Positions 1-64,000 of a stretch of 64,000 nucleotides of DNA are shown piece after piece. Under the pieces are notes generated by a model that was not told the DNA's origin, ran no database searches, and saw only the letters and a program-made list of their open reading frames with translations. This DNA is from an uncultured Pseudomonadales bacterium. Its GTDB lineage: Bacteria; Pseudomonadota; Gammaproteobacteria; Pseudomonadales; Azotimanducaceae. The position numbers were made by a program, and so were the translations under genes. Position 1 is the stretch's first letter; each line of letters starts with the position of its first letter. Location of the stretch: positions 3,710,477-3,774,476 of the forward strand of contig OY282430.1 of NCBI GenBank assembly GCA_958296025.1. The letters run 5' to 3'.

Positions 1-491
1 AAAAGGCGCGGGCGGCTCTGCGGCGTGAACCAGCGAGCATCGACCACCGCCAAGTCGATGGCGTATCCAAGCTTCGCCAGAAACCGGCAGACCTCGGCCA
101 AGTCCTTGCCCCCGCGGGAGGAAAGGAAGCCCGTCACGTTCTCCAGCAGCACGGCGGCAGGGGCGGCGGCGCATCGGCACCGCGCCGCCAACAGCTTCAG
201 GAACGGCCAAACCGTTCCTGAATGCTCCCCGGCCAAGCCGGCCCGATTGCCGGCCAAGGACAGGTCGATGCAAGGGAAGGAGGCCGTGACCAGATCGATG
301 TCGGCGGGGAGTTGATCAACCGTCAGGTTGTTGACGTCGTCCACCACAAAGTGCCGGAAGCCAAAGCGGGTGCGGTACATTTCCGCCTTGCCGGGCGCAA
401 TGTCGTTGGCGAACACGCACCGCCAGCCCAGTGGCTCAATAGCCTCCCGAACCAGGCCGATTCCGGCAAAGAACTCGGCGAACGCCGCCAT
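1..491 (-). CDS. DNA (cytosine-5-)-methyltransferase, partial (N-terminal 163 residues)
   Basis: The minus strand reads into the window edge with a C5-methyltransferase. Motif I is FAEFFAGIGL (residues 4-13, SAM binding), motif IV is SFPCIDLS with catalytic Cys74, motif VI is ENV (117-119), and motif VIII is QSRPRL (158-163). The remaining target-recognition domain and motifs IX-X lie beyond base 1. The ATG at 491 is chosen because an in-frame TAA lies ten codons upstream and motif I begins at residue 4, as usual for this family. It transfers a methyl group from SAM to cytosine C5 in a specific DNA site, either as part of a restriction-modification system or as an orphan; no restriction enzyme is visible here. 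The upstream neighbour on the same strand is a Fic protein. Confidence 0.9.
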   Translation of the reverse strand, partial: MAAFAEFFAGIGLVREAIEPLGWRCVFANDIAPGKAEMYRTRFGFRHFVVDDVNNLTVDQLPADIDLVTASFPCIDLSLAGNRAGLAGEHSGTVWPFLKLLAARCRCAAAPAAVLLENVTGFLSSRGGKDLAEVCRFLAKLGYAIDLAVVDARWFTPQSRPRL

Positions 492-664
492 GCCCGTTTC
501 CAACTCAAGGCGCTGGGAGCATTATGCAGTTGACGCCCGAGGTTTTACCACCTTCGCTGAAAGCCATCAGCAGAACTTGTTGCACCCATCGTTCCGAAAC
601 CCCCTGTTCAACGCCAAGCTCGGGAATACCTTCGTCACGGCGGAAGCAGGGCGTTTGCGCACTG

Positions 665-1825
665 TTACAGTTCGCCGGCCTCAGAGTCAGCGTCCAAGTC
701 CAATTCGTAGCGGGGGGTCTTGGCGCCTGTGCGGTGGGTGGGTAAAGGCCGTAGCGCCCCCAAGTCGCACAAACGTTGCAGCATGGCGCTGCCGACGTCC
801 TCTGTGACGCCGGCGATGACGGCTGCGTTATGCGCACTCAGCCCGCCAACAAAGCCGTCAGCCCCTGCCTTGAATAGGCGGTTCATGACTTTCCGCTCAC
901 CGCAGGACAGCGCCGCGCCGTGCCGCACGTTGAAGTCATGCTGGGCGACGGCCAGCCGCAGGTCTGTCAAGACGCCATCCTGTCCGTCCACAACCATGCG
1001 TCCAAAAGCGTCGGCCCATCCAGCCATGTCGGGCGCATGGAACCTCTGCGATGCCTTCAAGGCGGCGTAGTACGCCTTGCGGTCGGCGCTGACCCGAGTG
1101 GACAGAGCCGGCGGCACAGGCGTGTCCAGGCCCTGCATGGCGGCCTTGATCGCCAGCAGGCGCGCAATCCGCCCGTTGCCGTCCTCAAACGGATGGATGG
1201 AAACGAAGTGGTGATGGGCCCAAGCCGCCCTCCTCACTGGTGGCAATGGGGACGAACCATCTGGGCCGGTCGCCGCCCACATGGACAGAAAGCGGTTCAT
1301 TTCTTCAGGGACTTGATGCGACGGCGGCGCTTCGTAATGCACTTCCTCGGCACCCCCGATAGCAGCGCTGGACACCACCTGCATGGGGTCTGGAAAGTCA
1401 CGGTAACACCCCACACGGGCGAGGTCCGCCCTATGCGAGCAGACCGCCTCATGCCAGCCAAACAGGGCGCGTTGGGTGAGTGGAGCAGCGTAGCTTTCAA
1501 CGAACGCGGCCATCATGCTGGCCAAGGCGTCCTCCCGTCCCCCTTCGCCAACGTCCGTCTGCGGCGCCAAACCCAACCGGTGCCGGAAAGATGCTTGCAG
1601 GCTTTGGCGCGAAACCAATTCTCCTTCAATGCGGCAAGTGGCGAAGCCCTCCCAGGACAAGGTTTCCACCAAAAGCGCCTTGCGGCTTGCATCCGGTATC
1701 TCCCGCAGGCTGGCCTTCAAAAGACGCGACTGGCGAGCGAACCTGCGTTCGGCCTCGGGCTGCGCCGGCCCCTTGCATACTGCAGGCCAGTCGCTGCGCT
1801 GCCAAATCCAGCGGGGTGGGGACAT
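665..1825 (-). CDS. Fic family protein (DUF4172-type), AMPylator-like
   Basis: This 386-residue Fic protein has the catalytic loop HPFEDGNGR at residues 211-219, matching HxFx(D/E)GNGRxxR with all key residues. An inhibitory-helix motif TCRIEG at 63-68 fits the (S/T)xxxE(G/N) consensus, so it should be auto-inhibited in the same chain (class II). The N-terminus, with WIWQ and DWP, looks like the DUF4172 region that precedes Fic in this subfamily. The ATG at 1825 is preferred over a TTG eight codons upstream because DUF4172 proteins start just before this tryptophan-rich segment. The likely reaction is transfer of AMP from ATP to a protein hydroxyl; the target is unknown. A second, differently built Fic gene lies at 28.5-29.7 kb. 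Confidence 0.9.
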   Translation of the reverse strand: MSPPRWIWQRSDWPAVCKGPAQPEAERRFARQSRLLKASLREIPDASRKALLVETLSWEGFATCRIEGELVSRQSLQASFRHRLGLAPQTDVGEGGREDALASMMAAFVESYAAPLTQRALFGWHEAVCSHRADLARVGCYRDFPDPMQVVSSAAIGGAEEVHYEAPPSHQVPEEMNRFLSMWAATGPDGSSPLPPVRRAAWAHHHFVSIHPFEDGNGRIARLLAIKAAMQGLDTPVPPALSTRVSADRKAYYAALKASQRFHAPDMAGWADAFGRMVVDGQDGVLTDLRLAVAQHDFNVRHGAALSCGERKVMNRLFKAGADGFVGGLSAHNAAVIAGVTEDVGSAMLQRLCDLGALRPLPTHRTGAKTPRYELDLDADSEAGEL

Positions 1826-2132
1826 GAGGAAAATCGCATTGCGCTGCAAAATACGGCAGGCATTCTAGCAGGAGGCGCAAAACACCCTCGCGCAGCCCGC
1901 AGAGAACGACGGAGCGGGCGGACAAGCCGTTTCAGCAGCGGTCCAAGGTGACAACAAGCCGGTCGAGCAGGTCACCACGCCCGGCAAGTTCGGGCGGTTG
2001 CTCCCCGGCGAACTGGTGCTGCTTATCTGCACTCCGCTCTGTCAAGCGACTATTTAGCCGACTACGGTGCCTTGGGCTCCATCGCCTGCAACGTCACCGA
2101 CTGAGCGTTCAGAGAGATAGGCCGGTCCTTTC
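1826..2132. other. Intergenic, no gene recognised
   Basis: These 307 bases separate the Fic start from the stop of the TonB-dependent receptor. I see no convincing coding sequence, RNA gene or terminator. The short open frames on both strands have no recognisable motif or good ribosome-binding site. Confidence 0.5.
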
Positions 2133-4802
2133 TCAGATCGTTGCCCTAACGCCCAAGCTGTAGCTGACGCCCGGCTTGTAGCTTTCGTACGGCAGGCCGC
2201 CTTGGGTCCATTCCACTTTGCTGTTGAGCAAGTTCTTGACCTTCAGATCCAACTCCAAGTCTCTGCTGAACAGCTCGAAGCTGTAGCGGAGCAGGAAGTC
2301 GAGTTCGCCGTTGGCCTCCTCAACGATGTTCGGGGCGTTCTCCGCGCCCACTAGGATGATGCGCTCCCCGGTGTGGTTGTAGGCCAAGGAGCTCTCGATG
2401 CCGCGGCCGTAGTTGGCGTAGGTGAGGATCAGGTTGCCCAAAACGTCGGACTGGCCGGTGAGGTCGCGCTCGTTCTCGAACAGCTGGGCGATGCGGCGGG
2501 CGCCGGTGACGGGCACGTCCGCCGGACTCTCCCCGGCGCCGAACAGCACCACGCTGGAGCGGATGAAGGAGACATTGGCGTTCAAGGTGAAGTGGTTGAA
2601 GGCTTCGCTCCAGCCGAACCATTCGGCGAAGGGCAGATCCTTGCGCAGCTCCAGCTCGATGCCGTCGAGTTCCGCCTCCTCGCCGTTGAACCAAGTGTAG
2701 ATGTCGTTCTGCGCCTGCACCTTGCCGATTTCGATGGGGTCGTCGAACGTCTTGCGGAAGACGCCAAGGGAAAGGCTGTCCGCGGCGCCGAAGTACCACT
2801 CCAAACGGGCGTCCAGGTTTTGCAGGCTGGCCGGCTGCAGGAACACGTTGCCCCGGTAAAGGTTGGAGTCCTCCGGGTTGCGGATGGTGGTGCCGGTGAT
2901 CTCCAAGAGGCTGGGGCGGTTGACGGTCTCGGAGTAGGCCAAGCGCAACTGCAGGTCGTTGACGAACTCGAAGGTGAGGGAGGCCGCCGGCAAGGTGTCC
3001 TTGTACTTGCGCCGCACGTCGTTGCTGGTGCCGGCCTCCGTGTTGCCGCCGTAGGCATCCGCTGACAGGGTGGTCTCCTCCTGGCGGACCCCCACCGCGA
3101 GGCGAATGCGCGAAGTGATTTGCGCATCGATCCCACCGTAGTAGGCGGAGGTTTCCTCCCCGGAGTCCGCGAACGGGAAGATGCCGCTGGCGTTGGCGGC
3201 GCCGGCGGAGAAGTCCCGCACGTCCAGATAGCGCTTGCCCCAATTGTCCAGCCCGAAGAGCTGCTCCGGCGTCATCAGGCCGATGTGGCTGGGCGCAAAG
3301 GAGGTCAGGTCGAAGCGGAAGAAGCGGGAGCGGCTGGCGCGGGTGCGCTCGTAGTTGGACCAGCCGGCCTTGACCGTGACGTCCATGCCGCCTAGGGCAA
3401 AGGGAACTTCGGCATCGACTCCGTATTCCTCGATTTCGTCCCGCAGTTTGGAGAAGGTCCGGTCCGGCGCCTGAAACACCTCGCGCAGGTCTCCCTCCGC
3501 TTGGCGGCCCGGGGTGACCACCTCCTCCAAGCCTTGGGCGTTCTGGGCGTAGGTGTAGGTGCGGGTGTCGGGTGCGTCACGGGTGGCGGCCCCATCCACC
3601 GCCCGCCAAGCCACGCGCATCTGGTCAAAGCCGCCGATGTCGAAGTAGTGCTCTCCCTTCAATTGGGTGGAGCGGATGTAGTTCTCCGTCCATTGCAGGC
3701 GGTAGCTGACCACCTCGGTGCCGGAGGTGACGTCGTCCTCGCTGGAAAGACCGCGGAACTGCTGGGTCTCATCGTCCGTTTGCCGCAGGATCACTTGGGA
3801 GAACTGCACGGAGTGGTTGTCGTTCAGCTCCAAACCGAGGTTCAGGAAGCCGCTCCAGTTGATGGTTTGGCGGGTGGTGAACTGCCGGTAGTCCACCGTC
3901 TGGGTGCTGCCGCCATCGACGCCGGTGAACTCGTAGCGGCGAAAGTCCTTGTCGCGGTTCTGGTAGTCGTTGCTGTACTTGCCGGCCGCCAACACGCCCA
4001 GGGACATGCCGTTGTTGAAGTCGTAGCGGTAGCCGCCTTCGGCGTCCCCGGTCCAGTTAGGCTTCAGCTTGTCTTTCTCGCGGATGTGCCAGAAGTTGTA
4101 GAAGCTGGCCCCCAAGCCGGCGCTCTGCGGCCAAGGCGTGGCTTCAAACTGCTCGCTGGTCAGCACCTTGACGTTGTCCGGGATGTTGCGGGTGCCGTCG
4201 TCGAAGCCCCAGTTGTCGCTGCCGCCGCCGTGATAGGAAAGGCCGTCGCCGCCGGTGGTCTGCGAATTGCCGCCGGCCTGCACCTTCACGGAGGCGTAGT
4301 TCTCCTCCGGCGTCGCCTTGGTGCGAATCAACACCACGCCGCCGCTGAAGTCCCCGGGATAGGAGGGGGAGAAGGTCTTCTGCACCAGCAGGCTGCGCAC
4401 GATGCTGTTGGGCACGATGTCCAGCGGCACCGTCTTCTGGAAGGGCACCGGCGAGGAGATGCGGGCGCTGTCGAGCAGGGTCGAGGAGTACCTTTCCCCC
4501 AAGCCCCGCACATAGACGTATTTGTCCCCCACCAGGCTCAGGCCGGTGACGCGGGAGAGCGCATCCCCCACGCTGGTGTCCGCCAGCAGCGACAGCGCCT
4601 CCGTGTCCAGGAGGTTGGAGACTTCCGAGGTGGTGCGCTTCTCGTCCGGGATGAATTTGCCCAGGACGATGACCTCCTCCACCACTGCGTCGGTCGGCGC
4701 CGTTGCCGCGCCTCCTTCAGCCTCTTGGCCGTAGGCGGTTCCGGCGAGGGCGGCAGCCGCCGCCAAGGCCGCCCAAAGCCGGAGTGGCAGGTTGTATTTC
4801 AT
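2133..4802 (-). CDS. TonB-dependent outer-membrane receptor
   Basis: This 889-residue receptor has a Sec signal peptide (residues 1-25, cleavage after GTAYG), a TonB-box-like stretch EEVIVLG near residue 40, and a plug domain with GDALSRVTGLSLVG and YVRGLGERY. A long beta-barrel follows, ending in YSLGVRATI, an aromatic/hydrophobic C-terminal strand typical of outer-membrane proteins. The ATG at 4802 starts directly at the signal peptide; a 30-residue upstream extension is rejected. It should import a ligand across the outer membrane using TonB/ExbBD energy. It lies 50 bp downstream of a giant lipoprotein gene on the same strand, probably one operon under the PhoB-like boxes at 8.84-8.87 kb. 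The substrate is unknown; a phosphorus-containing ligand is inferred only from that control element. Confidence 0.93.
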   Translation of the reverse strand: MKYNLPLRLWAALAAAAALAGTAYGQEAEGGAATAPTDAVVEEVIVLGKFIPDEKRTTSEVSNLLDTEALSLLADTSVGDALSRVTGLSLVGDKYVYVRGLGERYSSTLLDSARISSPVPFQKTVPLDIVPNSIVRSLLVQKTFSPSYPGDFSGGVVLIRTKATPEENYASVKVQAGGNSQTTGGDGLSYHGGGSDNWGFDDGTRNIPDNVKVLTSEQFEATPWPQSAGLGASFYNFWHIREKDKLKPNWTGDAEGGYRYDFNNGMSLGVLAAGKYSNDYQNRDKDFRRYEFTGVDGGSTQTVDYRQFTTRQTINWSGFLNLGLELNDNHSVQFSQVILRQTDDETQQFRGLSSEDDVTSGTEVVSYRLQWTENYIRSTQLKGEHYFDIGGFDQMRVAWRAVDGAATRDAPDTRTYTYAQNAQGLEEVVTPGRQAEGDLREVFQAPDRTFSKLRDEIEEYGVDAEVPFALGGMDVTVKAGWSNYERTRASRSRFFRFDLTSFAPSHIGLMTPEQLFGLDNWGKRYLDVRDFSAGAANASGIFPFADSGEETSAYYGGIDAQITSRIRLAVGVRQEETTLSADAYGGNTEAGTSNDVRRKYKDTLPAASLTFEFVNDLQLRLAYSETVNRPSLLEITGTTIRNPEDSNLYRGNVFLQPASLQNLDARLEWYFGAADSLSLGVFRKTFDDPIEIGKVQAQNDIYTWFNGEEAELDGIELELRKDLPFAEWFGWSEAFNHFTLNANVSFIRSSVVLFGAGESPADVPVTGARRIAQLFENERDLTGQSDVLGNLILTYANYGRGIESSLAYNHTGERIILVGAENAPNIVEEANGELDFLLRYSFELFSRDLELDLKVKNLLNSKVEWTQGGLPYESYKPGVSYSLGVRATI

Positions 4803-4852
4803 GCGCTTGTCCGCTGTCAACAACGTCAAAACCCTGTCGCTTGCAGCTAAGG

Positions 4853-7800
4853 CTAGTTGCTGCTGACGCCAACGGTCCAGCCGCGGCCCCAATTGCCCAC
4901 ATCCGAGCCGCTTATGGTGCTGCCGGCCTCATCGAACCGGGCCGGCAGGGACACCGGCGTCGGGGTGCCGTCGCCTTGGATGACGTTGGCGGCGCCGTTC
5001 AGGAACGCCTGCACCGCCGCCACGTCATCGCCTTCGGCCACCGTGGTGCAGTCCAAGCCCACCCCGGCGAACGTGATGCGGGTGTTCAGCAGGTTCAGGG
5101 ACTCGCCTTGGACGCGCAGGCACTTTTCGGAACCGGACACCCTGGAGTTGTAAAGGTGCAGGCCTGTGCCGCGGCGCAGGCGGATGGCCCGTTCGCCGGG
5201 GTTGCCCAGAATGGTCATGTTGGCGATGTGGGGTTCGGAAATCGGCGTGGCCTGCTCGTCGCCCTCGCGGTTGTCCGCCTCGATGCCGTTGTCCCCGGCG
5301 GAACTGCTCTGCTGAATGTGCAGGTACTGAATGCCGCCCCGCCAGCCGTCGGTCCAGTCCAGGCTGTCGTCGGCGTTGCCGACCAGTACCACATGGGAGG
5401 CGTTGACAGTGCCGCCGAAGAACTCCACGCCATCGTCCAAGTTGTTGTAAACCTCGATGTAGTCCACCGTGGTGCCGCTGCCCACGCCTTGGAAGGCGAT
5501 GCCGTTCAGTTGGTTCTCCGAATCGACATTGGCGCCGGCGTACTTGACTACGACGTAGCGCAGGGTGCCGCTGCTGTCGTTCGGGTCGTCCCCACCGAAC
5601 AGGCCGGAGTTGGCCTCGCCCTCCTTGGTGCATTGGGCGGTGCCGCCAGTGGCGCCTTCGGGACAGTCGTTGATGGGCGCATAGCCGTTGATGACCAAGC
5701 CGCCCCACAGCCCTTGGGTGTTTACCGGGTCGGCAATGTCGCCGTTTACGTCCTCCACCGCGGTCATGGTGATGGGTGCATTCCGTGTGCCGTTGGCTTC
5801 AATCCGGGAGCCTCGAGAGATGACGAGGAAGTCTTCCGGATCATCGCCGATGATGGTGGTGCCGGACTCGATGTTCAACACGCCGGAAGCCGCATCGCCG
5901 CCCACCCTAACCTTGCCGTCCAGGATGTAGTAGTGGTTGCGGGTCAAGGTGAGGTTGCCGGTGATGGTGCCGGACATCTGGCAGGTCTGCCGATCGTCGA
6001 TGGCGGCAATTTCGGTGGTGCCCACGGGGCAGTCGAAGTCCGTTGCCACGTTGGGCATGCCGACGGTCCAGCCCAAGGTCCAGTCCTCAGCGGCGTTCTG
6101 CACCGCGCCGATGAAGTTGGTCGGCTCGAACAGGGCGTCGCCGGACAGGTCCGCGGCGCTGACCACCTGGCCCGTGGTCGATACGTTGCTGTCGCCAAGC
6201 AGATTGTTGATGGCGCCGGTATCGTCGCCCTCCACCACGGTGGAGCAGTCGAAGCTGACGCCATCGAACTTGATGCCGGTGCCCAATTGATTCAGGGAGT
6301 CCCCCTGCACCCGCAGGCACCGCTCGCTGTCCTGCACCACGGAGTTGTAGAGCTCAAGACCGGTGCCGCGGCGCAGCCGAATGGCCCGCTCCCCCGGATT
6401 GCCGGACAGGGTCATGTTGGCGATGCGCGGCAGGGAGCGCGGTTCGGCGGCCTCGTCCCCCTCCCGGTTGTCCGCCTCGATGCCGTTGTCCCCGGCGGCG
6501 TCCGCTTGGTCGATGACCAGATATTGAATGCCGCCCCGCCAGCCATCGGTCCAGTCCAAGGAGTCGTCGGCGTTGCCGGTGAGCACCATGTGCTTGGCGC
6601 TGACCGTGCCGCCGAAAAACTCCACGCCGTCGTCCAAGTTGTTGTGGACTTGGACGTAATCGACTTCTGTGCCGGCGCCCACGCCTTGGAAGGCGATGCC
6701 GTTCAGCTGGTTCTCCGGGTTGACGTTGGAGCCGGCGTACTTGATCACGACGTAACGCAGGGCGCCGCTGCTGTCGTTGGGGTCGGCGCCGCCGAACAGG
6801 CCGGAATTGGCCTCGCCCTCCTTGGTGCATTGCGCCGTGCCGCCGGAAGCGGCTTCCGGGCAGTCGTTGATGGGCGCGTTGCCATTGATGACCAAGCCGC
6901 CCCACTCGCCGCGGGTGCTGACGATGTCCGCCTCCCCGGTCAGGTCGGAAAGGCTGGTCAGGGTGACTGGCGCCGTGCGGGTGCCGTTGGCGACGATCCG
7001 GGACCCACGGGAAATCACCAAGAAGTCCTCGTCGGTGCCGCCGTAAATGGTCGTCCCAGCCTGTGCTGTCAGAGTGGCGGATGCCTCGTTGTCGCCGCCG
7101 ATGACCACCTTGCCCACCAACTCGTACAGGTTGTTGCTGGTCAACAGCAGGTCGCTGGTGATGGTGCCGGTTAGCTGGCAAACCCGCATGCCGTCCAAGG
7201 TGCGGCTGGAGACCGTGGCGCCGTCCGGGCAGCCGAAGTCCCGCTGCATGGGTTGGCTGACGGAATTGCGGTAGGTCCAGCCGGCAGCCCAGTTTTCAGC
7301 GCCGAAGGCGCCGATGTAGTCGGTGTTGTCAAAGAAGGTGTCGCTGATGCCCACCGGCGTCACCCGGTCGCCGTTCTGCGACACATTGACGGCGCCGTCC
7401 AAATACGCCTGCACGGCGCCGTCGCTGTCCCGATCATGGGTTTGGGCGCAGGCGAAGCTAACGCCCTCAATGGTTAGGTCGGTGCCAAGCAGATCACGGC
7501 TGGCGCCGTCCACCCGGATGCAGCGCTCAGAGCCGTCAATGAAGCTGTTGCGCAGCGCCAAGCCAGTGCCGCGGCGGAGGCGCAGGGCGCGCTCGTCGGG
7601 TTTGCCGAGAACGCTCATGTTGGCGATGGTCGGGTTGGAGCGCGGCATGGCGCCTTCGTTGCCTTCGCGGTTGTCCGCCTCAATGGCGTTGTCGGCGGCG
7701 TCGGTCTGCTCGATGTAGAGGTATTGAATGCGCCCGGTCCAGCCGTCCGTCCAGTCCAGGGAGTCGTCGGCGTTGCCGGTGAGCACCACATGCTTGGCGT

Positions 7801-8737
7801 TCACCGTGCCGCCGAAAAACTCCACCCCGTCGTCAAGGTTGTTGTGGACCTGAACGTAGTCCACCGTGGTGCCGCTGCCCACCGCCTGGAAGGCGATGCC
7901 GTTCAGCTGATTCTCCGGGTCCACGCTGGAGCCGGCGAAGCGCACGCTGACGTAGCGCAGCACACCGGAGTTGTCGCTGCCGTTGGCGCCGCCGAAGACG
8001 CCGGAGTTGGCCTCCCCCTCCTTGGTGCAGGCATCGGTGCCGCCGTCAGCCCTTTCCGGGCAGTCGTTGATGGGCGCGTAGCCATTGATGACCAAGCCAC
8101 CCCAAAGCCCCCGGTCATTGTTCTCCACATTGCCCAGCACTTCCCGCTTGGCGGTGAAGACGATGGGCTGCTCCATGCTGCCTTCCGCCATCAGGGCGCA
8201 GCCTCGGTCGATCACCAGAAAGTCCGTCGAACTGCCGCCGACGACCACGCCACCAGCGGCCACTTTAAGCTGGCAATCCGGCAGGTCGCCGCTGCTGCTG
8301 GGGGATGCGCCTTCCGGCGGGGACACGCGGGCGGCGCCGCCGGAAATCTCGAAGATGTAGTCATTGCCGAGCACTAGGCCGGTGGGGTCAAGCACCCCAT
8401 CGGTCAGCGCCGCCACGTCGATGGTGTAGATGGGCTTGCCGCCGAAGCCGGCGTCCGCCGTCGCGCCGGAATCCGTGATGGCGGACTGCAGGTGGGTTGG
8501 GATCACCGTGGCCACGGTCATGCCGTCGCCGCCATCGCCTCCGTCTCCTCCATCGCCATCGTTCCCATCATCCCCGTCGTCCCCATCGTCACCGTCGTCG
8601 CCATCCCCGCCGCCTTCGACAGGCACCTCTATCACTACGGAACCGGGCGAAGCATTGTCCGATGAGCCGCCGCAAGCGGCCAACGAGAGCGCAGCAAACC
8701 AGAGCGCGGCAATCCGGCAGAAACTTTCCACAGTCAT
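4853..8737 (-). CDS. Giant outer-membrane lipoprotein with three tandem ~400-residue repeats
   Basis: The 1294-residue precursor begins with a lipoprotein signal (SLAAC, lipidated Cys22). Residues ~43-72 are an Asp/Gly-only spacer. Three tandem copies of one module of about 400 residues follow. Each module carries WGGLVINGxAPINDCPE, CTKEGEANSG, ENQLNGIAFQ, NNLDDGVEFFGGTV, NADDSLDWTDGW and IEADNREG, in that order. The composition (Gly, Asn, Asp, Val, short repeated turns) suggests right-handed parallel beta-helices; this is inference. Paired cysteines recur in each module. The ATG at 8737 is set by the signal peptide and a GAGGAG ribosome-binding site just upstream. Being lipidated and encoded directly before a TonB receptor, it is probably the surface ligand-capture partner of that receptor. 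Function is unproven. Confidence 0.92.
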   Translation of the reverse strand: MTVESFCRIAALWFAALSLAACGGSSDNASPGSVVIEVPVEGGGDGDDGDDGDDGDDGNDGDGGDGGDGGDGMTVATVIPTHLQSAITDSGATADAGFGGKPIYTIDVAALTDGVLDPTGLVLGNDYIFEISGGAARVSPPEGASPSSSGDLPDCQLKVAAGGVVVGGSSTDFLVIDRGCALMAEGSMEQPIVFTAKREVLGNVENNDRGLWGGLVINGYAPINDCPERADGGTDACTKEGEANSGVFGGANGSDNSGVLRYVSVRFAGSSVDPENQLNGIAFQAVGSGTTVDYVQVHNNLDDGVEFFGGTVNAKHVVLTGNADDSLDWTDGWTGRIQYLYIEQTDAADNAIEADNREGNEGAMPRSNPTIANMSVLGKPDERALRLRRGTGLALRNSFIDGSERCIRVDGASRDLLGTDLTIEGVSFACAQTHDRDSDGAVQAYLDGAVNVSQNGDRVTPVGISDTFFDNTDYIGAFGAENWAAGWTYRNSVSQPMQRDFGCPDGATVSSRTLDGMRVCQLTGTITSDLLLTSNNLYELVGKVVIGGDNEASATLTAQAGTTIYGGTDEDFLVISRGSRIVANGTRTAPVTLTSLSDLTGEADIVSTRGEWGGLVINGNAPINDCPEAASGGTAQCTKEGEANSGLFGGADPNDSSGALRYVVIKYAGSNVNPENQLNGIAFQGVGAGTEVDYVQVHNNLDDGVEFFGGTVSAKHMVLTGNADDSLDWTDGWRGGIQYLVIDQADAAGDNGIEADNREGDEAAEPRSLPRIANMTLSGNPGERAIRLRRGTGLELYNSVVQDSERCLRVQGDSLNQLGTGIKFDGVSFDCSTVVEGDDTGAINNLLGDSNVSTTGQVVSAADLSGDALFEPTNFIGAVQNAAEDWTLGWTVGMPNVATDFDCPVGTTEIAAIDDRQTCQMSGTITGNLTLTRNHYYILDGKVRVGGDAASGVLNIESGTTIIGDDPEDFLVISRGSRIEANGTRNAPITMTAVEDVNGDIADPVNTQGLWGGLVINGYAPINDCPEGATGGTAQCTKEGEANSGLFGGDDPNDSSGTLRYVVVKYAGANVDSENQLNGIAFQGVGSGTTVDYIEVYNNLDDGVEFFGGTVNASHVVLVGNADDSLDWTDGWRGGIQYLHIQQSSSAGDNGIEADNREGDEQATPISEPHIANMTILGNPGERAIRLRRGTGLHLYNSRVSGSEKCLRVQGESLNLLNTRITFAGVGLDCTTVAEGDDVAAVQAFLNGAANVIQGDGTPTPVSLPARFDEAGSTISGSDVGNWGRGWTVGVSSN
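4900..8330 (-). repeat. Three-fold internal ~1.2-kb coding repeat
   Basis: The codons for the DWTDGW motif recur near 5345, 6543 and 7743, a period of about 1.2 kb (about 400 codons). Flanking motifs stay in register for most of each unit. The units are clearly diverged at both DNA and protein level, so this is an old triplication rather than an assembly artefact. Modules 2 and 3 (C-terminal) resemble each other more than module 1, for example sharing DGWRGGIQYL and GGTAQCTKEGE. Confidence 0.9.
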
Positions 8738-8837
8738 GAATTCTCCTCGATTATCGGGGACACGCCATGCCAACCAGTCCAGAAAAAGCTGGTTTCAAGC
8801 CCGCATGCACCGGCAAGCTATTCAGGACAATTGAAGA

Positions 8838-8869
8838 ATTCGTGACGATTCGGTGACGTGTTCATGACA
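8838..8869 (-). promoter_or_regulatory. Triple PhoB-like box upstream of the lipoprotein/receptor operon
   Basis: Read on the minus strand, three direct repeats with an exact 11-bp period are visible: GTCATGAACAC, GTCACCGAATC and GTCACGAATTC. Their GTCAY cores lie at 8868-8864, 8857-8853 and 8846-8842. PhoB binds tandem 11-bp units built on (C)TGTCAY plus an AT-leaning spacer, which this matches well. The array lies about 105 bp before the ATG at 8737, a normal place for a PhoB-activated promoter. No sigma-70 -35 box is evident, as expected when Pho units replace it. It predicts induction of the operon under phosphate limitation. Confidence 0.65.
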
Positions 8870-9051
8870 TTCCCAAGCGCACTGCCGCCTCTAACCCGTC
8901 ACGCCTGCCCAAGGCCGGGAAGTAGGCTGGCCGCCGCCCCAAGCCCCAAGCCCAAGACATCCTAGGCTGCAACACCCACCTGCGGGCGGCTGGATAGGGT
9001 GGTCAGCACACTCCGGTCGAGCTGCGCCCCGAAAAAAGTGGAAAAAAGTGC

Positions 9052-9080
9052 TTGCAATCACCTTTTTGGATAGGTAAATT
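9052..9080 (+). promoter_or_regulatory. Putative sigma-70 promoter of the small lipoprotein gene
   Basis: TTGCAA (9052-9057) and TAAATT (9075-9080) are separated by exactly 17 bp, about 57 bp before the ATG at 9137. The stretch is noticeably AT-richer than its surroundings. Confidence 0.5.
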
Positions 9081-9136
9081 CATCCGTAGGAACTTAAAAC
9101 CTAATCCACATTGCCGTGAGGCAAAAGAAGGCAAGC

Positions 9137-9403
9137 ATGAGCTGGCAAGTGTTCCGCAAGCTGATTTTTCTTCCCCTCGCTGTTGGCCTCGGCGCCTGCG
9201 CCGCCGACGGCCAATCCAACCTCGCCACCCACTTCTGGCAGGCCGAAACCGCCAAGACGGAGCGTGACTACCGACGCGACCAAAGCTACTGCTCCGAAAT
9301 GCACCAAGTCGAACCCACCGCACCCATCACCACGGACTCCCTCTCCTTCGAAGGCTACCGCAACTGCATGATCGAGCGGGGGTACGTCCTGCGCACCTAT
9401 TAG
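9137..9403 (+). CDS. Small lipoprotein of unknown function
   Basis: This 88-residue protein has a basic N-terminus (MSWQVFRK), a hydrophobic segment and a lipobox VGLGAC, so it should be lipidated and membrane-anchored. The mature part is polar with a Tyr/Cys/Met-containing middle (RRDQSYCSEMHQ) and an ending ECYR-like segment GYRNCMIERGYVLRTY. The two mature cysteines could pair. Such short tails with a repeated YxxC pattern occur in many small proteobacterial lipoproteins of unknown role. The ATG at 9137 has GAAGG upstream; a GTG seven codons earlier is less likely. It stands alone, with its own promoter. Confidence 0.75.
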   Translation: MSWQVFRKLIFLPLAVGLGACAADGQSNLATHFWQAETAKTERDYRRDQSYCSEMHQVEPTAPITTDSLSFEGYRNCMIERGYVLRTY

Positions 9404-9528
9404 GGCCGCCCAACCTTAGCAAGACGCGGCGCAACCTGACGGGGGCCAAAATTCAGGGCCGGCCATCGGCTGATCGTAACTTCTTTGCCCGGCTGATTGA
9501 AAGACGGTTTGTCGGGTACACTAGCAGC

Positions 9529-10362
9529 ATGAAGCCCGAAGTTCTCGCCACCGGTCTCTGCTTTCCAGAGGGTCCGCGCTGGCATGACGGCAAGCTCTGG
9601 TGCTCGGACATGCATGCGGCGCAAGTGGTCACGGTGGAGGCCGATGGCGCAGTCAAGCCGGTGCTGTCCGTTCCCAACGCGCCGTCCGGCCTGGGCTGGC
9701 TGGCGGATGGTCGGCTGCTGGTGGTCTCCATGCAGGACCGTCAACTGCTGGTCTGGGACGGGGAAACCCTGCACCCCTACGCCGACCTCTACGATCTGGC
9801 CGCCTTCCATCTCAACGACATGGTGGTGGACGGCGACGGCCGTGCCTATGTCGGCAACTTCGGCTTCGACCTGTACCAACAGAAGAAGCCCGTGCCGGCG
9901 GCGCTGATCGCGGTGGAAGCCGACGGCGCCGCACGCATCGCCGCCAACGACATGCTGTTCCCCAACGGCGCCGTCATCACGCCGGACGGCAGCCAGCTGA
10001 TCGTCGCCGAAACCTGGGGCGCCCGCCTGACAGCCTTCGACCGAAATGCCAATGGAGACCTGCGAAACCGCCGCGTCTGGGGCACCCTAGCGGACGGCGC
10101 CGTGCCTGACGGCATCTGCTTGGACGAAGCCGGCGGCATCTGGACCGCCTCCCCCACCACCAACGAATGCCTGCGCTTGGTGGAAGGCGGCAAGGTCACC
10201 CACCGCGTCTCCACGGACCAAGGCGCCTTCGCCTGCATGTTGGGCGGCAAAGCGCTGCATATCCTAACCTGCTCCACCTCAGACCCGGAAACCTGCCGCA
10301 AGAAACGCTCCGGCCGCGTCGAGGTGGTGGAGGCGCCCTATGCGGGCGCCGGGTGGCCTTGA
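9529..10362 (+). CDS. SMP-30/gluconolactonase/LRE family protein
   Basis: This 277-residue protein is a six-bladed beta-propeller of the SMP-30 family. FPEGPRW at residues 12-18 provides the first metal-binding Glu. HLNDMVVDGDGRAYVGNFG holds the metal-binding Asn and following blade, and VPDGICLDEAGGIW holds the catalytic Asp region. Members hydrolyse sugar lactones or similar lactones in a divalent-metal-dependent way, in the cytoplasm; the substrate is not predictable. No Shine-Dalgarno sequence precedes the ATG, and a TACACT -10-like hexamer lies only a few bases upstream, so the transcript may be nearly leaderless. It is not obviously in an operon with carAB, from which it is separated by hairpins. 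Confidence 0.9.
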   Translation: MKPEVLATGLCFPEGPRWHDGKLWCSDMHAAQVVTVEADGAVKPVLSVPNAPSGLGWLADGRLLVVSMQDRQLLVWDGETLHPYADLYDLAAFHLNDMVVDGDGRAYVGNFGFDLYQQKKPVPAALIAVEADGAARIAANDMLFPNGAVITPDGSQLIVAETWGARLTAFDRNANGDLRNRRVWGTLADGAVPDGICLDEAGGIWTASPTTNECLRLVEGGKVTHRVSTDQGAFACMLGGKALHILTCSTSDPETCRKKRSGRVEVVEAPYAGAGWP

Positions 10363-10429
10363 TGCTTGGCGGCATCGGGGATGCGTAGGGCTGCACCCCA
10401 TTGCGGCGGCGGGGCGATGCCGCCAAGCA
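10363..10429. repeat. 15-bp perfect inverted repeat after the lactonase gene
   Basis: TGCTTGGCGGCATCG (10363-10377) is exactly reverse-complementary to 10415-10429, with a 37-base GC-rich loop, starting right after the stop codon. It is followed by A residues, not T, so it is not a plus-strand intrinsic terminator. It could protect the mRNA 3' end or be a palindromic repeat element. Confidence 0.7.
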
Positions 10430-10477
10430 AAAAGCTAGTGCTTAGGTCCCGCACTCGGTTAAAATCCCAATCAGGAC

Positions 10478-10514
10478 AAGGCGAGGTCGGGCGGCGCATC
10501 GATCTCGCCTTTTT
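10478..10514 (+). terminator. Intrinsic terminator or short-leader attenuator before carA
   Basis: An 11-bp stem pairs 10478-10488 with 10501-10511 (one G-T wobble), has a 12-base loop and is followed directly by a T tract up to 10514. It can end readthrough from the lactonase gene. A -10-like TAAAAT at 10460-10465 lies just upstream, so it could instead be transcribed from a carA promoter and act as an attenuator; the sequence does not decide. Confidence 0.6.
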
Positions 10515-10570
10515 GCAACCCGCTGATCGACGGCGGCTTGCGCGGGTCATGCGTCGGGGAGTGGGCTAGG

Positions 10571-11695
10571 TTGACGCCAGCGTTGCTTGCGTTGGAGGAC
10601 GGCAGCAGTTTTCGGGGCCAAGCCTGTGGCGTCGAGGGCATTGCCGTTGGCGAAGTGGTGTTCAACACGGCCATGACCGGCTATCAGGAAATCCTCACCG
10701 ATCCCTCCTACGCCAAGCAGATCGTCACCCTCACCTATCCTCAGATCGGCAACACCGGGGTGAACCCGGAGGATGTGGAGTCCGCCGCCGTCCATGCCGC
10801 CGGGTTCGTGATCCGGCAGTTGCCCAAGCGGGCGAGCAGTTGGCGGCAGCGCCAGAGCCTGCCGGAGTATCTGCGGGAGGAAGGCGTGGTGTCCATCGTC
10901 GGCGTGGATACCCGGCGTTTGACCCGGCTGTTACGAGAGAAGGGCGTCTTGGCCGGCTGCATCGCCATCGGCGATGTCGGCGAGCGGGAGGCCTTTCAGG
11001 AAGCCCGCGCCTTCCCCGGCTTGAAGGGCATGGACTTGGCCCGGGATGTGGCCTGCACAGCGCCCTACCGCTGGAACGAGGCCGCCTGGGAACTGGGCAG
11101 CGGCTACGGCCAAGGCGACGGGAACGGCTTCCGGGTGGTCGCCTACGACTTCGGCGTCAAGCGCAACATTCTGCGCATGTTGGCGGCTAGGGGCTGCCGC
11201 ATCACGGTGGTGCCGGCAGCCACCACCGCCGATGAGGTCCGCGCCCTTAGGCCGGATGGGGTGTTTCTCTCCAACGGTCCGGGGGACCCGGAACCCTGCG
11301 ACTACGCCATCAAAGCCATCGCCCGGCTCATGGAGACCGGCGTTCCCATGTTCGGCATCTGCTTGGGGCATCAGCTGTTGGCCTTGGCCAGCGGCGCGGC
11401 CACGGTGAAGATGCCCCACGGCCACCACGGGGCCAACCATCCGGTGCAGGACTTGGACAGCGGCCAAGTGGTCATCACCAGCCAAAACCACGGCTTTGCG
11501 GTGGACCAGGCCAGCCTGCCGAGCCATGTTCGCGCCACCCATGTGTCCCTGTTCGACGGCACCCTGCAGGGCATCGCCCGCACCGACCGGCCGGCCTTCG
11601 GCTTTCAGGGGCACCCGGAAGCCAGCCCCGGGCCCCGGGACTGCGGCTATCTGTTCGACCACTTCATCGACCTGATGGCGACCAAGGGTGCCTAA
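10571..11695 (+). CDS. carA: Carbamoyl-phosphate synthase small (glutaminase) subunit
   Basis: CarA hydrolyses glutamine and channels ammonia to CarB for carbamoyl phosphate, the precursor of arginine and pyrimidines. The N-terminal domain has [10 protein letters not shown] and [16 protein letters not shown]. The class I amidotransferase domain has the nucleophile in GICLGHQ and the His/Glu pair in [13 protein letters not shown] at 10571 is preferred because it gives an N-terminus that aligns with E. coli CarA to within one residue and has GGGGAG upstream. An ATG at 10538 would add 11 residues and remains possible. The gene overlaps carB by 8 bp, implying translational coupling. Confidence 0.96.
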
Positions 11696-14600
11696 ACGCA
11701 CGGACATCAAGTCGGTGCTGATAATCGGCGCCGGCCCCATCACCATCGGCCAAGCCTGCGAATTCGACTATTCCGGCGCTCAGGCCTGCAAGGCCCTGAG
11801 GGACGAGGGCTACCGGGTGATCCTAGTCAACTCCAATCCCGCCACCATCATGACCGACCCGACCATGGCGGACGCCACCTACATCGAACCGGTGGAGTGG
11901 TCCACAGTCGCCCGCATCATTGAGGCCGAGCGGCCAGACGCCCTGCTGCCCACCATGGGCGGACAAACCGCCCTGAACTGCGCTTTGGACTTGGTGCGCG
12001 AATCCGTGCTGCCGGAGTTTGGGGTTGAACTCATCGGCGCCAGTCAGGACGCCATCGACAAAGCCGAGGACCGGGAGCGCTTCGATCGGGCCATGCGGCG
12101 CATCGGCCTCGACACGCCGCGCTCCGCCATCGCCCACAGTGTCGAGGAAGCGGTGCAGGTGCAAAGCCGGCTGGGCTATCCCTGCGTCATCCGCCCCTCC
12201 TTCACCTTGGGCGGGAGCGGCGGCGGCATCGCCTACAATCAGGAGGAGTTCCTCAAGATTTGCGCCCGAGGGCTGGACCTCTCGCCCACTTCGGAACTGC
12301 TGATCGATGAGTCCCTGCTCGGCTGGAAGGAGTTCGAGATGGAGGTGGTGCGGGACCGCAAAGACAACTGCATCATCGTTTGCTCCATCGAAAACCTAGA
12401 TCCCATGGGCATCCACACCGGCGACAGCATCACCGTCGCTCCGGCCCAAACCCTGACCGACAAGGAGTATCAGCTGCTGCGCAATGCCTCCATTCAGGTG
12501 CTGCGGGAGATCGGCGTCGATACCGGCGGCTCGAACGTGCAGTTCGCCATCCACCCTGAGGATGGGCGGATGGTCGTGATCGAAATGAACCCGAGGGTGT
12601 CCCGCTCATCGGCGCTGGCTTCCAAGGCCACCGGTTTCCCCATCGCCAAGGTGGCCGCCAAGCTGGCTGTCGGCTACACCTTGGACGAATTGCGGAACGA
12701 CATCACTGGCGGCGTGACGCCGGCTTCCTTCGAGCCCAGCATCGACTATGTGGTGACCAAGATTCCCAGGTTCACCTTCGAGAAGTTTGCGCAAGCAGAC
12801 CCAAGGCTAACCACGCAGATGAAGTCCGTGGGCGAGGTGATGGCCATCGGGCGCAGCTTTCAAGAGTCGCTGCAAAAGGCCTGCCGCGGCTTGGAGACGG
12901 GCAAGACGGGCTTGGATCCGGTGGTCAACGGCGTCGGCCAAGCGCAGTTGCCGACGCTGCTGCGCCGGGAGCTGGCCATCGCTGGCGGGGAGCGCCTCTG
13001 GTATGTGGCGGACGCCTTTCGCGCTGGCTGGTCGGTGGAGGAAGTGGCGGATTTCACCAAGGTTGACCCTTGGTTTCTGGCGGAGATCGAAGACTTGGTG
13101 GTCGAGGAGCATCGACTCGCCGGGCGCTCGTTGGCGGACATGGACCGCGGCGATTGGATCAACCTCAAGCGCAAGGGGTTTTCCGATGCCCGTCTGGCCG
13201 TGCTTTTGGGCGCAAGCGAGGACGCCGTGCGCGGCCGCCGCCAGGAAATGGGGGAAAAGGCGGTCTTCCGGCGGGTGGACACCTGCGCCGCCGAATTCCC
13301 CTCGACCACGGCCTACCTCTACTCCACCCACGAAGAGGACTGCGAAGCCCAGCCCAGCCAGCGCAAGAAAATCATGGTGCTGGGCAGCGGCCCGAATCGA
13401 GTGGGCCAAGGCATTGAGTTCGATTACTGCTGCGTCCACGCCGCCCTGGCCATGCGCGAGGACGGCTATGAGACCATCATGGTCAACTGCAATCCGGAGA
13501 CCGTCTCCACGGACTACGACACCTCGAACCGGCTGTACTTCGAGCCGGTCACTCTAGAGGACGTTCTGGCCGTGGTCGATGTGGAACGCCCAGACGGGTT
13601 GATCGTGCAGTTTGGCGGCCAAACGCCCTTGAAGCTGGTGGAGCAGCTGGAGCGCGCCGGCGTGCCCATCATCGGCACCAGCCCGGACGCCATCGACCGG
13701 GCCGAGGATCGGGAACGGTTCCAAGCGCTGATCCGCAAGCTGGGCTTGCGGCAGCCTTCAAATCGCACGGTCACCGGCGTTGCCGGCGGCATCGCCGCCG
13801 CCCGGGAGATCGGCTTCCCCATCGTGGTGCGGCCCTCCTATGTGCTGGGCGGGCGCGCCATGGAGATCGTGTACAACGAAGAGGAGTTGGCCCACTACCT
13901 CAGCGGCGCGGTGGAGGTCTCCAATGACTCCCCAGTGCTGCTCGACCGTTTTCTAGACCAAGCCATCGAAGTCGATGTGGATGCAGTTTGCGACGGTCAT
14001 GAGGTGGTGATCGGCGCCATCATGGAGCACATCGAGCAAGCTGGGGTGCATTCCGGGGACTCCGCTTGCGTGCTGCCCCCCTACCGGCTGGGCAGCGACA
14101 TCTGCGCAAGGATACGGGACCAAGTCAAGGCCATGGCCCTGGAACTCGGCGTGGTGGGCCTGATGAACGTGCAGATGGCGGTGCAGGGAGACGATCTCTT
14201 CGTGCTGGAGGTCAACCCCCGCGCCTCGCGCACCGTGCCCTTCGTCTCCAAGTGCATCGGCATCTCCCTAGCCAAGATCGGCGCCCGTTGCATGGCCGGC
14301 AAGACTCTTTATGAGCAGGGCTTCACCAAGGAGATCATGCCCAAGGTCATCAACGTCAAGGAGTCCGTCTTCCCCTTCAACAAGTTTCCCGGCGTGGATC
14401 CCATTTTGGGGCCGGAGATGAAGTCCACCGGCGAAGTGATGGGGGTGGGGGACAGTTTCGGCGAGGCCTTCGCCAAGGCGACCCTAGCCGCCGGAGACCA
14501 GCTGCCGCGCAAGGGGCGGGCCTTCGTCAGCGTCAAGGACTCAGACAAGCCCTTCGTCGCCGAGCTGGCCCGGGACCTGCACGACCTCGGCTTCGCCATG

Positions 14601-14972
14601 GTGGCCACCAAGGGCACCGCGGCCACCATCCAAGCGACCGGCATCGCCTGCAAGCCGGTGAACAAGGTCACCGAAGGCCGCCCGGACGTGTCGGACCTGC
14701 TGAAGAACGAACGCATCGACCTCATCATCAACACCACCGAAGGCAGGCAATCCATCGCCGACTCGGCGGTCATTCGCAGGCTCGCGTTGGACAACAAAGT
14801 GTGCTACACGACCACCTTGGCCGGCGGCCAAGCCTTCTGCATCGCCATTCGCCAAGCCCGGCTTGAGACGACGAACGCCAAGGCGGGAACGGGCGAGGCG
14901 GCACCGGGCATTCGTGTGCGCCGCCTGCAGGCCTTGCACGCCGATCTAGAGAGCGGCCACAATGAAAATTGA
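11688..14972 (+). CDS. carB: Carbamoyl-phosphate synthase large subunit
   Basis: The 1094-residue CarB has the usual two homologous ATP-grasp halves. The first begins [23 protein letters not shown] and the second [21 protein letters not shown]; only parts are needed to see the duplication. The C-terminal MGS-like regulatory domain ([20 protein letters not shown] and onward) binds effectors such as UMP or ornithine in relatives. It makes carbamoyl phosphate from bicarbonate, ammonia and two ATP. It starts with GTG overlapping the carA stop, and its own stop overlaps possible greA starts, so carA-carB-greA probably form one transcript. Length is normal (E. coli 1073). Confidence 0.97.
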
Positions 14973-14992
14973 TGCGCGAGGTTGAGTCGAAA

Positions 14993-15466
14993 ATGCCCAC
15001 ACCCATGACGGTCAAAGGGGCGGAGGCGTTGCGCCGGGAGCTTAAGCAACGCAAGACGGAGAAGCGCCACGAGATCAGCAAGGCCATCGGCGCGGCGCGG
15101 GAGCACGGCGACCTGCGCGAGAACGCCGAGTACCATGCGGCCAAGGAGCAGCAGAGCTTCAACGAAGGCCGCATACAGCAAATAGAAACGCGGCTGGCGG
15201 ATGCCCAGGTGATCGACATCACCAAGATTCCGCTTCAAGGCAAGGTGATATTCGGCGCCACCGTCACCCTGATCGCCGTCGATTCCGGGGACTCCACCCG
15301 CTATAAGATCGTGGGCGAGGATGAGGCGGATCTGAAGACCGGCAAGATTTCCGTGATGTCGCCTATCGCCCGCGCCCTGATCGGCGCGGCTGTGGGCAAT
15401 GCAGTGACGGTCAGAACGCCAAAGGGAGAACGGGTTTACGCCATCGACTCCGTTGACCACATTTAG
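14993..15466 (+). CDS. greA: Transcription elongation factor GreA
   Basis: GreA rescues backtracked RNA polymerase by stimulating cleavage of the transcript 3' end. The 157-residue protein has the N-terminal coiled coil with the acidic tip region ([20 protein letters not shown]) and the C-terminal globular domain ([30 protein letters not shown]). The ATG at 14993 matches the E. coli start ([11 protein letters not shown] versus MQAIPMTLRGAE) and has GAGG upstream. Earlier ATG 14972 and TTG 14969 overlap the carB stop and are less likely. It follows carB, as in E. coli; the usual yhbY is absent between greA and rlmE. Confidence 0.95.
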
Positions 15467-15477
15467 TGTCCTGTCCC
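15464..15477. repeat. 14-mer TAGTGTCCTGTCCC, copy 1
   Basis: This 14-mer begins at the greA stop codon and occurs again, identically, at 48409-48422 in an intergenic region. It resembles terminal sequence of some insertion elements, but no transposase lies beside either copy. Confidence 0.4.
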
Positions 15478-15524
15478 GGCCAGTTGAGAGGGCGGCGAAG
15501 CCGACTCGCTGGTTGAACCATGCC

Positions 15525-16187
15525 ATGCCCAAGCGCAACCAACCGTCAGCTCGGCGAAGCCAATCCAGCGGCCGCTGGCTGAACCGGCAACGGCGGGACC
15601 GTTTCGCCAAGGCGGCGCAGCGGCAGGGCCGCGTCTCCCGCGCCCACTTCAAGCTGGCGCAAATCGATCAAAGGTTCAAACTGCTGAAGACGGACCATTG
15701 GGTGCTGGAGCTCGGCGCGGCACCCGGCGGCTGGACGGCCTATTTGTCCGAAAAAGTCAACGCCGGCCGCATCATCGCGGTCGATCCGCTGCCCATCGCC
15801 GTCGGCGGCGCTCGGGTTGAGGCCGTGGCCGGCCGTTTCGGAGACGCCGCGGTGGAACGCCGTTTGCAGGAGATGCTTCAGGAATCGCCCAAGCCTAAGC
15901 CCTTGGACCTTGTATTGTCGGACATGGCCCCCAATATCTCCGGCGTGCGGGCGGCGGATCAGGCGGCGGCCATGGCGTTGGCGGAGCTGGCCGTCGAGGC
16001 CGCCGCCAAGTGGCTGGCGCCAAGGGGTGCCTTGCTGGTCAAGCTGATGCAGGGCGAAGGTTTTGACGCTTGGATTAGTGCAGCGAAACTTGCATTCAAG
16101 CAGGTCAACGTTGTCAAACCAGCGGCTTCCCGCCCCGAATCCCGGGAAGCCTATGCCGTTGCCCGCGGCTTTGGCATTGGATTATAA
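15525..16187 (+). CDS. rlmE: 23S rRNA (uridine-2'-O)-methyltransferase RlmE (FtsJ)
   Basis: RlmE methylates the 2'-O of U2552 in the A-loop of 23S rRNA late in 50S assembly. The 220-residue protein has RSRAHF-like substrate region (RVSRAHFKLAQID), SAM motif LELGAAPGGWTAYL, the catalytic Asp in LSDMAPNISG and the Lys in LLVKLMQGEGFD. A final SRPESREAY completes the K-D-K-E set. The ATG at 15525 gives the family's basic N-terminus (MPKRNQPSARR); a 24-residue upstream extension overlaps the end of greA and is rejected. It sits between greA and ftsH as in other gammaproteobacteria. Confidence 0.94.
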   Translation: MPKRNQPSARRSQSSGRWLNRQRRDRFAKAAQRQGRVSRAHFKLAQIDQRFKLLKTDHWVLELGAAPGGWTAYLSEKVNAGRIIAVDPLPIAVGGARVEAVAGRFGDAAVERRLQEMLQESPKPKPLDLVLSDMAPNISGVRAADQAAAMALAELAVEAAAKWLAPRGALLVKLMQGEGFDAWISAAKLAFKQVNVVKPAASRPESREAYAVARGFGIGL

Positions 16188-16287
16188 GGCTTTGCAAGCC
16201 AATGGCGTTGGCGGCGGCACCTAGGTGGTGTAGGCTTGCGCGTTCAAGTGAGTCCCTGTGGTTCAAGTGAGACGTCTCTTGTCGGAC

Positions 16288-18177
16288 ATGGGTAAAAATC
16301 TGCTGCTTTGGATCGTCATCGCCGCCGTGCTGCTGACGGTGTTCAACAACTTCAGCGTGCAGCCGGCGCCAGAGAAGATGAGCTACTCCCAGTTCATCGA
16401 GCTGGTGCGCATGGATGAAGTCCAAAGCGTCACCATTGACGGCCTAGTCATCCACGGCGTGCGCAAGTCCGGGGAGGACTTTCGCGTCATCCGCCCGGAC
16501 ATGTACGACCAAAAGCTGCTCGACGACCTCTACAACCACCGGGTGGAGATCGTCGGCAAGGAGCCGGAAAAACAGAGCTTCTGGGCGCAACTGCTGATCG
16601 CCAGTTTCCCCATCCTCATCATCATCGGCGTGTTCATGCTGTTCATGCGACAGATGCAGGGCGGTGTCGGCGGTCGTGGCGGCCCCATGTCGTTCGGCAA
16701 GAGCAAGGCCCGCCTGCTGTCCGAAGATCAGATCAAGACCACCTTCGCCGACGTGGCTGGGGTGGATGAAGCCAAGGAGGATGTCCAAGAACTGGTGGAG
16801 TTTCTGCGCGATCCATCCAAGTTTCAGCGCTTGGGCGGGCGCATTCCCCGGGGCGTCATCATGGTGGGGCAGCCGGGCACCGGCAAGACCTTGCTGGCCA
16901 AGGCCATCGCCGGGGAGGCCAAGGTGCCCTTCTTCTCCATTTCCGGATCGGACTTCGTGGAGATGTTCGTCGGCGTGGGCGCATCAAGGGTGCGGGACAT
17001 GTTCCAGCAGGCCAAGAAACAGGCCCCCTGCATCATCTTCATTGACGAGATCGACGCCGTGGGCCGGCACCGCGGCGCCGGGCTGGGCGGCGGGCACGAC
17101 GAGCGCGAGCAAACCCTGAACCAACTGCTGGTGGAGATGGACGGTTTCGAGGTCAACGACGGCGTCATCGTCATCGCCGCCACCAACCGCCCGGATGTGC
17201 TGGATCCGGCCCTGCTGCGTCCAGGGCGCTTCGACCGGCAGGTGGTGGTCAGCCTGCCGGACATTCGCGGGCGGGGGCAGATTCTCGAGGTCCACATGCG
17301 CAAGGTGCCAGTAGCCGATGACGTCGAGGCGAGCATTCTGGCCCGTGGCACACCGGGCTTCTCCGGGGCGGACTTGGCTAATTTGGTCAATGAAGCGGCG
17401 CTGTTCGCGGCGCGCGTCGGCAAACGCTTGGTGGAGATGGCGGAGTTTGAGAAGGCCAAGGACAAGATCATGATGGGGGCGGAGCGCCGCTCCATGGTCA
17501 TGTCGGAGGAGGAGAAGCGCAACACCGCCTACCACGAGGCCGGCCACGCCATCGTCGGCAAACTGGTGCCGGGTCACGACCCCGTCTATAAGGTCACCAT
17601 CATCCCCCGCGGGCGGGCCTTGGGCGTCACCATGTTCCTGCCGGAGGAGGACCGTTACAGTCTCAACCGGCGAAGCATCAGGGCGCAGATTTGCGGCCTG
17701 TTCGGCGGACGCGTTGCGGAGGAAATGATCTTGGGGGAGGAAAAGGTGACCACCGGCGCCGCCAATGACATCGAGCGGGCCACCGGGCTGGCGCGCAACA
17801 TGGTCACCAAATGGGGGCTGTCGGAACGGCTCGGCCCCCTGATGTATGACGAGGACGACGGCGAGGTGTTCCTCGGCATGTCCGCCGCCATCAAGCCTAA
17901 GCCTCATTCACCAGAGACCGCCAAGGCAATCGACGAGGAAGTGCGCCGAATTGTTGACGAGTGCTACGCCGAGGCCAAGCGTCTGCTCACGGAGAACAAA
18001 GACAAGCTGCACCTCATGGCGAATGCCCTGATGGAGCATGAAACCCTGCTGCCGGAGCAGATCGACGACGTCATGGCCGGCGCAAAGCCCCGGCACCCCA
18101 AGCCGCCGAAGGCGGACCAAGGCAGCCAAGGCGGTTCCGCGGAAGCCGCCATCGGCGGCCCTGCTGAGGAGGTGTAG
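16288..18177 (+). CDS. ftsH: ATP-dependent zinc metalloprotease FtsH
   Basis: FtsH is a membrane-anchored hexameric AAA+ protease that degrades unneeded membrane proteins and regulators such as LpxC. The 629-residue protein has two membrane segments (about residues 5-22 and 103-122) around a periplasmic domain. It then has Walker A GQPGTGKT, Walker [12 protein letters not shown], the second region of homology [21 protein letters not shown] (read in parts), and the zinc site HEAGH. The Walker A has Gln where most relatives have Pro, a tolerated change. The ATG at 16288 aligns with E. coli FtsH (MAKNL versus MGKNL). The folP gene that usually follows is missing; glmM comes next. Confidence 0.97.
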
Positions 18178-18330
18178 GCGCTTGACGGGCGCCGGCCTCC
18201 TTCATCCGCGGCCAATCACCTGGCTTCGGGTCCGCAAGCCGCAACCGGCAGGTGCTTGAGGTGAGGTTCGCTGTCGTCATCAAAAAAATCCTGGTCACTG
18301 GCTAACGCGTTGGGCGAAGGAAGGCGGGCA

Positions 18331-19665
18331 ATGAGCAAGACCTATTTCGGCACGGACGGCGTGCGTGGCGCCGTCGGCGCCCCCCCCATCACCGCAGATT
18401 TCAGCCTGCGCCTAGGTTGGGCGATCGGCAAGCTGTTCAGCCGCCGAGGCAATGGCCGCATCCTAATCGGCAAGGACACACGGGTTTCCGGCTACATGCT
18501 GGAATCGGCATTGGAGGCTGGTCTGTTGTCGGCCGGTTCGGATGTCGGCCTGATGGGGCCGATGCCCACCTCGGCGGTGGCCTATCTGACGCGCACCCTG
18601 GGGGCCGCCGCCGGCATCATGATCAGCGCCTCCCACAATACCTACCACGACAACGGCTTCAAGATCTTCGACCAGGGCGGCAACAAGCTGGAAGACGCAC
18701 TTGAGGCGGACATTGAAGCGCAACTCCAGCAGCAAATGATCGGCACCGCCTCCGACCACCTTGGCAAGGCCGTGCGCATCAACGATGTGGCCGGACGCTA
18801 CATCGAGTTCTGCAAGGCCACGGTGCCTAGGGGGTACAGGCTGCAAGGGCTGCATGTGGTGGTCGATTGCGCCCACGGCGCCACCTACCATGTTGCGCCG
18901 GGCGTGTTTGAGGAGCTCGGCGCCCGCGTCACGCTCACCGGCACATCCCCCAACGGCTTCAACATCAACGATGGCTGCGGCTCATCCCATCCGGCGCATC
19001 TGGCCAAACAGGTCGTTGCGCAGAAGGCGGACTTGGGCATCGCTTTCGATGGCGACGGGGACCGGGTAATCATGGCGGACCACAAGGGGGAGGTGGTCGA
19101 TGGGGATGAGCTGCTTTACTTGATCGCCAGCGAGCGACAGCGGCGGGGCATCCTGGGCGGCGGCGTGGTCGGCACGGTGATGTCCAACATGGGCTTGGAG
19201 CGCGGCTTGCAAAGCCTAAACATCCCCTTTGTCCGCTCGCAGGTGGGGGACCGCTACGTTCTTGAGTTGTTGCGGCGGAAGGAATGGCTGGTGGGCGGGG
19301 AGCCCTCCGGTCACATTCTCTGCCTGGATCTGACCACCACTGGCGACGGCATCATCGCCGCCCTGCAGGCGCTGACGCTGATGGTGGATTCCGGCAAGCC
19401 GCTGCACGAATTGAAGAAGGGCATGGCCAAGTTCCCCCAAGCGGCGGTCGCCGTGCAACTGAACGGTGCCGCTTCGGCGGAGGTTCTTGAACGGGCGGGG
19501 GAAACCTTGGCGCAAAAGAAGAAGACCTTGGGCGACGGCTTCAGGGTGCTGATTCGTCCTTCCGGGACGGAGCCCGTCATGCGGGTGATGGTCGAAGGGG
19601 AGGACCGCCAGGAAGTGGCCGGCATCGCGGAGGACTTAGGAGCGGTGATAGAGCGGGCGATGTAG
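18331..19665 (+). CDS. glmM: Phosphoglucosamine mutase GlmM
   Basis: GlmM interconverts glucosamine-6-phosphate and glucosamine-1-phosphate, feeding UDP-GlcNAc for peptidoglycan and lipopolysaccharide. The 444-residue protein has the start motif KTYFGTDGVRG, the phosphoserine loop GIMISASHNTYHDNG, the magnesium loop AFDGDGDRVIM, the sugar-binding GGEPSGHI and the phosphate-binding RPSGTEPVMRVM. The ATG at 18331 has GAAGGAAGG upstream. It lies 153 bp after ftsH with no folP in between, so it may share the ftsH transcript. Confidence 0.96.
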   Translation: MSKTYFGTDGVRGAVGAPPITADFSLRLGWAIGKLFSRRGNGRILIGKDTRVSGYMLESALEAGLLSAGSDVGLMGPMPTSAVAYLTRTLGAAAGIMISASHNTYHDNGFKIFDQGGNKLEDALEADIEAQLQQQMIGTASDHLGKAVRINDVAGRYIEFCKATVPRGYRLQGLHVVVDCAHGATYHVAPGVFEELGARVTLTGTSPNGFNINDGCGSSHPAHLAKQVVAQKADLGIAFDGDGDRVIMADHKGEVVDGDELLYLIASERQRRGILGGGVVGTVMSNMGLERGLQSLNIPFVRSQVGDRYVLELLRRKEWLVGGEPSGHILCLDLTTTGDGIIAALQALTLMVDSGKPLHELKKGMAKFPQAAVAVQLNGAASAEVLERAGETLAQKKKTLGDGFRVLIRPSGTEPVMRVMVEGEDRQEVAGIAEDLGAVIERAM

Positions 19666-19864
19666 CGGCAAGCCGCTGGGGCACCTTGCGGATGCGCCCT
19701 GCGCCGGGAGAATGGGCCGTTCCGGCCCACATTGTCCTGCTCCATTCGGCTTGCCCGAACGAAGCAGAGCGCTAAAGCTGCCGCTTTGCAGCCAGGGCGG
19801 CCATGGCCGTGCCTGCTGCGTTTAGAGCTTGGGCACCGTTTTGCAAGCGCCCGTGTCGGCGTTG

Positions 19865-20050
19865 TTAAGACTTCTTGCCCTTGCTGAGCACGATGTGGCG
19901 CGGCCCCGCGTTGCCGCGCCAGCCGCTTACCCCTGCCGGGATCACTTGGATTTTGTTGCCTGCCGCAAGGAAGGCTTGCACATCTTCAGCGATGGTTTGG
20001 CGGGCGTCCGCGGACGACAGCTTTTGCTGCCGCTTAGTTTTTTTTGCCAT
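19865..20050 (-). CDS. Small basic conserved-looking protein
   Basis: This 61-residue ORF on the minus strand is lysine/arginine-rich at both ends and has an ordered centre: AEDVQAFLAAGNKIQVIPAGVSG. Small proteobacterial proteins with a similar ED-x-AFL-x2-GG-x-I-x2-IP-x-GVSG pattern are known to me as uncharacterised proteins, so I think it is real. It has no membrane segment or signal peptide. It stands alone, convergent with glmM and divergent from hppA. A nucleic-acid-binding role is possible from its charge but unproven. Confidence 0.7.
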   Translation of the reverse strand: MAKKTKRQQKLSSADARQTIAEDVQAFLAAGNKIQVIPAGVSGWRGNAGPRHIVLSKGKKS

Positions 20051-20325
20051 GTCGGGACCGTTGGTTAGTTGCTTCGAGAAGCGCTTCGTGCCTTCCCCCT
20101 TATTGATTCGGTCCAGGCGAGTTCCATCCTCAAGATAAGCGAAAATCGAATCCGAAAGGACCGTTTGCAGCCATTCGGCAAGGTCATGCTAACAGACCGA
20201 AGCGGAATGGCCAAATCGCGCCGCCCGTGCATTGAACCGCACTGTTATCATACGCGCCGCCGGCGGGGGGCTTGACAATCCCGCCGCAAAGCCGAACCTC
20301 ACACCAGCCAGCACAAGGACAGCAC

Positions 20326-22359
20326 ATGACGGACCTTACCCTGATGCCGCCCGCCCTCGGCGTGGTTGGGCTAATCGCCGCGTTCATCATCTACGCGCTA
20401 GTCAAGCGCTATGACGAAGGCGATGAGGCCATCCAGAAAATCGCGGACGCCATTCACTCCGGCGCGATGGTGTTCATGCGCCGGGAGTACAGCATGTTGG
20501 CGTTGTTCGCCGCCTTGTTGCTGGTGCTGCTGTTCTTTTCCGGCTTGGGCGTGGAGACGATTTGGGCCTTCGTCGCTGGGGCGTTGTCCTCGGCCGGGGC
20601 TGGCTGGATCGGCATGTACACGGCCACCAAGGCCAACGTCCGCACCACCGCCGCCGCCCACAGCCAAGGGCCGGCGGCGGCGCTGTCCGTGGCCTTCTTC
20701 GGCGGCTCCATCATGGGCTTGGCGGTGGCCTCCCTGGGGTTAATGGGCCTCGGCCTGGTCTATTACTTCTTCGGCGGAGACCCGGAGACCGCCCACCATA
20801 TCCACGGCTTCGGCATGGGGGCCTCCACGGTGGCGTTGTTCTCCCGGGTGGGCGGCGGCATCTACACCAAGAGCGCCGACGTGGGCGCGGACTTGGTGGG
20901 TAAAGTGGAGGCCGGCATCCCGGAGGACGATCCGCGCAATCCCGGCGTGATCGCGGATAACGTGGGGGACAACGTTGGGGATGTGGCCGGCATGGGGTCG
21001 GACATCTTCGAGTCCTACTGCGGTTCGATGATCGCCACCATCGCCATCGCCGCCACCTTGGCGACGGGCAGCGTGGCGGCCTTGGCCCCAGGCATGACGG
21101 AGGGCGACGGCAAGGCGGCGCTGATGTTCCTGCCCTTGGCGATGGCCTCCACCGGGTTGATCTGCTCCATCATCGGCATCGGCATCGTCCGTTCCCGCTC
21201 CAGCGCCGCCCCGGCACTGGCGTTGCGCATCGGCATGATCGCCACGCCCTTGCTGTTCATGGCCGCCTCCTACTTTGTGATCGGGCAAATCGGCGTCTCC
21301 ACCGACATCTGGTGGGCCTTGGTGTTCGGCTCGGTCGGCGGCGTCGTCATCGGGCTGGTCACCGAGTACTACACCTCAGCAAAGCCGGTCATCCGCATCG
21401 CCAAGGCCGGGGAGACCGGCGCCGCCACCGTGATGATCACCGGGTTGGCGGTAGGCATGCAGTCCGTGGTGGTGCCGCTGCTGGCGATATGCGCCATCAT
21501 CCTGGTCTCCACCACCTTAGCTGGGCTGTACGGGGTGGGCATCGCCGCCGTGGGGCTGCTCGCCACCGTGGGCATGACCATGGCTGTAGATGCCTACGGG
21601 CCGGTGGCGGACAACGCCGGTGGCATCGCCGAAATGGGCGGCCTCGGTGAGGAAACCCGTAAAATCACGGATTCTCTGGATGAGTTGGGCAACACCACCG
21701 CCGCCATGGGCAAGGGCTTCGCCATCGGCGCCGCGGCCTTGGCCGCCCTGGCCATCATCGCCGCCTACGTCGAGACCATTCAGTTCAAGACCGGCGGCGA
21801 GTTCACCCTCCACCTCGGCAACCCGGACGTGCTGATCGGGCTGTTCATCGGCGGCCTCACCCCCTTCCTCATCGCCAGCATCACCATGACTGCGGTGGGC
21901 GATGCAGCCATGGAAATGATTCAGGAGATCCGCCGTCAGTTCCGCGAAATCCCCGGCCTCTTGGAGGGCAAGGCGGAGCCGGACACCGAGAAGTGCGTGG
22001 ACATCGCCACCTCCGCCGCCTTGAAGCGCATGCTGCTGCCGGGCGCCATCGCCGTGGCGGTGCCGCCGCTGGTGGGCTTCGGCCTCAGCCCGGAGGCATT
22101 GGGCGGCACCCTGGGCGGCGGCCTGCTCGGCTGTGTCCTGTTGGCGCTGACCATGGCCAACGCCGGCGGCGCTTGGGACAACGCCAAGAAATACGTCGAA
22201 AAGGGCAACCTAGGCGGCAAAGGCTCCGACGTTCACGCCGCCACGGTGGTGGGCGACACGGTGGGCGACCCCTTCAAGGACACCTCCGGGCCCAGCATGA
22301 ACATCCTCATCAACGTCATGGCGATTGTCAGCTTGGTGATCGCGCCGCTGCTGGTTTAG
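20326..22359 (+). CDS. hppA: Membrane-bound ion-translocating pyrophosphatase
   Basis: HppA hydrolyses cytoplasmic pyrophosphate and pumps H+ or Na+ across the inner membrane, saving the energy of PPi. The 677-residue protein has about 15-16 membrane helices. It has the PPi-binding sequences [30 protein letters not shown] and the C-terminal [18 protein letters not shown] (read in parts). The helix around [10 protein letters not shown] has Ala where K+-independent enzymes have Lys, so it should be the K+-stimulated type; I cannot assign H+ or Na+ safely. The ATG at 20326 is chosen over an upstream extension. The other PPi enzyme, PPi-PFK, lies 7.6 kb away, on the far side of an accessory insertion. 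Confidence 0.96.
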
Positions 22360-22387
22360 GCGGTCGCCCCAAGCGATCTAGCCCCTC

Positions 22388-23620
22388 ATGCCGAAAGCGC
22401 GAAAACGCCGCAATCCTTTCACCCCAGGGGACGGCGCACTGCCGCCCTACCTGGCCGGCCGCGAAAAGGAGCAGGCCGCGTTGCTGCGCATGGTGCAGGA
22501 CGTAGCCTCCGGGTATGTTCCGCCGCACAACGTTCTCATATCCGCGCCGCGTGGCAACGGCAAGACGGTTTTGCTGCACTGGACGGCCAACCAAGCGCGG
22601 GAGCGGGGAGTAAACGTCGTCATGGCCTCAGCATCCGAACTTCGGAGTGCCGCGGCGCTGATGCGGGCCACCTTGGGCAACACGGCGGCGGAGTCCGCCC
22701 AAGTCCGCACTGGTCGCACACTGGGCGCCAAGGCCGGGTTGACCGCCAATTTGGCGCATGAGTCCACTATGGCAACACCCCCTATGGGGGCCTATGAGTG
22801 GCGGCTGGCCCTGACTGAGGCATACCGGCAAAAACCGCTCCTTTTGATTGTGGATGAAGGGCATTTGCTGCCTGCCGAGGTCGCCAATCTTCTGTTTAAC
22901 GCCAGCCAATCCATTCGGGGTGAGGGTGCGCCCTTGCTGCTCGTTGTCGCCGGAACGCCGGACTTGGAGGATGCGTTGGCGAAAGCGGATGTTTCATTCG
23001 GAGACCGCTTGGGTGCGGATGGCGACCTACGACCCGGCCTGTTGGACTGTGCTGCCGCCGGCACCGCCGTCAGTGTGCCCTTGCGTGAACAAGGCATCGC
23101 CGTTGACAAGGATGCTTTGGACGCCATTGTCGAGAACGCTCAGGGCTACCCCTACTTCCTGCAGCTATGGGGGCAGGTTGCCTATGAGCAGTTGGCTGAA
23201 GGCAGTGAGCGCATGACCCTTGCACAGGTCCAACAAGCCTTCCCAACTGTGCAAGAGACTCGTTTGCAATACTACGGCCAACGGCTGCGCGAAATTCAAC
23301 AGGCGGACATGATGGACATCTGCGCCCGCTTCGCCCGCGACATGGCGCAAAGTGAGCAATCCGGCGACCTAGCGCAACTGAAGGACTGGGACGCGATGCG
23401 CAGCATTCAGGCCGCTCTGCAAGCAAAGGGTGTGCAAGCCGACACGCCGGGCTGCGCCGCCGTGCAAGACGCCATGCGCCGCATCAAGCACTGGGGCTTT
23501 GCCGTGCCCAGCACCGACCTGGCCCACTGGCTGCCCGGCATCCCCAGCCTGATGGCGCATGTGCAACAACGCGCCGAAGATGCAGGAATTCTGCCACCGC
23601 AGCCGTCCGCACGGGGCTAG
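22388..23620 (+). CDS. AAA ATPase of unknown function (member of a facing paralogous pair)
   Basis: This 410-residue ATPase has the order GREKEQAALL (24-33), Walker A APRGNGKT (53-60), Walker B LLLIVDEGH (151-159) and the sensor-like VVAGTPDL (187-193). A helical C-terminal half has GYPYFLQLWGQ and ends in a winged-helix-like stretch (RIKHWGFAVPST, GIPSLMAHV). The lid and wing resemble ORC/Cdc6-like or STAND-type ATPases. It starts 28 bp after hppA, so it may be read through from that gene. It faces a related ATPase on the other strand with only 35 bp between stops. No partner effector domain is visible. DNA binding or defence is possible but not shown. Confidence 0.85.
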   Translation: MPKARKRRNPFTPGDGALPPYLAGREKEQAALLRMVQDVASGYVPPHNVLISAPRGNGKTVLLHWTANQARERGVNVVMASASELRSAAALMRATLGNTAAESAQVRTGRTLGAKAGLTANLAHESTMATPPMGAYEWRLALTEAYRQKPLLLIVDEGHLLPAEVANLLFNASQSIRGEGAPLLLVVAGTPDLEDALAKADVSFGDRLGADGDLRPGLLDCAAAGTAVSVPLREQGIAVDKDALDAIVENAQGYPYFLQLWGQVAYEQLAEGSERMTLAQVQQAFPTVQETRLQYYGQRLREIQQADMMDICARFARDMAQSEQSGDLAQLKDWDAMRSIQAALQAKGVQADTPGCAAVQDAMRRIKHWGFAVPSTDLAHWLPGIPSLMAHVQQRAEDAGILPPQPSARG

Positions 23621-23655
23621 AGTGTGGCTGGGAAGCATAAGTCGGGACGCTGGGG

Positions 23656-24861
23656 CTAGTGCCTCAATCCCTGCTGCCCGGCAGGTCCGGGAATGTTTCG
23701 CCTGATGTTCGCCATGAGGCTGGGAATGCCTGCCTCCCATCTGCGCCCGCGTTGCTCGTCGTCGCTCCGCACCTGCGGGGACGGCCAGACCAAGCCGCAG
23801 TGCTTTAGCTGGGTCAACGCCTGCTGCACATTCGCATCCGTCGCCTTGTCGCCCAAGGCGCCCCGCACGGCGTATTCCAGCGTGTGTTCGCTCACCCTGT
23901 CATCGGGCTTCCCGTATAGAGCGGCCACGGTACCGACGACGGCGCTCAGCCCAAGTTTCTTCAACTCTGCCCGCCGTTCATCGTAGTAGGACGTGCGCAC
24001 AGTCGCCGCCTCATGCATGGCCTCCCGGAATTGACCCTCGGACAAGGCTGTCGTCCCTGCCCTGTGCGCCGTCAGCCACAACTGCTCGCCCCATACTTGG
24101 ATGAAGAACGGATACTCCTGGCATTCGGCCAACGCTTCCCTTTCCTGCCCCTCCGAAAGGCGAACGTTGGCATCCTCCAGCGGCGGGACGAGAGCCTCGC
24201 GCGCGCCGGCGGGCGGCAACCTCCCCACAAGCAGCTTTTTCGATCTTGACGCGAAGGTGGCGTTCATGTCATTGACATGGTCCACTAGGTCCGGCGTGCC
24301 CGCCAACACCAGCATGATGCGGTGGTTGGGCGCCAGTTCCTGCCAAGCGTTGAACAAGGCGCACCCCATGTCCACGTCCAGCGTGTGCGCCTCGTCGATC
24401 AGCAGCGCGTAGGCGCTGCCCCCGCGGCACTGCGCCCGCAGCACGTCATGCGGAGTCAAGTCGGAAGGTGGCGTCGGGTTGGTGCGCCGATGCGCCTTGC
24501 GGATGCTTTCTGCCCCCTTGCGCAGCAGATGACCCCATCCGTTCGGCGACAGCGCGTCCATCGCGTGAAGCCCGCTCAACCTCCTTGCTGACAGGCGCAC
24601 CACCTGCAAGTCCTTCCCCATGCTCGCCTTCCGCCATGCCTCTTGGAGCGCATCCTCGAACCACAGCAGCAGGCAGGTCTTGCCGTTGCCCCTAGGGCCC
24701 GTGACCAAAACAGGTGCGCTTGTCCCTCTCGGCGCATCCTTGCGCAGCAGCCTGGAGGCCACAAGGCGCAGGCTCTCCTGTTCCCTCTCCCGTCCACCCA
24801 GCAGGGGCGGCCGTTGGCCCGGCCCTGGTTGGAACGGGCAAAAATCGTCTTCAAGACTCAT
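23656..24861 (-). CDS. AAA ATPase of unknown function (second member of the facing pair)
   Basis: This 401-residue protein is a paralogue of the ATPase at 22.4 kb. It shares, in order, GGREREQESL (22-31), Walker A GPRGNGKT (55-62), Walker B ALLIDEAHTL (152-161), LVLAGTPDLV, EYPFFIQVWGEQLW and the terminal GIPSLMANI. Similarity is spread over the full length but is low between motifs, so the two diverged long ago and probably have different partners or roles. The ATG at 24861 is preferred; five extra codons upstream are possible. Upstream lies ~0.7 kb of structured non-coding DNA. Convergent neighbouring paralogues of this kind are unusual. Confidence 0.85.
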   Translation of the reverse strand: MSLEDDFCPFQPGPGQRPPLLGGREREQESLRLVASRLLRKDAPRGTSAPVLVTGPRGNGKTCLLLWFEDALQEAWRKASMGKDLQVVRLSARRLSGLHAMDALSPNGWGHLLRKGAESIRKAHRRTNPTPPSDLTPHDVLRAQCRGGSAYALLIDEAHTLDVDMGCALFNAWQELAPNHRIMLVLAGTPDLVDHVNDMNATFASRSKKLLVGRLPPAGAREALVPPLEDANVRLSEGQEREALAECQEYPFFIQVWGEQLWLTAHRAGTTALSEGQFREAMHEAATVRTSYYDERRAELKKLGLSAVVGTVAALYGKPDDRVSEHTLEYAVRGALGDKATDANVQQALTQLKHCGLVWPSPQVRSDDEQRGRRWEAGIPSLMANIRRNIPGPAGQQGLRH

Positions 24862-25133
24862 GGTCAGGCGTTGCACTACTTGGGAGGGGCATTACAGGAT
24901 CAAAAATCCTACCCCCCGAAATCCCAGACCCAAACCCCCAAAGCCAGATCACCAAAGCCATCGGCTTCCTAGTCTCCTGCGGCGAAGCCAATTGATCCCG
25001 AAAGATGTGCAACACCAATTCCGGCAAGTGCGGTCTGGCGAAGCCAGAGGCGCAAAGCGCACTTCGGCAAATCGGCAAATTCGCCCCTTGGTTTTTGGGT
25101 CCGCGCAAAATCCTTCCATCATCGATGAGGAAG

Positions 25134-25345
25134 CCGAAGGGCGCCAAACGAAGGCCCTCCGGAGATTACACGTCTAGGCTGGAAGACACCATACGGAGGC
25201 CCAGGAAGCTGCCGCGTCAAGGCTGAAAGGTGCCTAAACCATTGGATCCGTTGGCCAACCGCGCCGAAAGGCACCATACGGAGGCCGCCAGCGTTGCTGC
25301 ATCATGGCCGAAGGGTACCATAGGTTCAGGAGTGCGTTGCCGCGG
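25134..25345. repeat. Degenerate tandem repeat, five units of about 43 bp
   Basis: Units begin near 25134, 25178, 25222, 25263 and 25307 with GCYGRARGG, best followed by CACCATACGGAGGCC. That 15-mer is exact at 25187-25201 and 25272-25286, while units at 25222 and 25307 carry degenerate forms. Starts are 41-45 bases apart. The 'spacers' are unrelated. The decay is too strong for a working CRISPR array. Confidence 0.6.
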
Positions 25346-25421
25346 GAAAGCAGACTGTGAAAGTCTGCGCAACGTGCCGGCACTTACTTTCTTCAAAACG
25401 GGACATTACTGCCCCGGAACG

Positions 25422-25474
25422 GCCTAGACTTGAGAAACCAGGCCGCCACGGTCAACGCAGGCCCAAGTCTAGGC
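25422..25474. repeat. Perfect 11-bp inverted repeat
   Basis: GCCTAGACTTG at 25422-25432 is exactly reverse-complementary to CAAGTCTAGGC at 25464-25474, with a 31-base interval. It can form a long hairpin on either strand. Confidence 0.7.
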
Positions 25475-25501
25475 GATCCTGCAAGCGCCGGTCAACCCGA
25501 T

Positions 25502-25527
25502 AATTCCTTGTCAATCGTCAAGGAATT
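25502..25527. repeat. Perfect 9-bp inverted repeat
   Basis: AATTCCTTG (25502-25510) and CAAGGAATT (25519-25527) flank an 8-base loop. There is no T tract behind it. It could be an operator or an RNA hairpin. Confidence 0.65.
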
Positions 25528-25593
25528 CCGCAGATCGCAACCCCGAAGCACTATCACGCATGGAAGCCGGCCCTAGGCTGGCGCGGGCAAGTC

Positions 25594-25791
25594 ATGGTGT
25601 CCGCTCCGTTGACCAAGGCCGAAATCAAGCGGCAGGAGGCCAGAGGCAGCAAGCGGTTTGTTCGCCGATGGTTCCGGACCCAACAGGCTGCGCACATCGC
25701 CTTGCGGCGAGCCGTTGACCAAGGCGGCCACGTGCGCGAATGCGACCTTGGCGACAACTGCCCGGAGAGGCCCCACATCATCGCCAACTAG
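25594..25791 (+). CDS. Small hypothetical protein, doubtful
   Basis: This 65-residue ORF starts with ATG and is rich in Arg, Lys, Gln and Ala (KAEIKRQEARGSKRFVRRWF), ending CDLGDNCPERPHIIAN. I do not recognise a family and the ribosome-binding site is weak. It shares the 14-mer CCGTTGACCAAGGC twice internally with the terminase gene at 27.9 kb. It may be a remnant of phage DNA or not a gene. Confidence 0.3.
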   Translation: MVSAPLTKAEIKRQEARGSKRFVRRWFRTQQAAHIALRRAVDQGGHVRECDLGDNCPERPHIIAN

Positions 25792-25865
25792 CGGGTTTCA
25801 CCCCGAAACTGTCAAAACCCGCCGAAATCAGGGTTTTTTGGCCCCTAGGCGGATACATCGCCTCT

Positions 25866-25955
25866 CTAGGAAGCCCGTAGCGCGGTTTTCAGGGCATACC
25901 CTATGGCCTTTTTTTGGCATAGGGTCAGTTCAGCGCCCGTCAGAGGGCTTCCTAG
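25866..25955. repeat. 90-bp nested palindrome
   Basis: The outer arms CTAGGAAGCCC (25866-25876) and GGGCTTCCTAG (25945-25955) are perfect over 11 bp. Inside, ACCCTATG (25898-25905) pairs with CATAGGGT (25918-25925) around a loop containing seven T. It lies directly behind the stop of the minus-strand Cys-rich gene. It may be a bidirectional termination structure or a small non-autonomous element. Confidence 0.65.
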
Positions 25956-25960
25956 TGCGC

Positions 25961-26296
25961 CTAAATCCGAACTATCCGCCAGCGGTGAGGATGTTCAGGG
26001 CCGACCAGGTTTGCGCAGAATCTCCCACTGACACCCGTCAACACACAATCGCTTATTCTAGGAGTAGCAATCGTGCGACAGACAAGGTCAGGGTCAGACC
26101 CTTTGTGACAAGCGTGACCCTTTGCCTCCACCCAAAAACGCCCGCCGGCGTAGGTGCAGGAATCGCCGGGGCCCAACTCCAGCCCGACAATGCAGGTGGG
26201 GGGGTCAGTCCCTTGCGGGCTGGCGTACCCTGTCACGGCAGCCAAAGGCAGGGCGACGATGAGCGCCAAGATTCGCGCAATCGCATAGTTGGGCAT
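25961..26296 (-). CDS. Secreted Cys-rich protein, tandem copy 1
   Basis: This 111-residue precursor has a signal peptide (MPNYAIARILALIVALPLAAVTGYA). The mature part carries CIVGLELGPGDSCTYAGG, FWVEAKGHACHKGS, DCVL, FCANLVG and the ending HRWRIVRI, with about seven cysteines that should form disulfides. The LGPG(D/E)SCTY...FWV...FCAN...WRI pattern is a small beta-rich secreted domain that I know only from uncharacterised bacterial proteins. A GAGGAG site precedes the ATG. It lies 429 bp downstream of a near-copy on the same strand; the copies share the 5' leader, signal peptide and most Cys positions. Confidence 0.75.
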   Translation of the reverse strand: MPNYAIARILALIVALPLAAVTGYASPQGTDPPTCIVGLELGPGDSCTYAGGRFWVEAKGHACHKGSDPDLVCRTIATPRISDCVLTGVSGRFCANLVGPEHPHRWRIVRI

Positions 26297-26365
26297 GAGT
26301 AGCTCCTCAAGTGGTTTCCTGTCCGCATATTAGCGCCGGTGAGGGCAGCCGCCTTCACCGTGCGC

Positions 26366-26725
26366 CTACATCCCATCTATCCGCCAACGGTGAGAATCTT
26401 TGGCGACCGGGTTTGCGCAGAATCCCCTGCAAGTCCCTTGTGCGCACCTTAGATCCAACAACACACAGTCGCCCACACGGTCGCCGGTAGGACCATTACA
26501 TGCAGTTCCTCGATCTGCCGAGCTAGACCCCTTGTGACAAGCGGAACCATAGGCCTCTACCCAAAAACTCCCGCCGTCGTAGGTGCAGGACTCGCCGGGG
26601 CCCAACTCCTGCCCGACACCGCAGGTGGGGGGTTCAGTCCCTTGCGGGCTGGCGTACCCTGTCACGGCAGCCAAAGGCAGGGCGACGATGAGCGCCAAGA
26701 TTCGCGCAATCGCATAGTTGGGCAT
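26366..26725 (-). CDS. Secreted Cys-rich protein, tandem copy 2
   Basis: This 119-residue precursor has the same signal peptide as its downstream copy, residue for residue over the first 25. The mature part shares CGVGQELGPGESCTYDGG, FWVEAYGSACHKGS and FCANPVAKDSHRWRI. An 8-residue insertion with extra Cys (LLDLRCAQGTCRG) is the main change. The ATG at 26725 follows the signal peptide and has GAGGAG upstream; the longer ORF start is rejected. The leader DNA (CTCCTCAAGTGG and on) is shared with copy 1 apart from a 3-bp insertion. The pair arose by a recent tandem duplication and is diverging in the mature part rather than the signal peptide. Confidence 0.78.
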   Translation of the reverse strand: MPNYAIARILALIVALPLAAVTGYASPQGTEPPTCGVGQELGPGESCTYDGGSFWVEAYGSACHKGSSSADRGTACNGPTGDRVGDCVLLDLRCAQGTCRGFCANPVAKDSHRWRIDGM

Positions 26726-26861
26726 GAGTAGTAGCTCCTCAAGTGGTTTCCTGTCCGCACAGTCTCCGTTACCCATCCAGCCCGGTCAACCAAAACGGCA
26801 TAGCCTGCCGTTTTCTGGAAGTCCATAGGTTTCCCCGCACCCGCAGGGAGCGTTCGGCGCG

Positions 26862-27038
26862 TCAACGGTATTTGGGGTTGTATTCCTTAGGCCCCTGCAG
26901 AATTTGGACGTCTCTACCGTACTGACCTTTCAGCAGCTCAATCGCATCTTGATAACTTCGGGCCGTGACTACGACCTCAACCGCGTGATTCATTTGGGCA
27001 TTTCGTATCATGGCCTTGAAGTGCTGCACTTCAAACAT
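26862..27038 (-). CDS. Tiny protein, divergent paralogue of the gene at 27183
   Basis: This 58-residue protein reads FEVQHFKAMIRNAQ, then VEVVVTARSYQDAIELLKGQYG and a short polar tail. It shares the pattern V-x-V-A/V-A-x-S-x-x-A-x-E-L-x-x-x-QYG-x-x-V with the next gene on the plus strand. The ATG at 27038 has AAAGGA upstream; a 20-residue extension is rejected. The fold is probably a small beta-alpha-beta unit. I know similar short proteins only as hypothetical proteins of mobile elements. The starts of the two genes are 144 bp apart and divergent. Confidence 0.6.
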   Translation of the reverse strand: MFEVQHFKAMIRNAQMNHAVEVVVTARSYQDAIELLKGQYGRDVQILQGPKEYNPKYR

Positions 27039-27182
27039 GGGTTTTCCTTTTGCCGGATGGGTTGCGGCAATGTAAGACCGCTTGCGCAGGAAGGTCAAGC
27101 CAGAATTGCGCCGAGACGGCTAGACTCCGGCCACCGGCAGGCCTACAATAAATGCTCGCTCACCAACAACGAGGAAACAGGG

Positions 27183-27389
27183 ATGGCTAATCCGCCAGGA
27201 CCACATGGGGCTGTTTTCTATGCGAAGATTCGGATTCCAGGGAGATCAGGAAACGCCCTCTCTGTCCAAATCGTTGCCAAAAGCAGCCAGCACGCGAAAG
27301 AACTTTTTAGGGCGCAATACGGCAGCAATGTCAGTTTTCAGATGTTGCCTAGACAGGAAGTGAACAATAAACCCCCGCCAGGGTGGTAA
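27183..27389 (+). CDS. Tiny protein, divergent paralogue of the gene at 26862
   Basis: This 68-residue protein has FYAKIRIPGR, LSVQIVAKSSQHAKELFRAQYG and NVSFQMLPRQEV, matching its neighbour over about 40 residues. The ATG at 27183 follows GAGGAAACAGGG, a good ribosome-binding site. The residues kept between the pair (hydrophobic strand, Ala/Ser, AxEL, QYG, V) look like a fold core, which supports both as real genes. Function unknown; a shared 144-bp intergenic promoter region suggests co-control. Confidence 0.65.
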   Translation: MANPPGPHGAVFYAKIRIPGRSGNALSVQIVAKSSQHAKELFRAQYGSNVSFQMLPRQEVNNKPPPGW

Positions 27390-27518
27390 CCGCCTCTTTC
27401 AGCACGGGCATGGGCCACCCGGCTTGAGCTCCCTTCCATCGATACCGCAGCCCCAACTTTCGCCCGCGTAATTTTGTCTCAACAGTCCTCTTAGGCAAAA
27501 GGTGCCTTTGAGGATTGG

Positions 27519-28265
27519 ATGGGTGATCGAAAGGCTTACCAAGCGGCTTACTACCAGCGGAACAAGGGCAGGCTGAACGCCAGGAAAGCCGCAGCCCGCC
27601 GCACAACAAAGGCTGCCAACGGCAGCGCCAAGCTCAACGCTCCGAAGTTCACCGGCGCAAAGGCCGCCAAGGCCATATCCGACTGGAGCGCCCGAAATCT
27701 TGTTGTCCCAACACCCCCCCGACAAGGGGAACCCTTCCGCTTGTCGGGTTGGCAATCGTCTTGGCTTCAAGACGCATTCGCTCCGGGCGTCAAGGAGGCC
27801 GCGCTGTCGATAGCCAGGCGCAACGGCAAGTGCTTCCTAATCGCCGTTGTGTTGCTCGCGCACCTATGCGGGCCGTTGACCAAGGCGAACTGGCGGTCAG
27901 CCGTCGTCAGCTTGACCGGCAAGCTCGCATCCGAACTGCGGGAGGCCGTTCGCCAGATTGCCGAAGCAAGCGGCTTGGCCGATGAAATCGAAGTGGGGGC
28001 CAGCCCGGTTCCGGGCTTCATATTGGGCCAGCAGGGAACCCGCGTTGACATTCTCGCAGCCGACAAGTCAAGCGGACACGCCATCGGCATTGACCTTGGC
28101 GTTTGCGACGAGACCGGCTTGCTTGAAAACGGCCAACTCTACAACTCACTGCTTTCAGCCACAGGCGGAAGGGACGGCAGGGTTTTCTCGATCAGCATCC
28201 GGGGAGACAGTGAAATCTTTGAGCGCATCCGTGAGCGCAGGGAATCCCCGGCCGTTTACTGGTAA
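27519..28265 (+). CDS. Phage terminase large subunit, truncated ATPase half
   Basis: This 248-residue product looks like the N-terminal ATPase half of a Terminase_1-type TerL. It has FRLSGWQSSWLQDAF (usual RPWQ..W region), then IARRNGKC at the Walker A position and DLGVCDETGLL at the Walker B position, then VFSISIRGDSEIF, a stretch common after the ATPase core. Walker A has Cys where Ser or Thr is needed. The protein stops after RRESPAVYW, and the C-terminal nuclease domain is absent, so intact TerL length (about 500-600) is not reached. It is probably a dead prophage remnant. It opens with a Lys/Arg/Ala-rich stretch. Confidence 0.7.
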   Translation: MGDRKAYQAAYYQRNKGRLNARKAAARRTTKAANGSAKLNAPKFTGAKAAKAISDWSARNLVVPTPPRQGEPFRLSGWQSSWLQDAFAPGVKEAALSIARRNGKCFLIAVVLLAHLCGPLTKANWRSAVVSLTGKLASELREAVRQIAEASGLADEIEVGASPVPGFILGQQGTRVDILAADKSSGHAIGIDLGVCDETGLLENGQLYNSLLSATGGRDGRVFSISIRGDSEIFERIRERRESPAVYW

Positions 28266-28468
28266 GAGAGACTTGGCTGTTCTGAGTACCGCGTCCCGCA
28301 AGGGCTCCGGCGCGGTCAGAAATATTTTTTACCCCAAGTCAACTGCCGCATGGGGGCTGGATTGTCCCTCAAAAGGTGGGCGGAGCGCCTTAAGCGGGCC
28401 ACCATGCCGCCTAGAGACAAAGGTTTGGGGCTGATGGGCCGTCTCCGTGGGTGAAGGGCGCAGACCCG

Positions 28469-29656
28469 TCAAGGCAGCAGCGGGCTTGTCTTGGCCTTGG
28501 GGAAGTTCTTCACCCGCTCAAAGAAGGTGGTTTGAGTGATCTCGGTGGGCCACTCTAGGCGCAGGTCCACCCAAAAGCTGTTGTTGGCGTCCCGTCTGAA
28601 GGTCACCGCCGTTAAGTGTTCGAGCTGGCTTAGATCCCTGACGAGAGCATGAACAGGATTTTTCAACGCATTATAGAATTGTCGGGTAGCCGCTATTAGG
28701 GCGCTTAACTCCATCGAATCCTCCCGCAGCAGCAGCTTCAGAATCTCGATTTGGCGCTGGGCGATCACCCGCTTCCTTTTGCTCTGCAATCTGTGGAAGA
28801 GGTCGTACATGGCATCCCGGAACAGCGCCTTTGAGACTTGGGTGCGAATCTCGGCGGACAGCCGTTTGCACTGGAGCGCGATTCCCTTGAGGCCGAGGAC
28901 CAGAAACGGGGTGAGGTCGTGGTTCCGCCGTCGCACCTCCGCCAGCGCGGCGAGATAGTTGTTCTTCTCGTCGTAATAGTAATTGGACATGGCAATGAAC
29001 AGCGCGTCGCGCAGGCCGGCGCGTTGCAGCATCAGGGCCTCCAAGGCCCTTGCCGTTCGCCCGTTGCCGTCCAGAAAGGGATGCATGGCCGCGAAATGGT
29101 AGTGCAGTGCCAAGGCTTGAATCAGCGGATCGTGCTGCAAGTATGGGCCTTGCGCCGCCTTGATGAGCTGTGTGAACGCCTCCACGCACTCGCCGCCGCC
29201 GGCCACGCCCCTGTGCCTTGGCGCACCGAAAGTCACGTTCTGATTTCGCCGCCGGAGTTGGCCGGGCGGACAGTGGTCGTCGTCCGCGTCGGTCACGATC
29301 AGCCGATGAATGTGCTGAATCAAGTCGGCATCGATGGGCGGGGCGCTGGGTAGCTGGGCAATCCAGCGATAAGCCTTGACCGCAGCGCGGGCCTGCCGTT
29401 GCGACCGGGTGAACTGCTCGTCCGGCGTTTCGTCGAGCGCCGCGTCAAGCTCGCGCTCCGTAAAGTCGGCCCCTTCGATCCGGGATGTTCCGGCGACTTC
29501 CCGCTTGAGTTGGATGGCTTGCAGATCCTCCACCCAGCTGCGCTGATAGGGCAGGTCGGTGAGTGCCTGCACCCGCGCCTTCGCTTCGACTAGGGGAGCA
29601 AAGATCGCTTGCGAATCGTAGTGAATCCAGTGCCGTGGAGTGCCGTACTTGATCAT
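28469..29656 (-). CDS. Fic family protein with N-terminal inhibitory helix
   Basis: This 395-residue Fic protein has the active loop HPFLDGNGR (192-200) and an inhibitory motif TSRIEG (57-62) ahead of it, class II architecture. The C-terminal ~130 residues are helical and include a probable winged-helix (QIEILKLLLREDSMELSALI). It is unlike the Fic protein at 0.7-1.8 kb in its ends, so the two are separate acquisitions. It should AMPylate a protein target in the cytoplasm; the target is unknown. The region upstream is AT-rich and carries a 17-bp direct repeat, a possible operator. It sits at the far end of the accessory segment, next to pfp. Confidence 0.9.
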   Translation of the reverse strand: MIKYGTPRHWIHYDSQAIFAPLVEAKARVQALTDLPYQRSWVEDLQAIQLKREVAGTSRIEGADFTERELDAALDETPDEQFTRSQRQARAAVKAYRWIAQLPSAPPIDADLIQHIHRLIVTDADDDHCPPGQLRRRNQNVTFGAPRHRGVAGGGECVEAFTQLIKAAQGPYLQHDPLIQALALHYHFAAMHPFLDGNGRTARALEALMLQRAGLRDALFIAMSNYYYDEKNNYLAALAEVRRRNHDLTPFLVLGLKGIALQCKRLSAEIRTQVSKALFRDAMYDLFHRLQSKRKRVIAQRQIEILKLLLREDSMELSALIAATRQFYNALKNPVHALVRDLSQLEHLTAVTFRRDANNSFWVDLRLEWPTEITQTTFFERVKNFPKAKTSPLLP

Positions 29657-29848
29657 CGCCTTGCTTTCGCTAAATTTTCAGTTCATTTCAATTAAGTTTA
29701 TTATGTATTTATTGAAAATAAAGGGATTTTTAGAAAAAATCGAGAAGATATTTTCAGTTCATTTCAGCCTTATTTCAGCCTCATCGACAACGATACCGAC
29801 CAATATCCGGTTTAACGACAACCTCTGGAGCCGCCCGGCACCGTGCAG
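29657..29848. repeat. AT-rich patch with a 17-bp direct repeat upstream of fic
   Basis: The 17-mer ATTTTCAGTTCATTTCA is exact at 29674-29690 and 29750-29766. TTTCAG recurs at 29752, 29762 and 29773, about one helical turn apart. The DNA from 29670 to 29790 is far AT-richer than the rest of the window. It may hold the promoter and operator for the Fic gene, or mark acquired DNA. Confidence 0.65.
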
Positions 29849-29907
29849 ACCTCGAACGGCACCGGCGACCTAAGCGTCAGCAGAATTGTGCAGGCGGACG
29901 CATCGCG
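29849..29907 (-). pseudogene. Degenerate second copy of the pfp 3' end
   Basis: Bases 29849-29907 align with 29988-30046, the last codons of pfp, starting with ACCTCGAACGGC and continuing through GATTGTGCAGGCGGACG-like sequence in both, with a few changes and small indels. On the minus strand this partly reads VRLHNS where pfp has VRLHNR. It is a remnant left by duplication or by insertion at the 3' end of pfp. Confidence 0.6.
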
Positions 29908-29983
29908 TTAGCCCGGTGCGGCAGGCGTTGATGAGGGTCCGGGGAGAAATAACGGGCGGCATGAGCTGACCTGCCGGTCTCCA

Positions 29984-31243
29984 TCAAACCTCGAACGGCC
30001 CCAGCTTCTTCGGCGTCAGCCGATTGTGCAGGCGGACGTATTGCGGCAGGCCGTTGCGGTAGGGGGGTGGGTCTTCGCCTTCGATCAGGGGCGCCAAGTA
30101 GCGGCGCGCTTTGGCGGTGATGCCGAAGCCATCGGCGCTGAGGTAGCTCTTCGGCATCTTGCGCTCCACATTGGCCACCCGGGAGAGCTTGGCTTCGCCG
30201 ATGGTCCAGCGGTAGGGGGCGTCGCTTAGGCGTTTGATGGTGGGCATTACGGCGTTCTTGCCGGCGAGGGCGAAATCCACCGCGGCTTGGCCCAAGGCGT
30301 AGGCTTGCTCGACGTCCACGGCGGAGGCGATGTGGCGGGCGGAGCGCTGCAGGTAGTCCGCCACCGCCCAATGGTGCTTGTGGCCGAGCTTGCTGCGGAT
30401 CAGGCCGGCGATGAGCGGCGCTAGGCCGCCCAATTGGGCATGGCCAAAGGCGTCCTTGCCGCCGGCCTCGGCGAGCAGCTTGCCATCCTCGTAGCGGGTG
30501 CCCTCGGAGGCCACCACCACGCAGTAGCCGCGCTTCTGCACGGTTTGCCGCACTTTGGCCAGAAAGCGCTCTTGGTGAAAGGGCGCCTCCGGCAGCAGCA
30601 GGATGTGCGGGGGGTCCCCCGGCTTCTCCTGCGCCAAGGCCGCCGCCGCGGCTATCCAGCCGGCGTGCCGGCCCATCACCTCCAGCACAAAGACCTTGGT
30701 GGAGGTCTCCGCCATGGACGCGACGTCCATGGCGGCTTCCCGGGTAGAGGTGGCAACGTACTTCGCCACGGAGCCGAAGCCGGGGCAGCAGTCCGTAAAC
30801 GGCAGGTCGTTATCGACGGTCTTGGGGATGCCGATAGCGGTGACGGGGTAGTCGAGCCGGGCGCTCAGCAGGGAGACCTTGTGCGCCGTGTCCTGGGAGT
30901 CCCCGCCGCCGTTGTAGAAGAAGTAGCGAATGCCGTGGGCGGCGAATACGTCGATCAGGCGGCGATACTCGCGCGCTTGCTCGTCAAGGGAGCGCAGTTT
31001 GTAGCGGCAGGAGCCGAAGGCCGCGCCGGGCGTGTGGCGCAAGGCAGCGATGTCGGCGTCGCTCTCTAGGCTGGTGTCTATCAACTCCTCGTGCAGGGCG
31101 CCGAGAATGCCGTTGCGCCCGGCGAAAACCTTGCCAATTCGCTTGGACCGACGTCGGGCGGCTTCGAGCAGGCCGCAGGCGGTGGCGTTGATGACCGCGG
31201 TGACGCCCCCGGACTGGGCATAAAAGGCGTTGCCTGCTGACAT
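29984..31243 (-). CDS. pfp: Pyrophosphate-dependent 6-phosphofructokinase
   Basis: This 419-residue enzyme phosphorylates fructose-6-phosphate with PPi, reversibly, at the key step of glycolysis. It has YNGGGDSQDTA (nucleotide/PPi loop, about 110-120) and PKTVDNDL, where Lys in place of the Gly of ATP-PFK marks PPi use. MGRHAGWIAA and EGTRYEDGK follow. Of two near ATGs, 31243 has GAGGA at a good distance, while 31249 sits one base from it. Together with hppA it would let the cell use PPi in place of ATP. It is convergent with hppA, across an accessory segment that begins at hppA's stop and ends at pfp's. Confidence 0.95.
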   Translation of the reverse strand: MSAGNAFYAQSGGVTAVINATACGLLEAARRRSKRIGKVFAGRNGILGALHEELIDTSLESDADIAALRHTPGAAFGSCRYKLRSLDEQAREYRRLIDVFAAHGIRYFFYNGGGDSQDTAHKVSLLSARLDYPVTAIGIPKTVDNDLPFTDCCPGFGSVAKYVATSTREAAMDVASMAETSTKVFVLEVMGRHAGWIAAAAALAQEKPGDPPHILLLPEAPFHQERFLAKVRQTVQKRGYCVVVASEGTRYEDGKLLAEAGGKDAFGHAQLGGLAPLIAGLIRSKLGHKHHWAVADYLQRSARHIASAVDVEQAYALGQAAVDFALAGKNAVMPTIKRLSDAPYRWTIGEAKLSRVANVERKMPKSYLSADGFGITAKARRYLAPLIEGEDPPPYRNGLPQYVRLHNRLTPKKLGPFEV

Positions 31244-31341
31244 GGACATTCCTCGGAGGTCGAAACGCGAATGGTCCGTCCTAAATGGAGGCTGGACATT
31301 CTAGTGCCATTCGGCCTGGAAGAATCTATCATGGACGCATC

Positions 31342-31851
31342 ATGGGGATCGTATTGTTATTCTTCTGCGGCGTGTGCCTGTTCCGCTTCAGCCCGGAAAT
31401 CGCCCCAAAGCATCCTTGGATAGCGATGATGGTGCTGGCTGGAAACCTGAGCGTGGGCATCATCGCCCCGGTCCTCATCACGGAGGATCCGGGGATCAAG
31501 ATCGCCACAGGGGTGTTCGTGTCCACCGCAGTTTCGGTCGGCATGATCCGCCTCGCCTGTTACCTACGGGGCTTTAGCGAGCGGTTCATGCAAACCCTCG
31601 TCACTTGGCTTGGCTGCGATCTCGTGCTCACCGCCATGTTTGCCCTGACCATGGGAATTCCTTCCCTACTGCTAGAGCCCAACGTCGGCACCACGGTCTT
31701 CGTCGGCAGCCTGTTCGCCATCTGGTCGGTGTCCGTGCTCGGCTTCATCCTGTCCAAGGCGCTGAGCCTGCACATGGTGCTGGGCGTCGGCTTCGCGTTC
31801 ACCATCCTACTGGTCGGCGCCGGCCTTGGGATGATCGCCAGCGGCGGATGA
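31342..31851 (+). CDS. Small polytopic membrane protein
   Basis: This 169-residue protein has about five hydrophobic segments, beginning MGIVLLFFCGVCLF and including VLAGNLSVGIIAPVLI, MFALTMGIPSLLL, GSLFAIWSVSVLGFIL and GVGFAFTILLVGAGLG. No catalytic motif is seen and I do not recognise the family. The ATG at 31342 starts at the first membrane segment. Its stop codon overlaps the mpl start (ATGA at 31848), so the two are translationally coupled; a role near cell-wall recycling is inferred from that only. It is divergent from pfp. Confidence 0.75.
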   Translation: MGIVLLFFCGVCLFRFSPEIAPKHPWIAMMVLAGNLSVGIIAPVLITEDPGIKIATGVFVSTAVSVGMIRLACYLRGFSERFMQTLVTWLGCDLVLTAMFALTMGIPSLLLEPNVGTTVFVGSLFAIWSVSVLGFILSKALSLHMVLGVGFAFTILLVGAGLGMIASGG

Positions 31852-33236
31852 AGATCTACTTCCTCGGCATCGCCGGCACCCTGATGGGCAGCTTGGCGCA
31901 ACTGGCCAAGCAGCAGGGGCACGAGGTTTCCGGGTCGGACAAGGGCATCTATCCGCCGATGAGCGACTTGCTGGCCGTGGCCGGCATCAGAGTCCACGAG
32001 GGTTTCGAACCGTCGCAATTGCGCCCTGCACCGGATTTGGTGGTGATCGGCAACGCCCGACTGCCCCGGGGGGTGGATTCCGTGGAATGCATCCTGAACC
32101 AAGGGCTGCCCTACGTCTCCGGCGCCGAATGGCTCGGCACCAACGTACTGCAGGGACGTTGGGTGCTGGCGGTGTCCGGCACCCACGGCAAGACCACCAC
32201 CACCGCCATGCTGGCCTGGATATTGGAACGGGCCGGGCTCAAGCCTGGTTATCTGATCGGCGGCGCCCCGAAGAATTTTGAGCACTCCGCCCGCCTCGGC
32301 GACGCACCCTTCTTCGTGACCGAAGCGGACGAGTACGACTGCTCCTACTTCGACCGCCGCGCCAAGTTCGTTCACTACCGGCCGCGCACCCTCATCATCA
32401 ACAACCTGGAGTACGACCACGCCGACATCTTCCCGGATCTGAACGCCATCAAGGCGCAGTTCCGGCAATTGCTGCGCACCGTGCCGGGACAGGGGTGCAT
32501 CGTCGCACCGGGTGGCCAGGAGAACGTCAACGACCTGCTGCGTCGGAGTTGCTGGACCCCGGTGGTACGCGTCGGCACCACCGCCAAGGCACCGGTGCCC
32601 ACCGACACAGGCGACCTTTGGTCGGCGCAAGACGCCGCCAAGGACGGCGGGGAATTCGATGTCTGCCTGAACGGCAGGGCCCTCGGTCGCGTGGCTTGGC
32701 CGCTGTTGGGAGCACACAACATCGCCAACGCCTTGGGCGCTCTGGCCGCCGCCCACCACGCCGGGGTTCGCCCACAAACGGCCATTGAAGCCTTAGGGGC
32801 ATTCGCCGGCGTGAAGCGGCGCCTGGATGTGATCGCGGAAATCGGCGAAGCCACCCTGTACGACGACTTCGCCCACCATCCCACGGCCATCCGCACCACC
32901 TTGCAGGGCTTGCGCAACAGGGTCGGCAACGATGAGATCATCGCTATCGTCGAACCGCGCACCCACACCATGTCCTTGGGCATCCTGCAGCAGGATTTGG
33001 CCACCTGTTGCGCCCCCGCCGATCAGGTGGTCTGGTTCCGCGGCGCCAACATCCGCTGGGATCTCGGCGCCTTGGTGAAGGCCTGCGTGGTTCCGGCGCG
33101 TCAGTTCTCCAACATGGCGCGGCTGGTGGACTGGGTGTGCGAGTTGCCGAAGCGGCGGCGGCACCTCGTCATCATGTCCAACGGCGGCTTCAACAACATC
33201 TACGAAGAACTCCCCGCCGCCCTGCGCAGCCGTTAG
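31848..33236 (+). CDS. mpl: UDP-N-acetylmuramate:L-alanyl-gamma-D-glutamyl-meso-diaminopimelate ligase
   Basis: Mpl reuses the murein tripeptide by ligating it to UDP-MurNAc, feeding the peptidoglycan pathway. The 462-residue protein has the MurC-like N-terminus KIYFLGIAGTLMG with AQLAKQQGHEVSGSDKG, the ATP loop GTHGKTTT (111-118), EADEYDCSYFD, and YDDFAHHPTAI. The IYPPMSD and ADEYD...HYRP features separate Mpl from MurC. It overlaps the upstream membrane gene by 4 bp. This enzyme is typical of gammaproteobacteria. Confidence 0.95.
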   Translation: MKIYFLGIAGTLMGSLAQLAKQQGHEVSGSDKGIYPPMSDLLAVAGIRVHEGFEPSQLRPAPDLVVIGNARLPRGVDSVECILNQGLPYVSGAEWLGTNVLQGRWVLAVSGTHGKTTTTAMLAWILERAGLKPGYLIGGAPKNFEHSARLGDAPFFVTEADEYDCSYFDRRAKFVHYRPRTLIINNLEYDHADIFPDLNAIKAQFRQLLRTVPGQGCIVAPGGQENVNDLLRRSCWTPVVRVGTTAKAPVPTDTGDLWSAQDAAKDGGEFDVCLNGRALGRVAWPLLGAHNIANALGALAAAHHAGVRPQTAIEALGAFAGVKRRLDVIAEIGEATLYDDFAHHPTAIRTTLQGLRNRVGNDEIIAIVEPRTHTMSLGILQQDLATCCAPADQVVWFRGANIRWDLGALVKACVVPARQFSNMARLVDWVCELPKRRRHLVIMSNGGFNNIYEELPAALRSR

Positions 33237-33360
33237 ACTCGGCGCTTGTGCATGCGGAGAAGTTCATGGACAGCGCAGCCCTTGGGTCCGGCGCCCCATG
33301 CCGTTCGGCCGGCAGCGGCGATCCATTCGGCCCTTCACCGTCGATGAAGCGCCAGGCACC

Positions 33361-33555
33361 ATGAGCCGGGGGCACTTCATCGCCATCGGCGTGGCGGCTT
33401 CCTTTTTCGGCCTGTTGGCGCTGCTCGGCTGGCTGACGGCGCGGGATGCGGTGACGCCGCAGATGGCCGTGCTTATGGGCATCGGGCTGTTCGGCCTCTA
33501 TGTGGGCTTCGGCATCCTCATCGGCGTGTATCGGTTGATTAACCGGTTGGACTGA
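33361..33555 (+). CDS. Small two-helix membrane protein
   Basis: This 64-residue protein has two membrane segments, HFIAIGVAASFFGLLALLGW and AVLMGIGLFGLYVGFGILIG, with a charged end RLINRLD. The ATG at 33361 is chosen over an upstream start because it begins the membrane unit; its ribosome-binding site is weak. No family is recognised. It lies between mpl and polB. Confidence 0.6.
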   Translation: MSRGHFIAIGVAASFFGLLALLGWLTARDAVTPQMAVLMGIGLFGLYVGFGILIGVYRLINRLD

Positions 33556-33652
33556 GGGCGGCGACCAACGAGGGGCGAGCGGGCGGCTAAAACCGACTTG
33601 GGGCGCCAATAGCCCTCCGTTGTGAAAAACTTGGCGGCACAGGAAGAACGCC

Positions 33653-36031
33653 ATGCCCACTGCCAAGGACTACGGTCCCTCGGAACGCGGCTTCATCCTT
33701 CAGGCCAGCTACCGCATCGCCCAAGTGGACCGCCCGGGTTCGCCGCCGGAAGCGGCGCCGGTGGTTCACCTCTACGGCGTTCTGGAGCAGGGCGAAACCT
33801 TCCTAGTGCGGGACCGCCGGCACAGGCCGCACTTTTTCATTCGCGAACGGGATGCGCTGCGGGCGCATGGGCTGGGAGCGGTGCGTACGGTGCGCTGCGG
33901 GCGCCGCACCTTCGCTGGGGCGCCAGTGTTGCAGGTGGACCTGAGCATCCCCCAGGACACGCCGCCGCTGCGCGAGCGCCTGCACCGGGCCGACATCGAC
34001 ACCTTCGAGGCCGATGTCCGCTTTGCGGTCCGTTACCTGATCGACCGCAACATTCGCGGCGGCTGCGAGATTCGAGGGCCTTGGGCGGCGGGGGCGCGGA
34101 TCGCACGCATCTACGACGACCCCCAACTAAAACCCGCCGAGGCATCCGTAACGCCCTCCGTGTTGTCCTTCGACATCGAAACGGATGCCCAGGCCAAGCG
34201 CCTGCTCGCCATCGCCCTGTACGGATGCGGCCTGGATGAAGTCCATATCGTCGATGCCGCCGGCCGGGACATGCCGAAACGCGCCTACGGCTGGGCGGAT
34301 GAACGGGCCGTCATCGACGCCTTTTGCGCCCGACTGCAGGAGGCGGACCCGGATGTGCTCACCGGCTGGAACGTCATCGACTTCGACCTGACCGTGCTGG
34401 CCCGCATCGCCGCTCGCTTGCGGCTTCCCTTCGAGCTGGGCCGGGACCGGGGCAAGCTGCGGCTGCGCCCGGCGCAGGGATACTTCGGCAGCGCCCAAGC
34501 CAGTGTGCCGGGGCGCTTGGTGCTGGACGGAATCGATCTGGTGCGCGGCGCCTTCATGCGCTTCGACGACCACTCCCTGGACGCCGTGGCCAAAGAAGTG
34601 CTCGGTGAAGGCAAGGTGCGGCTGGCGGAGCAGCCCGCCGCCAACCGCGCCGCCGACATTCAGGCCCGCTATCGGGACAACCTGCCGGCCTTCGCCAAGT
34701 ACGCCCGAACGGACGCTCGCCTCGCGCTGGAGATCATCGAGAAGCTTAACCTAGTCAACCTCGCCGTCGCCCGCAGCCGGCTGACCGGCATGACGCCGGA
34801 TCGGGTGTCCGCCAGCATTGCCTCGTTCGACTTTCTGTACTTGTCGGCTCTGCACAAACGCAGGGTGGTGGCCCCGACGTTGCGTTCCGCCGCCGCCGAA
34901 ACCGCTTCCCGTCGGCAAGCCGGCGGCCATGTGCTCGATCCGGCGACCGGTCTGCACGACAACGTTTGGGTGTTCGACTTCAAGAGCCTGTACCCCAGCC
35001 TGATCCGCACCTTCAACATCGATCCCCTGGGCTTCAGGGCCGACGACGGATCATCGGACGAGTTGATCCGAATATCGTCCAGCACCGCCTTCCGCCGCGG
35101 CGAGGCCATCCTGCCGACCATGCTGGATCGGCTATTTCCGCAGCGCGAGGCAGCGAAAGCCGCCGGCGACGGAGTGGCCTCCCAAGCCATCAAAATCCTG
35201 ATGAATTCCTTCTACGGCGTACTCGGCACCCCGGCCTGCCGCTTCCACAACCCGGCCATCGCCAACGCCATCACCGGTTTGGGTCGCCGTTTTCTGCAAT
35301 GGTCCAAAGCTTGGTTCGAGCAACGCGGCTTCGAGGTGCTGTATGGCGACACGGACAGCCTGTTCGTGTACTCAGGCCTCAATGCCGTTGCACAAGCCAA
35401 GCGCGAGGGGCCGCTTCTGGCCCAAGAACTGAACGCGGCCCTAGCCGCGCACATCCACTCCAATTGGCGGGTGCAAAGCCGCCTGGAGATGGAGTTCGAG
35501 AAGCTCTACGTCAAGCTGTTCCTGCCGTCCGTTCGGCACGGCGGCAGCGGCGCCAGAAAGCGCTACGTCGGCCTGCTGGACGGCCAGCGCGAACCGGAGT
35601 TCACCGGCATGGAGGTGGTGCGGCGGGACTGGACGCCGCTGGCCAAGGACGTGCAGCGGGAACTGTTCGCCCGCCTTTTCGCCGGCCAGCCGGTGGATGG
35701 CTATCTCAAGGAGATGGCGGCGTCCCTACGCCGGGGCGAGTTGGATGACGCGCTCGTTTATCGCAAGGGGTTGCGCAAGAACCTCGCCGCCTACACCGCC
35801 AGCACCCCGCCCCATGTGGTTGCGGCCCGCAAGTCCCGAGACCCCGGCCGGGTGATCGCCTACGTCGTCACCACCGCCGGCCCCGAGCCCTTGGACGCCT
35901 TGCAGCATGAACCGGACCGGGAACACTACCTGCAAAGGCAGGTTCGCCCAGTGGCGGAACCCATCCTCGCCGCCCTAGGCTTGGATTTCGACCGCACGGT
36001 GGGGGACGATCAGCAAATGGAGCTGTTTTGA
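33653..36031 (+). CDS. polB: DNA polymerase II (B family)
   Basis: PolB is a proofreading polymerase used in repair and replication restart, usually SOS-induced. The 792-residue protein has the N-terminal domain, the 3'-5' exonuclease site FDIETD (173-178) with GWNVIDFDL and YARTDARLALEI, then polymerase motifs A (DFKSLYPSLI, ~441-450), B (KILMNSFYGVLG) and C (YGDTDSLF, ~563). Length matches E. coli PolII (783). I did not find a LexA box in the short upstream region, where only ~95 bp separate it from a small membrane gene. All catalytic Asp residues are present. Confidence 0.96.
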   Translation: MPTAKDYGPSERGFILQASYRIAQVDRPGSPPEAAPVVHLYGVLEQGETFLVRDRRHRPHFFIRERDALRAHGLGAVRTVRCGRRTFAGAPVLQVDLSIPQDTPPLRERLHRADIDTFEADVRFAVRYLIDRNIRGGCEIRGPWAAGARIARIYDDPQLKPAEASVTPSVLSFDIETDAQAKRLLAIALYGCGLDEVHIVDAAGRDMPKRAYGWADERAVIDAFCARLQEADPDVLTGWNVIDFDLTVLARIAARLRLPFELGRDRGKLRLRPAQGYFGSAQASVPGRLVLDGIDLVRGAFMRFDDHSLDAVAKEVLGEGKVRLAEQPAANRAADIQARYRDNLPAFAKYARTDARLALEIIEKLNLVNLAVARSRLTGMTPDRVSASIASFDFLYLSALHKRRVVAPTLRSAAAETASRRQAGGHVLDPATGLHDNVWVFDFKSLYPSLIRTFNIDPLGFRADDGSSDELIRISSSTAFRRGEAILPTMLDRLFPQREAAKAAGDGVASQAIKILMNSFYGVLGTPACRFHNPAIANAITGLGRRFLQWSKAWFEQRGFEVLYGDTDSLFVYSGLNAVAQAKREGPLLAQELNAALAAHIHSNWRVQSRLEMEFEKLYVKLFLPSVRHGGSGARKRYVGLLDGQREPEFTGMEVVRRDWTPLAKDVQRELFARLFAGQPVDGYLKEMAASLRRGELDDALVYRKGLRKNLAAYTASTPPHVVAARKSRDPGRVIAYVVTTAGPEPLDALQHEPDREHYLQRQVRPVAEPILAALGLDFDRTVGDDQQMELF

Positions 36032-36155
36032 TCGCCAAGTCCTTGCGCCAGCCTTTCCGCTCGGAGGTTGAATGCGCTGCAAAGCCGAAGTGCTTGACCG
36101 GCACCCGTCCAGCGCCAACAATGACTGCTCCGTCAAACGCTCAGGGGGGGCAGTC

Positions 36156-36602
36156 ATGTCTTTTGAGGAACAGGAGGAATTCCAATACATCGGCTTCTGG
36201 TGGCGAGTTAGCGCAACCATCGTTGACTCCATTCTGCTGGGCATCATCACCGTTCCCATTCTGCTCTATGCATACGGGGATCAATACTGGCAGTCCGAAG
36301 CCTTCATTCGAGGCCCGCTGGACTTCCTTTTGACCTGGGTGGCCCCCGCGATAGCGGTCATCCTGTTCTGGATCTACAAAGCGGCCACTCCGGGGAAAAT
36401 GGCCGTCAGCGCCAAGATAGTGGATGCGCGGACCGGGCAGCGCCCATCGACCGCCCAATTTGTGGGCAGGTACTTCGCCTATTTCGTGTCGGTGTTGCCG
36501 TTGGGCCTCGGCATGCTTTGGGTCGCCTTCGACAAAAGAAAGCAAGGCTGGCATGACAAATTGGCCAGCACCTTGGTGATACGGAACGATGGAGGGAAGT
36601 AA
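36156..36602 (+). CDS. RDD family membrane protein
   Basis: This 148-residue protein starts with a polar stretch, then has GFWWRVSATIVDSILL with Arg and Asp in the first helix, as in RDD proteins. Further helices include FLLTWVAPAIAVILFWIYKA and YFAYFVSVLPLGLGMLWVAF, and ATPGKMAVSAKIVDARTG gives the conserved PGK motif. Roles for this family are poorly known; some act as ion antiporters. The ATG at 36156 starts at the natural polar N-terminus. It ends 58 bp before the glycerophosphodiesterase start. Confidence 0.85.
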   Translation: MSFEEQEEFQYIGFWWRVSATIVDSILLGIITVPILLYAYGDQYWQSEAFIRGPLDFLLTWVAPAIAVILFWIYKAATPGKMAVSAKIVDARTGQRPSTAQFVGRYFAYFVSVLPLGLGMLWVAFDKRKQGWHDKLASTLVIRNDGGK

Positions 36603-36660
36603 GCCGCACGGCTTGGGGTTGGCTAAGCCTCAGGTTTCGTCATGCCGCGGAAAAAGACCA

Positions 36661-37596
36661 ATGGAAAGGGTGGCTCGGCTGTGGTTGGCGGCCTTGGCAG
36701 TGCTGATGGCGCCGGCAACACAGGCTGCTTGCGTTGAGGTCATCGCCCACCGGGGCGCTTCCGGCTATCTGCCGGAGCATACGCTGCCGGCCTACGCCCT
36801 AGCCTACGCGCAAGGAGCGCACTGGATCGAGCCGGATGTGGTGCTCACCGCGGACGGAGTGCCCATCGCTCTGCATGATCTGACGCTGAACCGAACCACC
36901 AACGTCGCTGAAGCCTTCCCCGACCGGGCGCGGGAGGACGGTCTCCATCACGCCGCCGATTTCACCTATGCCGAAATACAGCAACTGCTTGCGGTCGAGT
37001 CCACGCCGGGGCGCTTCCCGCACAGGACCTTCCGGGTGCCTCGCTTGGCGGACGTGCTGGACCTCGTTGAGGGCTTGAACCGCACGACTGGGCGGCGGGT
37101 GGGCATCTACCCGGAATTGAAGGACCCGGCGCTCCAGCCGGGGCTGGCCGATGCCCTGCTGCAAACGCTGGCCCCCTATGATTTGCCGGTGCTGATCCAG
37201 TCCTTTGACGCCAAAGCGCTGGCGGCTCTGGAAACCGAACATCCCAAGGTGCAGCTCATCGATTGGAACGAGGCCGTCAGCGAATCGTCGCTTGATCGCA
37301 TCGCCAGCTACGCGAGGGGCATTGGCGCTCCCAAGGCTCTACTGCTGAACGCTCCGAACATCGTCAAGCAAGCTCATGACCGCAACCTCGCCGTGCATGT
37401 TTACACTTTGCGGGCCGATTGGCTTGGAGAGGGGTTCGAGTCCTTCGCGGACGAGATCAGGGCGCTGCTGGACGTCGGGGTGGACGCTCTGTTCACCGAT
37501 CATCCCGACCAAGCCTTGGCGCTCATTGACACTGACGAGAAGGTCTGCAAGACCTTGCAGGTGCCGGGCACCAGCCCTGAGGAGCCAAACCCCTAA
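36661..37596 (+). CDS. glpQ: Periplasmic glycerophosphodiester phosphodiesterase
   Basis: The 311-residue precursor has a signal peptide (to about residue 22), then VIAHRGASGYLPEHT with the His30/Arg31 and Glu39/His40 catalytic region. WIEPDVVLTADGVPIALHD supplies the metal ligands and the second His; HVYTLRAD and DALFTDHPD come later. It hydrolyses glycerophosphodiesters to glycerol-3-phosphate and an alcohol, in the periplasm, feeding phosphorus and carbon. The start at 36661 is fixed by the signal peptide. I saw no Pho box directly upstream. It fits the phosphate theme of the window. Confidence 0.92.
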   Translation: MERVARLWLAALAVLMAPATQAACVEVIAHRGASGYLPEHTLPAYALAYAQGAHWIEPDVVLTADGVPIALHDLTLNRTTNVAEAFPDRAREDGLHHAADFTYAEIQQLLAVESTPGRFPHRTFRVPRLADVLDLVEGLNRTTGRRVGIYPELKDPALQPGLADALLQTLAPYDLPVLIQSFDAKALAALETEHPKVQLIDWNEAVSESSLDRIASYARGIGAPKALLLNAPNIVKQAHDRNLAVHVYTLRADWLGEGFESFADEIRALLDVGVDALFTDHPDQALALIDTDEKVCKTLQVPGTSPEEPNP

Positions 37597-37743
37597 GCGG
37601 CGTCCGTGTGCGCCGGTCTCTTGAAGGCTCTAGCCCGCATATCGCATGGCGAATGCCCACAGGTGCGCGGAGGCGATGGCGGGGCCTTGCGCAAGCCTAA
37701 TGGCATGAAGTGATAGCATCGCTTCTTTGCAAGGGGGGTCAAC

Positions 37744-38613
37744 ATGAAGGATGTGGCGGGTAAGGCGGCGTTCATCACCGGCGGCGCCAGCGGTTTGGGC
37801 TTGGCGATGGCGCATAGTTTCTGCGCGGCCGGCATGAGAGTGGCGATTGCGGACATCGAGCAAGCGGCGCTGGAAAAAGCGGAGGCTGAACTGCGCCCCA
37901 GCAATGCGGAGGTGCTCGCTTTGCAGTTGGACGTCACCGACCGGGCGGCGATGGCCCAGGCTGCGGACAGCATGGAGCAGGCTTTCGGCAAGGTGCATGT
38001 GCTGTGCAACAACGCCGGCGTCGCCGTAAACGGCGCTGTCCATGAGATGTCCTACCCGGATTGGGATTGGGTGGTCGGCGTCAACCTGCAGGGCGTCATC
38101 AACACCGTGCAGACCTTTTTGGGGCGCATCAAGGCCCACGGCGAGGGCGGCCACATCGTCAACACGGCGTCGGTGGCGGGCATCGCGCCGCACCCCGGAT
38201 TGAGCGTTTACACCACCACCAAGTACGCCGTGGTGGGCCTGTCCGAAGCGATGCGGCTGGACTTGGCCGGCCAAGGCATCGGCGTCTCCGTGCTCTGCCC
38301 AGGCATGGTCAACACCAACATCTTCGATTCAGGCCGCAACCGCCCTGCCGCCCTGCAGGGGGAGCGTGACACTGCGGCGATTGCCTTGGACGAGGTGGCC
38401 GAACACGAGGGGGCAGCGGCGCTAATCGAGGAATTGCGGCGTAACGCCTTGGCGCCCACAGCCGTCGGCGACATGGTGCTGCACGCCATTCGAGAGGATG
38501 AATTCTACGTCCTCACCCACCCCGAATACGCAGAGGCGGTGGCCACCCGTCACCAAGAAATGCAAGGCGCTTTCGGGCGCTGGCGGCAGCACCGGGAAAG
38601 CCAAGGCATTTGA
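37744..38613 (+). CDS. Short-chain dehydrogenase/reductase
   Basis: This 289-residue classical SDR has the NAD(P) loop TGGASGLG (12-19), NNAG (89-92), and the catalytic Ser143, Tyr156 and Lys160 (VYTTTK). An acidic D37 after the second strand (IADIE) suggests NAD rather than NADP. The C-terminal ~60 residues (AVGDMVLHAIREDEFYVLTHPE) are longer than a bare SDR core. The substrate is unknown; many relatives act on secondary alcohols or sterols. AAGGGGGG lies 5 bases before the ATG, a strong ribosome-binding site. The gene is alone. Confidence 0.92.
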   Translation: MKDVAGKAAFITGGASGLGLAMAHSFCAAGMRVAIADIEQAALEKAEAELRPSNAEVLALQLDVTDRAAMAQAADSMEQAFGKVHVLCNNAGVAVNGAVHEMSYPDWDWVVGVNLQGVINTVQTFLGRIKAHGEGGHIVNTASVAGIAPHPGLSVYTTTKYAVVGLSEAMRLDLAGQGIGVSVLCPGMVNTNIFDSGRNRPAALQGERDTAAIALDEVAEHEGAAALIEELRRNALAPTAVGDMVLHAIREDEFYVLTHPEYAEAVATRHQEMQGAFGRWRQHRESQGI

Positions 38614-38740
38614 GATTGCGACGCACTGACCGCGAGTCTCAATGTGGCATCGTTCGGCTTGGGTCAAGTGGGCGTAGCCTTGCATCCGCAACTCCCGAGT
38701 TTGTGAGAGAGCCAAGGGGAACGAGTGCGGATTGCGGATG

Positions 38741-38772
38741 CCCATATTGGGCATTACTATGCCCAATATGGG
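38741..38772. promoter_or_regulatory. Perfect 14-bp palindrome overlapping the nucleotidyltransferase start
   Basis: CCCATATTGGGCAT (38741-38754) and ATGCCCAATATGGG (38759-38772) are exact reverse complements around TACT, and the second arm contains the ATG. This is the pattern of an operator bound by the gene's own HTH domain, which would block translation or transcription at the start. Confidence 0.75.
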
Positions 38773-39394
38773 TAAAAGCCTCGAACATCCGACGCATCGG
38801 CCGCCGACGGGTTTGGCGGACGCACTGTTTCCTTCCACGCGACGGCGGGTGTTGGCTTGCCTGTTCGGTCGGCCGAACCGCAGCTTCTACGCCACCGAAT
38901 TGATGCAGCTGACAGGTGGGGGTTCCGGCGCCGTGCAGCGCGAACTGGCCCGCCTTGCGCAAAGCGGCTTAGCGACGGTAAGGCGCATCGGCAATCAGAA
39001 GCACTACCAAGCCAACCCAGAATCACCGATTTTCTCCGAGTTGCGGGGCATCGTGGACAAAACCCTGGGCTTGGCCGAACCGCTGCGACAGGTGTTGGCG
39101 CCAATGGAGGACCGTATTTTCGCGGCCTTCGTGTTCGGCTCCGTCGCCAAACGTGAAGACACGGTTGCCAGCGACATCGACTTGATGGTCATCAGCGACA
39201 CGCTGGCCTATTCAGATGTTTTCTCCGCACTTGCAGGGATTGAAGCCCAGTTGGGCAGGCCCATTAACCCAACCCTGTACTCGCGGAAGGAGTTCGATCA
39301 GCGGGTGCGAGAAGGCCACTCCTTCGTCAGGCGGGCGTTGTCCCAACCGAAAATTTGGTTAATGGGGGAGGAGAGTGGCCTCACATCTGGATAA
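38759..39394 (+). CDS. HTH-fused MNT-type nucleotidyltransferase (toxin-antitoxin module)
   Basis: This 211-residue protein joins an N-terminal winged-helix HTH (about 24-85, ARRRVLACLF-like start and AVQRELARLAQSGLATVRR) to a minimal nucleotidyltransferase. The latter has GS at 127-128 and DIDL with Asp139 and Asp141. In MNT/HEPN systems such an enzyme adds nucleotides to its partner and silences it. The ATG at 38759 lies inside a perfect palindrome; earlier non-ATG starts are less likely. The next gene overlaps it by 20 bp. The HTH and the palindrome together predict autoregulation. Confidence 0.88.
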   Translation: MPNMGKSLEHPTHRPPTGLADALFPSTRRRVLACLFGRPNRSFYATELMQLTGGGSGAVQRELARLAQSGLATVRRIGNQKHYQANPESPIFSELRGIVDKTLGLAEPLRQVLAPMEDRIFAAFVFGSVAKREDTVASDIDLMVISDTLAYSDVFSALAGIEAQLGRPINPTLYSRKEFDQRVREGHSFVRRALSQPKIWLMGEESGLTSG

Positions 39395-39791
39395 TCTTTG
39401 CGGCGCAAACAAGCCGCTGGCGCCTGAGCCGCCGGATGCTCAAGAGTTTGCGGGCCTTAAGCAGTCCGGGCTTGCTAGGCTGCGGGATGCCAGCCATCCC
39501 GAACTCTCCCTGCAAAGCCGCTTTGACCTCGCCTACAACGCCGCTCATGCGTTGTGTCTTGCGGCTCTGCGCCGCCTCGGCTACAGGCCACGTCACCGCT
39601 ACATTGTTTTTCAGGTTTTGCCGCACACCTTGAATCTTGGCCCTGAAGTCTGGAGAGTGCTGGATAAGTGCCACAATGTTCGCAATGTGGGCGAATATGA
39701 AGGCGGTCTAGACGTGGACGAGCGGCTGGTGGCAGACTTGGTCGATGCTTGTCAATCAGTAGCCGACGCCATCTCCCTGATGCAAGATTAG
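39375..39791 (+). CDS. HEPN-like protein, partner of the nucleotidyltransferase
   Basis: This 138-residue helical protein starts with GTG inside the end of the nucleotidyltransferase gene. The length, helix pattern (RFDLAYNAAHALCLAALRRLGY) and the KCHNVRNVGEYEG region fit HEPN proteins. The RNase motif R-x4-6-H is not intact: after Arg103 the expected His position reads Tyr108. It may thus be a non-RNase HEPN that acts as substrate or adaptor, or be inactivated. The coupling to an MNT gene suggests a type VII-like toxin-antitoxin pair. Confidence 0.8.
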   Translation: MASHLDNLCGANKPLAPEPPDAQEFAGLKQSGLARLRDASHPELSLQSRFDLAYNAAHALCLAALRRLGYRPRHRYIVFQVLPHTLNLGPEVWRVLDKCHNVRNVGEYEGGLDVDERLVADLVDACQSVADAISLMQD

Positions 39792-39948
39792 CCAAGGCTG
39801 TCCGATGCCTGTGAGCTAAGGTCTCAGCGCCAAATCCTGGCGGTCTGCTTGGAATGGCTGATCTTCGTGCCGCCCACCGAACCGGTTCCATACGCATGTC
39901 AGCCCAAAGCTGTAGTGTCCCCTTTTGGCTGTGCCGGAGGGCGGACGG

Positions 39949-40110
39949 ATGTTGGAAGGGTTGGTGTTGATGAGCGGCAAGGAGGCGGACAGACTTGGTG
40001 TAGTCAGGGACGCGGCGGAGGGACGGATTCGGCAGCGCCAGGCGGCCGAGCGGCTGGGCTTGCTGTCCGCCATGCTGAAAGACTTGGAGATCGACAAGGA
40101 GGATTTCTAA
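39949..40110 (+). pseudogene. N-terminal remnant of an IS transposase (ISNCY-like HTH)
   Basis: The ORF reads LVLMSGKEADRLGVVRDAAE and GRIRQRQAAERLGL, the usual N-terminal HTH of ISNCY-type transposases. It then breaks off and joins LLSAMLKDLEIDKEDF, which is foreign to that family, and stops at base 40110, overlapping the HicB start. Just upstream (39914-39928), TGTAGTGTCCCCTTTT resembles an element end. The rest of the transposase is gone. Confidence 0.6.
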
Positions 40111-40538
40111 TGCGTTACGTTTACCCATGCGTACTCAGGGCAGAGGAAGGCGGCGGGTTCTTTGTTTCCTTCCCCGACGTGCCGGGTGCCAACACTTGCG
40201 GGGACGATCGGGTCGAGGCCTTGGAGATGGCGGAGGACGCCTTGGCGGTGGCTTTGGCTGGTTATGTGCATGAACGCTGGGACATTCCTCCCCCCAGCCC
40301 TGCGGCGTCCAGCCAAATTCCCGTGGCCGTGCCGCCCTTGGTCGCGGCCAAGCTCGCGCTCTACTCCGCCATGCGGGAACAAGGCATCACCAAGACCGCC
40401 CTCGCCATGCGTTTGGGCTTGAGCGAATCCGTCGTTCGCCGGCTACTGAACCCGGACCATCGCTCCCATATCAGCCAAGTGGAAAAGGCGCTGCGGGCTA
40501 TTGGGCGGCGGTTGGCGGTTGAGGATCAAGCCGCGTAA
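40110..40538 (+). CDS. hicB: HicB-type antitoxin with C-terminal HTH
   Basis: This 142-residue protein has the HicB partial RNase-H-like fold (RYVYPCVLRAEEGGGFFVSF, then DVPGANTCGDDRVEALEMAE read in two parts) and an XRE-like HTH (ITKTALAMRLGLSESVVRRLLN, about 90-112). HicB binds and blocks the RNase HicA and represses its own operon. No HicA ORF is visible upstream or downstream; the space where it would be holds the transposase remnant. It is therefore probably an orphan antitoxin or has taken a regulatory role. The ATG at 40110 overlaps the preceding stop. Confidence 0.85.
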   Translation: MRYVYPCVLRAEEGGGFFVSFPDVPGANTCGDDRVEALEMAEDALAVALAGYVHERWDIPPPSPAASSQIPVAVPPLVAAKLALYSAMREQGITKTALAMRLGLSESVVRRLLNPDHRSHISQVEKALRAIGRRLAVEDQAA

Positions 40539-40581
40539 CCGAGCGATTCAATAGGTTTTCGATTCTCGTCTGAGATCGACC

Positions 40582-40773
40582 ATGCCCAAGTCCGACCCCA
40601 ACATCACCGCCCACCTGGAATGGCTGGGCTTTGTGCGGCGCCCAGGCGCTGGGCCAGAGCAATTACTAGCCTTGCACCAAGGTGAAGTCTTCACCACGGC
40701 GCAGATCACGATCGAATGTGAAAGTGGTTGTCGCACCAGCGGCCTTTGCGGCCGCACCGATCAAGTAATCTGA
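40582..40773 (+). pseudogene. N-terminal fragment, possibly of a large DNA methyltransferase-like protein
   Basis: The first ~20 residues, PKSDPNITAHLEWLGFVRR, look like the N-terminus of large restriction/DNA-methyltransferase proteins as I recall them; this is a weak call. The remainder (after about base 40655) runs antisense into the 3' end of vapC and has no sense. The gene was probably cut by arrival of the vapBC pair. Confidence 0.35.
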
Positions 40774-41067
40774 GAACTCCGCTTTGCCATGCGCATAGCT
40801 TTCCAAGGCGGCGTTTACGGCGGCGCGGTTGACGAATGTGAATTCGGTTCCCTCGATAAGCCGACGCAGAGTCCGGGCGATGCGTGCTCGCGGGAGGTTG
40901 TAGGCGGATGACAATACCCACTCGACCTCGCAGAGCACGACATCTGGCAACAAAACGGCCTCCCCCAAGCCAACAGCGCGATCGACGATAGCCTGCGCCT
41001 GTCGCGCCTGCCGAGGATCATCGTTTAACAACAGGCGCAGCAATACGTTGGTGTCCAACGCGATCAC
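40666..41067 (-). CDS. vapC: VapC-type PIN-domain RNase toxin
   Basis: This 133-residue PIN protein has the four acidic residues Asp5 (IALDTN), Glu47 (LCEVEW), Asp100 (FSDYL) and Asp119 (TFDRDL). It should cleave tRNA or rRNA in a magnesium-dependent way and is neutralised by the VapB encoded just upstream, with which it overlaps by 4 bp. The 3' end overlaps, on the opposite strand, a fragment of another gene. Family length is normal. Confidence 0.92.
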   Translation of the reverse strand: MIALDTNVLLRLLLNDDPRQARQAQAIVDRAVGLGEAVLLPDVVLCEVEWVLSSAYNLPRARIARTLRRLIEGTEFTFVNRAAVNAALESYAHGKAEFSDYLIGAAAKAAGATTTFTFDRDLRRGEDFTLVQG

Positions 41068-41321
41068 GACGAGCCGTACTTCCTCCGCATCCGCCGCCGA
41101 ATCGCGTCGTCGATCTGCTCGCAGTCCAGCTTTCGCCCTGCAGCATCCTGCGCCAGAAAGCCGCGCAGTGCCGGTAGAGGGATACGCACCGGCGCCACAC
41201 GCAGAAGGCCGCGCTCGTCAAACTCGAACGACAATTGATCGCCCGGCCCCACTGCTAGCCTCACGCGCACCTGCTTGGGGATTGTAATTTGGCCCTTGCT
41301 GGTGATCTTCGCCGTCTCCAT
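41064..41321 (-). CDS. vapB: VapB-type antitoxin, AbrB family
   Basis: This 85-residue protein has the AbrB DNA-binding fold (TAKITSKGQITIPKQVRVRL, then LAVGPGDQLSFEF) and a C-terminal helix that should wrap VapC. The ATG at 41321 starts directly at the AbrB strand; the 9-residue extension is rejected. It overlaps vapC by 4 bp and comes first, as usual. Autorepression of the divergent region upstream is likely. Confidence 0.9.
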   Translation of the reverse strand: METAKITSKGQITIPKQVRVRLAVGPGDQLSFEFDERGLLRVAPVRIPLPALRGFLAQDAAGRKLDCEQIDDAIRRRMRRKYGSS

Positions 41322-41418
41322 GCCTGAGTCCTTACCAAGGAAGTCCAACGGCGCGAATCGTAAGGCACCCGGCAGCCCAAGGCAACAGGTCTCTGAATAG
41401 CAAGGTGGTTTTCAAGCT

Positions 41419-41450
41419 GGCGCATAGCGCCGATTCCTAGATAAACTAGG
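41419..41450. promoter_or_regulatory. Two short palindromes in the vapB divergent region
   Basis: GGCGC-ATA-GCGCC (41419-41431) and CCTAG-ATAAA-CTAGG (41436-41450) lie between vapB and the divergent gene at 41494. AbrB-type VapB proteins bind such elements, but the match is by form only. Confidence 0.35.
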
Positions 41451-41493
41451 CCCCGTCCGGCCTTCAACAAGGGCCATCAACCAACGCGCAGCC

Positions 41494-42243
41494 ATGAGCG
41501 ACCATCAATACACCTATCGGTTCGCCATTGACGCTTATGACCTAGGCAGTTTGCCGATGGCGCGGCTGGCCGAGTACATGGCGGACTTGGCCCGCCTCTT
41601 CGGCAACGCTGACCATGTGCATTTCGACCGCCTTGAAGCGGGTAGCGCCGTGCTGGTTCAGCATGTGGACCCGGAAGTTGGTCCCGCTGTTCGGGATCGT
41701 CTGCGCATCGCCAGCCAAAACGGCGCACCCGCCGATGTCGCCGAACCGTTCAAGGCAATTAACCTGCGCCTCGCCAAGGACAACGCCAGCGGAAGCCTTC
41801 GGGAGGCTGGCGGTCACGAAATCATTCACTTCCCCGGATGCGAGCAGCGCCAACCGCGCACCTTTGGCCCCTTTAGGCAGCAGTGCGCTTTCGATGGAAT
41901 GCTCATCCGGGTGGGGGGCAAGGACGACACCGTGCCCGTGCATCTCCAAGATGGAACCGCCATCCACATCTGCAATGCCACCCGAGACATGGCGCGACAG
42001 TTGGCGCCCTACCTCTACCAAGGAACGCTTCGAGTTTGGGGCGACGGGCGTTGGGAGCGCGATGAAGATGGACGATGGATATTGAAGCGCTTCGACATCA
42101 GCAAGTTCGAATTGCTCGACGATGCGCCCCTAAGCCAAGTTGTGCAACGCCTCCGGGAAGTGGGGGGCAGCGGCTGGAGGAACATTGAAGATCCGGCAGT
42201 GGAGCTTGACCGACTTCGGCAAGGAACAGATGAGTTCCCTTGA
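41494..42243 (+). CDS. Uncharacterised protein coupled to a PIN-domain gene
   Basis: This 249-residue protein has an N-terminal region (FAIDAYDLGSLPMARLAEYM, ADLARLFGNADHVHF) and a central beta-rich part (MLIRVGGKDDTVPVHLQDG, TLRVWGDGRWER). The stop codon overlaps the start of a PIN-domain gene, so translation is coupled. I recall related proteins beside toxin-antitoxin and defence genes but no assigned function. A role as antitoxin or partner of the PIN nuclease is inferred from the coupling. It has no transmembrane segment or HTH that I can see, so it is unlike VapB. Confidence 0.8.
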   Translation: MSDHQYTYRFAIDAYDLGSLPMARLAEYMADLARLFGNADHVHFDRLEAGSAVLVQHVDPEVGPAVRDRLRIASQNGAPADVAEPFKAINLRLAKDNASGSLREAGGHEIIHFPGCEQRQPRTFGPFRQQCAFDGMLIRVGGKDDTVPVHLQDGTAIHICNATRDMARQLAPYLYQGTLRVWGDGRWERDEDGRWILKRFDISKFELLDDAPLSQVVQRLREVGGSGWRNIEDPAVELDRLRQGTDEFP

Positions 42244-42776
42244 TGGCTGTGCTCGATGCTACCGCTCTTTTGTATTTTCTAGAGCCCGACGCGAAACCGC
42301 CCATCGACCCTGCAACCGGCCAGCCTGTTGTAAACGCCAAGGGCCGCATTAAGCTGCTTATCGAGTCCTTGGAACGGCGACGCGAGGCCATCGTTATTCC
42401 AGCGCCCGTCCTAAGTGAAGTTCTGGTACACGCAGACGACGCAGCCCCTAACTACCTTGAAATCCTCAATAAAACTCCCCGCTTCCGCATCGCGCCCTTT
42501 GACGAGCGTGCGGCTGTCGAACTGGCGGAAATGACGCGCAGCGCCCTTTCTGCAGGCGATTTACGCGCCGGCACAACCGCTACGAGAGCAAAACTCAAGT
42601 TTGATCGCCAGATCCTTGCCGTTGCTCGGATTGAAGGCGAAAAAACCATCTATTCCGACGACCAAGACATCGCCAAGCTCGGTGAACCCATTGGCTTCAA
42701 CGTCATACCCATTCACAAGCTACCGTCTCCCTCCGCACAGGAAGGTTTGGATTTCGGCTTGGAAACCCCCGCATGA
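42243..42776 (+). CDS. PIN-domain protein, likely RNase
   Basis: This 177-residue protein starts AVLDATALLYFLEPD with the first acidic residue at Asp5, then VIPAPVLSEVLVHAD (Glu), then a long helix and KFDRQILAVARIEG with the third acid and YSDDQDIAKLG with the fourth. It is longer than VapC because of an insertion near residues 18-35 (PPIDPATGQPVVNAKGR). This subtype is often coupled to a larger partner gene. Of TTG 42240 and ATG 42243, the ATG is preferred and overlaps the upstream stop. Confidence 0.85.
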   Translation: MAVLDATALLYFLEPDAKPPIDPATGQPVVNAKGRIKLLIESLERRREAIVIPAPVLSEVLVHADDAAPNYLEILNKTPRFRIAPFDERAAVELAEMTRSALSAGDLRAGTTATRAKLKFDRQILAVARIEGEKTIYSDDQDIAKLGEPIGFNVIPIHKLPSPSAQEGLDFGLETPA

Positions 42777-42941
42777 ACGCCCCGGAAGCCCAACGAAACC
42801 CGCCTTCCACTGATACATCGAGTAGCGGCACCGGGGAAATACGAAAAGTGATCCTGAAATATGGAACGGCTATCCGACTCACCTACGGCCCTGGTTGTCA
42901 GAGGTGTGCATGACTTTGCCGACGCTTTTCCCCGTCAGCTG

Positions 42942-44678
42942 TCAGAACAACTCATCCGCCATGCCCATCACAGCGCCCGATCCGGCGCGAATGGAGTGGT
43001 CCAAGGCGGCTGTTTGGGGCAGCAGCTTGGCGAAAAAAAAGGCGGCAGTGCGGCGCTTGGCTTCGCCGAAAGGCTCGTCCGGCGCGATTTGGGCCATCCG
43101 CGCCCACAGCCAAGCGTAGATGGTCAGCCCGGCCAACTCCAAGTAGTCGGTGGAGGCGGCGCCGGGTAGGTTGGGGTCTTCGGGAGCTTGGGCCACCACC
43201 CAGTCGGTGACGCCGAGCAAGCGGTCGAAGGCGCTGCGCAGAGGTTCCTCGTATTCCTTCGGCACTTCATCCACAGTCATTTCCTGCACGAATACACGCA
43301 GGGCGGCACCGCCGTCGCGCAGCACCTTGCGGCCGACGAGGTCCAAGGCCTGGACGCCGTTGGTGCCTTCGTAGATGGGCGCGATGCGGGTGTCCCGCAC
43401 GATCTGCTCCATGCCCCATTCCTTGATGTAGCCGTGACCGCCGAAGACCTGCTGCGCCAGGACGGCGCACTCAAAGCCCTTGTCGCTCAGGAACGCCTTG
43501 GCGATGGGGGTCAGCAGTTCCGCCAAGGCTTGGCAGCGCTTGTCGCCGGAATACTTGGCGCGGTCGAGGCTACGTCCCACCAACATGGCGAAGGCGCGCC
43601 CGCCCTCGGTGTAGGCGCGAATGGTCAGCAGCATGCGCCGCACATCCGGGTGGACTAGAAGAGAATCCGCCTCCGCTTCCGGCCTTTGCGGGCCGCCGGG
43701 GGCGCGCCCTTGCAGCCGCTCCCGTGCATAGGCGGCGGCTTGTTGATAGGCGAGTTCTCCAGCGCCCAGCCCTTGCAACCCCACCGCCAGCCGCTCGTAG
43801 TTCATCATGGTGAACATGCAGGCGAGGCCGGCGTTTTCCTCCCCCACGCGGTAGCCGACCGCGTTCTCATAGTTCATCAGGTTGGTGGCGCTGCCGATGA
43901 CGCCCATTTTGTGCTCGATGGCGCCGCTGGCCACGCCGTTGCGCTTCCCTGGCCGCCCGGCCGCATCCGGGATGAACTTCGGCACGATGAACAGGCTGAT
44001 CCCCTTGGTGCCCTTGGGCGCCCCATGAACTCGGGCGATCACCAAATGAACAATGTTCTCGGAGAGGTCGTGCTCACCGCTGGTGATGAATATCTTGGTG
44101 CCGGTCAGCCGGTAGCTGCCGTCCGCGGCCGGTTCCGCCTTGGTGCGCAGCAGGCCGAGATCCGTGCCGGCCTGTGCCTCGGTGAGGTCCATGGCGGCGG
44201 ACCACTCGCCGCTGTACAGCTTCGGCAGGTATAGGGCTTTCTGCGCCTCGCTGCCATGGGCGTCCAAGCAGATGGCGGCGCCGACGGTCAGCGCACCGTA
44301 CAGGTAGAAGGCCGTGTTCGCCCCCCAGAACATCTCCTCCACCAAGCAACCAAGCAGCTTGGGCATGCCTTGGCCGCCATAGGCCGGATTGCCGGAGAGC
44401 CCCAACCAACCGCCCTCGGCCAACTGCCGGTAAGCGGGTTTGAAGGGCGTCGGCGCCTGCACTAGACCGTCCGTCCAACGGCAGCCTTCCCGGTCCCCCG
44501 CCTGATTGACGGGCGCCAAGACCTCCCCGGCCAACTTGCCGGCCCCGCTGAGAACCGCCCGCACCAAGTCCGGATCAATGTCCTGAAACGCTGGCACATC
44601 GGCCCATTCCCGCTGCACTTGGAAAAGGTCAAACAACAGGAACTCCATATCCCGTGCCGGAGCCTGGTAGTTCAGCAT
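42942..44678 (-). CDS. Acyl-CoA dehydrogenase, long form
   Basis: This 578-residue flavoenzyme belongs to the long acyl-CoA dehydrogenases with a C-terminal extension (residues ~470-578). It has the N-terminal helix domain (LNYQAPARDMEFLLFDLF), the FAD/substrate section (GEWSAAMDLTEAQAGTDL, GTKIFITSGEH), and YEGTNGVQALDLVGRK near the catalytic Glu. It oxidises fatty acyl-CoA to enoyl-CoA, passing electrons to ETF. The ATG at 44678 matches the family N-terminus; the 95-residue extension is rejected. It is on the minus strand, downstream of ppx. Confidence 0.92.
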   Translation of the reverse strand: MLNYQAPARDMEFLLFDLFQVQREWADVPAFQDIDPDLVRAVLSGAGKLAGEVLAPVNQAGDREGCRWTDGLVQAPTPFKPAYRQLAEGGWLGLSGNPAYGGQGMPKLLGCLVEEMFWGANTAFYLYGALTVGAAICLDAHGSEAQKALYLPKLYSGEWSAAMDLTEAQAGTDLGLLRTKAEPAADGSYRLTGTKIFITSGEHDLSENIVHLVIARVHGAPKGTKGISLFIVPKFIPDAAGRPGKRNGVASGAIEHKMGVIGSATNLMNYENAVGYRVGEENAGLACMFTMMNYERLAVGLQGLGAGELAYQQAAAYARERLQGRAPGGPQRPEAEADSLLVHPDVRRMLLTIRAYTEGGRAFAMLVGRSLDRAKYSGDKRCQALAELLTPIAKAFLSDKGFECAVLAQQVFGGHGYIKEWGMEQIVRDTRIAPIYEGTNGVQALDLVGRKVLRDGGAALRVFVQEMTVDEVPKEYEEPLRSAFDRLLGVTDWVVAQAPEDPNLPGAASTDYLELAGLTIYAWLWARMAQIAPDEPFGEAKRRTAAFFFAKLLPQTAALDHSIRAGSGAVMGMADELF

Positions 44679-44866
44679 GGTTGATCCCCGTTTCCGTATC
44701 TGGGCCATCTTAACGGTCCCCTCCGTCAAGTCGAAGCATTGCAGGGTCAAGCATTGGCGGCCACAAGGCCCAGCTGCGCACCGCCGTCGATTGCGCGTGT
44801 GCAGGCGCCCACAGACTTTGTTTGAAGCGGCCCGAAATAACCCGCGCAGAATTGCAAGGTCAAGGA

Positions 44867-46372
44867 TCAGCCGGTCTTCACCTGCAACTTGACCGGCGAA
44901 TTCAGCAAGTACCGGGCTTCCTTCTTGAGATCCAGCCGGGTCAGGGGGTGCTTGTCCAGCCACGGCTTCGGCAGCGTCAGCCTGACTTGGCCGTTCTCAG
45001 CGGCGGCGGCGATGTGCGGCAGGGGGGCGGTGCTGCGGCTGCGGTGCAGGACCACCGCCAGGCGCAGCAGGACGGCTAGGCGGAGGACACGAATCTCCGG
45101 GACGATGGAGGCGTCCTCCACAGCGAATTTGCGCCGGTGCAGGCGCACTAGGGTGGCCAGCTGGCTTTGGTCCAAACGGGAGAAGCCGGGCAGGTCCATG
45201 TGCGCCAACAGGTAGCCGCCGTGCCTGTGGTATTGGTTGTGAGCGATGTCCATGCCGATTTCGTGCAAGTCCGCCGCCCAAGCCAACAGCAGGCGGTCTT
45301 CCGGGGATTGCAGCCGCCAGGATTGGGCCACTTGGGCGAGCAGGCCCAGGGCCGTGTCCCGCACTCGCTTGGCGTGGGGCGCTGCAATGTGGTAGCGGTC
45401 CATCAAGTTGCGGACGCTGTAGTCGCGGGTGTCCTGGTGATGCACTCGGCCGAGCAGGTCGTGCAGCAGCCCTTCGCGCAACGCCCCGTCGCTGACCTGC
45501 AGGCGTTTCAGCCCCAGGGATCCAATCAGCGCCTGCACCACTGCGACGCCGCCCGGAAACACCGCCCAACGCTCTTGCGACAGGCCGGACAACTGCAATC
45601 GGTCCAAGTGACCGGCGCAAATCATCCGGTCGATGAGGTCCCGCACGCCGGCCGGTTCGATGTGCTGCGCTTCGTCGCTGTGCAGGTTGGCTAGGACCTC
45701 CTGCACCGCCAGCATGGTGCCGGAGGCGCCGATGGCTACGTCCCAGCCAGCGTTCAGGTATTGGGTGCGCACAGCCTCCAGTTCCTGCAGGCATTCGTTG
45801 ACGGCCGTTTTGAAGGCTCGCTGGGTCAGGGCGCCGTCCGCGAAGCACCTGTTGCTAACGGACACGCAGCCCATGTACAGGCTTTCCATGATCTCCGGCT
45901 GAAAGCGCCGGCCCAGGATCAGTTCGGTGCTGCCACCGCCGATGTCTATGACTAGGCGGTGGTCATGGGTGTCTTCCAACGCATGGGACACGCCGAGATA
46001 GATCAACCTGGCTTCCTCCCGGCCGGAGATGATCTCCACCCGATGCCCCAAGCGTTGCTCGGCCTCGGCGATGAAGGCGTTGGAGTCGTGCGCCTTGCGC
46101 AAGGCGTTGGTGCCGACGATGCGCACGTTCTCGTCACGCAGGTGCCTTAGGCGCTGGCCGAAGCGCTCCAAGCAAACCAAGGCGCGCTGCCTTGCGGCGG
46201 CGGACAGCCGCAGGTCCCCGTCCAAGCCATCCGCGAGGCGCACCATCTCCTTGATGCGGTCAACGATTTGCAGGCGGCCGTTGGTTTCTTGGGCGACGAT
46301 CAGGTGGAAGCTGTTGGAGCCCAGATCCAAGGCGGCAAGTTGGTCGGAGACGCCGACGGCCGATTTAGCCAT
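44867..46372 (-). CDS. ppx: Exopolyphosphatase
   Basis: Ppx removes terminal phosphates from polyphosphate (and GppA-type members act on pppGpp). The 501-residue protein has the actin-like loops DLGSNSFHLIVAQ (16-28) and DIGGGSTELILGRRF, and a C-terminal HD-like helical domain (AWAADLHEIGMDIAHNQYHRHGG read in parts). Ppx and GppA share this architecture; the sequence does not separate them with certainty, though length fits Ppx. It lies between two acyl-CoA dehydrogenases on the same strand. Confidence 0.93.
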   Translation of the reverse strand: MAKSAVGVSDQLAALDLGSNSFHLIVAQETNGRLQIVDRIKEMVRLADGLDGDLRLSAAARQRALVCLERFGQRLRHLRDENVRIVGTNALRKAHDSNAFIAEAEQRLGHRVEIISGREEARLIYLGVSHALEDTHDHRLVIDIGGGSTELILGRRFQPEIMESLYMGCVSVSNRCFADGALTQRAFKTAVNECLQELEAVRTQYLNAGWDVAIGASGTMLAVQEVLANLHSDEAQHIEPAGVRDLIDRMICAGHLDRLQLSGLSQERWAVFPGGVAVVQALIGSLGLKRLQVSDGALREGLLHDLLGRVHHQDTRDYSVRNLMDRYHIAAPHAKRVRDTALGLLAQVAQSWRLQSPEDRLLLAWAADLHEIGMDIAHNQYHRHGGYLLAHMDLPGFSRLDQSQLATLVRLHRRKFAVEDASIVPEIRVLRLAVLLRLAVVLHRSRSTAPLPHIAAAAENGQVRLTLPKPWLDKHPLTRLDLKKEARYLLNSPVKLQVKTG

Positions 46373-46515
46373 GCAACGCCCTCATCGGGTGCGCCGGCCA
46401 AGGCGAGGGCCGTCCAACCCGCAAACTTCCCCAAGGGCCGCCTCTCGCCGGCATCGGCAACGCTGCTGGTTTGCCGCCTCTTCGTTGTGGCCGGGAAAGC
46501 TCGTGCGCGGCATCG

Positions 46516-47724
46516 CTAGTCCGGCAAGCCGAGCACCCGCTTGGCGATCACGTTCAGTTGCACCTCGCTGGTGCCGCCCTCTATGGAGTTGCCCTTGGAG
46601 CGCAGCCATTGCCTCGTGGTGGTCAACTCCCGACGATCAAACCCGGGGCCTTCCCAGCCTAGTCCGGCGGTGCCCATGGCTTCCAGCATCAACTCGTACT
46701 TGCGCTTGTTCTGCTCGGTGCCGTAATACTTGAACAGGGAGGCGAGGTGGCCGCTGGCCGTGCCGGCCTTGGTCTCCTCCCCGCCCCGGGCCAAGGTCAG
46801 TTGGAAGGCCCGGTCATTCATGCGGTGGGTGGCCACCCGCTGGCGCAGGACGCGGTTGCCAATGCGCCCGTTCCGTTCGCCGCCATATTGCTTGGCCAAA
46901 TCCTCCAGCTTGCGCCCGCTGACCCCGATGGCGGTGTTGCCGCCGATGCCGGCCACCATGTTGCGCTCGTGCTGCAGGAGACGTTTGGCGATGGTCCAGC
47001 CTTGGTTGGCCTTCCCGACCAAGTTGCGCTTGGGCACCCGCACGTTGTCGAAGAAGGTTTGGCAGAAGGGGGAGGAGCCGCTGATGAGCTCGATGGGCGA
47101 GGCGCTGACGCCTTCGCAGTCCATATCGAACAAAAGGAAGCTGATGCCTTGGTGTTTGGGAGCGGTTGGGTCCGTGCGCACGAGGCAGAAGATCCAGTCC
47201 GCATGATTGGCGTAGGAGGTCCAGATCTTGCTGCCGTTGACCACATAGTGGTCTCCTTGGTCAATGGCCTTGGTTTGCAGCCCCGCCAAGTCGGAGCCTT
47301 GGCCGGGTTCCGAGTAGCCTTGGCACCAGCGAATCTCGCCACGCACGATCTTGGGCAAGTGTTCTTGTTTTTGCCCTTCGTTGGCGAATTCCAAAAGGGC
47401 CGGCCCCAACATCCAAACACCGAAGCTGTTGAGCGGCGGCCGTGCCTGGATGCGGGCCATTTCCTGCTGCAAAATGCGGTCCTCCTCAAAGGAAAGCCCG
47501 CCGCCGCCGTAGGCCTTGGGCCAACGGGGGGCTGTCCAGCCGCGTTGCGCCATGCGCTCCAGCCAGATTTTCGATTCGGGGTTCTTGAACCGCGCGCGCC
47601 GCCCGCCCCATACCACCTCGTCCTCCGGCGTGGGCGTGCGCATGGACGGCGGGCAGTTCTCTTCGAGCCAAGCGCGGGTGTGGGTGCGGAACTCCTCCAG
47701 TTCAGGCAAGGCGGCGAACTCCAT
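46516..47724 (-). CDS. Acyl-CoA dehydrogenase
   Basis: This 402-residue acyl-CoA dehydrogenase has the N-terminal helices, WCQGYSEPGQGSDLA, VNGSKIWTSYANHADW, and the C-terminal EGGTSEVQLNVIAKRVLG. It starts at MEFAALPELEEFR. It shares little with the long form at 43 kb and is closer to the family used for aromatic, terpenoid or sterol side-chain CoA esters, but the substrate is not predictable. The start at 47724 follows a divergent intergenic region of 147 bp shared with a flavin reductase gene. Confidence 0.9.
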   Translation of the reverse strand: MEFAALPELEEFRTHTRAWLEENCPPSMRTPTPEDEVVWGGRRARFKNPESKIWLERMAQRGWTAPRWPKAYGGGGLSFEEDRILQQEMARIQARPPLNSFGVWMLGPALLEFANEGQKQEHLPKIVRGEIRWCQGYSEPGQGSDLAGLQTKAIDQGDHYVVNGSKIWTSYANHADWIFCLVRTDPTAPKHQGISFLLFDMDCEGVSASPIELISGSSPFCQTFFDNVRVPKRNLVGKANQGWTIAKRLLQHERNMVAGIGGNTAIGVSGRKLEDLAKQYGGERNGRIGNRVLRQRVATHRMNDRAFQLTLARGGEETKAGTASGHLASLFKYYGTEQNKRKYELMLEAMGTAGLGWEGPGFDRRELTTTRQWLRSKGNSIEGGTSEVQLNVIAKRVLGLPD

Positions 47725-47871
47725 CGGGGAATGGCCGCGTATTGTAGCCGGGAAAACGCAGCAAATGCGCCAAGCCCACGGCTGCGCCCCGTCACTCGGG
47801 GGCTGAAGCCGTGTTTGTGGCGCGGCGCACTCGCGTTATATTGGCTGCCCTTTTGCTTGAGGCGAGGAAGG

Positions 47872-48357
47872 ATGGAACATATCGACGAGCGGGAAATTCG
47901 CGCCACCCTTAGTCAATTTGCCAGCGGCATGGTGATCGTCACCGGCTGCTTGGAGGGGGAGCCGGCCGGCTTTGCGGCGCAGTCCTTCGCTTCCCTTTCG
48001 CTGAACCCGCCCCTAGTGATCCTGTGCCCGGCCAAGATCAACAAGAGTTGGCCCAAGCTGCGGGAAAGCGGCAACTTCTGCGTCAACATCCTCGGGGCGG
48101 ATCAGCAGGCTGTCTGCGACCTGTTTGCGCAAACCGGCACCGACAAGTTCGCCGAACTCAGTTGGCAGCCCGGCGAAACCGGCTCCCCGGTGCTGGCGGA
48201 TGTGCTGGCCTACATCGATTGCGAGTTGGCCGAGGAGCACGACGCCGGAGACCACAGCATCGCCATCGGCCGCGTCCGCGACCTCGGCGTATTCGACCAA
48301 GAGCGCGATCCTCTGCTGTTCTTCCGCGGCGCCTACGGCAGCTTTGCGGAACGCTGA
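47872..48357 (+). CDS. Flavin reductase-like, FMN-binding split-barrel protein
   Basis: This 161-residue protein has the pattern FASGMVIVTG, GFAAQSFASLSLNPPLVILC and KSWPKLRESGNFCVNIL, typical of HpaC/RutF-like flavin reductases. These use NAD(P)H to supply reduced FMN or FAD to a monooxygenase. The ATG at 47872 has GGCGAGGAAGG upstream. It is divergent from an acyl-CoA dehydrogenase gene. No obvious partner oxygenase is in the window. A longer ORF on this strand that includes 375 upstream residues is spurious. Confidence 0.9.
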   Translation: MEHIDEREIRATLSQFASGMVIVTGCLEGEPAGFAAQSFASLSLNPPLVILCPAKINKSWPKLRESGNFCVNILGADQQAVCDLFAQTGTDKFAELSWQPGETGSPVLADVLAYIDCELAEEHDAGDHSIAIGRVRDLGVFDQERDPLLFFRGAYGSFAER

Positions 48358-48408
48358 CGTCGGGCGTTGGCCAACAGCGAACCACTTTAGGGGGATTCCA
48401 GCGTTTCC

Positions 48409-48422
48409 TAGTGTCCTGTCCC
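48409..48422. repeat. 14-mer TAGTGTCCTGTCCC, copy 2
   Basis: It is identical to 15464-15477, here 51 bp after the flavin reductase stop. No other part of the flanks matches. Confidence 0.4.
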
Positions 48423-48454
48423 CAAACTTGCTGTGACGCCCCCGATTTCCTGCG

Positions 48455-49264
48455 TCATTCCCCCTTGAAGTTGCCGGGGCGCCGCTCGGCGACGGCGCGG
48501 ATGCCTTCCTCGGCGTCCGCCGTCGCCCTGAGCCACTGCTGCTCGGCCAGTTCATGCTCCGTGGCCTCGGCCACCGCCTCGGAAAGCCCGGCGCGCATGG
48601 TGGCGCGGACGGAGGCCACCGCCAAAGGCGCATTCTCCGCAATTTCTCGGGCCAATTCGGTTGCCTTAGCGCGTAGATTCTCCGCACCCACCAGCACATC
48701 CACCAAGCCGATGGCCTGCGCCTGCTCCCCGTTCAGCCGCCGCCCGGCGTAGAGCATCATGCGCGCCGCCTGGTGGCCGACCACCCGGGGCAGAGTGACG
48801 GAGATGCCGAAGCCTTGGTGGATGCCCAGCTTGACGAAGTTGGCGCCGAAGCGGGCTTGCGGCGAAGCGACCCGGAAGTCCGGCACCAGGGAGAGGCCCA
48901 AGCCGCCGCCGATGGCCGCGCCTTGAATGGCGCCGATGATGGGCTTCTTGTTGCCAAACAGCCGGGCGGCGGCGCGGTACAGCCGGCCGGTGGTGTTCCT
49001 GAAGCCTTCCTCGGTAAAGTCTCTGCTGCCCCTGTCGTCATCCCGGCCGCTGCCGAAGTTGGCGCCGGCGCAGAAGGACTTGCCTTGCGCAGCCAGCACG
49101 ATGGCCCGGCAGTCCTTGTTTTCATCCAGCCTGTCGAAGGCGTCCGCGATCTGCTCGATCAAGCTGAAGTCAAAGAAGTTGTACGGCGGACGCTGGATTT
49201 CCACGGTGGCCACATGGCCGCTCAAAGTTGCCGAGATGTCCGCGTAAGAGCCTATGTTGGTCAT
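48455..49264 (-). CDS. Enoyl-CoA hydratase/isomerase-family protein lacking both catalytic glutamates
   Basis: This 269-residue crotonase-fold protein has the oxyanion hole sequences KSFCAGANFG (62-71) and GAAIGGGLGLSLVPDFRVAS (115-134). In rat enoyl-CoA hydratase the two catalytic Glu lie in GGGCE and QPEILLG. Here those sites read GGGLG and ANFVKLG, so neither Glu is present. A different reaction in this superfamily (isomerase, hydrolase, decarboxylase) or a non-hydratase role is likely. It is on the minus strand; the next genes include acyl-CoA dehydrogenases, so it may act in the same catabolic route. Confidence 0.88.
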   Translation of the reverse strand: MTNIGSYADISATLSGHVATVEIQRPPYNFFDFSLIEQIADAFDRLDENKDCRAIVLAAQGKSFCAGANFGSGRDDDRGSRDFTEEGFRNTTGRLYRAAARLFGNKKPIIGAIQGAAIGGGLGLSLVPDFRVASPQARFGANFVKLGIHQGFGISVTLPRVVGHQAARMMLYAGRRLNGEQAQAIGLVDVLVGAENLRAKATELAREIAENAPLAVASVRATMRAGLSEAVAEATEHELAEQQWLRATADAEEGIRAVAERRPGNFKGE

Positions 49265-49384
49265 TAACCGCTCCCCACTAGGTTTGTTGACAAACGGTGA
49301 TGTTAGCTTATTCGGACCAAGGCAACGATTGGAGGGCTCGGCATTGATTGATGCATGGCCGATGGCTTCACAGGCTTTGGAGGG

Positions 49385-50647
49385 TCAACGCCGTTGCTGG
49401 CGCAAGTCGGTTGAGGAGATGTCGGCGCGGAACTCGACTTCGTCCACGCCGCTGCACAGTTGCGCTAAGGCATCGGGCAGCTCCGCTTGGTCAAGGCCTT
49501 GAAAGGCACCGTCGAGCACACGCCCAAAGACCAGGAAGCGGGCCTTTTGCTGGGCAAGCGCGGCCAATGCTTGGCGCAGCGCAGGAACGCCGCCGTAGTA
49601 GCGGGGATCGGCAATGCGCACCAAGGTGTCGATGCCGACGATGAAGGTGGCGCCGGGAAATCGCTGGGCCTTGGCGGTAAAGGTGGGCAGGCGGGTCAGC
49701 CACACCGGCCCCTTGAATTGCTGTAGCCGCCGCTGGATTTCGGCGTAGTCCAACAGCGGCTTGTCGATGTTCTCCACGGAAAGCTCAAAGGCCCCGACCA
49801 GCCCGGTTTTGGCCTCGGCTATGGCCATCATGCGCCCGTGACCCTCGTGCAGGGGGTTGAAGGCACCGGGGAAAAGCAACTTGCCATCGTGGGCGATGGG
49901 CGCCGTCCGGCTGCTGCCGGCGAACAGAGCGCACCAAGGCGCAAGGCCCCGCACCCGCTCGAGTTGCCATGCCTGCGCTGCCTCAGATTCCGCTATGGGC
50001 GGTGCCGATGGCGCCGACCGTTGGTCGCCCGCCGCGCCTCTAGGCGTATTCGGATTGGCGGCTTGCGGGGCCGTCCGCCCCGCCCGCCGCTTTCCGGCCT
50101 CGGTCGGGTCTGGCGACGGTCCCACTTCCAGCGATTGCAGCAACGTTCGCCAGCCATGCTCCACCAACGCCGCTTCCTGGGCCGGCCGGTCCCCAGACAG
50201 CGAGAAGCTCGCATAGCAGGTGCTCGCCAGGGTTTGCACGGCGATGTGGACGCGGCACGGACCGCGTTTGGTGCGATCCGTCGCCAAGCTGGCGGTCACT
50301 CCGAGGCCGAAGAGGCATTGGGTGCCGGCGGGAGGCGCAGCCCTTGCACCGGGGGGAAGTTCATCAGCGTCCGCAGGGTCGGACCGTTCGGACTGTCCAG
50401 CCAACTTCAGCGCCCGTTGGAAGGCGGCCATGGCCAGGGCCCTAGCCGTCGTCCCGCTGCACGCCTGCTCAGGCTGCCCGCCGAGCAGTTCGGCAAGGCT
50501 GGCTGCCGCATAGGGCACCTTGGCCTCAAGGACGGTACGCGAAGCGCCGGCGGTGGCGAGCATCTCACCTAGAATTCCGGCCCCGCCCGCCAAGTGGAGA
50601 ACCCCCCGCCAAGGGCTGTCGTGAAGCAACTTGGCACGTTCACTCAT
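49385..50647 (-). CDS. CinA/PncC-like domain fused to a nucleotidyltransferase
   Basis: This 420-residue protein joins two domains. Residues ~1-180 resemble CinA C-terminal (nicotinamide-nucleotide amidase) domains: LAGGAGILGEMLATAGASR, YAAASLAELLGG and GLGVTASLATDR, then HIAVQT. A Pro/Ala-rich linker spans ~178-222. Residues ~255-420 form a nucleotidyltransferase with GAFNPLHEGH (261-270, the HxxH-type loop) and ISSTDLRQ (411-418). Both halves point to nicotinamide nucleotide salvage, with the amidase making NaMN and the transferase making dinucleotide. The family of the transferase half (NadD or other) is not certain. Confidence 0.8.
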   Translation of the reverse strand: MSERAKLLHDSPWRGVLHLAGGAGILGEMLATAGASRTVLEAKVPYAAASLAELLGGQPEQACSGTTARALAMAAFQRALKLAGQSERSDPADADELPPGARAAPPAGTQCLFGLGVTASLATDRTKRGPCRVHIAVQTLASTCYASFSLSGDRPAQEAALVEHGWRTLLQSLEVGPSPDPTEAGKRRAGRTAPQAANPNTPRGAAGDQRSAPSAPPIAESEAAQAWQLERVRGLAPWCALFAGSSRTAPIAHDGKLLFPGAFNPLHEGHGRMMAIAEAKTGLVGAFELSVENIDKPLLDYAEIQRRLQQFKGPVWLTRLPTFTAKAQRFPGATFIVGIDTLVRIADPRYYGGVPALRQALAALAQQKARFLVFGRVLDGAFQGLDQAELPDALAQLCSGVDEVEFRADISSTDLRQQRR

Positions 50648-50807
50648 CGGTTTGGGCCTGCCCAGCTGCGTTGCCTGTGTTGCGAAACGTCAAGGAAAGC
50701 AAGATGGTAAAAGCGATGCGCGGCATTCCCGCCCCGGTTTAGACCGGCGGGTGGCTATCGGGTCCCCGCATCGCGGGGCGCGTTCGATGAGCGCCGGCCG
50801 GCTTCGC

Positions 50808-51677
50808 TCATGCCGCCAGAAAGTTTCGGGTGATGGCCAGGAACTCGTCCAGCCGGTCATGGTGCAACCAGTGGCCGGCGCCCTGGATGCTGGCGACTTG
50901 CACGTTCTGGAAGTGCTGGCTGCGTCCATCCTCCTGGGGGTTGGAGGCCCAGCTTTCCTTGCCGTGGAACAGCAGGGTGGGGCAGGTAATGCGCCCGTAG
51001 AGTTCCTGCACCTCTTTTTCGCCCAACCCGATGGGCGGGAAGGCGCGGATGTAGTTGTCGAACTTCCAGCTGTAGGTGCCGTCCTCGTTCTGGTTGCTGC
51101 CGTGGATGGTCAGGTGCCGGGCTTGGGCCTCGGTGAGGTGCGGGTTCTCCGTCTGCATCCGTTCGTAAGCGTCCTCCAAGGATTTGTAGCGCCGCGGAAC
51201 GCGCCCGGCTATGCCGCGCAGCTCCTCAATCCAAGTGTGCAGGCGCTTGGCGGCGGGTTGGTTGATCCGCTCCGCCACGAAGGCTGGCGGCGGCCCGGTG
51301 CCCTCAATGGACACCAGCCGCTTCACCGTATCCGGGTACAGCCCGGCGTAGAGCAGGGAGATCGACCCACCCAAGGAATGGCCGATGATGGTCACCGGCC
51401 CGTGCTGGCGCTGATGCATCAGCTGGGCCACGTCATAGACGTAATCGATTTGATTGTAACCGCCGCCGAGCAGCCACTGCGAGTCCCCATGCCCGCGCAG
51501 ATCCGGTGCGATGACGTGGTATTCGTCCCGAAACGCCTGCGCCACCCAATCCCAGTTGCGGCAATGGTCCCGCCCACCGTGAATCAGCAGCATGGGGGGT
51601 GCGCCCTCGTTGCCCCAATCGACATAATGCAGGCGCAGCCGCTGCGAAAAGTAGATGTGCGAGGTCGGTCCTTCCAT
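50808..51677 (-). CDS. Alpha/beta-hydrolase
   Basis: This 289-residue protein has the oxyanion segment LLIHGGRDH, the nucleophile elbow GHSLGGS (Ser101), [10 protein letters not shown] and the catalytic His in [10 protein letters not shown]. Asp is supplied near the end of the barrel as usual, though I cannot pin it. It hydrolyses an ester, epoxide or related bond of unknown compound. It is divergent from soxB, whose promoter region (about 134 bp) lies between them. Confidence 0.9.
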
Positions 51678-51755
51678 GGCTGTTGCTTGGTCCGGTTGAT
51701 GGGTGCGGCGGCCCTAGGGCGTTCCTTGGCCGGCTGTTGGCGAAGTATCCGCGAA

Positions 51756-51784
51756 TTGCAGCCTTGCGCCAAGTGCAGGATACT
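51756..51784 (+). promoter_or_regulatory. Putative sigma-70 promoter of soxBDAG
   Basis: TTGCAG (51756-51761) and GATACT (51779-51784) are 17 bp apart, about 28 bp before the soxB ATG at 51812. The spacing is ideal and both boxes keep four of six consensus bases or more. Confidence 0.5.
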
Positions 51785-51811
51785 TTGGCCTCTTCGAGAA
51801 CGGCAACGCAG

Positions 51812-53062
51812 ATGCGGAAATACTCCCTCCTAACCCTGTTCAAACATGCCCGCGAGCACCATGAGCGATGGCCGCGGATGTGGCGCAGTCCGGCGCCGAA
51901 GGCAGCCTATGAGGTGGTCATCGTCGGCGGCGGCGGGCATGGGTTGGCGACCGCCTACTACTTGGCCAAGAGGCATGGCGTCACCTCTGTGGCCGTGGTG
52001 GAGAAGGGCTGGTTGGGGGGAGGCAACACCGGGCGCAACACCACCATCGTGCGCTCCAACTACCTGCGCGACGACGCGGCGCATCTTTATGAATTCGCCC
52101 TCAAGCTATGGGAGAACCTGAGCCGGGAGCTGAACTTCAACGTCATGTTCAGCCCCCGCGGCGTGCTGAGTTTGGGCCACTCCCTGCAGGAGATGCGGGA
52201 CATCGAGCGGCGGGTGCATGCCAACCGCTTGAACGGCATCGACGGGGAGATGCTGACGGCGCGGGAAGTGCAGGCGAAGGTGCCGCTGCTGAACTGCTCG
52301 CCCGAAGCCCGCTATCCGGTGCTGGGCGCCTCTTGGCAGCCTCGCGGCGGAGTGGCTCGTCACGACGCCGTGGCTTGGGGCTACGCCCGCGCCGCGGACG
52401 CCTTGGGCGTTGACTTGCTGCAGCACACGGAGGTGAGGGGCATTCGCATCGAAAACGGCGCCGCGGTGGGGGTGGAGACCAACCGAGGTTTCATCGGCGC
52501 CGGCAAGGTCGCCTGCGCTGTGGCCGGCCACTCCGGGGTGCTGGCGGCGATGGCCGGCTTGCGCCTGCCCATCGAGTCGCGTCCTCTGCAGGCGCTGGTT
52601 TCCGAACCCTTGAAGCCCTGCCTCGACACGGTGGTCATGTCCAACGCGGTGCATTGCTACATCAGTCAGTCGGATAAAGGAGACTTGGTGATCGGCGCCG
52701 GGGCGGACAGCTACAACGGCTACGGGCAGCGCGGCTCCCTGCCCGTGGTGGAGCACGCCCTGCAGGCGGTGTGCGAGCTGTTTCCGGCGTTCAGCCGGGT
52801 GCGCATGAACCGGCAATGGGGCGGCATCGTCGATGTCTGCCCGGACGCCTGCCCCATCATCGGCAAGACCCCGGTGGACGGCCTTTACTTCAATTGCGGC
52901 TGGGGCACTGGCGGTTTCAAGGCCACCCCCGGTTCCGGCGCCGTCTTTGCGGACACGCTGGCCCACGACCGCCCGCACCCCTTGGCGGCGCCGTTCAGCC
53001 TCAACCGCTTCCACAGCGGGGCGCTGATCGACGAGCACGGCGCCGCCGGCGTCGCCCACTGA
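51812..53062 (+). CDS. soxB: Sarcosine oxidase beta subunit
   Basis: SoxB is the catalytic FAD/FMN subunit of heterotetrameric sarcosine oxidase, oxidising sarcosine to glycine. The 416-residue protein has the FAD loop [19 protein letters not shown] (35-53), [10 protein letters not shown], and the family end [14 protein letters not shown]. The ATG at 51812 gives [13 protein letters not shown], the normal SoxB start; a 71-residue extension is rejected. The order soxB-soxD-soxA-soxG on one strand is the standard operon. No glyA or purU follows in the window. Confidence 0.95.
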
Positions 53063-53278
53063 TGGCCGTTGCGCCGCACCCTATTGCCCTGAACCAGAAA
53101 GTGCGAACACCAATGCGCGAGGTTCCAGCCCCGACCCGAAGGGCCGAGTCCGTTTTTCCGCCGGCCGCGTCGGCGCTCGCTTATGTGACTCGGCCACACC
53201 GCGCTTACGCCGCCTTGCCGGACGAAAAAACGGCTCTCGGCAGAGACCGCTCAGATAGTGTTAGCAGGCCCTAGTCCG

Positions 53279-53548
53279 ATGCTGCAGATCCACTGTCCAT
53301 ATTGCCAAGGGCTGCGCAGCGAAGAGGAGTTTGCCTACGGCGGCGAAGCGCACATTCGCCGCCCAGCTGATCCCGGCGCGTTGACGGACCAAGCGTGGGG
53401 CGAATACCTGCACTTCCGCAAGAACCCCCGGGGCCTTCACCGGGAGCTTTGGCAGCACGCCGCCGGCTGCCGGCGATACTTCAATGTCCTCCGCGACACG
53501 GTGAGTTACGAGATCCTCAAGGTGTATCCAATAGGGGAGAAACCCTAG
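53279..53548 (+). CDS. soxD: Sarcosine oxidase delta subunit
   Basis: This 89-residue protein starts LQIHCPYCQGLRSEEEF with the zinc ligands Cys6 and Cys9, and later HAAGCRRYFNVLRDTVS, the remaining Cys/His region. SoxD is a small zinc subunit that holds the complex together. The ATG at 53279 is chosen because the zinc knuckle begins at residue 5. A 216-bp gap to soxB is longer than usual and holds nothing I recognise. Confidence 0.93.
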   Translation: MLQIHCPYCQGLRSEEEFAYGGEAHIRRPADPGALTDQAWGEYLHFRKNPRGLHRELWQHAAGCRRYFNVLRDTVSYEILKVYPIGEKP

Positions 53549-53611
53549 TGCGCAGCCCAGTGGGATGGCGGAGGGCGAATCGGTCGGCGCGGGGCAACGG
53601 GTTGGCGCATC

Positions 53612-56600
53612 ATGGCGGTTAGCCCGTCGCAGCCTTGGCGCTTGGCCGTTGGCGGGCGCATCGACCGCACGAAGCCGTTGCGTTTCACGTTCGACGGCCG
53701 CTCCCTGCAAGGCTTCGCCGGGGATACGCTGGCCTCCGCGCTGTTGGCAAACGGCGTTGACGTGGTGGGGCGCAGTTTCAAGTATGGGCGACCCCGGGGC
53801 ATCGTCGGCCAGGGCGCGGAGGAGCCGAACGCGATTGTGCGCCTAGGCACCGGCGCGGCGAGTGTGCCGAACCTGCGTGCCACCCAAGTGCAGCTGTACG
53901 AAGGACTGGCCGCGCACAGCAACGCCAAGGGCGGTTTCAAGCGTTACGCCGGGGCTGCGGCAGGGCTGCTGCCGGCCGGCTTCTACTACAAGACCTTTAT
54001 GGCCCCCAAGGGCCTGTGGATGTTTTGGGAGCGGCGGCTGCGCCACGCCGCCGGCTTCGGCGAAGCCCCGGACGGCCCGGACCCCGACTGCTACGACAAG
54101 CTCAACCAGCACTGCGATGTACTGGTGGCGGGCGGCGGTCCAGCTGGGTTGGCGGCCGCCTTAACGGCGGGGCGAGCCGGGGCGCGGGTGATCCTGGCGG
54201 ACGAGCGGGCCGAATTCGGCGGCAGCCTGCTGGCCTCCAAGTTGCGACTTAATGGCGGCGCGGCGGCGGATTGGGCAGCGCAGGCGGTGGCCGAACTGGG
54301 CGCCCTTGGCGAGGTGACGCTGCTGCGGCGCAGCACGGTGTTCGGCTACTACGACCACAACTTCCTTACCATCCTAGAGCGCCGCACGGACCATCTCGGC
54401 TTGGTTGCAGCGCCGCAGGAAGGCGATCCCGCCACGGGCGCTGCCCCCATGAAAAAGGCCCGGCAGCGCCTGCACCGGGTCCGGGCCAAGCAGGTGGTGC
54501 TGGCCACCGGGGCCTTGGAGCGCCCCTTGGTGTTCGCCAACAACGACCTGCCGGGCGTCATGCTGGCGTCCGCCCTATCCACCTACGTCAACGGTTACGG
54601 CGTCGCGCCCGGCCGCCGGTTGCTGCTTTGCACCGCCAACGACCACGCCTATCACGCCGCCTTGGATTGGCGCCGCGCCGGCCGCGAGGTCGCCGCCGTG
54701 GTCGATGTCAGGCCGAATCCGCAAGGGGCCTTGGTCAAGGAGGCGCTAGCCTCGGGCATTGAAGTCATCGGCGGCCACGGCCTCATTGAAGCCTTGGGCG
54801 GCAGGCGGGTGCAGGGTGCCCTTATCGCGCCCTTGGACGCCGCCGGCTTGCGTTTGGCCGGCCCCGGGCAGCGCATGGACTGCGACCTGATCGCCTGCTC
54901 CGGCGGCTGGAGCCCGGCCATTCACCTCAGTTCCCAAGCCGGTGCCAAGCCGCATTGGAGCCCCGATGCCTCGGCCTTCCTGCCGGGCACACCGCGCCAA
55001 GCCAACCGCTCCGTTGGCGCGGCTGCGGGCACTTGGGCGTTGGCGGACTGCCTGCGCGACGGGGCGCAAGCCGGGGCCGAGGCCGCCGCTCTCGCTTGCT
55101 GCGGCGATGGCCTTCCGCCGTTCCAGGAACCGCGCATTGCTTGGCGGGGCACTGCCTCCGCCCTTGCCAACGAACCGCCGGAAGAGCCTCAGCAAGCGCT
55201 GTTCCTCGCTCCCCACCCCAAACCCGTCAGCCGTGCGCCCAAACAGTTTGTCGATTTGCAGCTCGACGTCACCGCCGCGGACATCGAACTGGCCGCCCGC
55301 GAAGGCTATGAGTCCGTGGAGCACGTCAAGCGTTACACCGCCCTCGGCTTCGGCACCGACCAAGGCAAGCTGGGCAATGTCAACGGCGTCGCCATACTGG
55401 CCCGGGCCTTGGGCCAGGACATCGGCGCCACCGGCACGACGGTGTTCCGCCCGCCCTACACGCCCGTCACCTTCGGCGCCATCGCCGGCCGGGAGCAGGG
55501 CGAATTGCTCGACCCGGAAAGGCGCACTGCCATGCATGGCTGGCACGAAGCGCAAGGCGCGGCCTGGGAGAACGTGGGCCGTTGGAAACGGCCTTGGCAC
55601 TACCCCAAGCCGGGGGAAACCATGCGCCAAGCGGTGGACCGCGAATGCCTCGCCGTGCGCAACGGCGTCGGCATCCTCGACGCCTCCACCTTGGGCAAGA
55701 TCGACATCCAAGGGCCGGACGCGGCGGTCTTTCTGGACCGCATTTACACCGGCGGCTTCCTGAAGCTGGGTCTGGGCCGCTGTCGCTACGGTCTGATGCT
55801 CAAGGAAAACGGCACCATCTTTGATGACGGGGTCACCGCCCGCCTCGCCGAGCGCCGCTACCTGCTGCACACCACTACCGGCAACGCCGAGGCGGTGTTC
55901 GCCTGGCTGGAGCTTTGGCGGCAAACGGAGTGGCCGGAACTCCAGGTGTACTGCACCTCCGTGACCGATCATTGGGCCACCGCCGCGCTGGCTGGGCCAA
56001 GGGCGCGGGCCGTGCTGCAAAAGGTCTGCCGCGGCATCGACCTGTCCGCCACCGCCTTTCCCTTCATGGCGGTGCGCTGCGGCCAGGTGGCCGGAGTGCC
56101 GGCGCGGGTGTTGCGCATCAGCTTCAGCGGCGAACTTTCCTTTGAGGTGAACGTGCCGGCCCATCAAGGCCAGCGCGTTTGGGACGCCTTGTTGGAAGCG
56201 GGGGCCGAATGCGGCATCACGCCCTACGGCACCGAGGCCATGCATGTGCTGCGGGCGGAAAAGGGCTTCATCATCGTCGGCCAAGACACGGACGGCAGCA
56301 TGACGCCGGACGACATGGGCTTGGGCTGGGCCGTGCGCCCCAACAAGGTCTTTGGCTTCCTCGGCGACCGCTCCCTCAGCTTGGCCGACCATCAACGCGA
56401 GGACCGCCTGCAGCTGGTCGGCCTCAAACCCTTGGATGCGCGCAGCGTGATTCCAGAGGGGGCGCAGATCTTGAGCACCACGGATGTTCGTCCGCCCGCC
56501 GCCATGCAGGGCCATGTGACCTCAAGCTACTTCAGCGCCGTGCTGAACCGCTCCATCGCCCTAGCCATGCTGAAGGGCGGCCGGCGACGCATGGGGGAAA

Positions 56601-56695
56601 CCGTCCACTGCCCCCTGACCGGCGGCCAATTCATCGCCGCGCAGGTCGTCAATCCGGTGTTCTACGACCCGGACGGGGAGCGTCAACGTGCTTGA
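53612..56695 (+). CDS. soxA: Sarcosine oxidase alpha subunit
   Basis: SoxA binds NAD+ and folate and delivers the oxidised methyl group to tetrahydrofolate. The 1027-residue protein has an N-terminal ferredoxin-like region (FTFDGRSLQGFAGDTLASA), a NAD-binding loop VLVAGGGPAGLAAAL (about 170-184), a middle FAD-like part with VLATGALERPLVF, and a C-terminal aminomethyltransferase domain (YGLMLKENGTIFDDGV, FSGELSFEVNV). The length is normal for SoxA (about 965-1000). It begins 63 bp after soxD. Confidence 0.96.
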   Translation: MAVSPSQPWRLAVGGRIDRTKPLRFTFDGRSLQGFAGDTLASALLANGVDVVGRSFKYGRPRGIVGQGAEEPNAIVRLGTGAASVPNLRATQVQLYEGLAAHSNAKGGFKRYAGAAAGLLPAGFYYKTFMAPKGLWMFWERRLRHAAGFGEAPDGPDPDCYDKLNQHCDVLVAGGGPAGLAAALTAGRAGARVILADERAEFGGSLLASKLRLNGGAAADWAAQAVAELGALGEVTLLRRSTVFGYYDHNFLTILERRTDHLGLVAAPQEGDPATGAAPMKKARQRLHRVRAKQVVLATGALERPLVFANNDLPGVMLASALSTYVNGYGVAPGRRLLLCTANDHAYHAALDWRRAGREVAAVVDVRPNPQGALVKEALASGIEVIGGHGLIEALGGRRVQGALIAPLDAAGLRLAGPGQRMDCDLIACSGGWSPAIHLSSQAGAKPHWSPDASAFLPGTPRQANRSVGAAAGTWALADCLRDGAQAGAEAAALACCGDGLPPFQEPRIAWRGTASALANEPPEEPQQALFLAPHPKPVSRAPKQFVDLQLDVTAADIELAAREGYESVEHVKRYTALGFGTDQGKLGNVNGVAILARALGQDIGATGTTVFRPPYTPVTFGAIAGREQGELLDPERRTAMHGWHEAQGAAWENVGRWKRPWHYPKPGETMRQAVDRECLAVRNGVGILDASTLGKIDIQGPDAAVFLDRIYTGGFLKLGLGRCRYGLMLKENGTIFDDGVTARLAERRYLLHTTTGNAEAVFAWLELWRQTEWPELQVYCTSVTDHWATAALAGPRARAVLQKVCRGIDLSATAFPFMAVRCGQVAGVPARVLRISFSGELSFEVNVPAHQGQRVWDALLEAGAECGITPYGTEAMHVLRAEKGFIIVGQDTDGSMTPDDMGLGWAVRPNKVFGFLGDRSLSLADHQREDRLQLVGLKPLDARSVIPEGAQILSTTDVRPPAAMQGHVTSSYFSAVLNRSIALAMLKGGRRRMGETVHCPLTGGQFIAAQVVNPVFYDPDGERQRA

Positions 56696-56859
56696 GCTCA
56701 TGATCGAATGCCGTGGAGAAAACACCTCCACGGCCATCTGCCTCAGCGCCAAGAGTGCAGGATGGGCAAAAGCGCTTTGCGCGTTCCTTGAACATAGCGG
56801 AACCGTCCTTTTGAAGATCGTTAACCGCACTTTGCGCGGATCAATTGAGGAGCGCCGGT

Positions 56860-57417
56860 TTGTCTGAGCAAGCCAACGCAGCCGCCGTCACCTTCCGGCG
56901 GGAGGCGACCAAGGGCTGCCTCAACCTGCGCGGCGATCCTGCCGATGCAGGGTTCCAACAGGGCGTCGCGGCCGCGCTGGGGCTGAACCCTCCGCTGCCG
57001 CCATGCACCTTCCACCAAGCCGGAGACGCAACCCTATATTGGCTAGCCCCCGACGAATGGCTGGCGATGATGCCGGACGGCGTCCAGTCGGAACGGGAGG
57101 AGGAGTTGCGGCGGGTGCTGCACGGGCATTTCTCGGTGGTGGATGTCAGTGGCGCCTACCAATTGTTCAGGCTAGCCGGGCCGGATGCGCAAAAGGTGCT
57201 TCAGAAGTCCAGCCCCTACGACTTCCACCCACACCCCTTTGCTCCGGGCAGCTGTGTGCAGACCGTCTTCGGCAAAACCACCGCCCTAGTCGCCCGCCAC
57301 CCTAGTGATGTCTTCGACCTGCTGGTCCGCACCAGCTACGCGGATTACGTCCACCGCTGGGTGGCGGCGGCGGCCGAGGAATACGGGTTGGCTACAGAAG
57401 CCGCCAGCCATCCCTAG
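56860..57417 (+). CDS. soxG: Sarcosine oxidase gamma subunit
   Basis: This 185-residue protein has the SoxG pattern: NLRGDPADAGFQQGVAAALG, then YWLAPDEWLAMMP, DVSGAYQLFRLAGPDAQKVL, and HPHPFAPGSCVQTVFGKTTAL. SoxG completes the tetramer. A TTG at 56860 follows GAGGAG at normal distance; a TTG at 56845 would add five residues and lacks it. The 164-bp gap after soxA is larger than usual, without an obvious terminator. Confidence 0.92.
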   Translation: MSEQANAAAVTFRREATKGCLNLRGDPADAGFQQGVAAALGLNPPLPPCTFHQAGDATLYWLAPDEWLAMMPDGVQSEREEELRRVLHGHFSVVDVSGAYQLFRLAGPDAQKVLQKSSPYDFHPHPFAPGSCVQTVFGKTTALVARHPSDVFDLLVRTSYADYVHRWVAAAAEEYGLATEAASHP

Positions 57418-57431
57418 CCGTTCCCGGCACC

Positions 57432-59051
57432 TTAGCCGACCGGCCCCGCTGCTCGTTCCTCCGCAACGCCCCAGGATGGGAAAGTGACGGCTGCGGAGGA
57501 AGGCGAAACCCTGGCGTCCCGATAGACGATTACTCGATCCCCCCTTGAATTCCCAAAGCGCGACAATTCCAAGAGCTCGCCTCGCTCCACTTTTTTGCCG
57601 AGGGCGGCCTCCAGTTCAGGTTCATCATGATCGACTTCCACCACCCAATATCCGACCGGATTGGTCAACGTTGCAACGGCGCTTGCCCCGTTCCTTTCAA
57701 ACTGCATAACTTGGTCCCAATGGACCGGCCGGCCGCTGTGATAGGCAATTTCTTGGCTGTTGGTTCGGATGGCTTCATTCCCGCCAGCCTGTGTTTCCAC
57801 CCACGCCAACGCATCAACCAAATAATCTTTCGAGTGGCCGAAACTGATGAAGCCATCTACTAAGCAGACGCCTACAACTAAGGCAAAGACCAACGAAAAA
57901 GCGCCTTGCCTGTGCAGGGCCTTTGCCTTCGAGTAAATTTGACCCAGGAAAAACGGCACCGGCAACATGAGAAGCATGGCCAGCAACATGGGATGGCGCC
58001 CCTGCAGGAATCTATGGAACAGAATAAACGCGCCCAAATAGACCAAGCACGCAGCCGCATAAGATAGGATGGGCCACTTGCTGCGGGCAGGCAGCTTCAA
58101 GCGCAATTTCCAAAAGCCGTAAGCAAGCACGGCGATGCTCGGCACGCCCAGGGCGGCGAACAGTTTTGCGACCAGCATGGCGGCCAAGCCAGTGAGCAGA
58201 AACAACAGGCCGAATTCATCGGAGTATTCGGTGAGCAGCACTGCGTCGACGTTTTGCGCCGCCTGCCAGACTTCGCCTTTCATTTCCAACAGGGGATGGG
58301 ACCACTTCTGAACCAACGAAGTGGCGGCAAACCGTTCAACAAAACCTGGAACCGCAACCAAACAGGCAACGGCCAACAGGGTCAGCGCAACGAAGATGCT
58401 GTTGAATTTCAGGTAGGTCAGGAAACGCCGCCGCCAGGATTCCTCCGATGCGAACAACGCCAAGGGGCCGGTCAGCGCCAAGAGCAGGGCTTCGCTGCGC
58501 AATGCGAAAGCCAGCAGCACGGCGACGCTCCACAGCAGGGCATCCCGAAGGCGTTTGCGCCCGGCGTAACGCATCAGCGCCAGTAACGACAACAGGCTGA
58601 AGGCCCAAAAGCCGAAATCCCGAATGACCAGGTTGCGGTCCTCGTTGAGCTCCGGATGGACCAAAATGACCACTGCTGCGAGGGCTTGGGTCAGGCGATC
58701 GGCCCCGGCCTCCCGACATAGGGATATGAAGGCAACCACCAAAACGCTCACCAGCACGGCATTTAGGACATGGGCGGCGATCGGCAGGGAGATGCCGGAG
58801 AATTGGTGCAGCACACCGACTGCGATGGAAAACGCCGGCCACTCATAAAGACCGAAGGCCCCTTCAACGCCGTCCGACAGAAAGGCTTCGGCAGTGCGCA
58901 AATAGAGTATGCCGTCGGGGTTCAACAACGGGTCTGCTAGGTAGGCACACCACGAGAAGGCCAAGCTCGCGACAACGGCGGCAGCCTGCAGGTCGTAGCG
59001 GAAAAAGCGGCTTTTCACAAAAAAACCAGTTGTCGGCGCTCCGCCAAGCAT
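57432..59051 (-). CDS. Polytopic membrane protein, GT-C glycosyltransferase-like
   Basis: This protein of about 539 residues has roughly 10-11 hydrophobic segments (for example AAAVVASLAFSWCAYLADPL, AFSLLSLLALMRYAG, LVYLGAFILFHRFL). Near the N-terminus, ADPLLNPDGILYL has the acidic loop that GT-C enzymes place after the first helix. The C-terminal ~110 residues are soluble. GT-C members move sugars from lipid carriers in the periplasm, but I cannot confirm the family. The start is unsure: ATG 59051 is given, but a longer ORF reaches 59204. Confidence 0.7.
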   Translation of the reverse strand: MLGGAPTTGFFVKSRFFRYDLQAAAVVASLAFSWCAYLADPLLNPDGILYLRTAEAFLSDGVEGAFGLYEWPAFSIAVGVLHQFSGISLPIAAHVLNAVLVSVLVVAFISLCREAGADRLTQALAAVVILVHPELNEDRNLVIRDFGFWAFSLLSLLALMRYAGRKRLRDALLWSVAVLLAFALRSEALLLALTGPLALFASEESWRRRFLTYLKFNSIFVALTLLAVACLVAVPGFVERFAATSLVQKWSHPLLEMKGEVWQAAQNVDAVLLTEYSDEFGLLFLLTGLAAMLVAKLFAALGVPSIAVLAYGFWKLRLKLPARSKWPILSYAAACLVYLGAFILFHRFLQGRHPMLLAMLLMLPVPFFLGQIYSKAKALHRQGAFSLVFALVVGVCLVDGFISFGHSKDYLVDALAWVETQAGGNEAIRTNSQEIAYHSGRPVHWDQVMQFERNGASAVATLTNPVGYWVVEVDHDEPELEAALGKKVERGELLELSRFGNSRGDRVIVYRDARVSPSSAAVTFPSWGVAEERAAGPVG

Positions 59052-59356
59052 ATCCGCTGCGATTAGGCGGTCAAGCCGTGTACGGGACCACCACCTTCCG
59101 GACTTTTTGGGAATGCGCCCCAGTCGCCCGAAGACCCGCCGCCAGCACGCCCAAGTGTTCTCTCGCGCCACCTCCGGCGTCGCTTCGGCGAGGAACCCCT
59201 CCAAGTGGGCGGCGGCTCGGAGTTCAGGGCCGACTTCGAGGACGAGTGCGCCAAGCGGAAATTGCCGCTCAAGGTGCTGAGGTCAAGACCCCCGGCCAGG
59301 CCCTCCGGCAGGCGGCGCAAATGCACGACCACAGAGTACACCGCAGCAGGCTGACT
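59052..59356. other. Intergenic, no gene recognised
   Basis: These 305 bases lie between two minus-strand genes. Short ORFs overlap on both strands without family features. I see no RNA gene or clear terminator. It could contain the true 5' end of the membrane-protein gene. Confidence 0.4.
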
Positions 59357-60457
59357 CTAGTCCTGGCTCACAAGTACACTGACTGGCCCGTCATAAAGAG
59401 CGTCTTCTTCGAAAGGCTTAAGTGTGAGCAGGTAGTCACCCCCTTCGACACGGCCAATGTCAAACTTAGGATTGAACGAGGTTCCGGAATCATCGTCAAT
59501 TTCAATGAACTCCAATGCGCCATCGCCATATTGGTACAGTGTGCCAACTAAATCGACGCCTTGAGCCTGTGTGCGTATCACAAGCGGGCCTTCATCAATG
59601 GTGAACCGGAGTTCATCGTCTCGAACTTCTTGAATGTTCCCCACGGGCAATTCAACTATTCTCTGGAACTCGCTTTCCTCCATCGTTCTTTCGTCAATGA
59701 ACCGATCGATGAATTGGATGAGTGCTTCATACGGAGATTCAGCTAAGGGTTCATCAGTCGGTGAAGAAGGAGCTTCATGGGCGGGGCTGTCTATCGGCGA
59801 CTTCTTCTCCTGCCCCATAAGCATAGATTGGGAGGAAGACCAGATTGGCTTCCAAACAAAGCCTGACAGGAGCGCAAGCGCCACAACTCTCATTCGGTCA
59901 CTGCGGTCGCTGGCCTCCGCCTCCAAATCCGCCGCGCTAAGCATCATCGCCTGGCCGGCCGGCAGCGTCAGGCCGACGTCCGCCTCTCCGAGGCTGCCGG
60001 CGTCGTCAAGGCCCGTGATGGTGACGGAGGCGTCGTCCCCCGTGGGGTTGACCAGCCGCAGCATGCTCTGTTGGTTGGCGTTGCTGCCCGGGTTGAAGAC
60101 GCGCACATGGTGCATCATCGTGCCGTCCACGTCCCTGCCCGGCACCCTGTCGTGCATGCTGGTCAGAAAGCCGTCCGTGGTGCGCACATAGGCCAACGCT
60201 TCGACATCGTCCAAGTCGGTGCTGATACGCAAGCGCCAATAGCCCCGGGTCGGAATGCCGACGCTGCCGGACAGCCTGTCCCTGTCGTTCATCTCCAAGT
60301 CGTTGGAATTGAAATGCATCGTCTCCCTGGCGTCCAAGGCGAGGGTGACCGGGTCAGGCGACACGCCGGCGTCGTCGGTGGCCGTGACGGTCACCATGCC
60401 TTCGCCGTCCGAGTGGTTTCCGGCATGGTAACCTTCGCCTCCCTCTATTGAGGCCAC
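59357..60457 (-). CDS. Surface-protein remnant with a PPC-like C-terminus, probably truncated
   Basis: Residues ~20-180 resemble extracellular beta-sandwich modules (GYWRLRISTDLDDVEALAYV, HHVRVFNPGSNANQQS, LRLVNPTGDDASVTITGLDD). A short hydrophobic joint VVALALLSGFVWKPIW follows, then a Pro/Glu-rich linker, then a C-terminal domain (LVGTLYQYGDGALEFIEIDD, GDYLLTLKPFEED) like pre-peptidase C-terminal (PPC) domains. There is no signal peptide, and the start lies 3 bp from the divergent HlyD gene, leaving no room for a promoter. It is probably a 5'-truncated remnant of a secreted protein. Confidence 0.6.
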   Translation of the reverse strand: MASIEGGEGYHAGNHSDGEGMVTVTATDDAGVSPDPVTLALDARETMHFNSNDLEMNDRDRLSGSVGIPTRGYWRLRISTDLDDVEALAYVRTTDGFLTSMHDRVPGRDVDGTMMHHVRVFNPGSNANQQSMLRLVNPTGDDASVTITGLDDAGSLGEADVGLTLPAGQAMMLSAADLEAEASDRSDRMRVVALALLSGFVWKPIWSSSQSMLMGQEKKSPIDSPAHEAPSSPTDEPLAESPYEALIQFIDRFIDERTMEESEFQRIVELPVGNIQEVRDDELRFTIDEGPLVIRTQAQGVDLVGTLYQYGDGALEFIEIDDDSGTSFNPKFDIGRVEGGDYLLTLKPFEEDALYDGPVSVLVSQD

Positions 60458-60460
60458 TTC

Positions 60461-61459
60461 ATGAATCGAACGATCATCGCTGCCTTAGTGTTGGCTGGTC
60501 TTGCTGCAGGGGGTGGCTACGCTTGGCTCTCGCCGCAGTTTGCGCCGCCCGACGACGGGGGGCTGAGGTTGTACGGAAACGTGGACATCCGCGAGGTGAA
60601 GCTGGGGTTTCGGGTCGCGGGCCGTCTGCAGGCCATGTATTTTGAGGAAGGCGACGCGGTGGCCGCCGGGGATCTGCTGGCGGAACTGGACGCGCAGCCG
60701 CTGCGCGAGGCGTTGGCGGTGGCGGAGGCCGGAGTCCAGCATGCGCAGGCGCAGCTGGACCGGTTGAACAGCGGCTTTCGTCCCCAGGAAGTCCAGCAGG
60801 CTCAAGCCCGCGTGGCGGAGGCCGCAGCCGCCTCGGAGAACGCCCGCCTGGAGTTGGCCCGGCAGCAGCAGCTATTCGACGACGGCCTGAACAGCCGTCA
60901 CGCCCTGGACGCCGCCATCACCCTGCGCGATCAGGGCGCCGCCCGCCTGCGCGCCGCCCAAGAAGCCCTGGCGCTTGCGCATGAGGGTTTTCGTCGGGAG
61001 GACATCGCCGCCGCCGGTGCCGCCTTGGCGGCGGCCCGGGCCCGGCGCGACCAAGCCAAGACCCAAGTGCAGGACGCGCAACTGCTGGCGCCCAATCTTG
61101 GCGTCATCCTCACCCGCACCCAAGAACCGGGCGCGATACTGAGGGTTGGCGCACCGGTTTACACCCTGTCCTTGACGGAGACCCTCTACGTCCGCGCCTA
61201 TGTCGGCGAAGCCAACTTGGGCTGGGCGGTGCCCGGCGCGGCCGTGCGCATTCGCACGGACTCCACGGAGCGGGCGTTCTCCGGGCAGGTGGGTTTCGTC
61301 TCGCCGCGGGCGGAGTTCACGCCGAAAACCGTAGAGACGCCGGAACTACGCACGGATCTGGTGTATCGGCTGCGCATCGTGGTGGAAGACCCAGACGACA
61401 GCCTGCGCCAAGGCATGCCGGTGACGGTGGAGGTTCCGACATTGCCAAGCGCCTCCTAA
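60461..61459 (+). CDS. HlyD/YbhG-type membrane-fusion protein
   Basis: This 332-residue protein has an N-terminal membrane anchor (TIIAALVLAGLAAGGGYAWL), a barrel-sandwich start (GNVDIREVKLGFRVAGRL), a long alpha-hairpin coiled coil (~85-210, ALAVAEAGVQHAQAQLDRL), and the second barrel half with LAPNLGVILTR and PVYTLSL. It bridges the inner-membrane ABC pump to an outer-membrane channel. It lies 13 bp before a double ABC ATPase, and the permease follows: the YbhG-F-S(-R) arrangement. The TolC-like channel is not in the window. Confidence 0.93.
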   Translation: MNRTIIAALVLAGLAAGGGYAWLSPQFAPPDDGGLRLYGNVDIREVKLGFRVAGRLQAMYFEEGDAVAAGDLLAELDAQPLREALAVAEAGVQHAQAQLDRLNSGFRPQEVQQAQARVAEAAAASENARLELARQQQLFDDGLNSRHALDAAITLRDQGAARLRAAQEALALAHEGFRREDIAAAGAALAAARARRDQAKTQVQDAQLLAPNLGVILTRTQEPGAILRVGAPVYTLSLTETLYVRAYVGEANLGWAVPGAAVRIRTDSTERAFSGQVGFVSPRAEFTPKTVETPELRTDLVYRLRIVVEDPDDSLRQGMPVTVEVPTLPSAS

Positions 61460-61472
61460 GTGCTTCAGCCCA

Positions 61473-63248
61473 ATGTCCTCCCGTCAGTCCAAGGCGTCGT
61501 TGGCTGACATGGCCGCGCAAGTCACCATCCACAACCTAAGCAAGCGGTTTGCGAACCTAGTTGCGCTCAACGGCCTCAACGCCAGCATCCACGGTGGCCG
61601 GCTGACCGGTCTGGTGGGGCCGGACGGGGCCGGGAAGACCACCCTCATGCGGATGCTGGCTGGTCTGATGGCGCCCAGCAGCGGCAGCCTACGGGTGGCC
61701 GGCCATGATCCGGCGGTTGCGGCGGAGGCCGTGCATCGCGTCACCGGCTACATGCCGCAGCGCTTCGGGCTGTACGAAGACCTTTCCGTCGATGAAAACC
61801 TGCGCCTATACGCCAGCTTGCGCGGTTTGGACAAGCAAGAGGCCGAGGCCCTGTTTCCGCGCTTGCAGCACTTCACCGGCTTGAAACCCTTCGCCAAGCG
61901 CCTGACTGGGCGGCTGTCCGGCGGCATGAAACAGAAACTGGGCTTGGCCTGCGCCCTGCTGGCCCGCCCTAAGGTGTTGCTGCTTGACGAACCCAGCGTC
62001 GGCGTGGATCCGGTCAGCCGCCGGGAATTGTGGGCCATGGTTCAGGAGATGGCCGGGGAGGGCATGGCCGTGGTCTGGGCCACGGCCTATCTGGACGAAG
62101 CGGAGCGCTGCGATGAGGTGCTGCTGCTGAAGGCCGGTGAACTGATCTACAGCGGCGCCCCTGGGAAACTCACTGCGCAGCTGCAGGGCCGCAGCTACCT
62201 CGTTTCCCATTTGGCCGGCGACCGCCGCGAATTCCTCACCCAAGCCTTGGACTCGAAAGCGGTGCGCGACGGCGTCATTCAGGGCGGGTCGGTGCGCTTG
62301 GTGCTGGCGGCGGAGGCCGGCCCCAGCGCCATCGAGCCCTTGGTGCAGGCCGCCCGGGGGCGGATCGCGGCGACGCCGCCCCGCTTTGAGGACGCCTTCA
62401 TCGATCTGTTGGGCGGCAATCCGTCCGGGCGCTCCGCCATCGCCGAACAGATGGCGCCGCTGCCGAAAACCGAGGCGGTCCTGGTGGAATGCCGCCAACT
62501 CAGCAAGCGCTTCGGCGCCTTCACCGCCACCGACCGCATCAGCTTCGCCGTGCGCCAAGGCGAAATCTTCGGTTTGCTCGGCCCCAACGGCGCCGGCAAG
62601 TCCACCACGTTCAGAATGCTCTGCGGCCTGCTGAAGCCAAGCGCCGGCCGGGCCGAGGTGGCCGGCGTGGCCCTGCGCGGCTCCGGCAGCCAAGCCAAGC
62701 TGATGCTCGGCTACATGGCGCAGAAGTTCTCCCTATACGGCTCCATTTCGGTGCGCCAAAATCTGGAGCTGTTTTCCGGCGTCTATGGGCTGCAGGGCAG
62801 GCTGCGCCGCCGTCGCATGGCGGAAATGGTCGAGGTCTTCCACTTGCGGGAGTTCCTGGACGAATCACCGGAGCAGCTGCCCCTTGGCCACAAGCAGCGC
62901 ATGGCGCTGGCCTGCGCCCTGATGCACCGGCCGCGGGTGTTGTTCCTGGACGAGCCCACCTCCGGGGTCGATCCCATCACCCGCCGGGAGTTCTGGACCC
63001 ACATCACCGGACTGGTCGGCAAGGGCGTCACCGTGCTGGTGACCACTCACTTCATGGACGAGGCCGAATACTGCGACCGGGTGGCCCTGGTCAACCGCGC
63101 CCGACTGATCGCCTTGGACTCCCCGGATGCGCTCAAGGCCCGGGTAGCCCGCACGGACCGCCCGGAACCGAGCATGGAGGACGCCTTCGTCGAACTGGTG
63201 CTGGCCCAAGGGGGCGGAGAGGGCGGAAGCCAGGAGGCGGCGGCATGA
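61473..63248 (+). CDS. ABC exporter ATPase with two nucleotide-binding domains (YbhF-like)
   Basis: This 591-residue protein holds two ABC domains in one chain. The first has Walker A GPDGAGKTT (~49-57), signature LSGGMKQK and Walker B VLLLDEPSVGVDP. The second has GPNGAGKST (~370), a degenerate signature LPLGHKQRM, and VLFLDEPTSGVDP. The weakened second signature also occurs in E. coli YbhF, so it is a family feature. It powers drug or lipid-like export with the adjacent permeases. Its stop overlaps the permease start (ATGA). Confidence 0.94.
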   Translation: MSSRQSKASLADMAAQVTIHNLSKRFANLVALNGLNASIHGGRLTGLVGPDGAGKTTLMRMLAGLMAPSSGSLRVAGHDPAVAAEAVHRVTGYMPQRFGLYEDLSVDENLRLYASLRGLDKQEAEALFPRLQHFTGLKPFAKRLTGRLSGGMKQKLGLACALLARPKVLLLDEPSVGVDPVSRRELWAMVQEMAGEGMAVVWATAYLDEAERCDEVLLLKAGELIYSGAPGKLTAQLQGRSYLVSHLAGDRREFLTQALDSKAVRDGVIQGGSVRLVLAAEAGPSAIEPLVQAARGRIAATPPRFEDAFIDLLGGNPSGRSAIAEQMAPLPKTEAVLVECRQLSKRFGAFTATDRISFAVRQGEIFGLLGPNGAGKSTTFRMLCGLLKPSAGRAEVAGVALRGSGSQAKLMLGYMAQKFSLYGSISVRQNLELFSGVYGLQGRLRRRRMAEMVEVFHLREFLDESPEQLPLGHKQRMALACALMHRPRVLFLDEPTSGVDPITRREFWTHITGLVGKGVTVLVTTHFMDEAEYCDRVALVNRARLIALDSPDALKARVARTDRPEPSMEDAFVELVLAQGGGEGGSQEAAA

Positions 63249-64000
63249 GCAACCGGCGGGCCAAAAGATTGGGCGCGTTGATGAACAAGGAGGCGCTACA
63301 GGTGCTGCGCGACCCTTCCTCCCTGTTGATCGCCTTCGTGATGCCGGTCGTGCTGCTGTGGCTGTTCGCCAACGCCATTTCCTTGGACATAGACGACGTG
63401 CGCTTCGGGGTGGTGCTCGAGGGGAACGGCCAGGCCGCCCGGGAACTAGCCGCCGCCTATGCGGCCACGCCCTATTTTCGTGTGACTCCGGCGCGGGATC
63501 GGCGGGAGCTGGATTCTTTGCTGGGCGCCGGCAAGTTGAAGGGCTATGTGGTCATTCCAGCTCATTTCGACCGGGCGTTGGATGCCGCGAACGGCGTTCC
63601 GCAAATCCAGATCATCACCGACGCCACCGAACCCAACACCGCTAAGCTCGTCGGCGGTTACGCCCAAGGGGTGCTTAACGCCTGGTGGCGGGGGCGGTCC
63701 ACCGCCGGGCGCATCGAAGTGCAGCAACGCTTCTGGTACAACCCGGAATTGAACAGCCAACAAGTTCTGATTCCCGGGGGCATCGCCATCATCATGACGA
63801 TGGTGGGAACGCTGCTGACCGCCTTGGTCGTTAGCCGAGAGTGGGAACGCGGCACCATGGAGGCCATGATGTCCACCCCGGTCAGCATGGCGGAACTGCT
63901 GGCCGGCAAGCTGACCCCATACTTTCTGTTGGGAATGCTGGCCAACCTGATCTGCACCTTCATGGCGGTGGCGGTTTACGGCGTGCCGTTGCGCGGCTCC
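63245..64000 (+). CDS. ABC exporter permease (YbhS-like), partial
   Basis: The first 252 residues are in the window. They begin with a cytoplasmic stretch (LMNKEALQVLRDPSSLL), a first helix (AFVMPVVLLWLFANAI), a ~145-residue extracytoplasmic domain (VRFGVVLEGNGQAAREL onward) and the start of the membrane core (PGGIAIIMTMVGTLLTALVV). EWERGTMEAMMSTPV is the coupling segment typical of ABC2 permeases. It overlaps the ATPase gene by 4 bp. The C-terminal helices and a probable second permease lie beyond base 64000. Confidence 0.92.
   Translation, partial: MSNRRAKRLGALMNKEALQVLRDPSSLLIAFVMPVVLLWLFANAISLDIDDVRFGVVLEGNGQAARELAAAYAATPYFRVTPARDRRELDSLLGAGKLKGYVVIPAHFDRALDAANGVPQIQIITDATEPNTAKLVGGYAQGVLNAWWRGRSTAGRIEVQQRFWYNPELNSQQVLIPGGIAIIMTMVGTLLTALVVSREWERGTMEAMMSTPVSMAELLAGKLTPYFLLGMLANLICTFMAVAVYGVPLRGS

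Follow-up and report, generated by a model that had tools for sequence, protein, structure and literature searches.

A putative Pho-controlled operon pairing a triple-module lipoprotein of the ElpS type with a TonB-dependent receptor in a Pseudomonadales bacterium

Why should three copies of one large module be joined in a single lipoprotein, beside a TonB-dependent receptor and behind what looks like a PhoB-binding site? The question is raised by a 64-kb stretch of DNA from an uncultured Pseudomonadales bacterium (the window, by which we mean the whole stretch analyzed), in which the lipoprotein gene, the receptor gene and the Pho-box array all lie on the minus strand. The first-pass annotation of this DNA gave no strand, which is minus throughout; its coordinates are right. 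We read the operon as an ElpS-type unit for scavenging at the outer membrane during phosphate starvation, and to this scheme as a whole we assign a probability of about 0.6. The features are, in the direction of transcription:

8831..8868, minus strand: Pho-box array, GTCAT, GTCAC, GTCAC and a degenerate TTCAA, 11 bp apart (from sequence, conservation and enrichment)
8814..8820, minus strand: TAGCTTG block, a possible -10 region (a similar block occurs in most of 10 aligned upstream regions)
4853..8737, minus strand: triple-module lipoprotein gene, 1294 aa (ORF, translation, module alignment and HMM)
8672..8737, minus strand: signal peptide and lipobox, LAAC, Cys22 (translation)
8522..8671, minus strand: conserved SPGSVVIEVPV stretch, then a Gly/Asp-rich tether with 9/18-bp tandem repeats (sequence)
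8324..8521, minus strand: N-terminal cap region, overlapping the HMM-drawn start of module 1
7256..8476, minus strand: module 1 (HMM domain)
6047..7246, minus strand: module 2 (module alignment; modelled alone, mean pLDDT 96.8)
4859..6043, minus strand: module 3 (HMM domain)
2133..4802, minus strand: TonB-dependent receptor, 889 aa, same operon (Pfam and NCBIfam matches, gene order)

Read from a TTG codon, the lipoprotein frame would span 4853-8773; the ATG at 8737 is the likely start, giving a 1294-aa product with a signal peptide and the lipobox LAAC followed by GG. A lipobox signal peptide, a feature of ElpS-type lipoproteins, is thus present in the window protein. The first-pass annotation had described three copies of a cysteine-containing module of ∼400 residues, and this description is borne out by DNA repeats spaced 1197 and 1200 bp apart within the gene, by the HMM domains and by a Cys pattern, NDCP...C-TKEG...E(R/K)C...C, that recurs in every module. 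Module 2 shares 56% identity with module 1 and 65% with module 3. Tether composition differs among relatives, and in four of them the signal, tether and N-terminal cap region form a separate gene. A Pfam FeS match to the lipoprotein was rejected as spurious (20.6 bits against a cut-off of 23, covering 12 residues only).

When module 2 was modelled alone, a right-handed beta-helix was predicted with high confidence (pTM 0.94). A ladder of six acidic residues (D205, D206, E209, D228, D231 and E257 in module 2) is invariant in 121/121 aligned modules, a set made up of the 118 of 170 relative modules left by an 80% identity filter and the three window modules. Because the invariant residues are acidic, a direct phosphate-binding site looks unlikely; the ladder of each module may instead bind, in a metal-dependent way, a ligand that contains phosphorus or is polymeric. 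Searches for known families returned little. The window lipoprotein belongs to no Pfam or NCBIfam family and matched no PDB sequence at E up to 1; in Pfam/NCBIfam at E up to 0.01, the 121 modules yielded no more than a weak match to Beta_helix and a single match to GlmU. A PDB search with the 121-row module profile produced only GlmU and DHFR matches with E values of 0.13 or worse.

The receptor gene lies downstream of the lipoprotein gene across a 50-bp gap in which no terminator-like site was found. Its product matches the Pfam barrel (E 1.1e-27) and plug families and scores 240 bits against TIGR01782, under the cut-off of 310; no PDB relatives were detected at E up to 0.001. The pairing claimed by the first-pass annotation was open to challenge from homologues with no receptor nearby, and it withstood this check: a TonB receptor lies within 400 bp of the module gene in 111 of 116 loci.

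In the mechanism that we propose, low phosphate would activate PhoB, which would bind the array at 8831-8868 and switch on lipoprotein and receptor together. The lipid and the flexible low-complexity linker would tether the lipoprotein to the cell surface, displaying the three beta-helix modules, and the acidic ladder of each module, as a putative metal-dependent site, would capture a ligand that is polymeric or contains phosphorus. Either this ligand itself or its product would then be handed to the adjacent receptor and imported using energy from a TonB system, and three modules per molecule would presumably confer a benefit over fewer. The first-pass annotation had already suggested capture of a phosphorus-containing ligand at the surface by three binding modules; the receptor pairing, the Pho box and the module count that it described are supported, and the ligand and the binding role are hypothetical. 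A tentative but real possibility is that the modules are beta-helix hydrolases or lyases with the ladder as catalytic residues, which would cut a phosphorus-bearing or phosphate-masking polymer and leave the receptor to import the product. The predicted fold is the right-handed parallel beta-helix of pectate lyases and polygalacturonases (GH28, PL); the family signature of these enzymes is absent from the window lipoprotein in Pfam and NCBIfam at E up to 1.

The scavenging reading draws on published relatives. ElpS (CC0170) is described as a surface-exposed Caulobacter crescentus lipoprotein made under phosphate starvation, with cc0170 homologues reported in Shewanella and Xanthomonas (PMC2996285). 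The window module shows sequence homology to lipoproteins in ElpS-like gene order (loci L065 from Hyphomonas, L145 and L148), and by gene order we assign the window lipoprotein to the ElpS family, the link to ElpS itself being drawn from gene order, from size and from the published Flavobacterium work. As with ElpS and CC0171, the lipoprotein gene adjoins a TonB receptor gene. Unlike ElpS, which at ∼50 kDa is probably a single module and is encoded beside a type II secretion system (T2SS) cluster, the window protein is built of three modules and its gene adjoins no T2SS; the Caulobacter receptor gene cc0171 is reported to be constitutive, and ElpS production was not abolished by its deletion (PMC2996285). 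In the same report, intracellular phosphate was unchanged when Caulobacter was moved to poor medium, as judged by an insensitive method, and ElpS was released by proteolysis (PMC2996285). Since ElpS is shed in this way, a cap fixed permanently on the cell surface can be only part of the picture.

In Flavobacterium johnsoniae, the FI, FII and FIII lipoproteins (PUSIII, PUSIV) are reported to be strongly induced by Pi depletion; FI and FII are paired with TBDTs, FII lies within a phoBR cluster, and the authors report 31-36% identity with ElpS, along with models resembling polygalacturonase (PMC8115612). These are Bacteroidetes proteins, likened to the window operon from their published description, and FI and FII share its lipoprotein-TBDT pairing. 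Thus phosphate-starvation induction is published for the relatives, and surface exposure for ElpS only (PMC2996285, PMC8115612). A surface lipoprotein with a TonB transporter is also the plan of the SusCD and PusCD systems, of which Pi-depletion forms are known; PusD proteins are reported to carry pf07980 and pf14322 (PMC8115612), whereas the window lipoprotein, a predicted beta-helix, lacks such matches and any SusD-family Pfam signature at E up to 1. We conclude that the operon is an enlarged relative of the poorly understood phosphate-starvation system of Caulobacter and Flavobacterium. The first-pass annotation knew of no named system with this architecture; this stands for the triple form, since no description of a multi-module ElpS was found in the open-licence PMC literature, and falls for the lipoprotein-receptor system as such, of which ElpS/CC0171 (PMC2996285) and FI/FII (PMC8115612) are published examples. 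The triple-module variant thus looks new; the ElpS-type system was already known.

An unlikely alternative is that the lipoprotein assists secreted phosphatases, a role already suggested for ElpS, and that the receptor deals with another compound, for instance a metal cofactor. ElpS has been linked to increased alkaline phosphatase activity in supernatants (PMC2996285), the Caulobacter T2SS is reported to belong to the PhoB regulon (PMC11208175), and T2SS genes adjoin the module locus in many relatives. A T2SS cluster beside the lipoprotein-receptor pair has been published for Caulobacter, Xanthomonas, Sphingomonas and Hyphomonas, and we found the order lipoprotein-receptor-gspC-gspD-gspE in loci such as L065 (Hyphomonas johnsonii) and L148. 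Receptor pairing is nevertheless nearer universal than proximity to gspD, which was found nearby in 13/40 and 26/75 related loci (flank-limited counts), so an adjacent T2SS is hardly family-defining. No T2SS gene was recognized by eye among the ORFs surrounding the window operon, and GspD is encoded elsewhere in the genome.

Phosphate control is also part of the scavenging reading. The three GTCAY units in 11-bp phase that the first-pass annotation had placed ∼105 bp upstream of the start were seen there (GTCAT-N6-GTCAC-N6-GTCAC, 8842-8868, minus strand), followed by the degenerate TTCAA as a fourth 11-bp unit, and the four-unit footprint is kept in close relatives (10 upstream regions aligned). 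No consensus sigma-70 promoter was found upstream of the lipoprotein gene. Comparison with genome background, made by a whole-genome pattern search in place of a weight matrix, left the Pho-box assignment intact: the exact GTCAY triplet occurs once in the 3.9-Mb genome and not at all in the reversed control. The pattern TGTCAYN5YGTCAY has two matches genome-wide against one in the control; the second genomic match was rejected as a promoter, being antisense inside a 369-aa open frame. Within the window, two-unit matches are confined to the array (two, overlapping), a number reached in 1 of 100 shuffles (mean 0.30).

Upstream regions were compared in the 102 of 116 loci, window included, with a start assignable by a lipobox-type rule, a few of these starts being doubtful. 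In 27 of them the upstream 300 bp contain an exact GTCAY-N6-GTCAY; twelve other spacings gave 0-3, and the density across these loci predicts ∼0.65. The exact two-unit box is absent from the other 75, and from 13/28 loci of the triple-module clade. That the Pho-box likeness arose by chance is very improbable: the genome has a single clear site, and two-unit matches do arise by chance, as the shuffles and reversed control attest, but the spacing-specific enrichment in relatives and the conserved four-unit footprint argue strongly against it.

Pho boxes recur upstream in gamma- and alphaproteobacterial relatives, a recurrence that bears against a further alternative, a metal-acquisition lipoprotein-receptor pair for which Pho control is secondary or lineage-specific. 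In favor of this alternative, the candidate site is acidic and metal-like. Leptospira LipL48, which may belong to the module family, likewise shares an operon with a TonB receptor gene. LipL48 is reported to be PerR-regulated and has been suggested to be metal-related (PMC7567364); the Flavobacterium relatives, in contrast, are described as induced by Pi depletion and as under tight repression when N or Fe is limiting (PMC8115612). We consider the metal-acquisition explanation quite doubtful.

Phosphate control of the operon, as first proposed, is well supported at the sequence level by the conserved footprint, by PhoB in the genome and by an exact box immediately preceding phoB in four of the eight phoB loci inspected from the same genus. 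The other four, window genome included, lack it; in the window genome, the 15-kb stretch containing phoBR has no exact Pho box. Two marks of a Pho regulon, an upstream box of the PhoB type and a PhoB protein scoring over cut-off, are both present in the window genome. Within the GTDB family of the window, PhoB (E at most 1e-85) occurs in 14/15 genomes with the module versus 2/10 without (Fisher p 3e-4), or, counted by genus, in 7/8 versus 2/9 (p 0.015). In the order outside this family, PhoB is present in 12/13 genomes and the module in only three, so that having PhoB is no guarantee of having the module; in two of these three, the module and receptor genes adjoin phoBR.

The window genome gave no PstB over cut-off, no PstS (TIGR02136) and no Pit match. 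A bolder scheme would make the triple-module lipoprotein and its receptor the main phosphorus entry in this PhoB/PhoR bacterium, with TonB-driven, metal-bridged, three-site surface capture replacing Pst and energized by the TonB cluster beside phoBR; we regard it as rather improbable. The cluster is weak evidence because it is not specific to module-bearing genomes, also lying beside phoBR in one without the module (L193, genome G019). A PhoBR genome with Pst undetected nonetheless offers a clean setting for asking what TonB-dependent phosphorus uptake does.

A module family lacking a Pfam or NCBIfam model is thereby tied, through its upstream sequences, to probable phosphate control in Gammaproteobacteria, and it now has a predicted fold as well as a candidate site marked by invariant residues. 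Of 398 genomes sampled from the phylum, 51 carry it, with at most four candidate stretches scored per genome, such that larger arrays or second copies may be missed; regions were taken from 39 of the 50 module-matching genomes other than that of the window. Module number per locus varies between one, two and three, and can therefore serve as a variable to test in studies of phosphorus scavenging at the outer membrane; contig ends or broken frames affect the counts for L008, L012, L029, L032, L033, L034, L043, L060 and possibly others. Among the loci examined, the triple form was seen in gammaproteobacterial records only. The cultured gammaproteobacterium NOR5-3 (L019) has the triple form together with an exact box, and in Seongchinamella (L024, L027) the triple form is divided between two genes and lacks an exact box. 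One genome (G044) carries three weak partial module matches in another frame.

The first-pass annotation had placed a three-module lipoprotein ahead of a TonB-dependent receptor in one operon, with three GTCAY units in 11-bp phase ~105 bp upstream of the start, and these observations were correct. The relevant features are:

8868-8842, minus (coding) strand: Pho box GTCAT-N6-GTCAC-N6-GTCAC, ~105 bp ahead of the start
8737 (ATG) to 4853 (end), minus strand: triple-module lipoprotein gene, 1294 aa, lipobox Cys22
4802-2133, minus strand: TonB-dependent receptor gene, 50 bp downstream of the lipoprotein gene
G000:C1:1578000-1593000 of the window genome (locus L109): phoBR and an adjoining cluster of DUF3450, ExbB, ExbB, ExbD (open frame only), TonB and TPR genes

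Repeats in the lipoprotein-gene DNA are spaced by 1197 and 1200 bp; identity to module 2 is 56% for module 1 and 65% for module 3. The receptor matched both the barrel and the plug domain in Pfam. No credible Pfam or NCBIfam family was found for the lipoprotein, and single-sequence searches returned no PDB relatives of either protein.

Phosphate (Pho) control of the operon is well supported at the sequence level. A search of the 3,915,453-bp genome gave a single exact GTCAY triplet, and the reversed control none; the stricter two-unit form (TGTCAYN5YGTCAY) occurs twice versus once in the control, the second genomic copy being antisense inside a 369-aa open frame. In an alignment of ten upstream regions, most of the closest relatives had four units of 11 bp and, after them, a TAGCTTG-like block, while the sequence flanking this footprint diverged. 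Starts were set by a lipobox rule in 102 of 116 loci, the window counted in (14 remained without, and a few assigned starts are doubtful). An exact GTCAY-N6-GTCAY box is located within 300 bp upstream in 27 of the 102, each of twelve other spacings (range 2 to 14) was found in 0-3 loci, and ~0.65 boxes were expected from the density in the same loci, the found boxes included. By group, the box was present in 15/28 loci of the triple-module clade and 12/74 elsewhere; box counts carry no p-value because the relatives are not independent. The window genome encodes one PhoB above the curated cut-off, with PhoR adjoining. An exact box lies immediately ahead of phoB in four of eight same-genus loci (L190, L191, L195 and L198), indicating that the genus uses this consensus; none was found there in the other four, the window genome among these. 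With boxes at the right spacing, a conserved footprint and PhoB in the genome, the sequence backs the regulatory reading proposed in the first pass.

Within the window's GTDB family, 14 of the 15 genomes that have the module also have PhoB (E ≤ 1e-85), against 2 of the 10 that lack it (Fisher p = 3e-4 counted by genome and 0.015 by genus), and G002, the only genus member without the module, likewise lacks PhoB at this threshold. Counting against such a tie, 12 of 13 order members outside the family have PhoB and three have the module. In two of these three (L186, L187) the module and receptor genes adjoin phoBR; module and phoB matches in the third (G037), as in the family genomes, are far apart or on separate contigs. 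The window genome, rated 96.7% complete, contained no PstB above cut-off, no match to the PstS family TIGR02136 and no PHO4/Pit match. PstB above cut-off is lacking in seven of nine genus genomes (present in G004 and G005); in many relatives it follows phoR. The layout of the TonB cluster beside phoBR is presumably that of Vibrio TonB2 systems. Its tie to the lipoprotein is weak because much of the family has the same cluster next to phoBR, whether the lipoprotein is present or not.

Receptor pairing is a trait of the lipoprotein family: 111 of 116 loci have a same-strand receptor (phmmer score of 50 bits or more against the receptor of the window or of L065) no more than 400 bp from the module frame, upholding the pairing when neighbours of homologues were checked. 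Three of the five exceptions are at a contig end, L067 has 305 bp remaining, and L153 is its genome's second copy. The gene order in L065 (Hyphomonas johnsonii) is lipoprotein, receptor, gspC, gspD, gspE, as published for ElpS (cc0170, cc0171, cc0172 onward); Hyphomonas neptunium is among the organisms named for that order in the available portion of PMC2996285. A gspD homologue was found in 13/40 loci from phylum genomes and 26/75 other loci, both counts limited by the flanks.

This kind of system is already known, since ElpS and the Flavobacterium johnsoniae lipoproteins FI and FII have been published. According to the available text of PMC2996285, the Caulobacter lipoprotein ElpS is surface-located, produced under phosphate starvation, shed in a type II secretion-dependent manner and associated with phosphatase activity, and its neighbour CC0171 is reported to be constitutive. 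FI and FII are ElpS-related lipoproteins beside TBDTs, FII within a phoBR cluster (PMC8115612, available portion). Neither account, in the portions available, names a ligand. The strongest rival is that the modules act as enzymes instead; phosphorus capture by lipoprotein and receptor is the best reading, though unproven. As far as our searches go, what is new is the triple architecture and its conservation in one clade, the predicted module fold (a right-handed beta-helix) with an invariant acidic ladder, and the link of the module family to Pho boxes in Gammaproteobacteria.

The best 80 of 117 confirmed stretches gave 75 genome_contigs loci, of which 25 have three modules (>100 bits each), 42 two and 8 one; contig ends truncate several of them. 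The 40 loci from 39 phylum genomes had two (21) or one (19). Three-module records are labelled Pseudomonadales, Pseudomonadaceae, Halieaceae or other Gammaproteobacteria, and L030 (Candidatus Azophilus) is likewise Pseudomonadales. In the phylum sample, scored with at most 4 candidate stretches per genome, 51 of 398 genomes had the module and three modules were seen in the window genome alone. In a FastTree of 121 modules, whose deep nodes are weakly supported, positions 1, 2 and 3 of the triple form are three clades: position 2 is pure (17/17), a clade of 19 takes in every one of the 17 position-1 modules, and a clade of 21 every one of the 19 position-3 modules, the extra members coming from L028, L029 and L033. 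Since the positions form three clades, the triple form looks like a single old expansion with positions fixed. The middle module may have been lost in L028, whose two modules cluster with those of positions 1 and 3. Because the two modules of one protein are mutual closest relatives in many two-module proteins, that state appears to have doubled repeatedly, or the copies to have been homogenised. The two-module locus L054, labelled Verrucomicrobiales, appears identical to alphaproteobacterial L053 in signal peptide and scores and is possibly a binning error.

An SPGSVVVEVPV-like stretch between the lipobox and a linker is conserved among relatives, as is the N-terminal cap region C-terminal to the linker. 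Because linker composition is variable (GDD, PEPEP, GGGT, DPT, poly-S) and the anchor part is its own gene in four loci (L024 and L027, Seongchinamella; L025, Haliea; L031, Pseudohalioglobus), the linker is probably a mere tether. In these four the anchor gene is directly followed by that of the triple-module protein, whose N-terminus is signal-like. The window's Gly/Asp tether (8523-8605) is encoded by 9/18-bp tandem repeats, and its length differs from that in the near-identical relative L003.

Elsewhere in the window, Fic-type proteins are encoded at 668-1849 and 28469-29656 (minus), the first with Fic and DUF4172 domains and the second judged by eye; 22388-28265 contains two convergent AAA-type ATPase ORFs, then a phage-terminase-like fragment (27519-28265, by eye).
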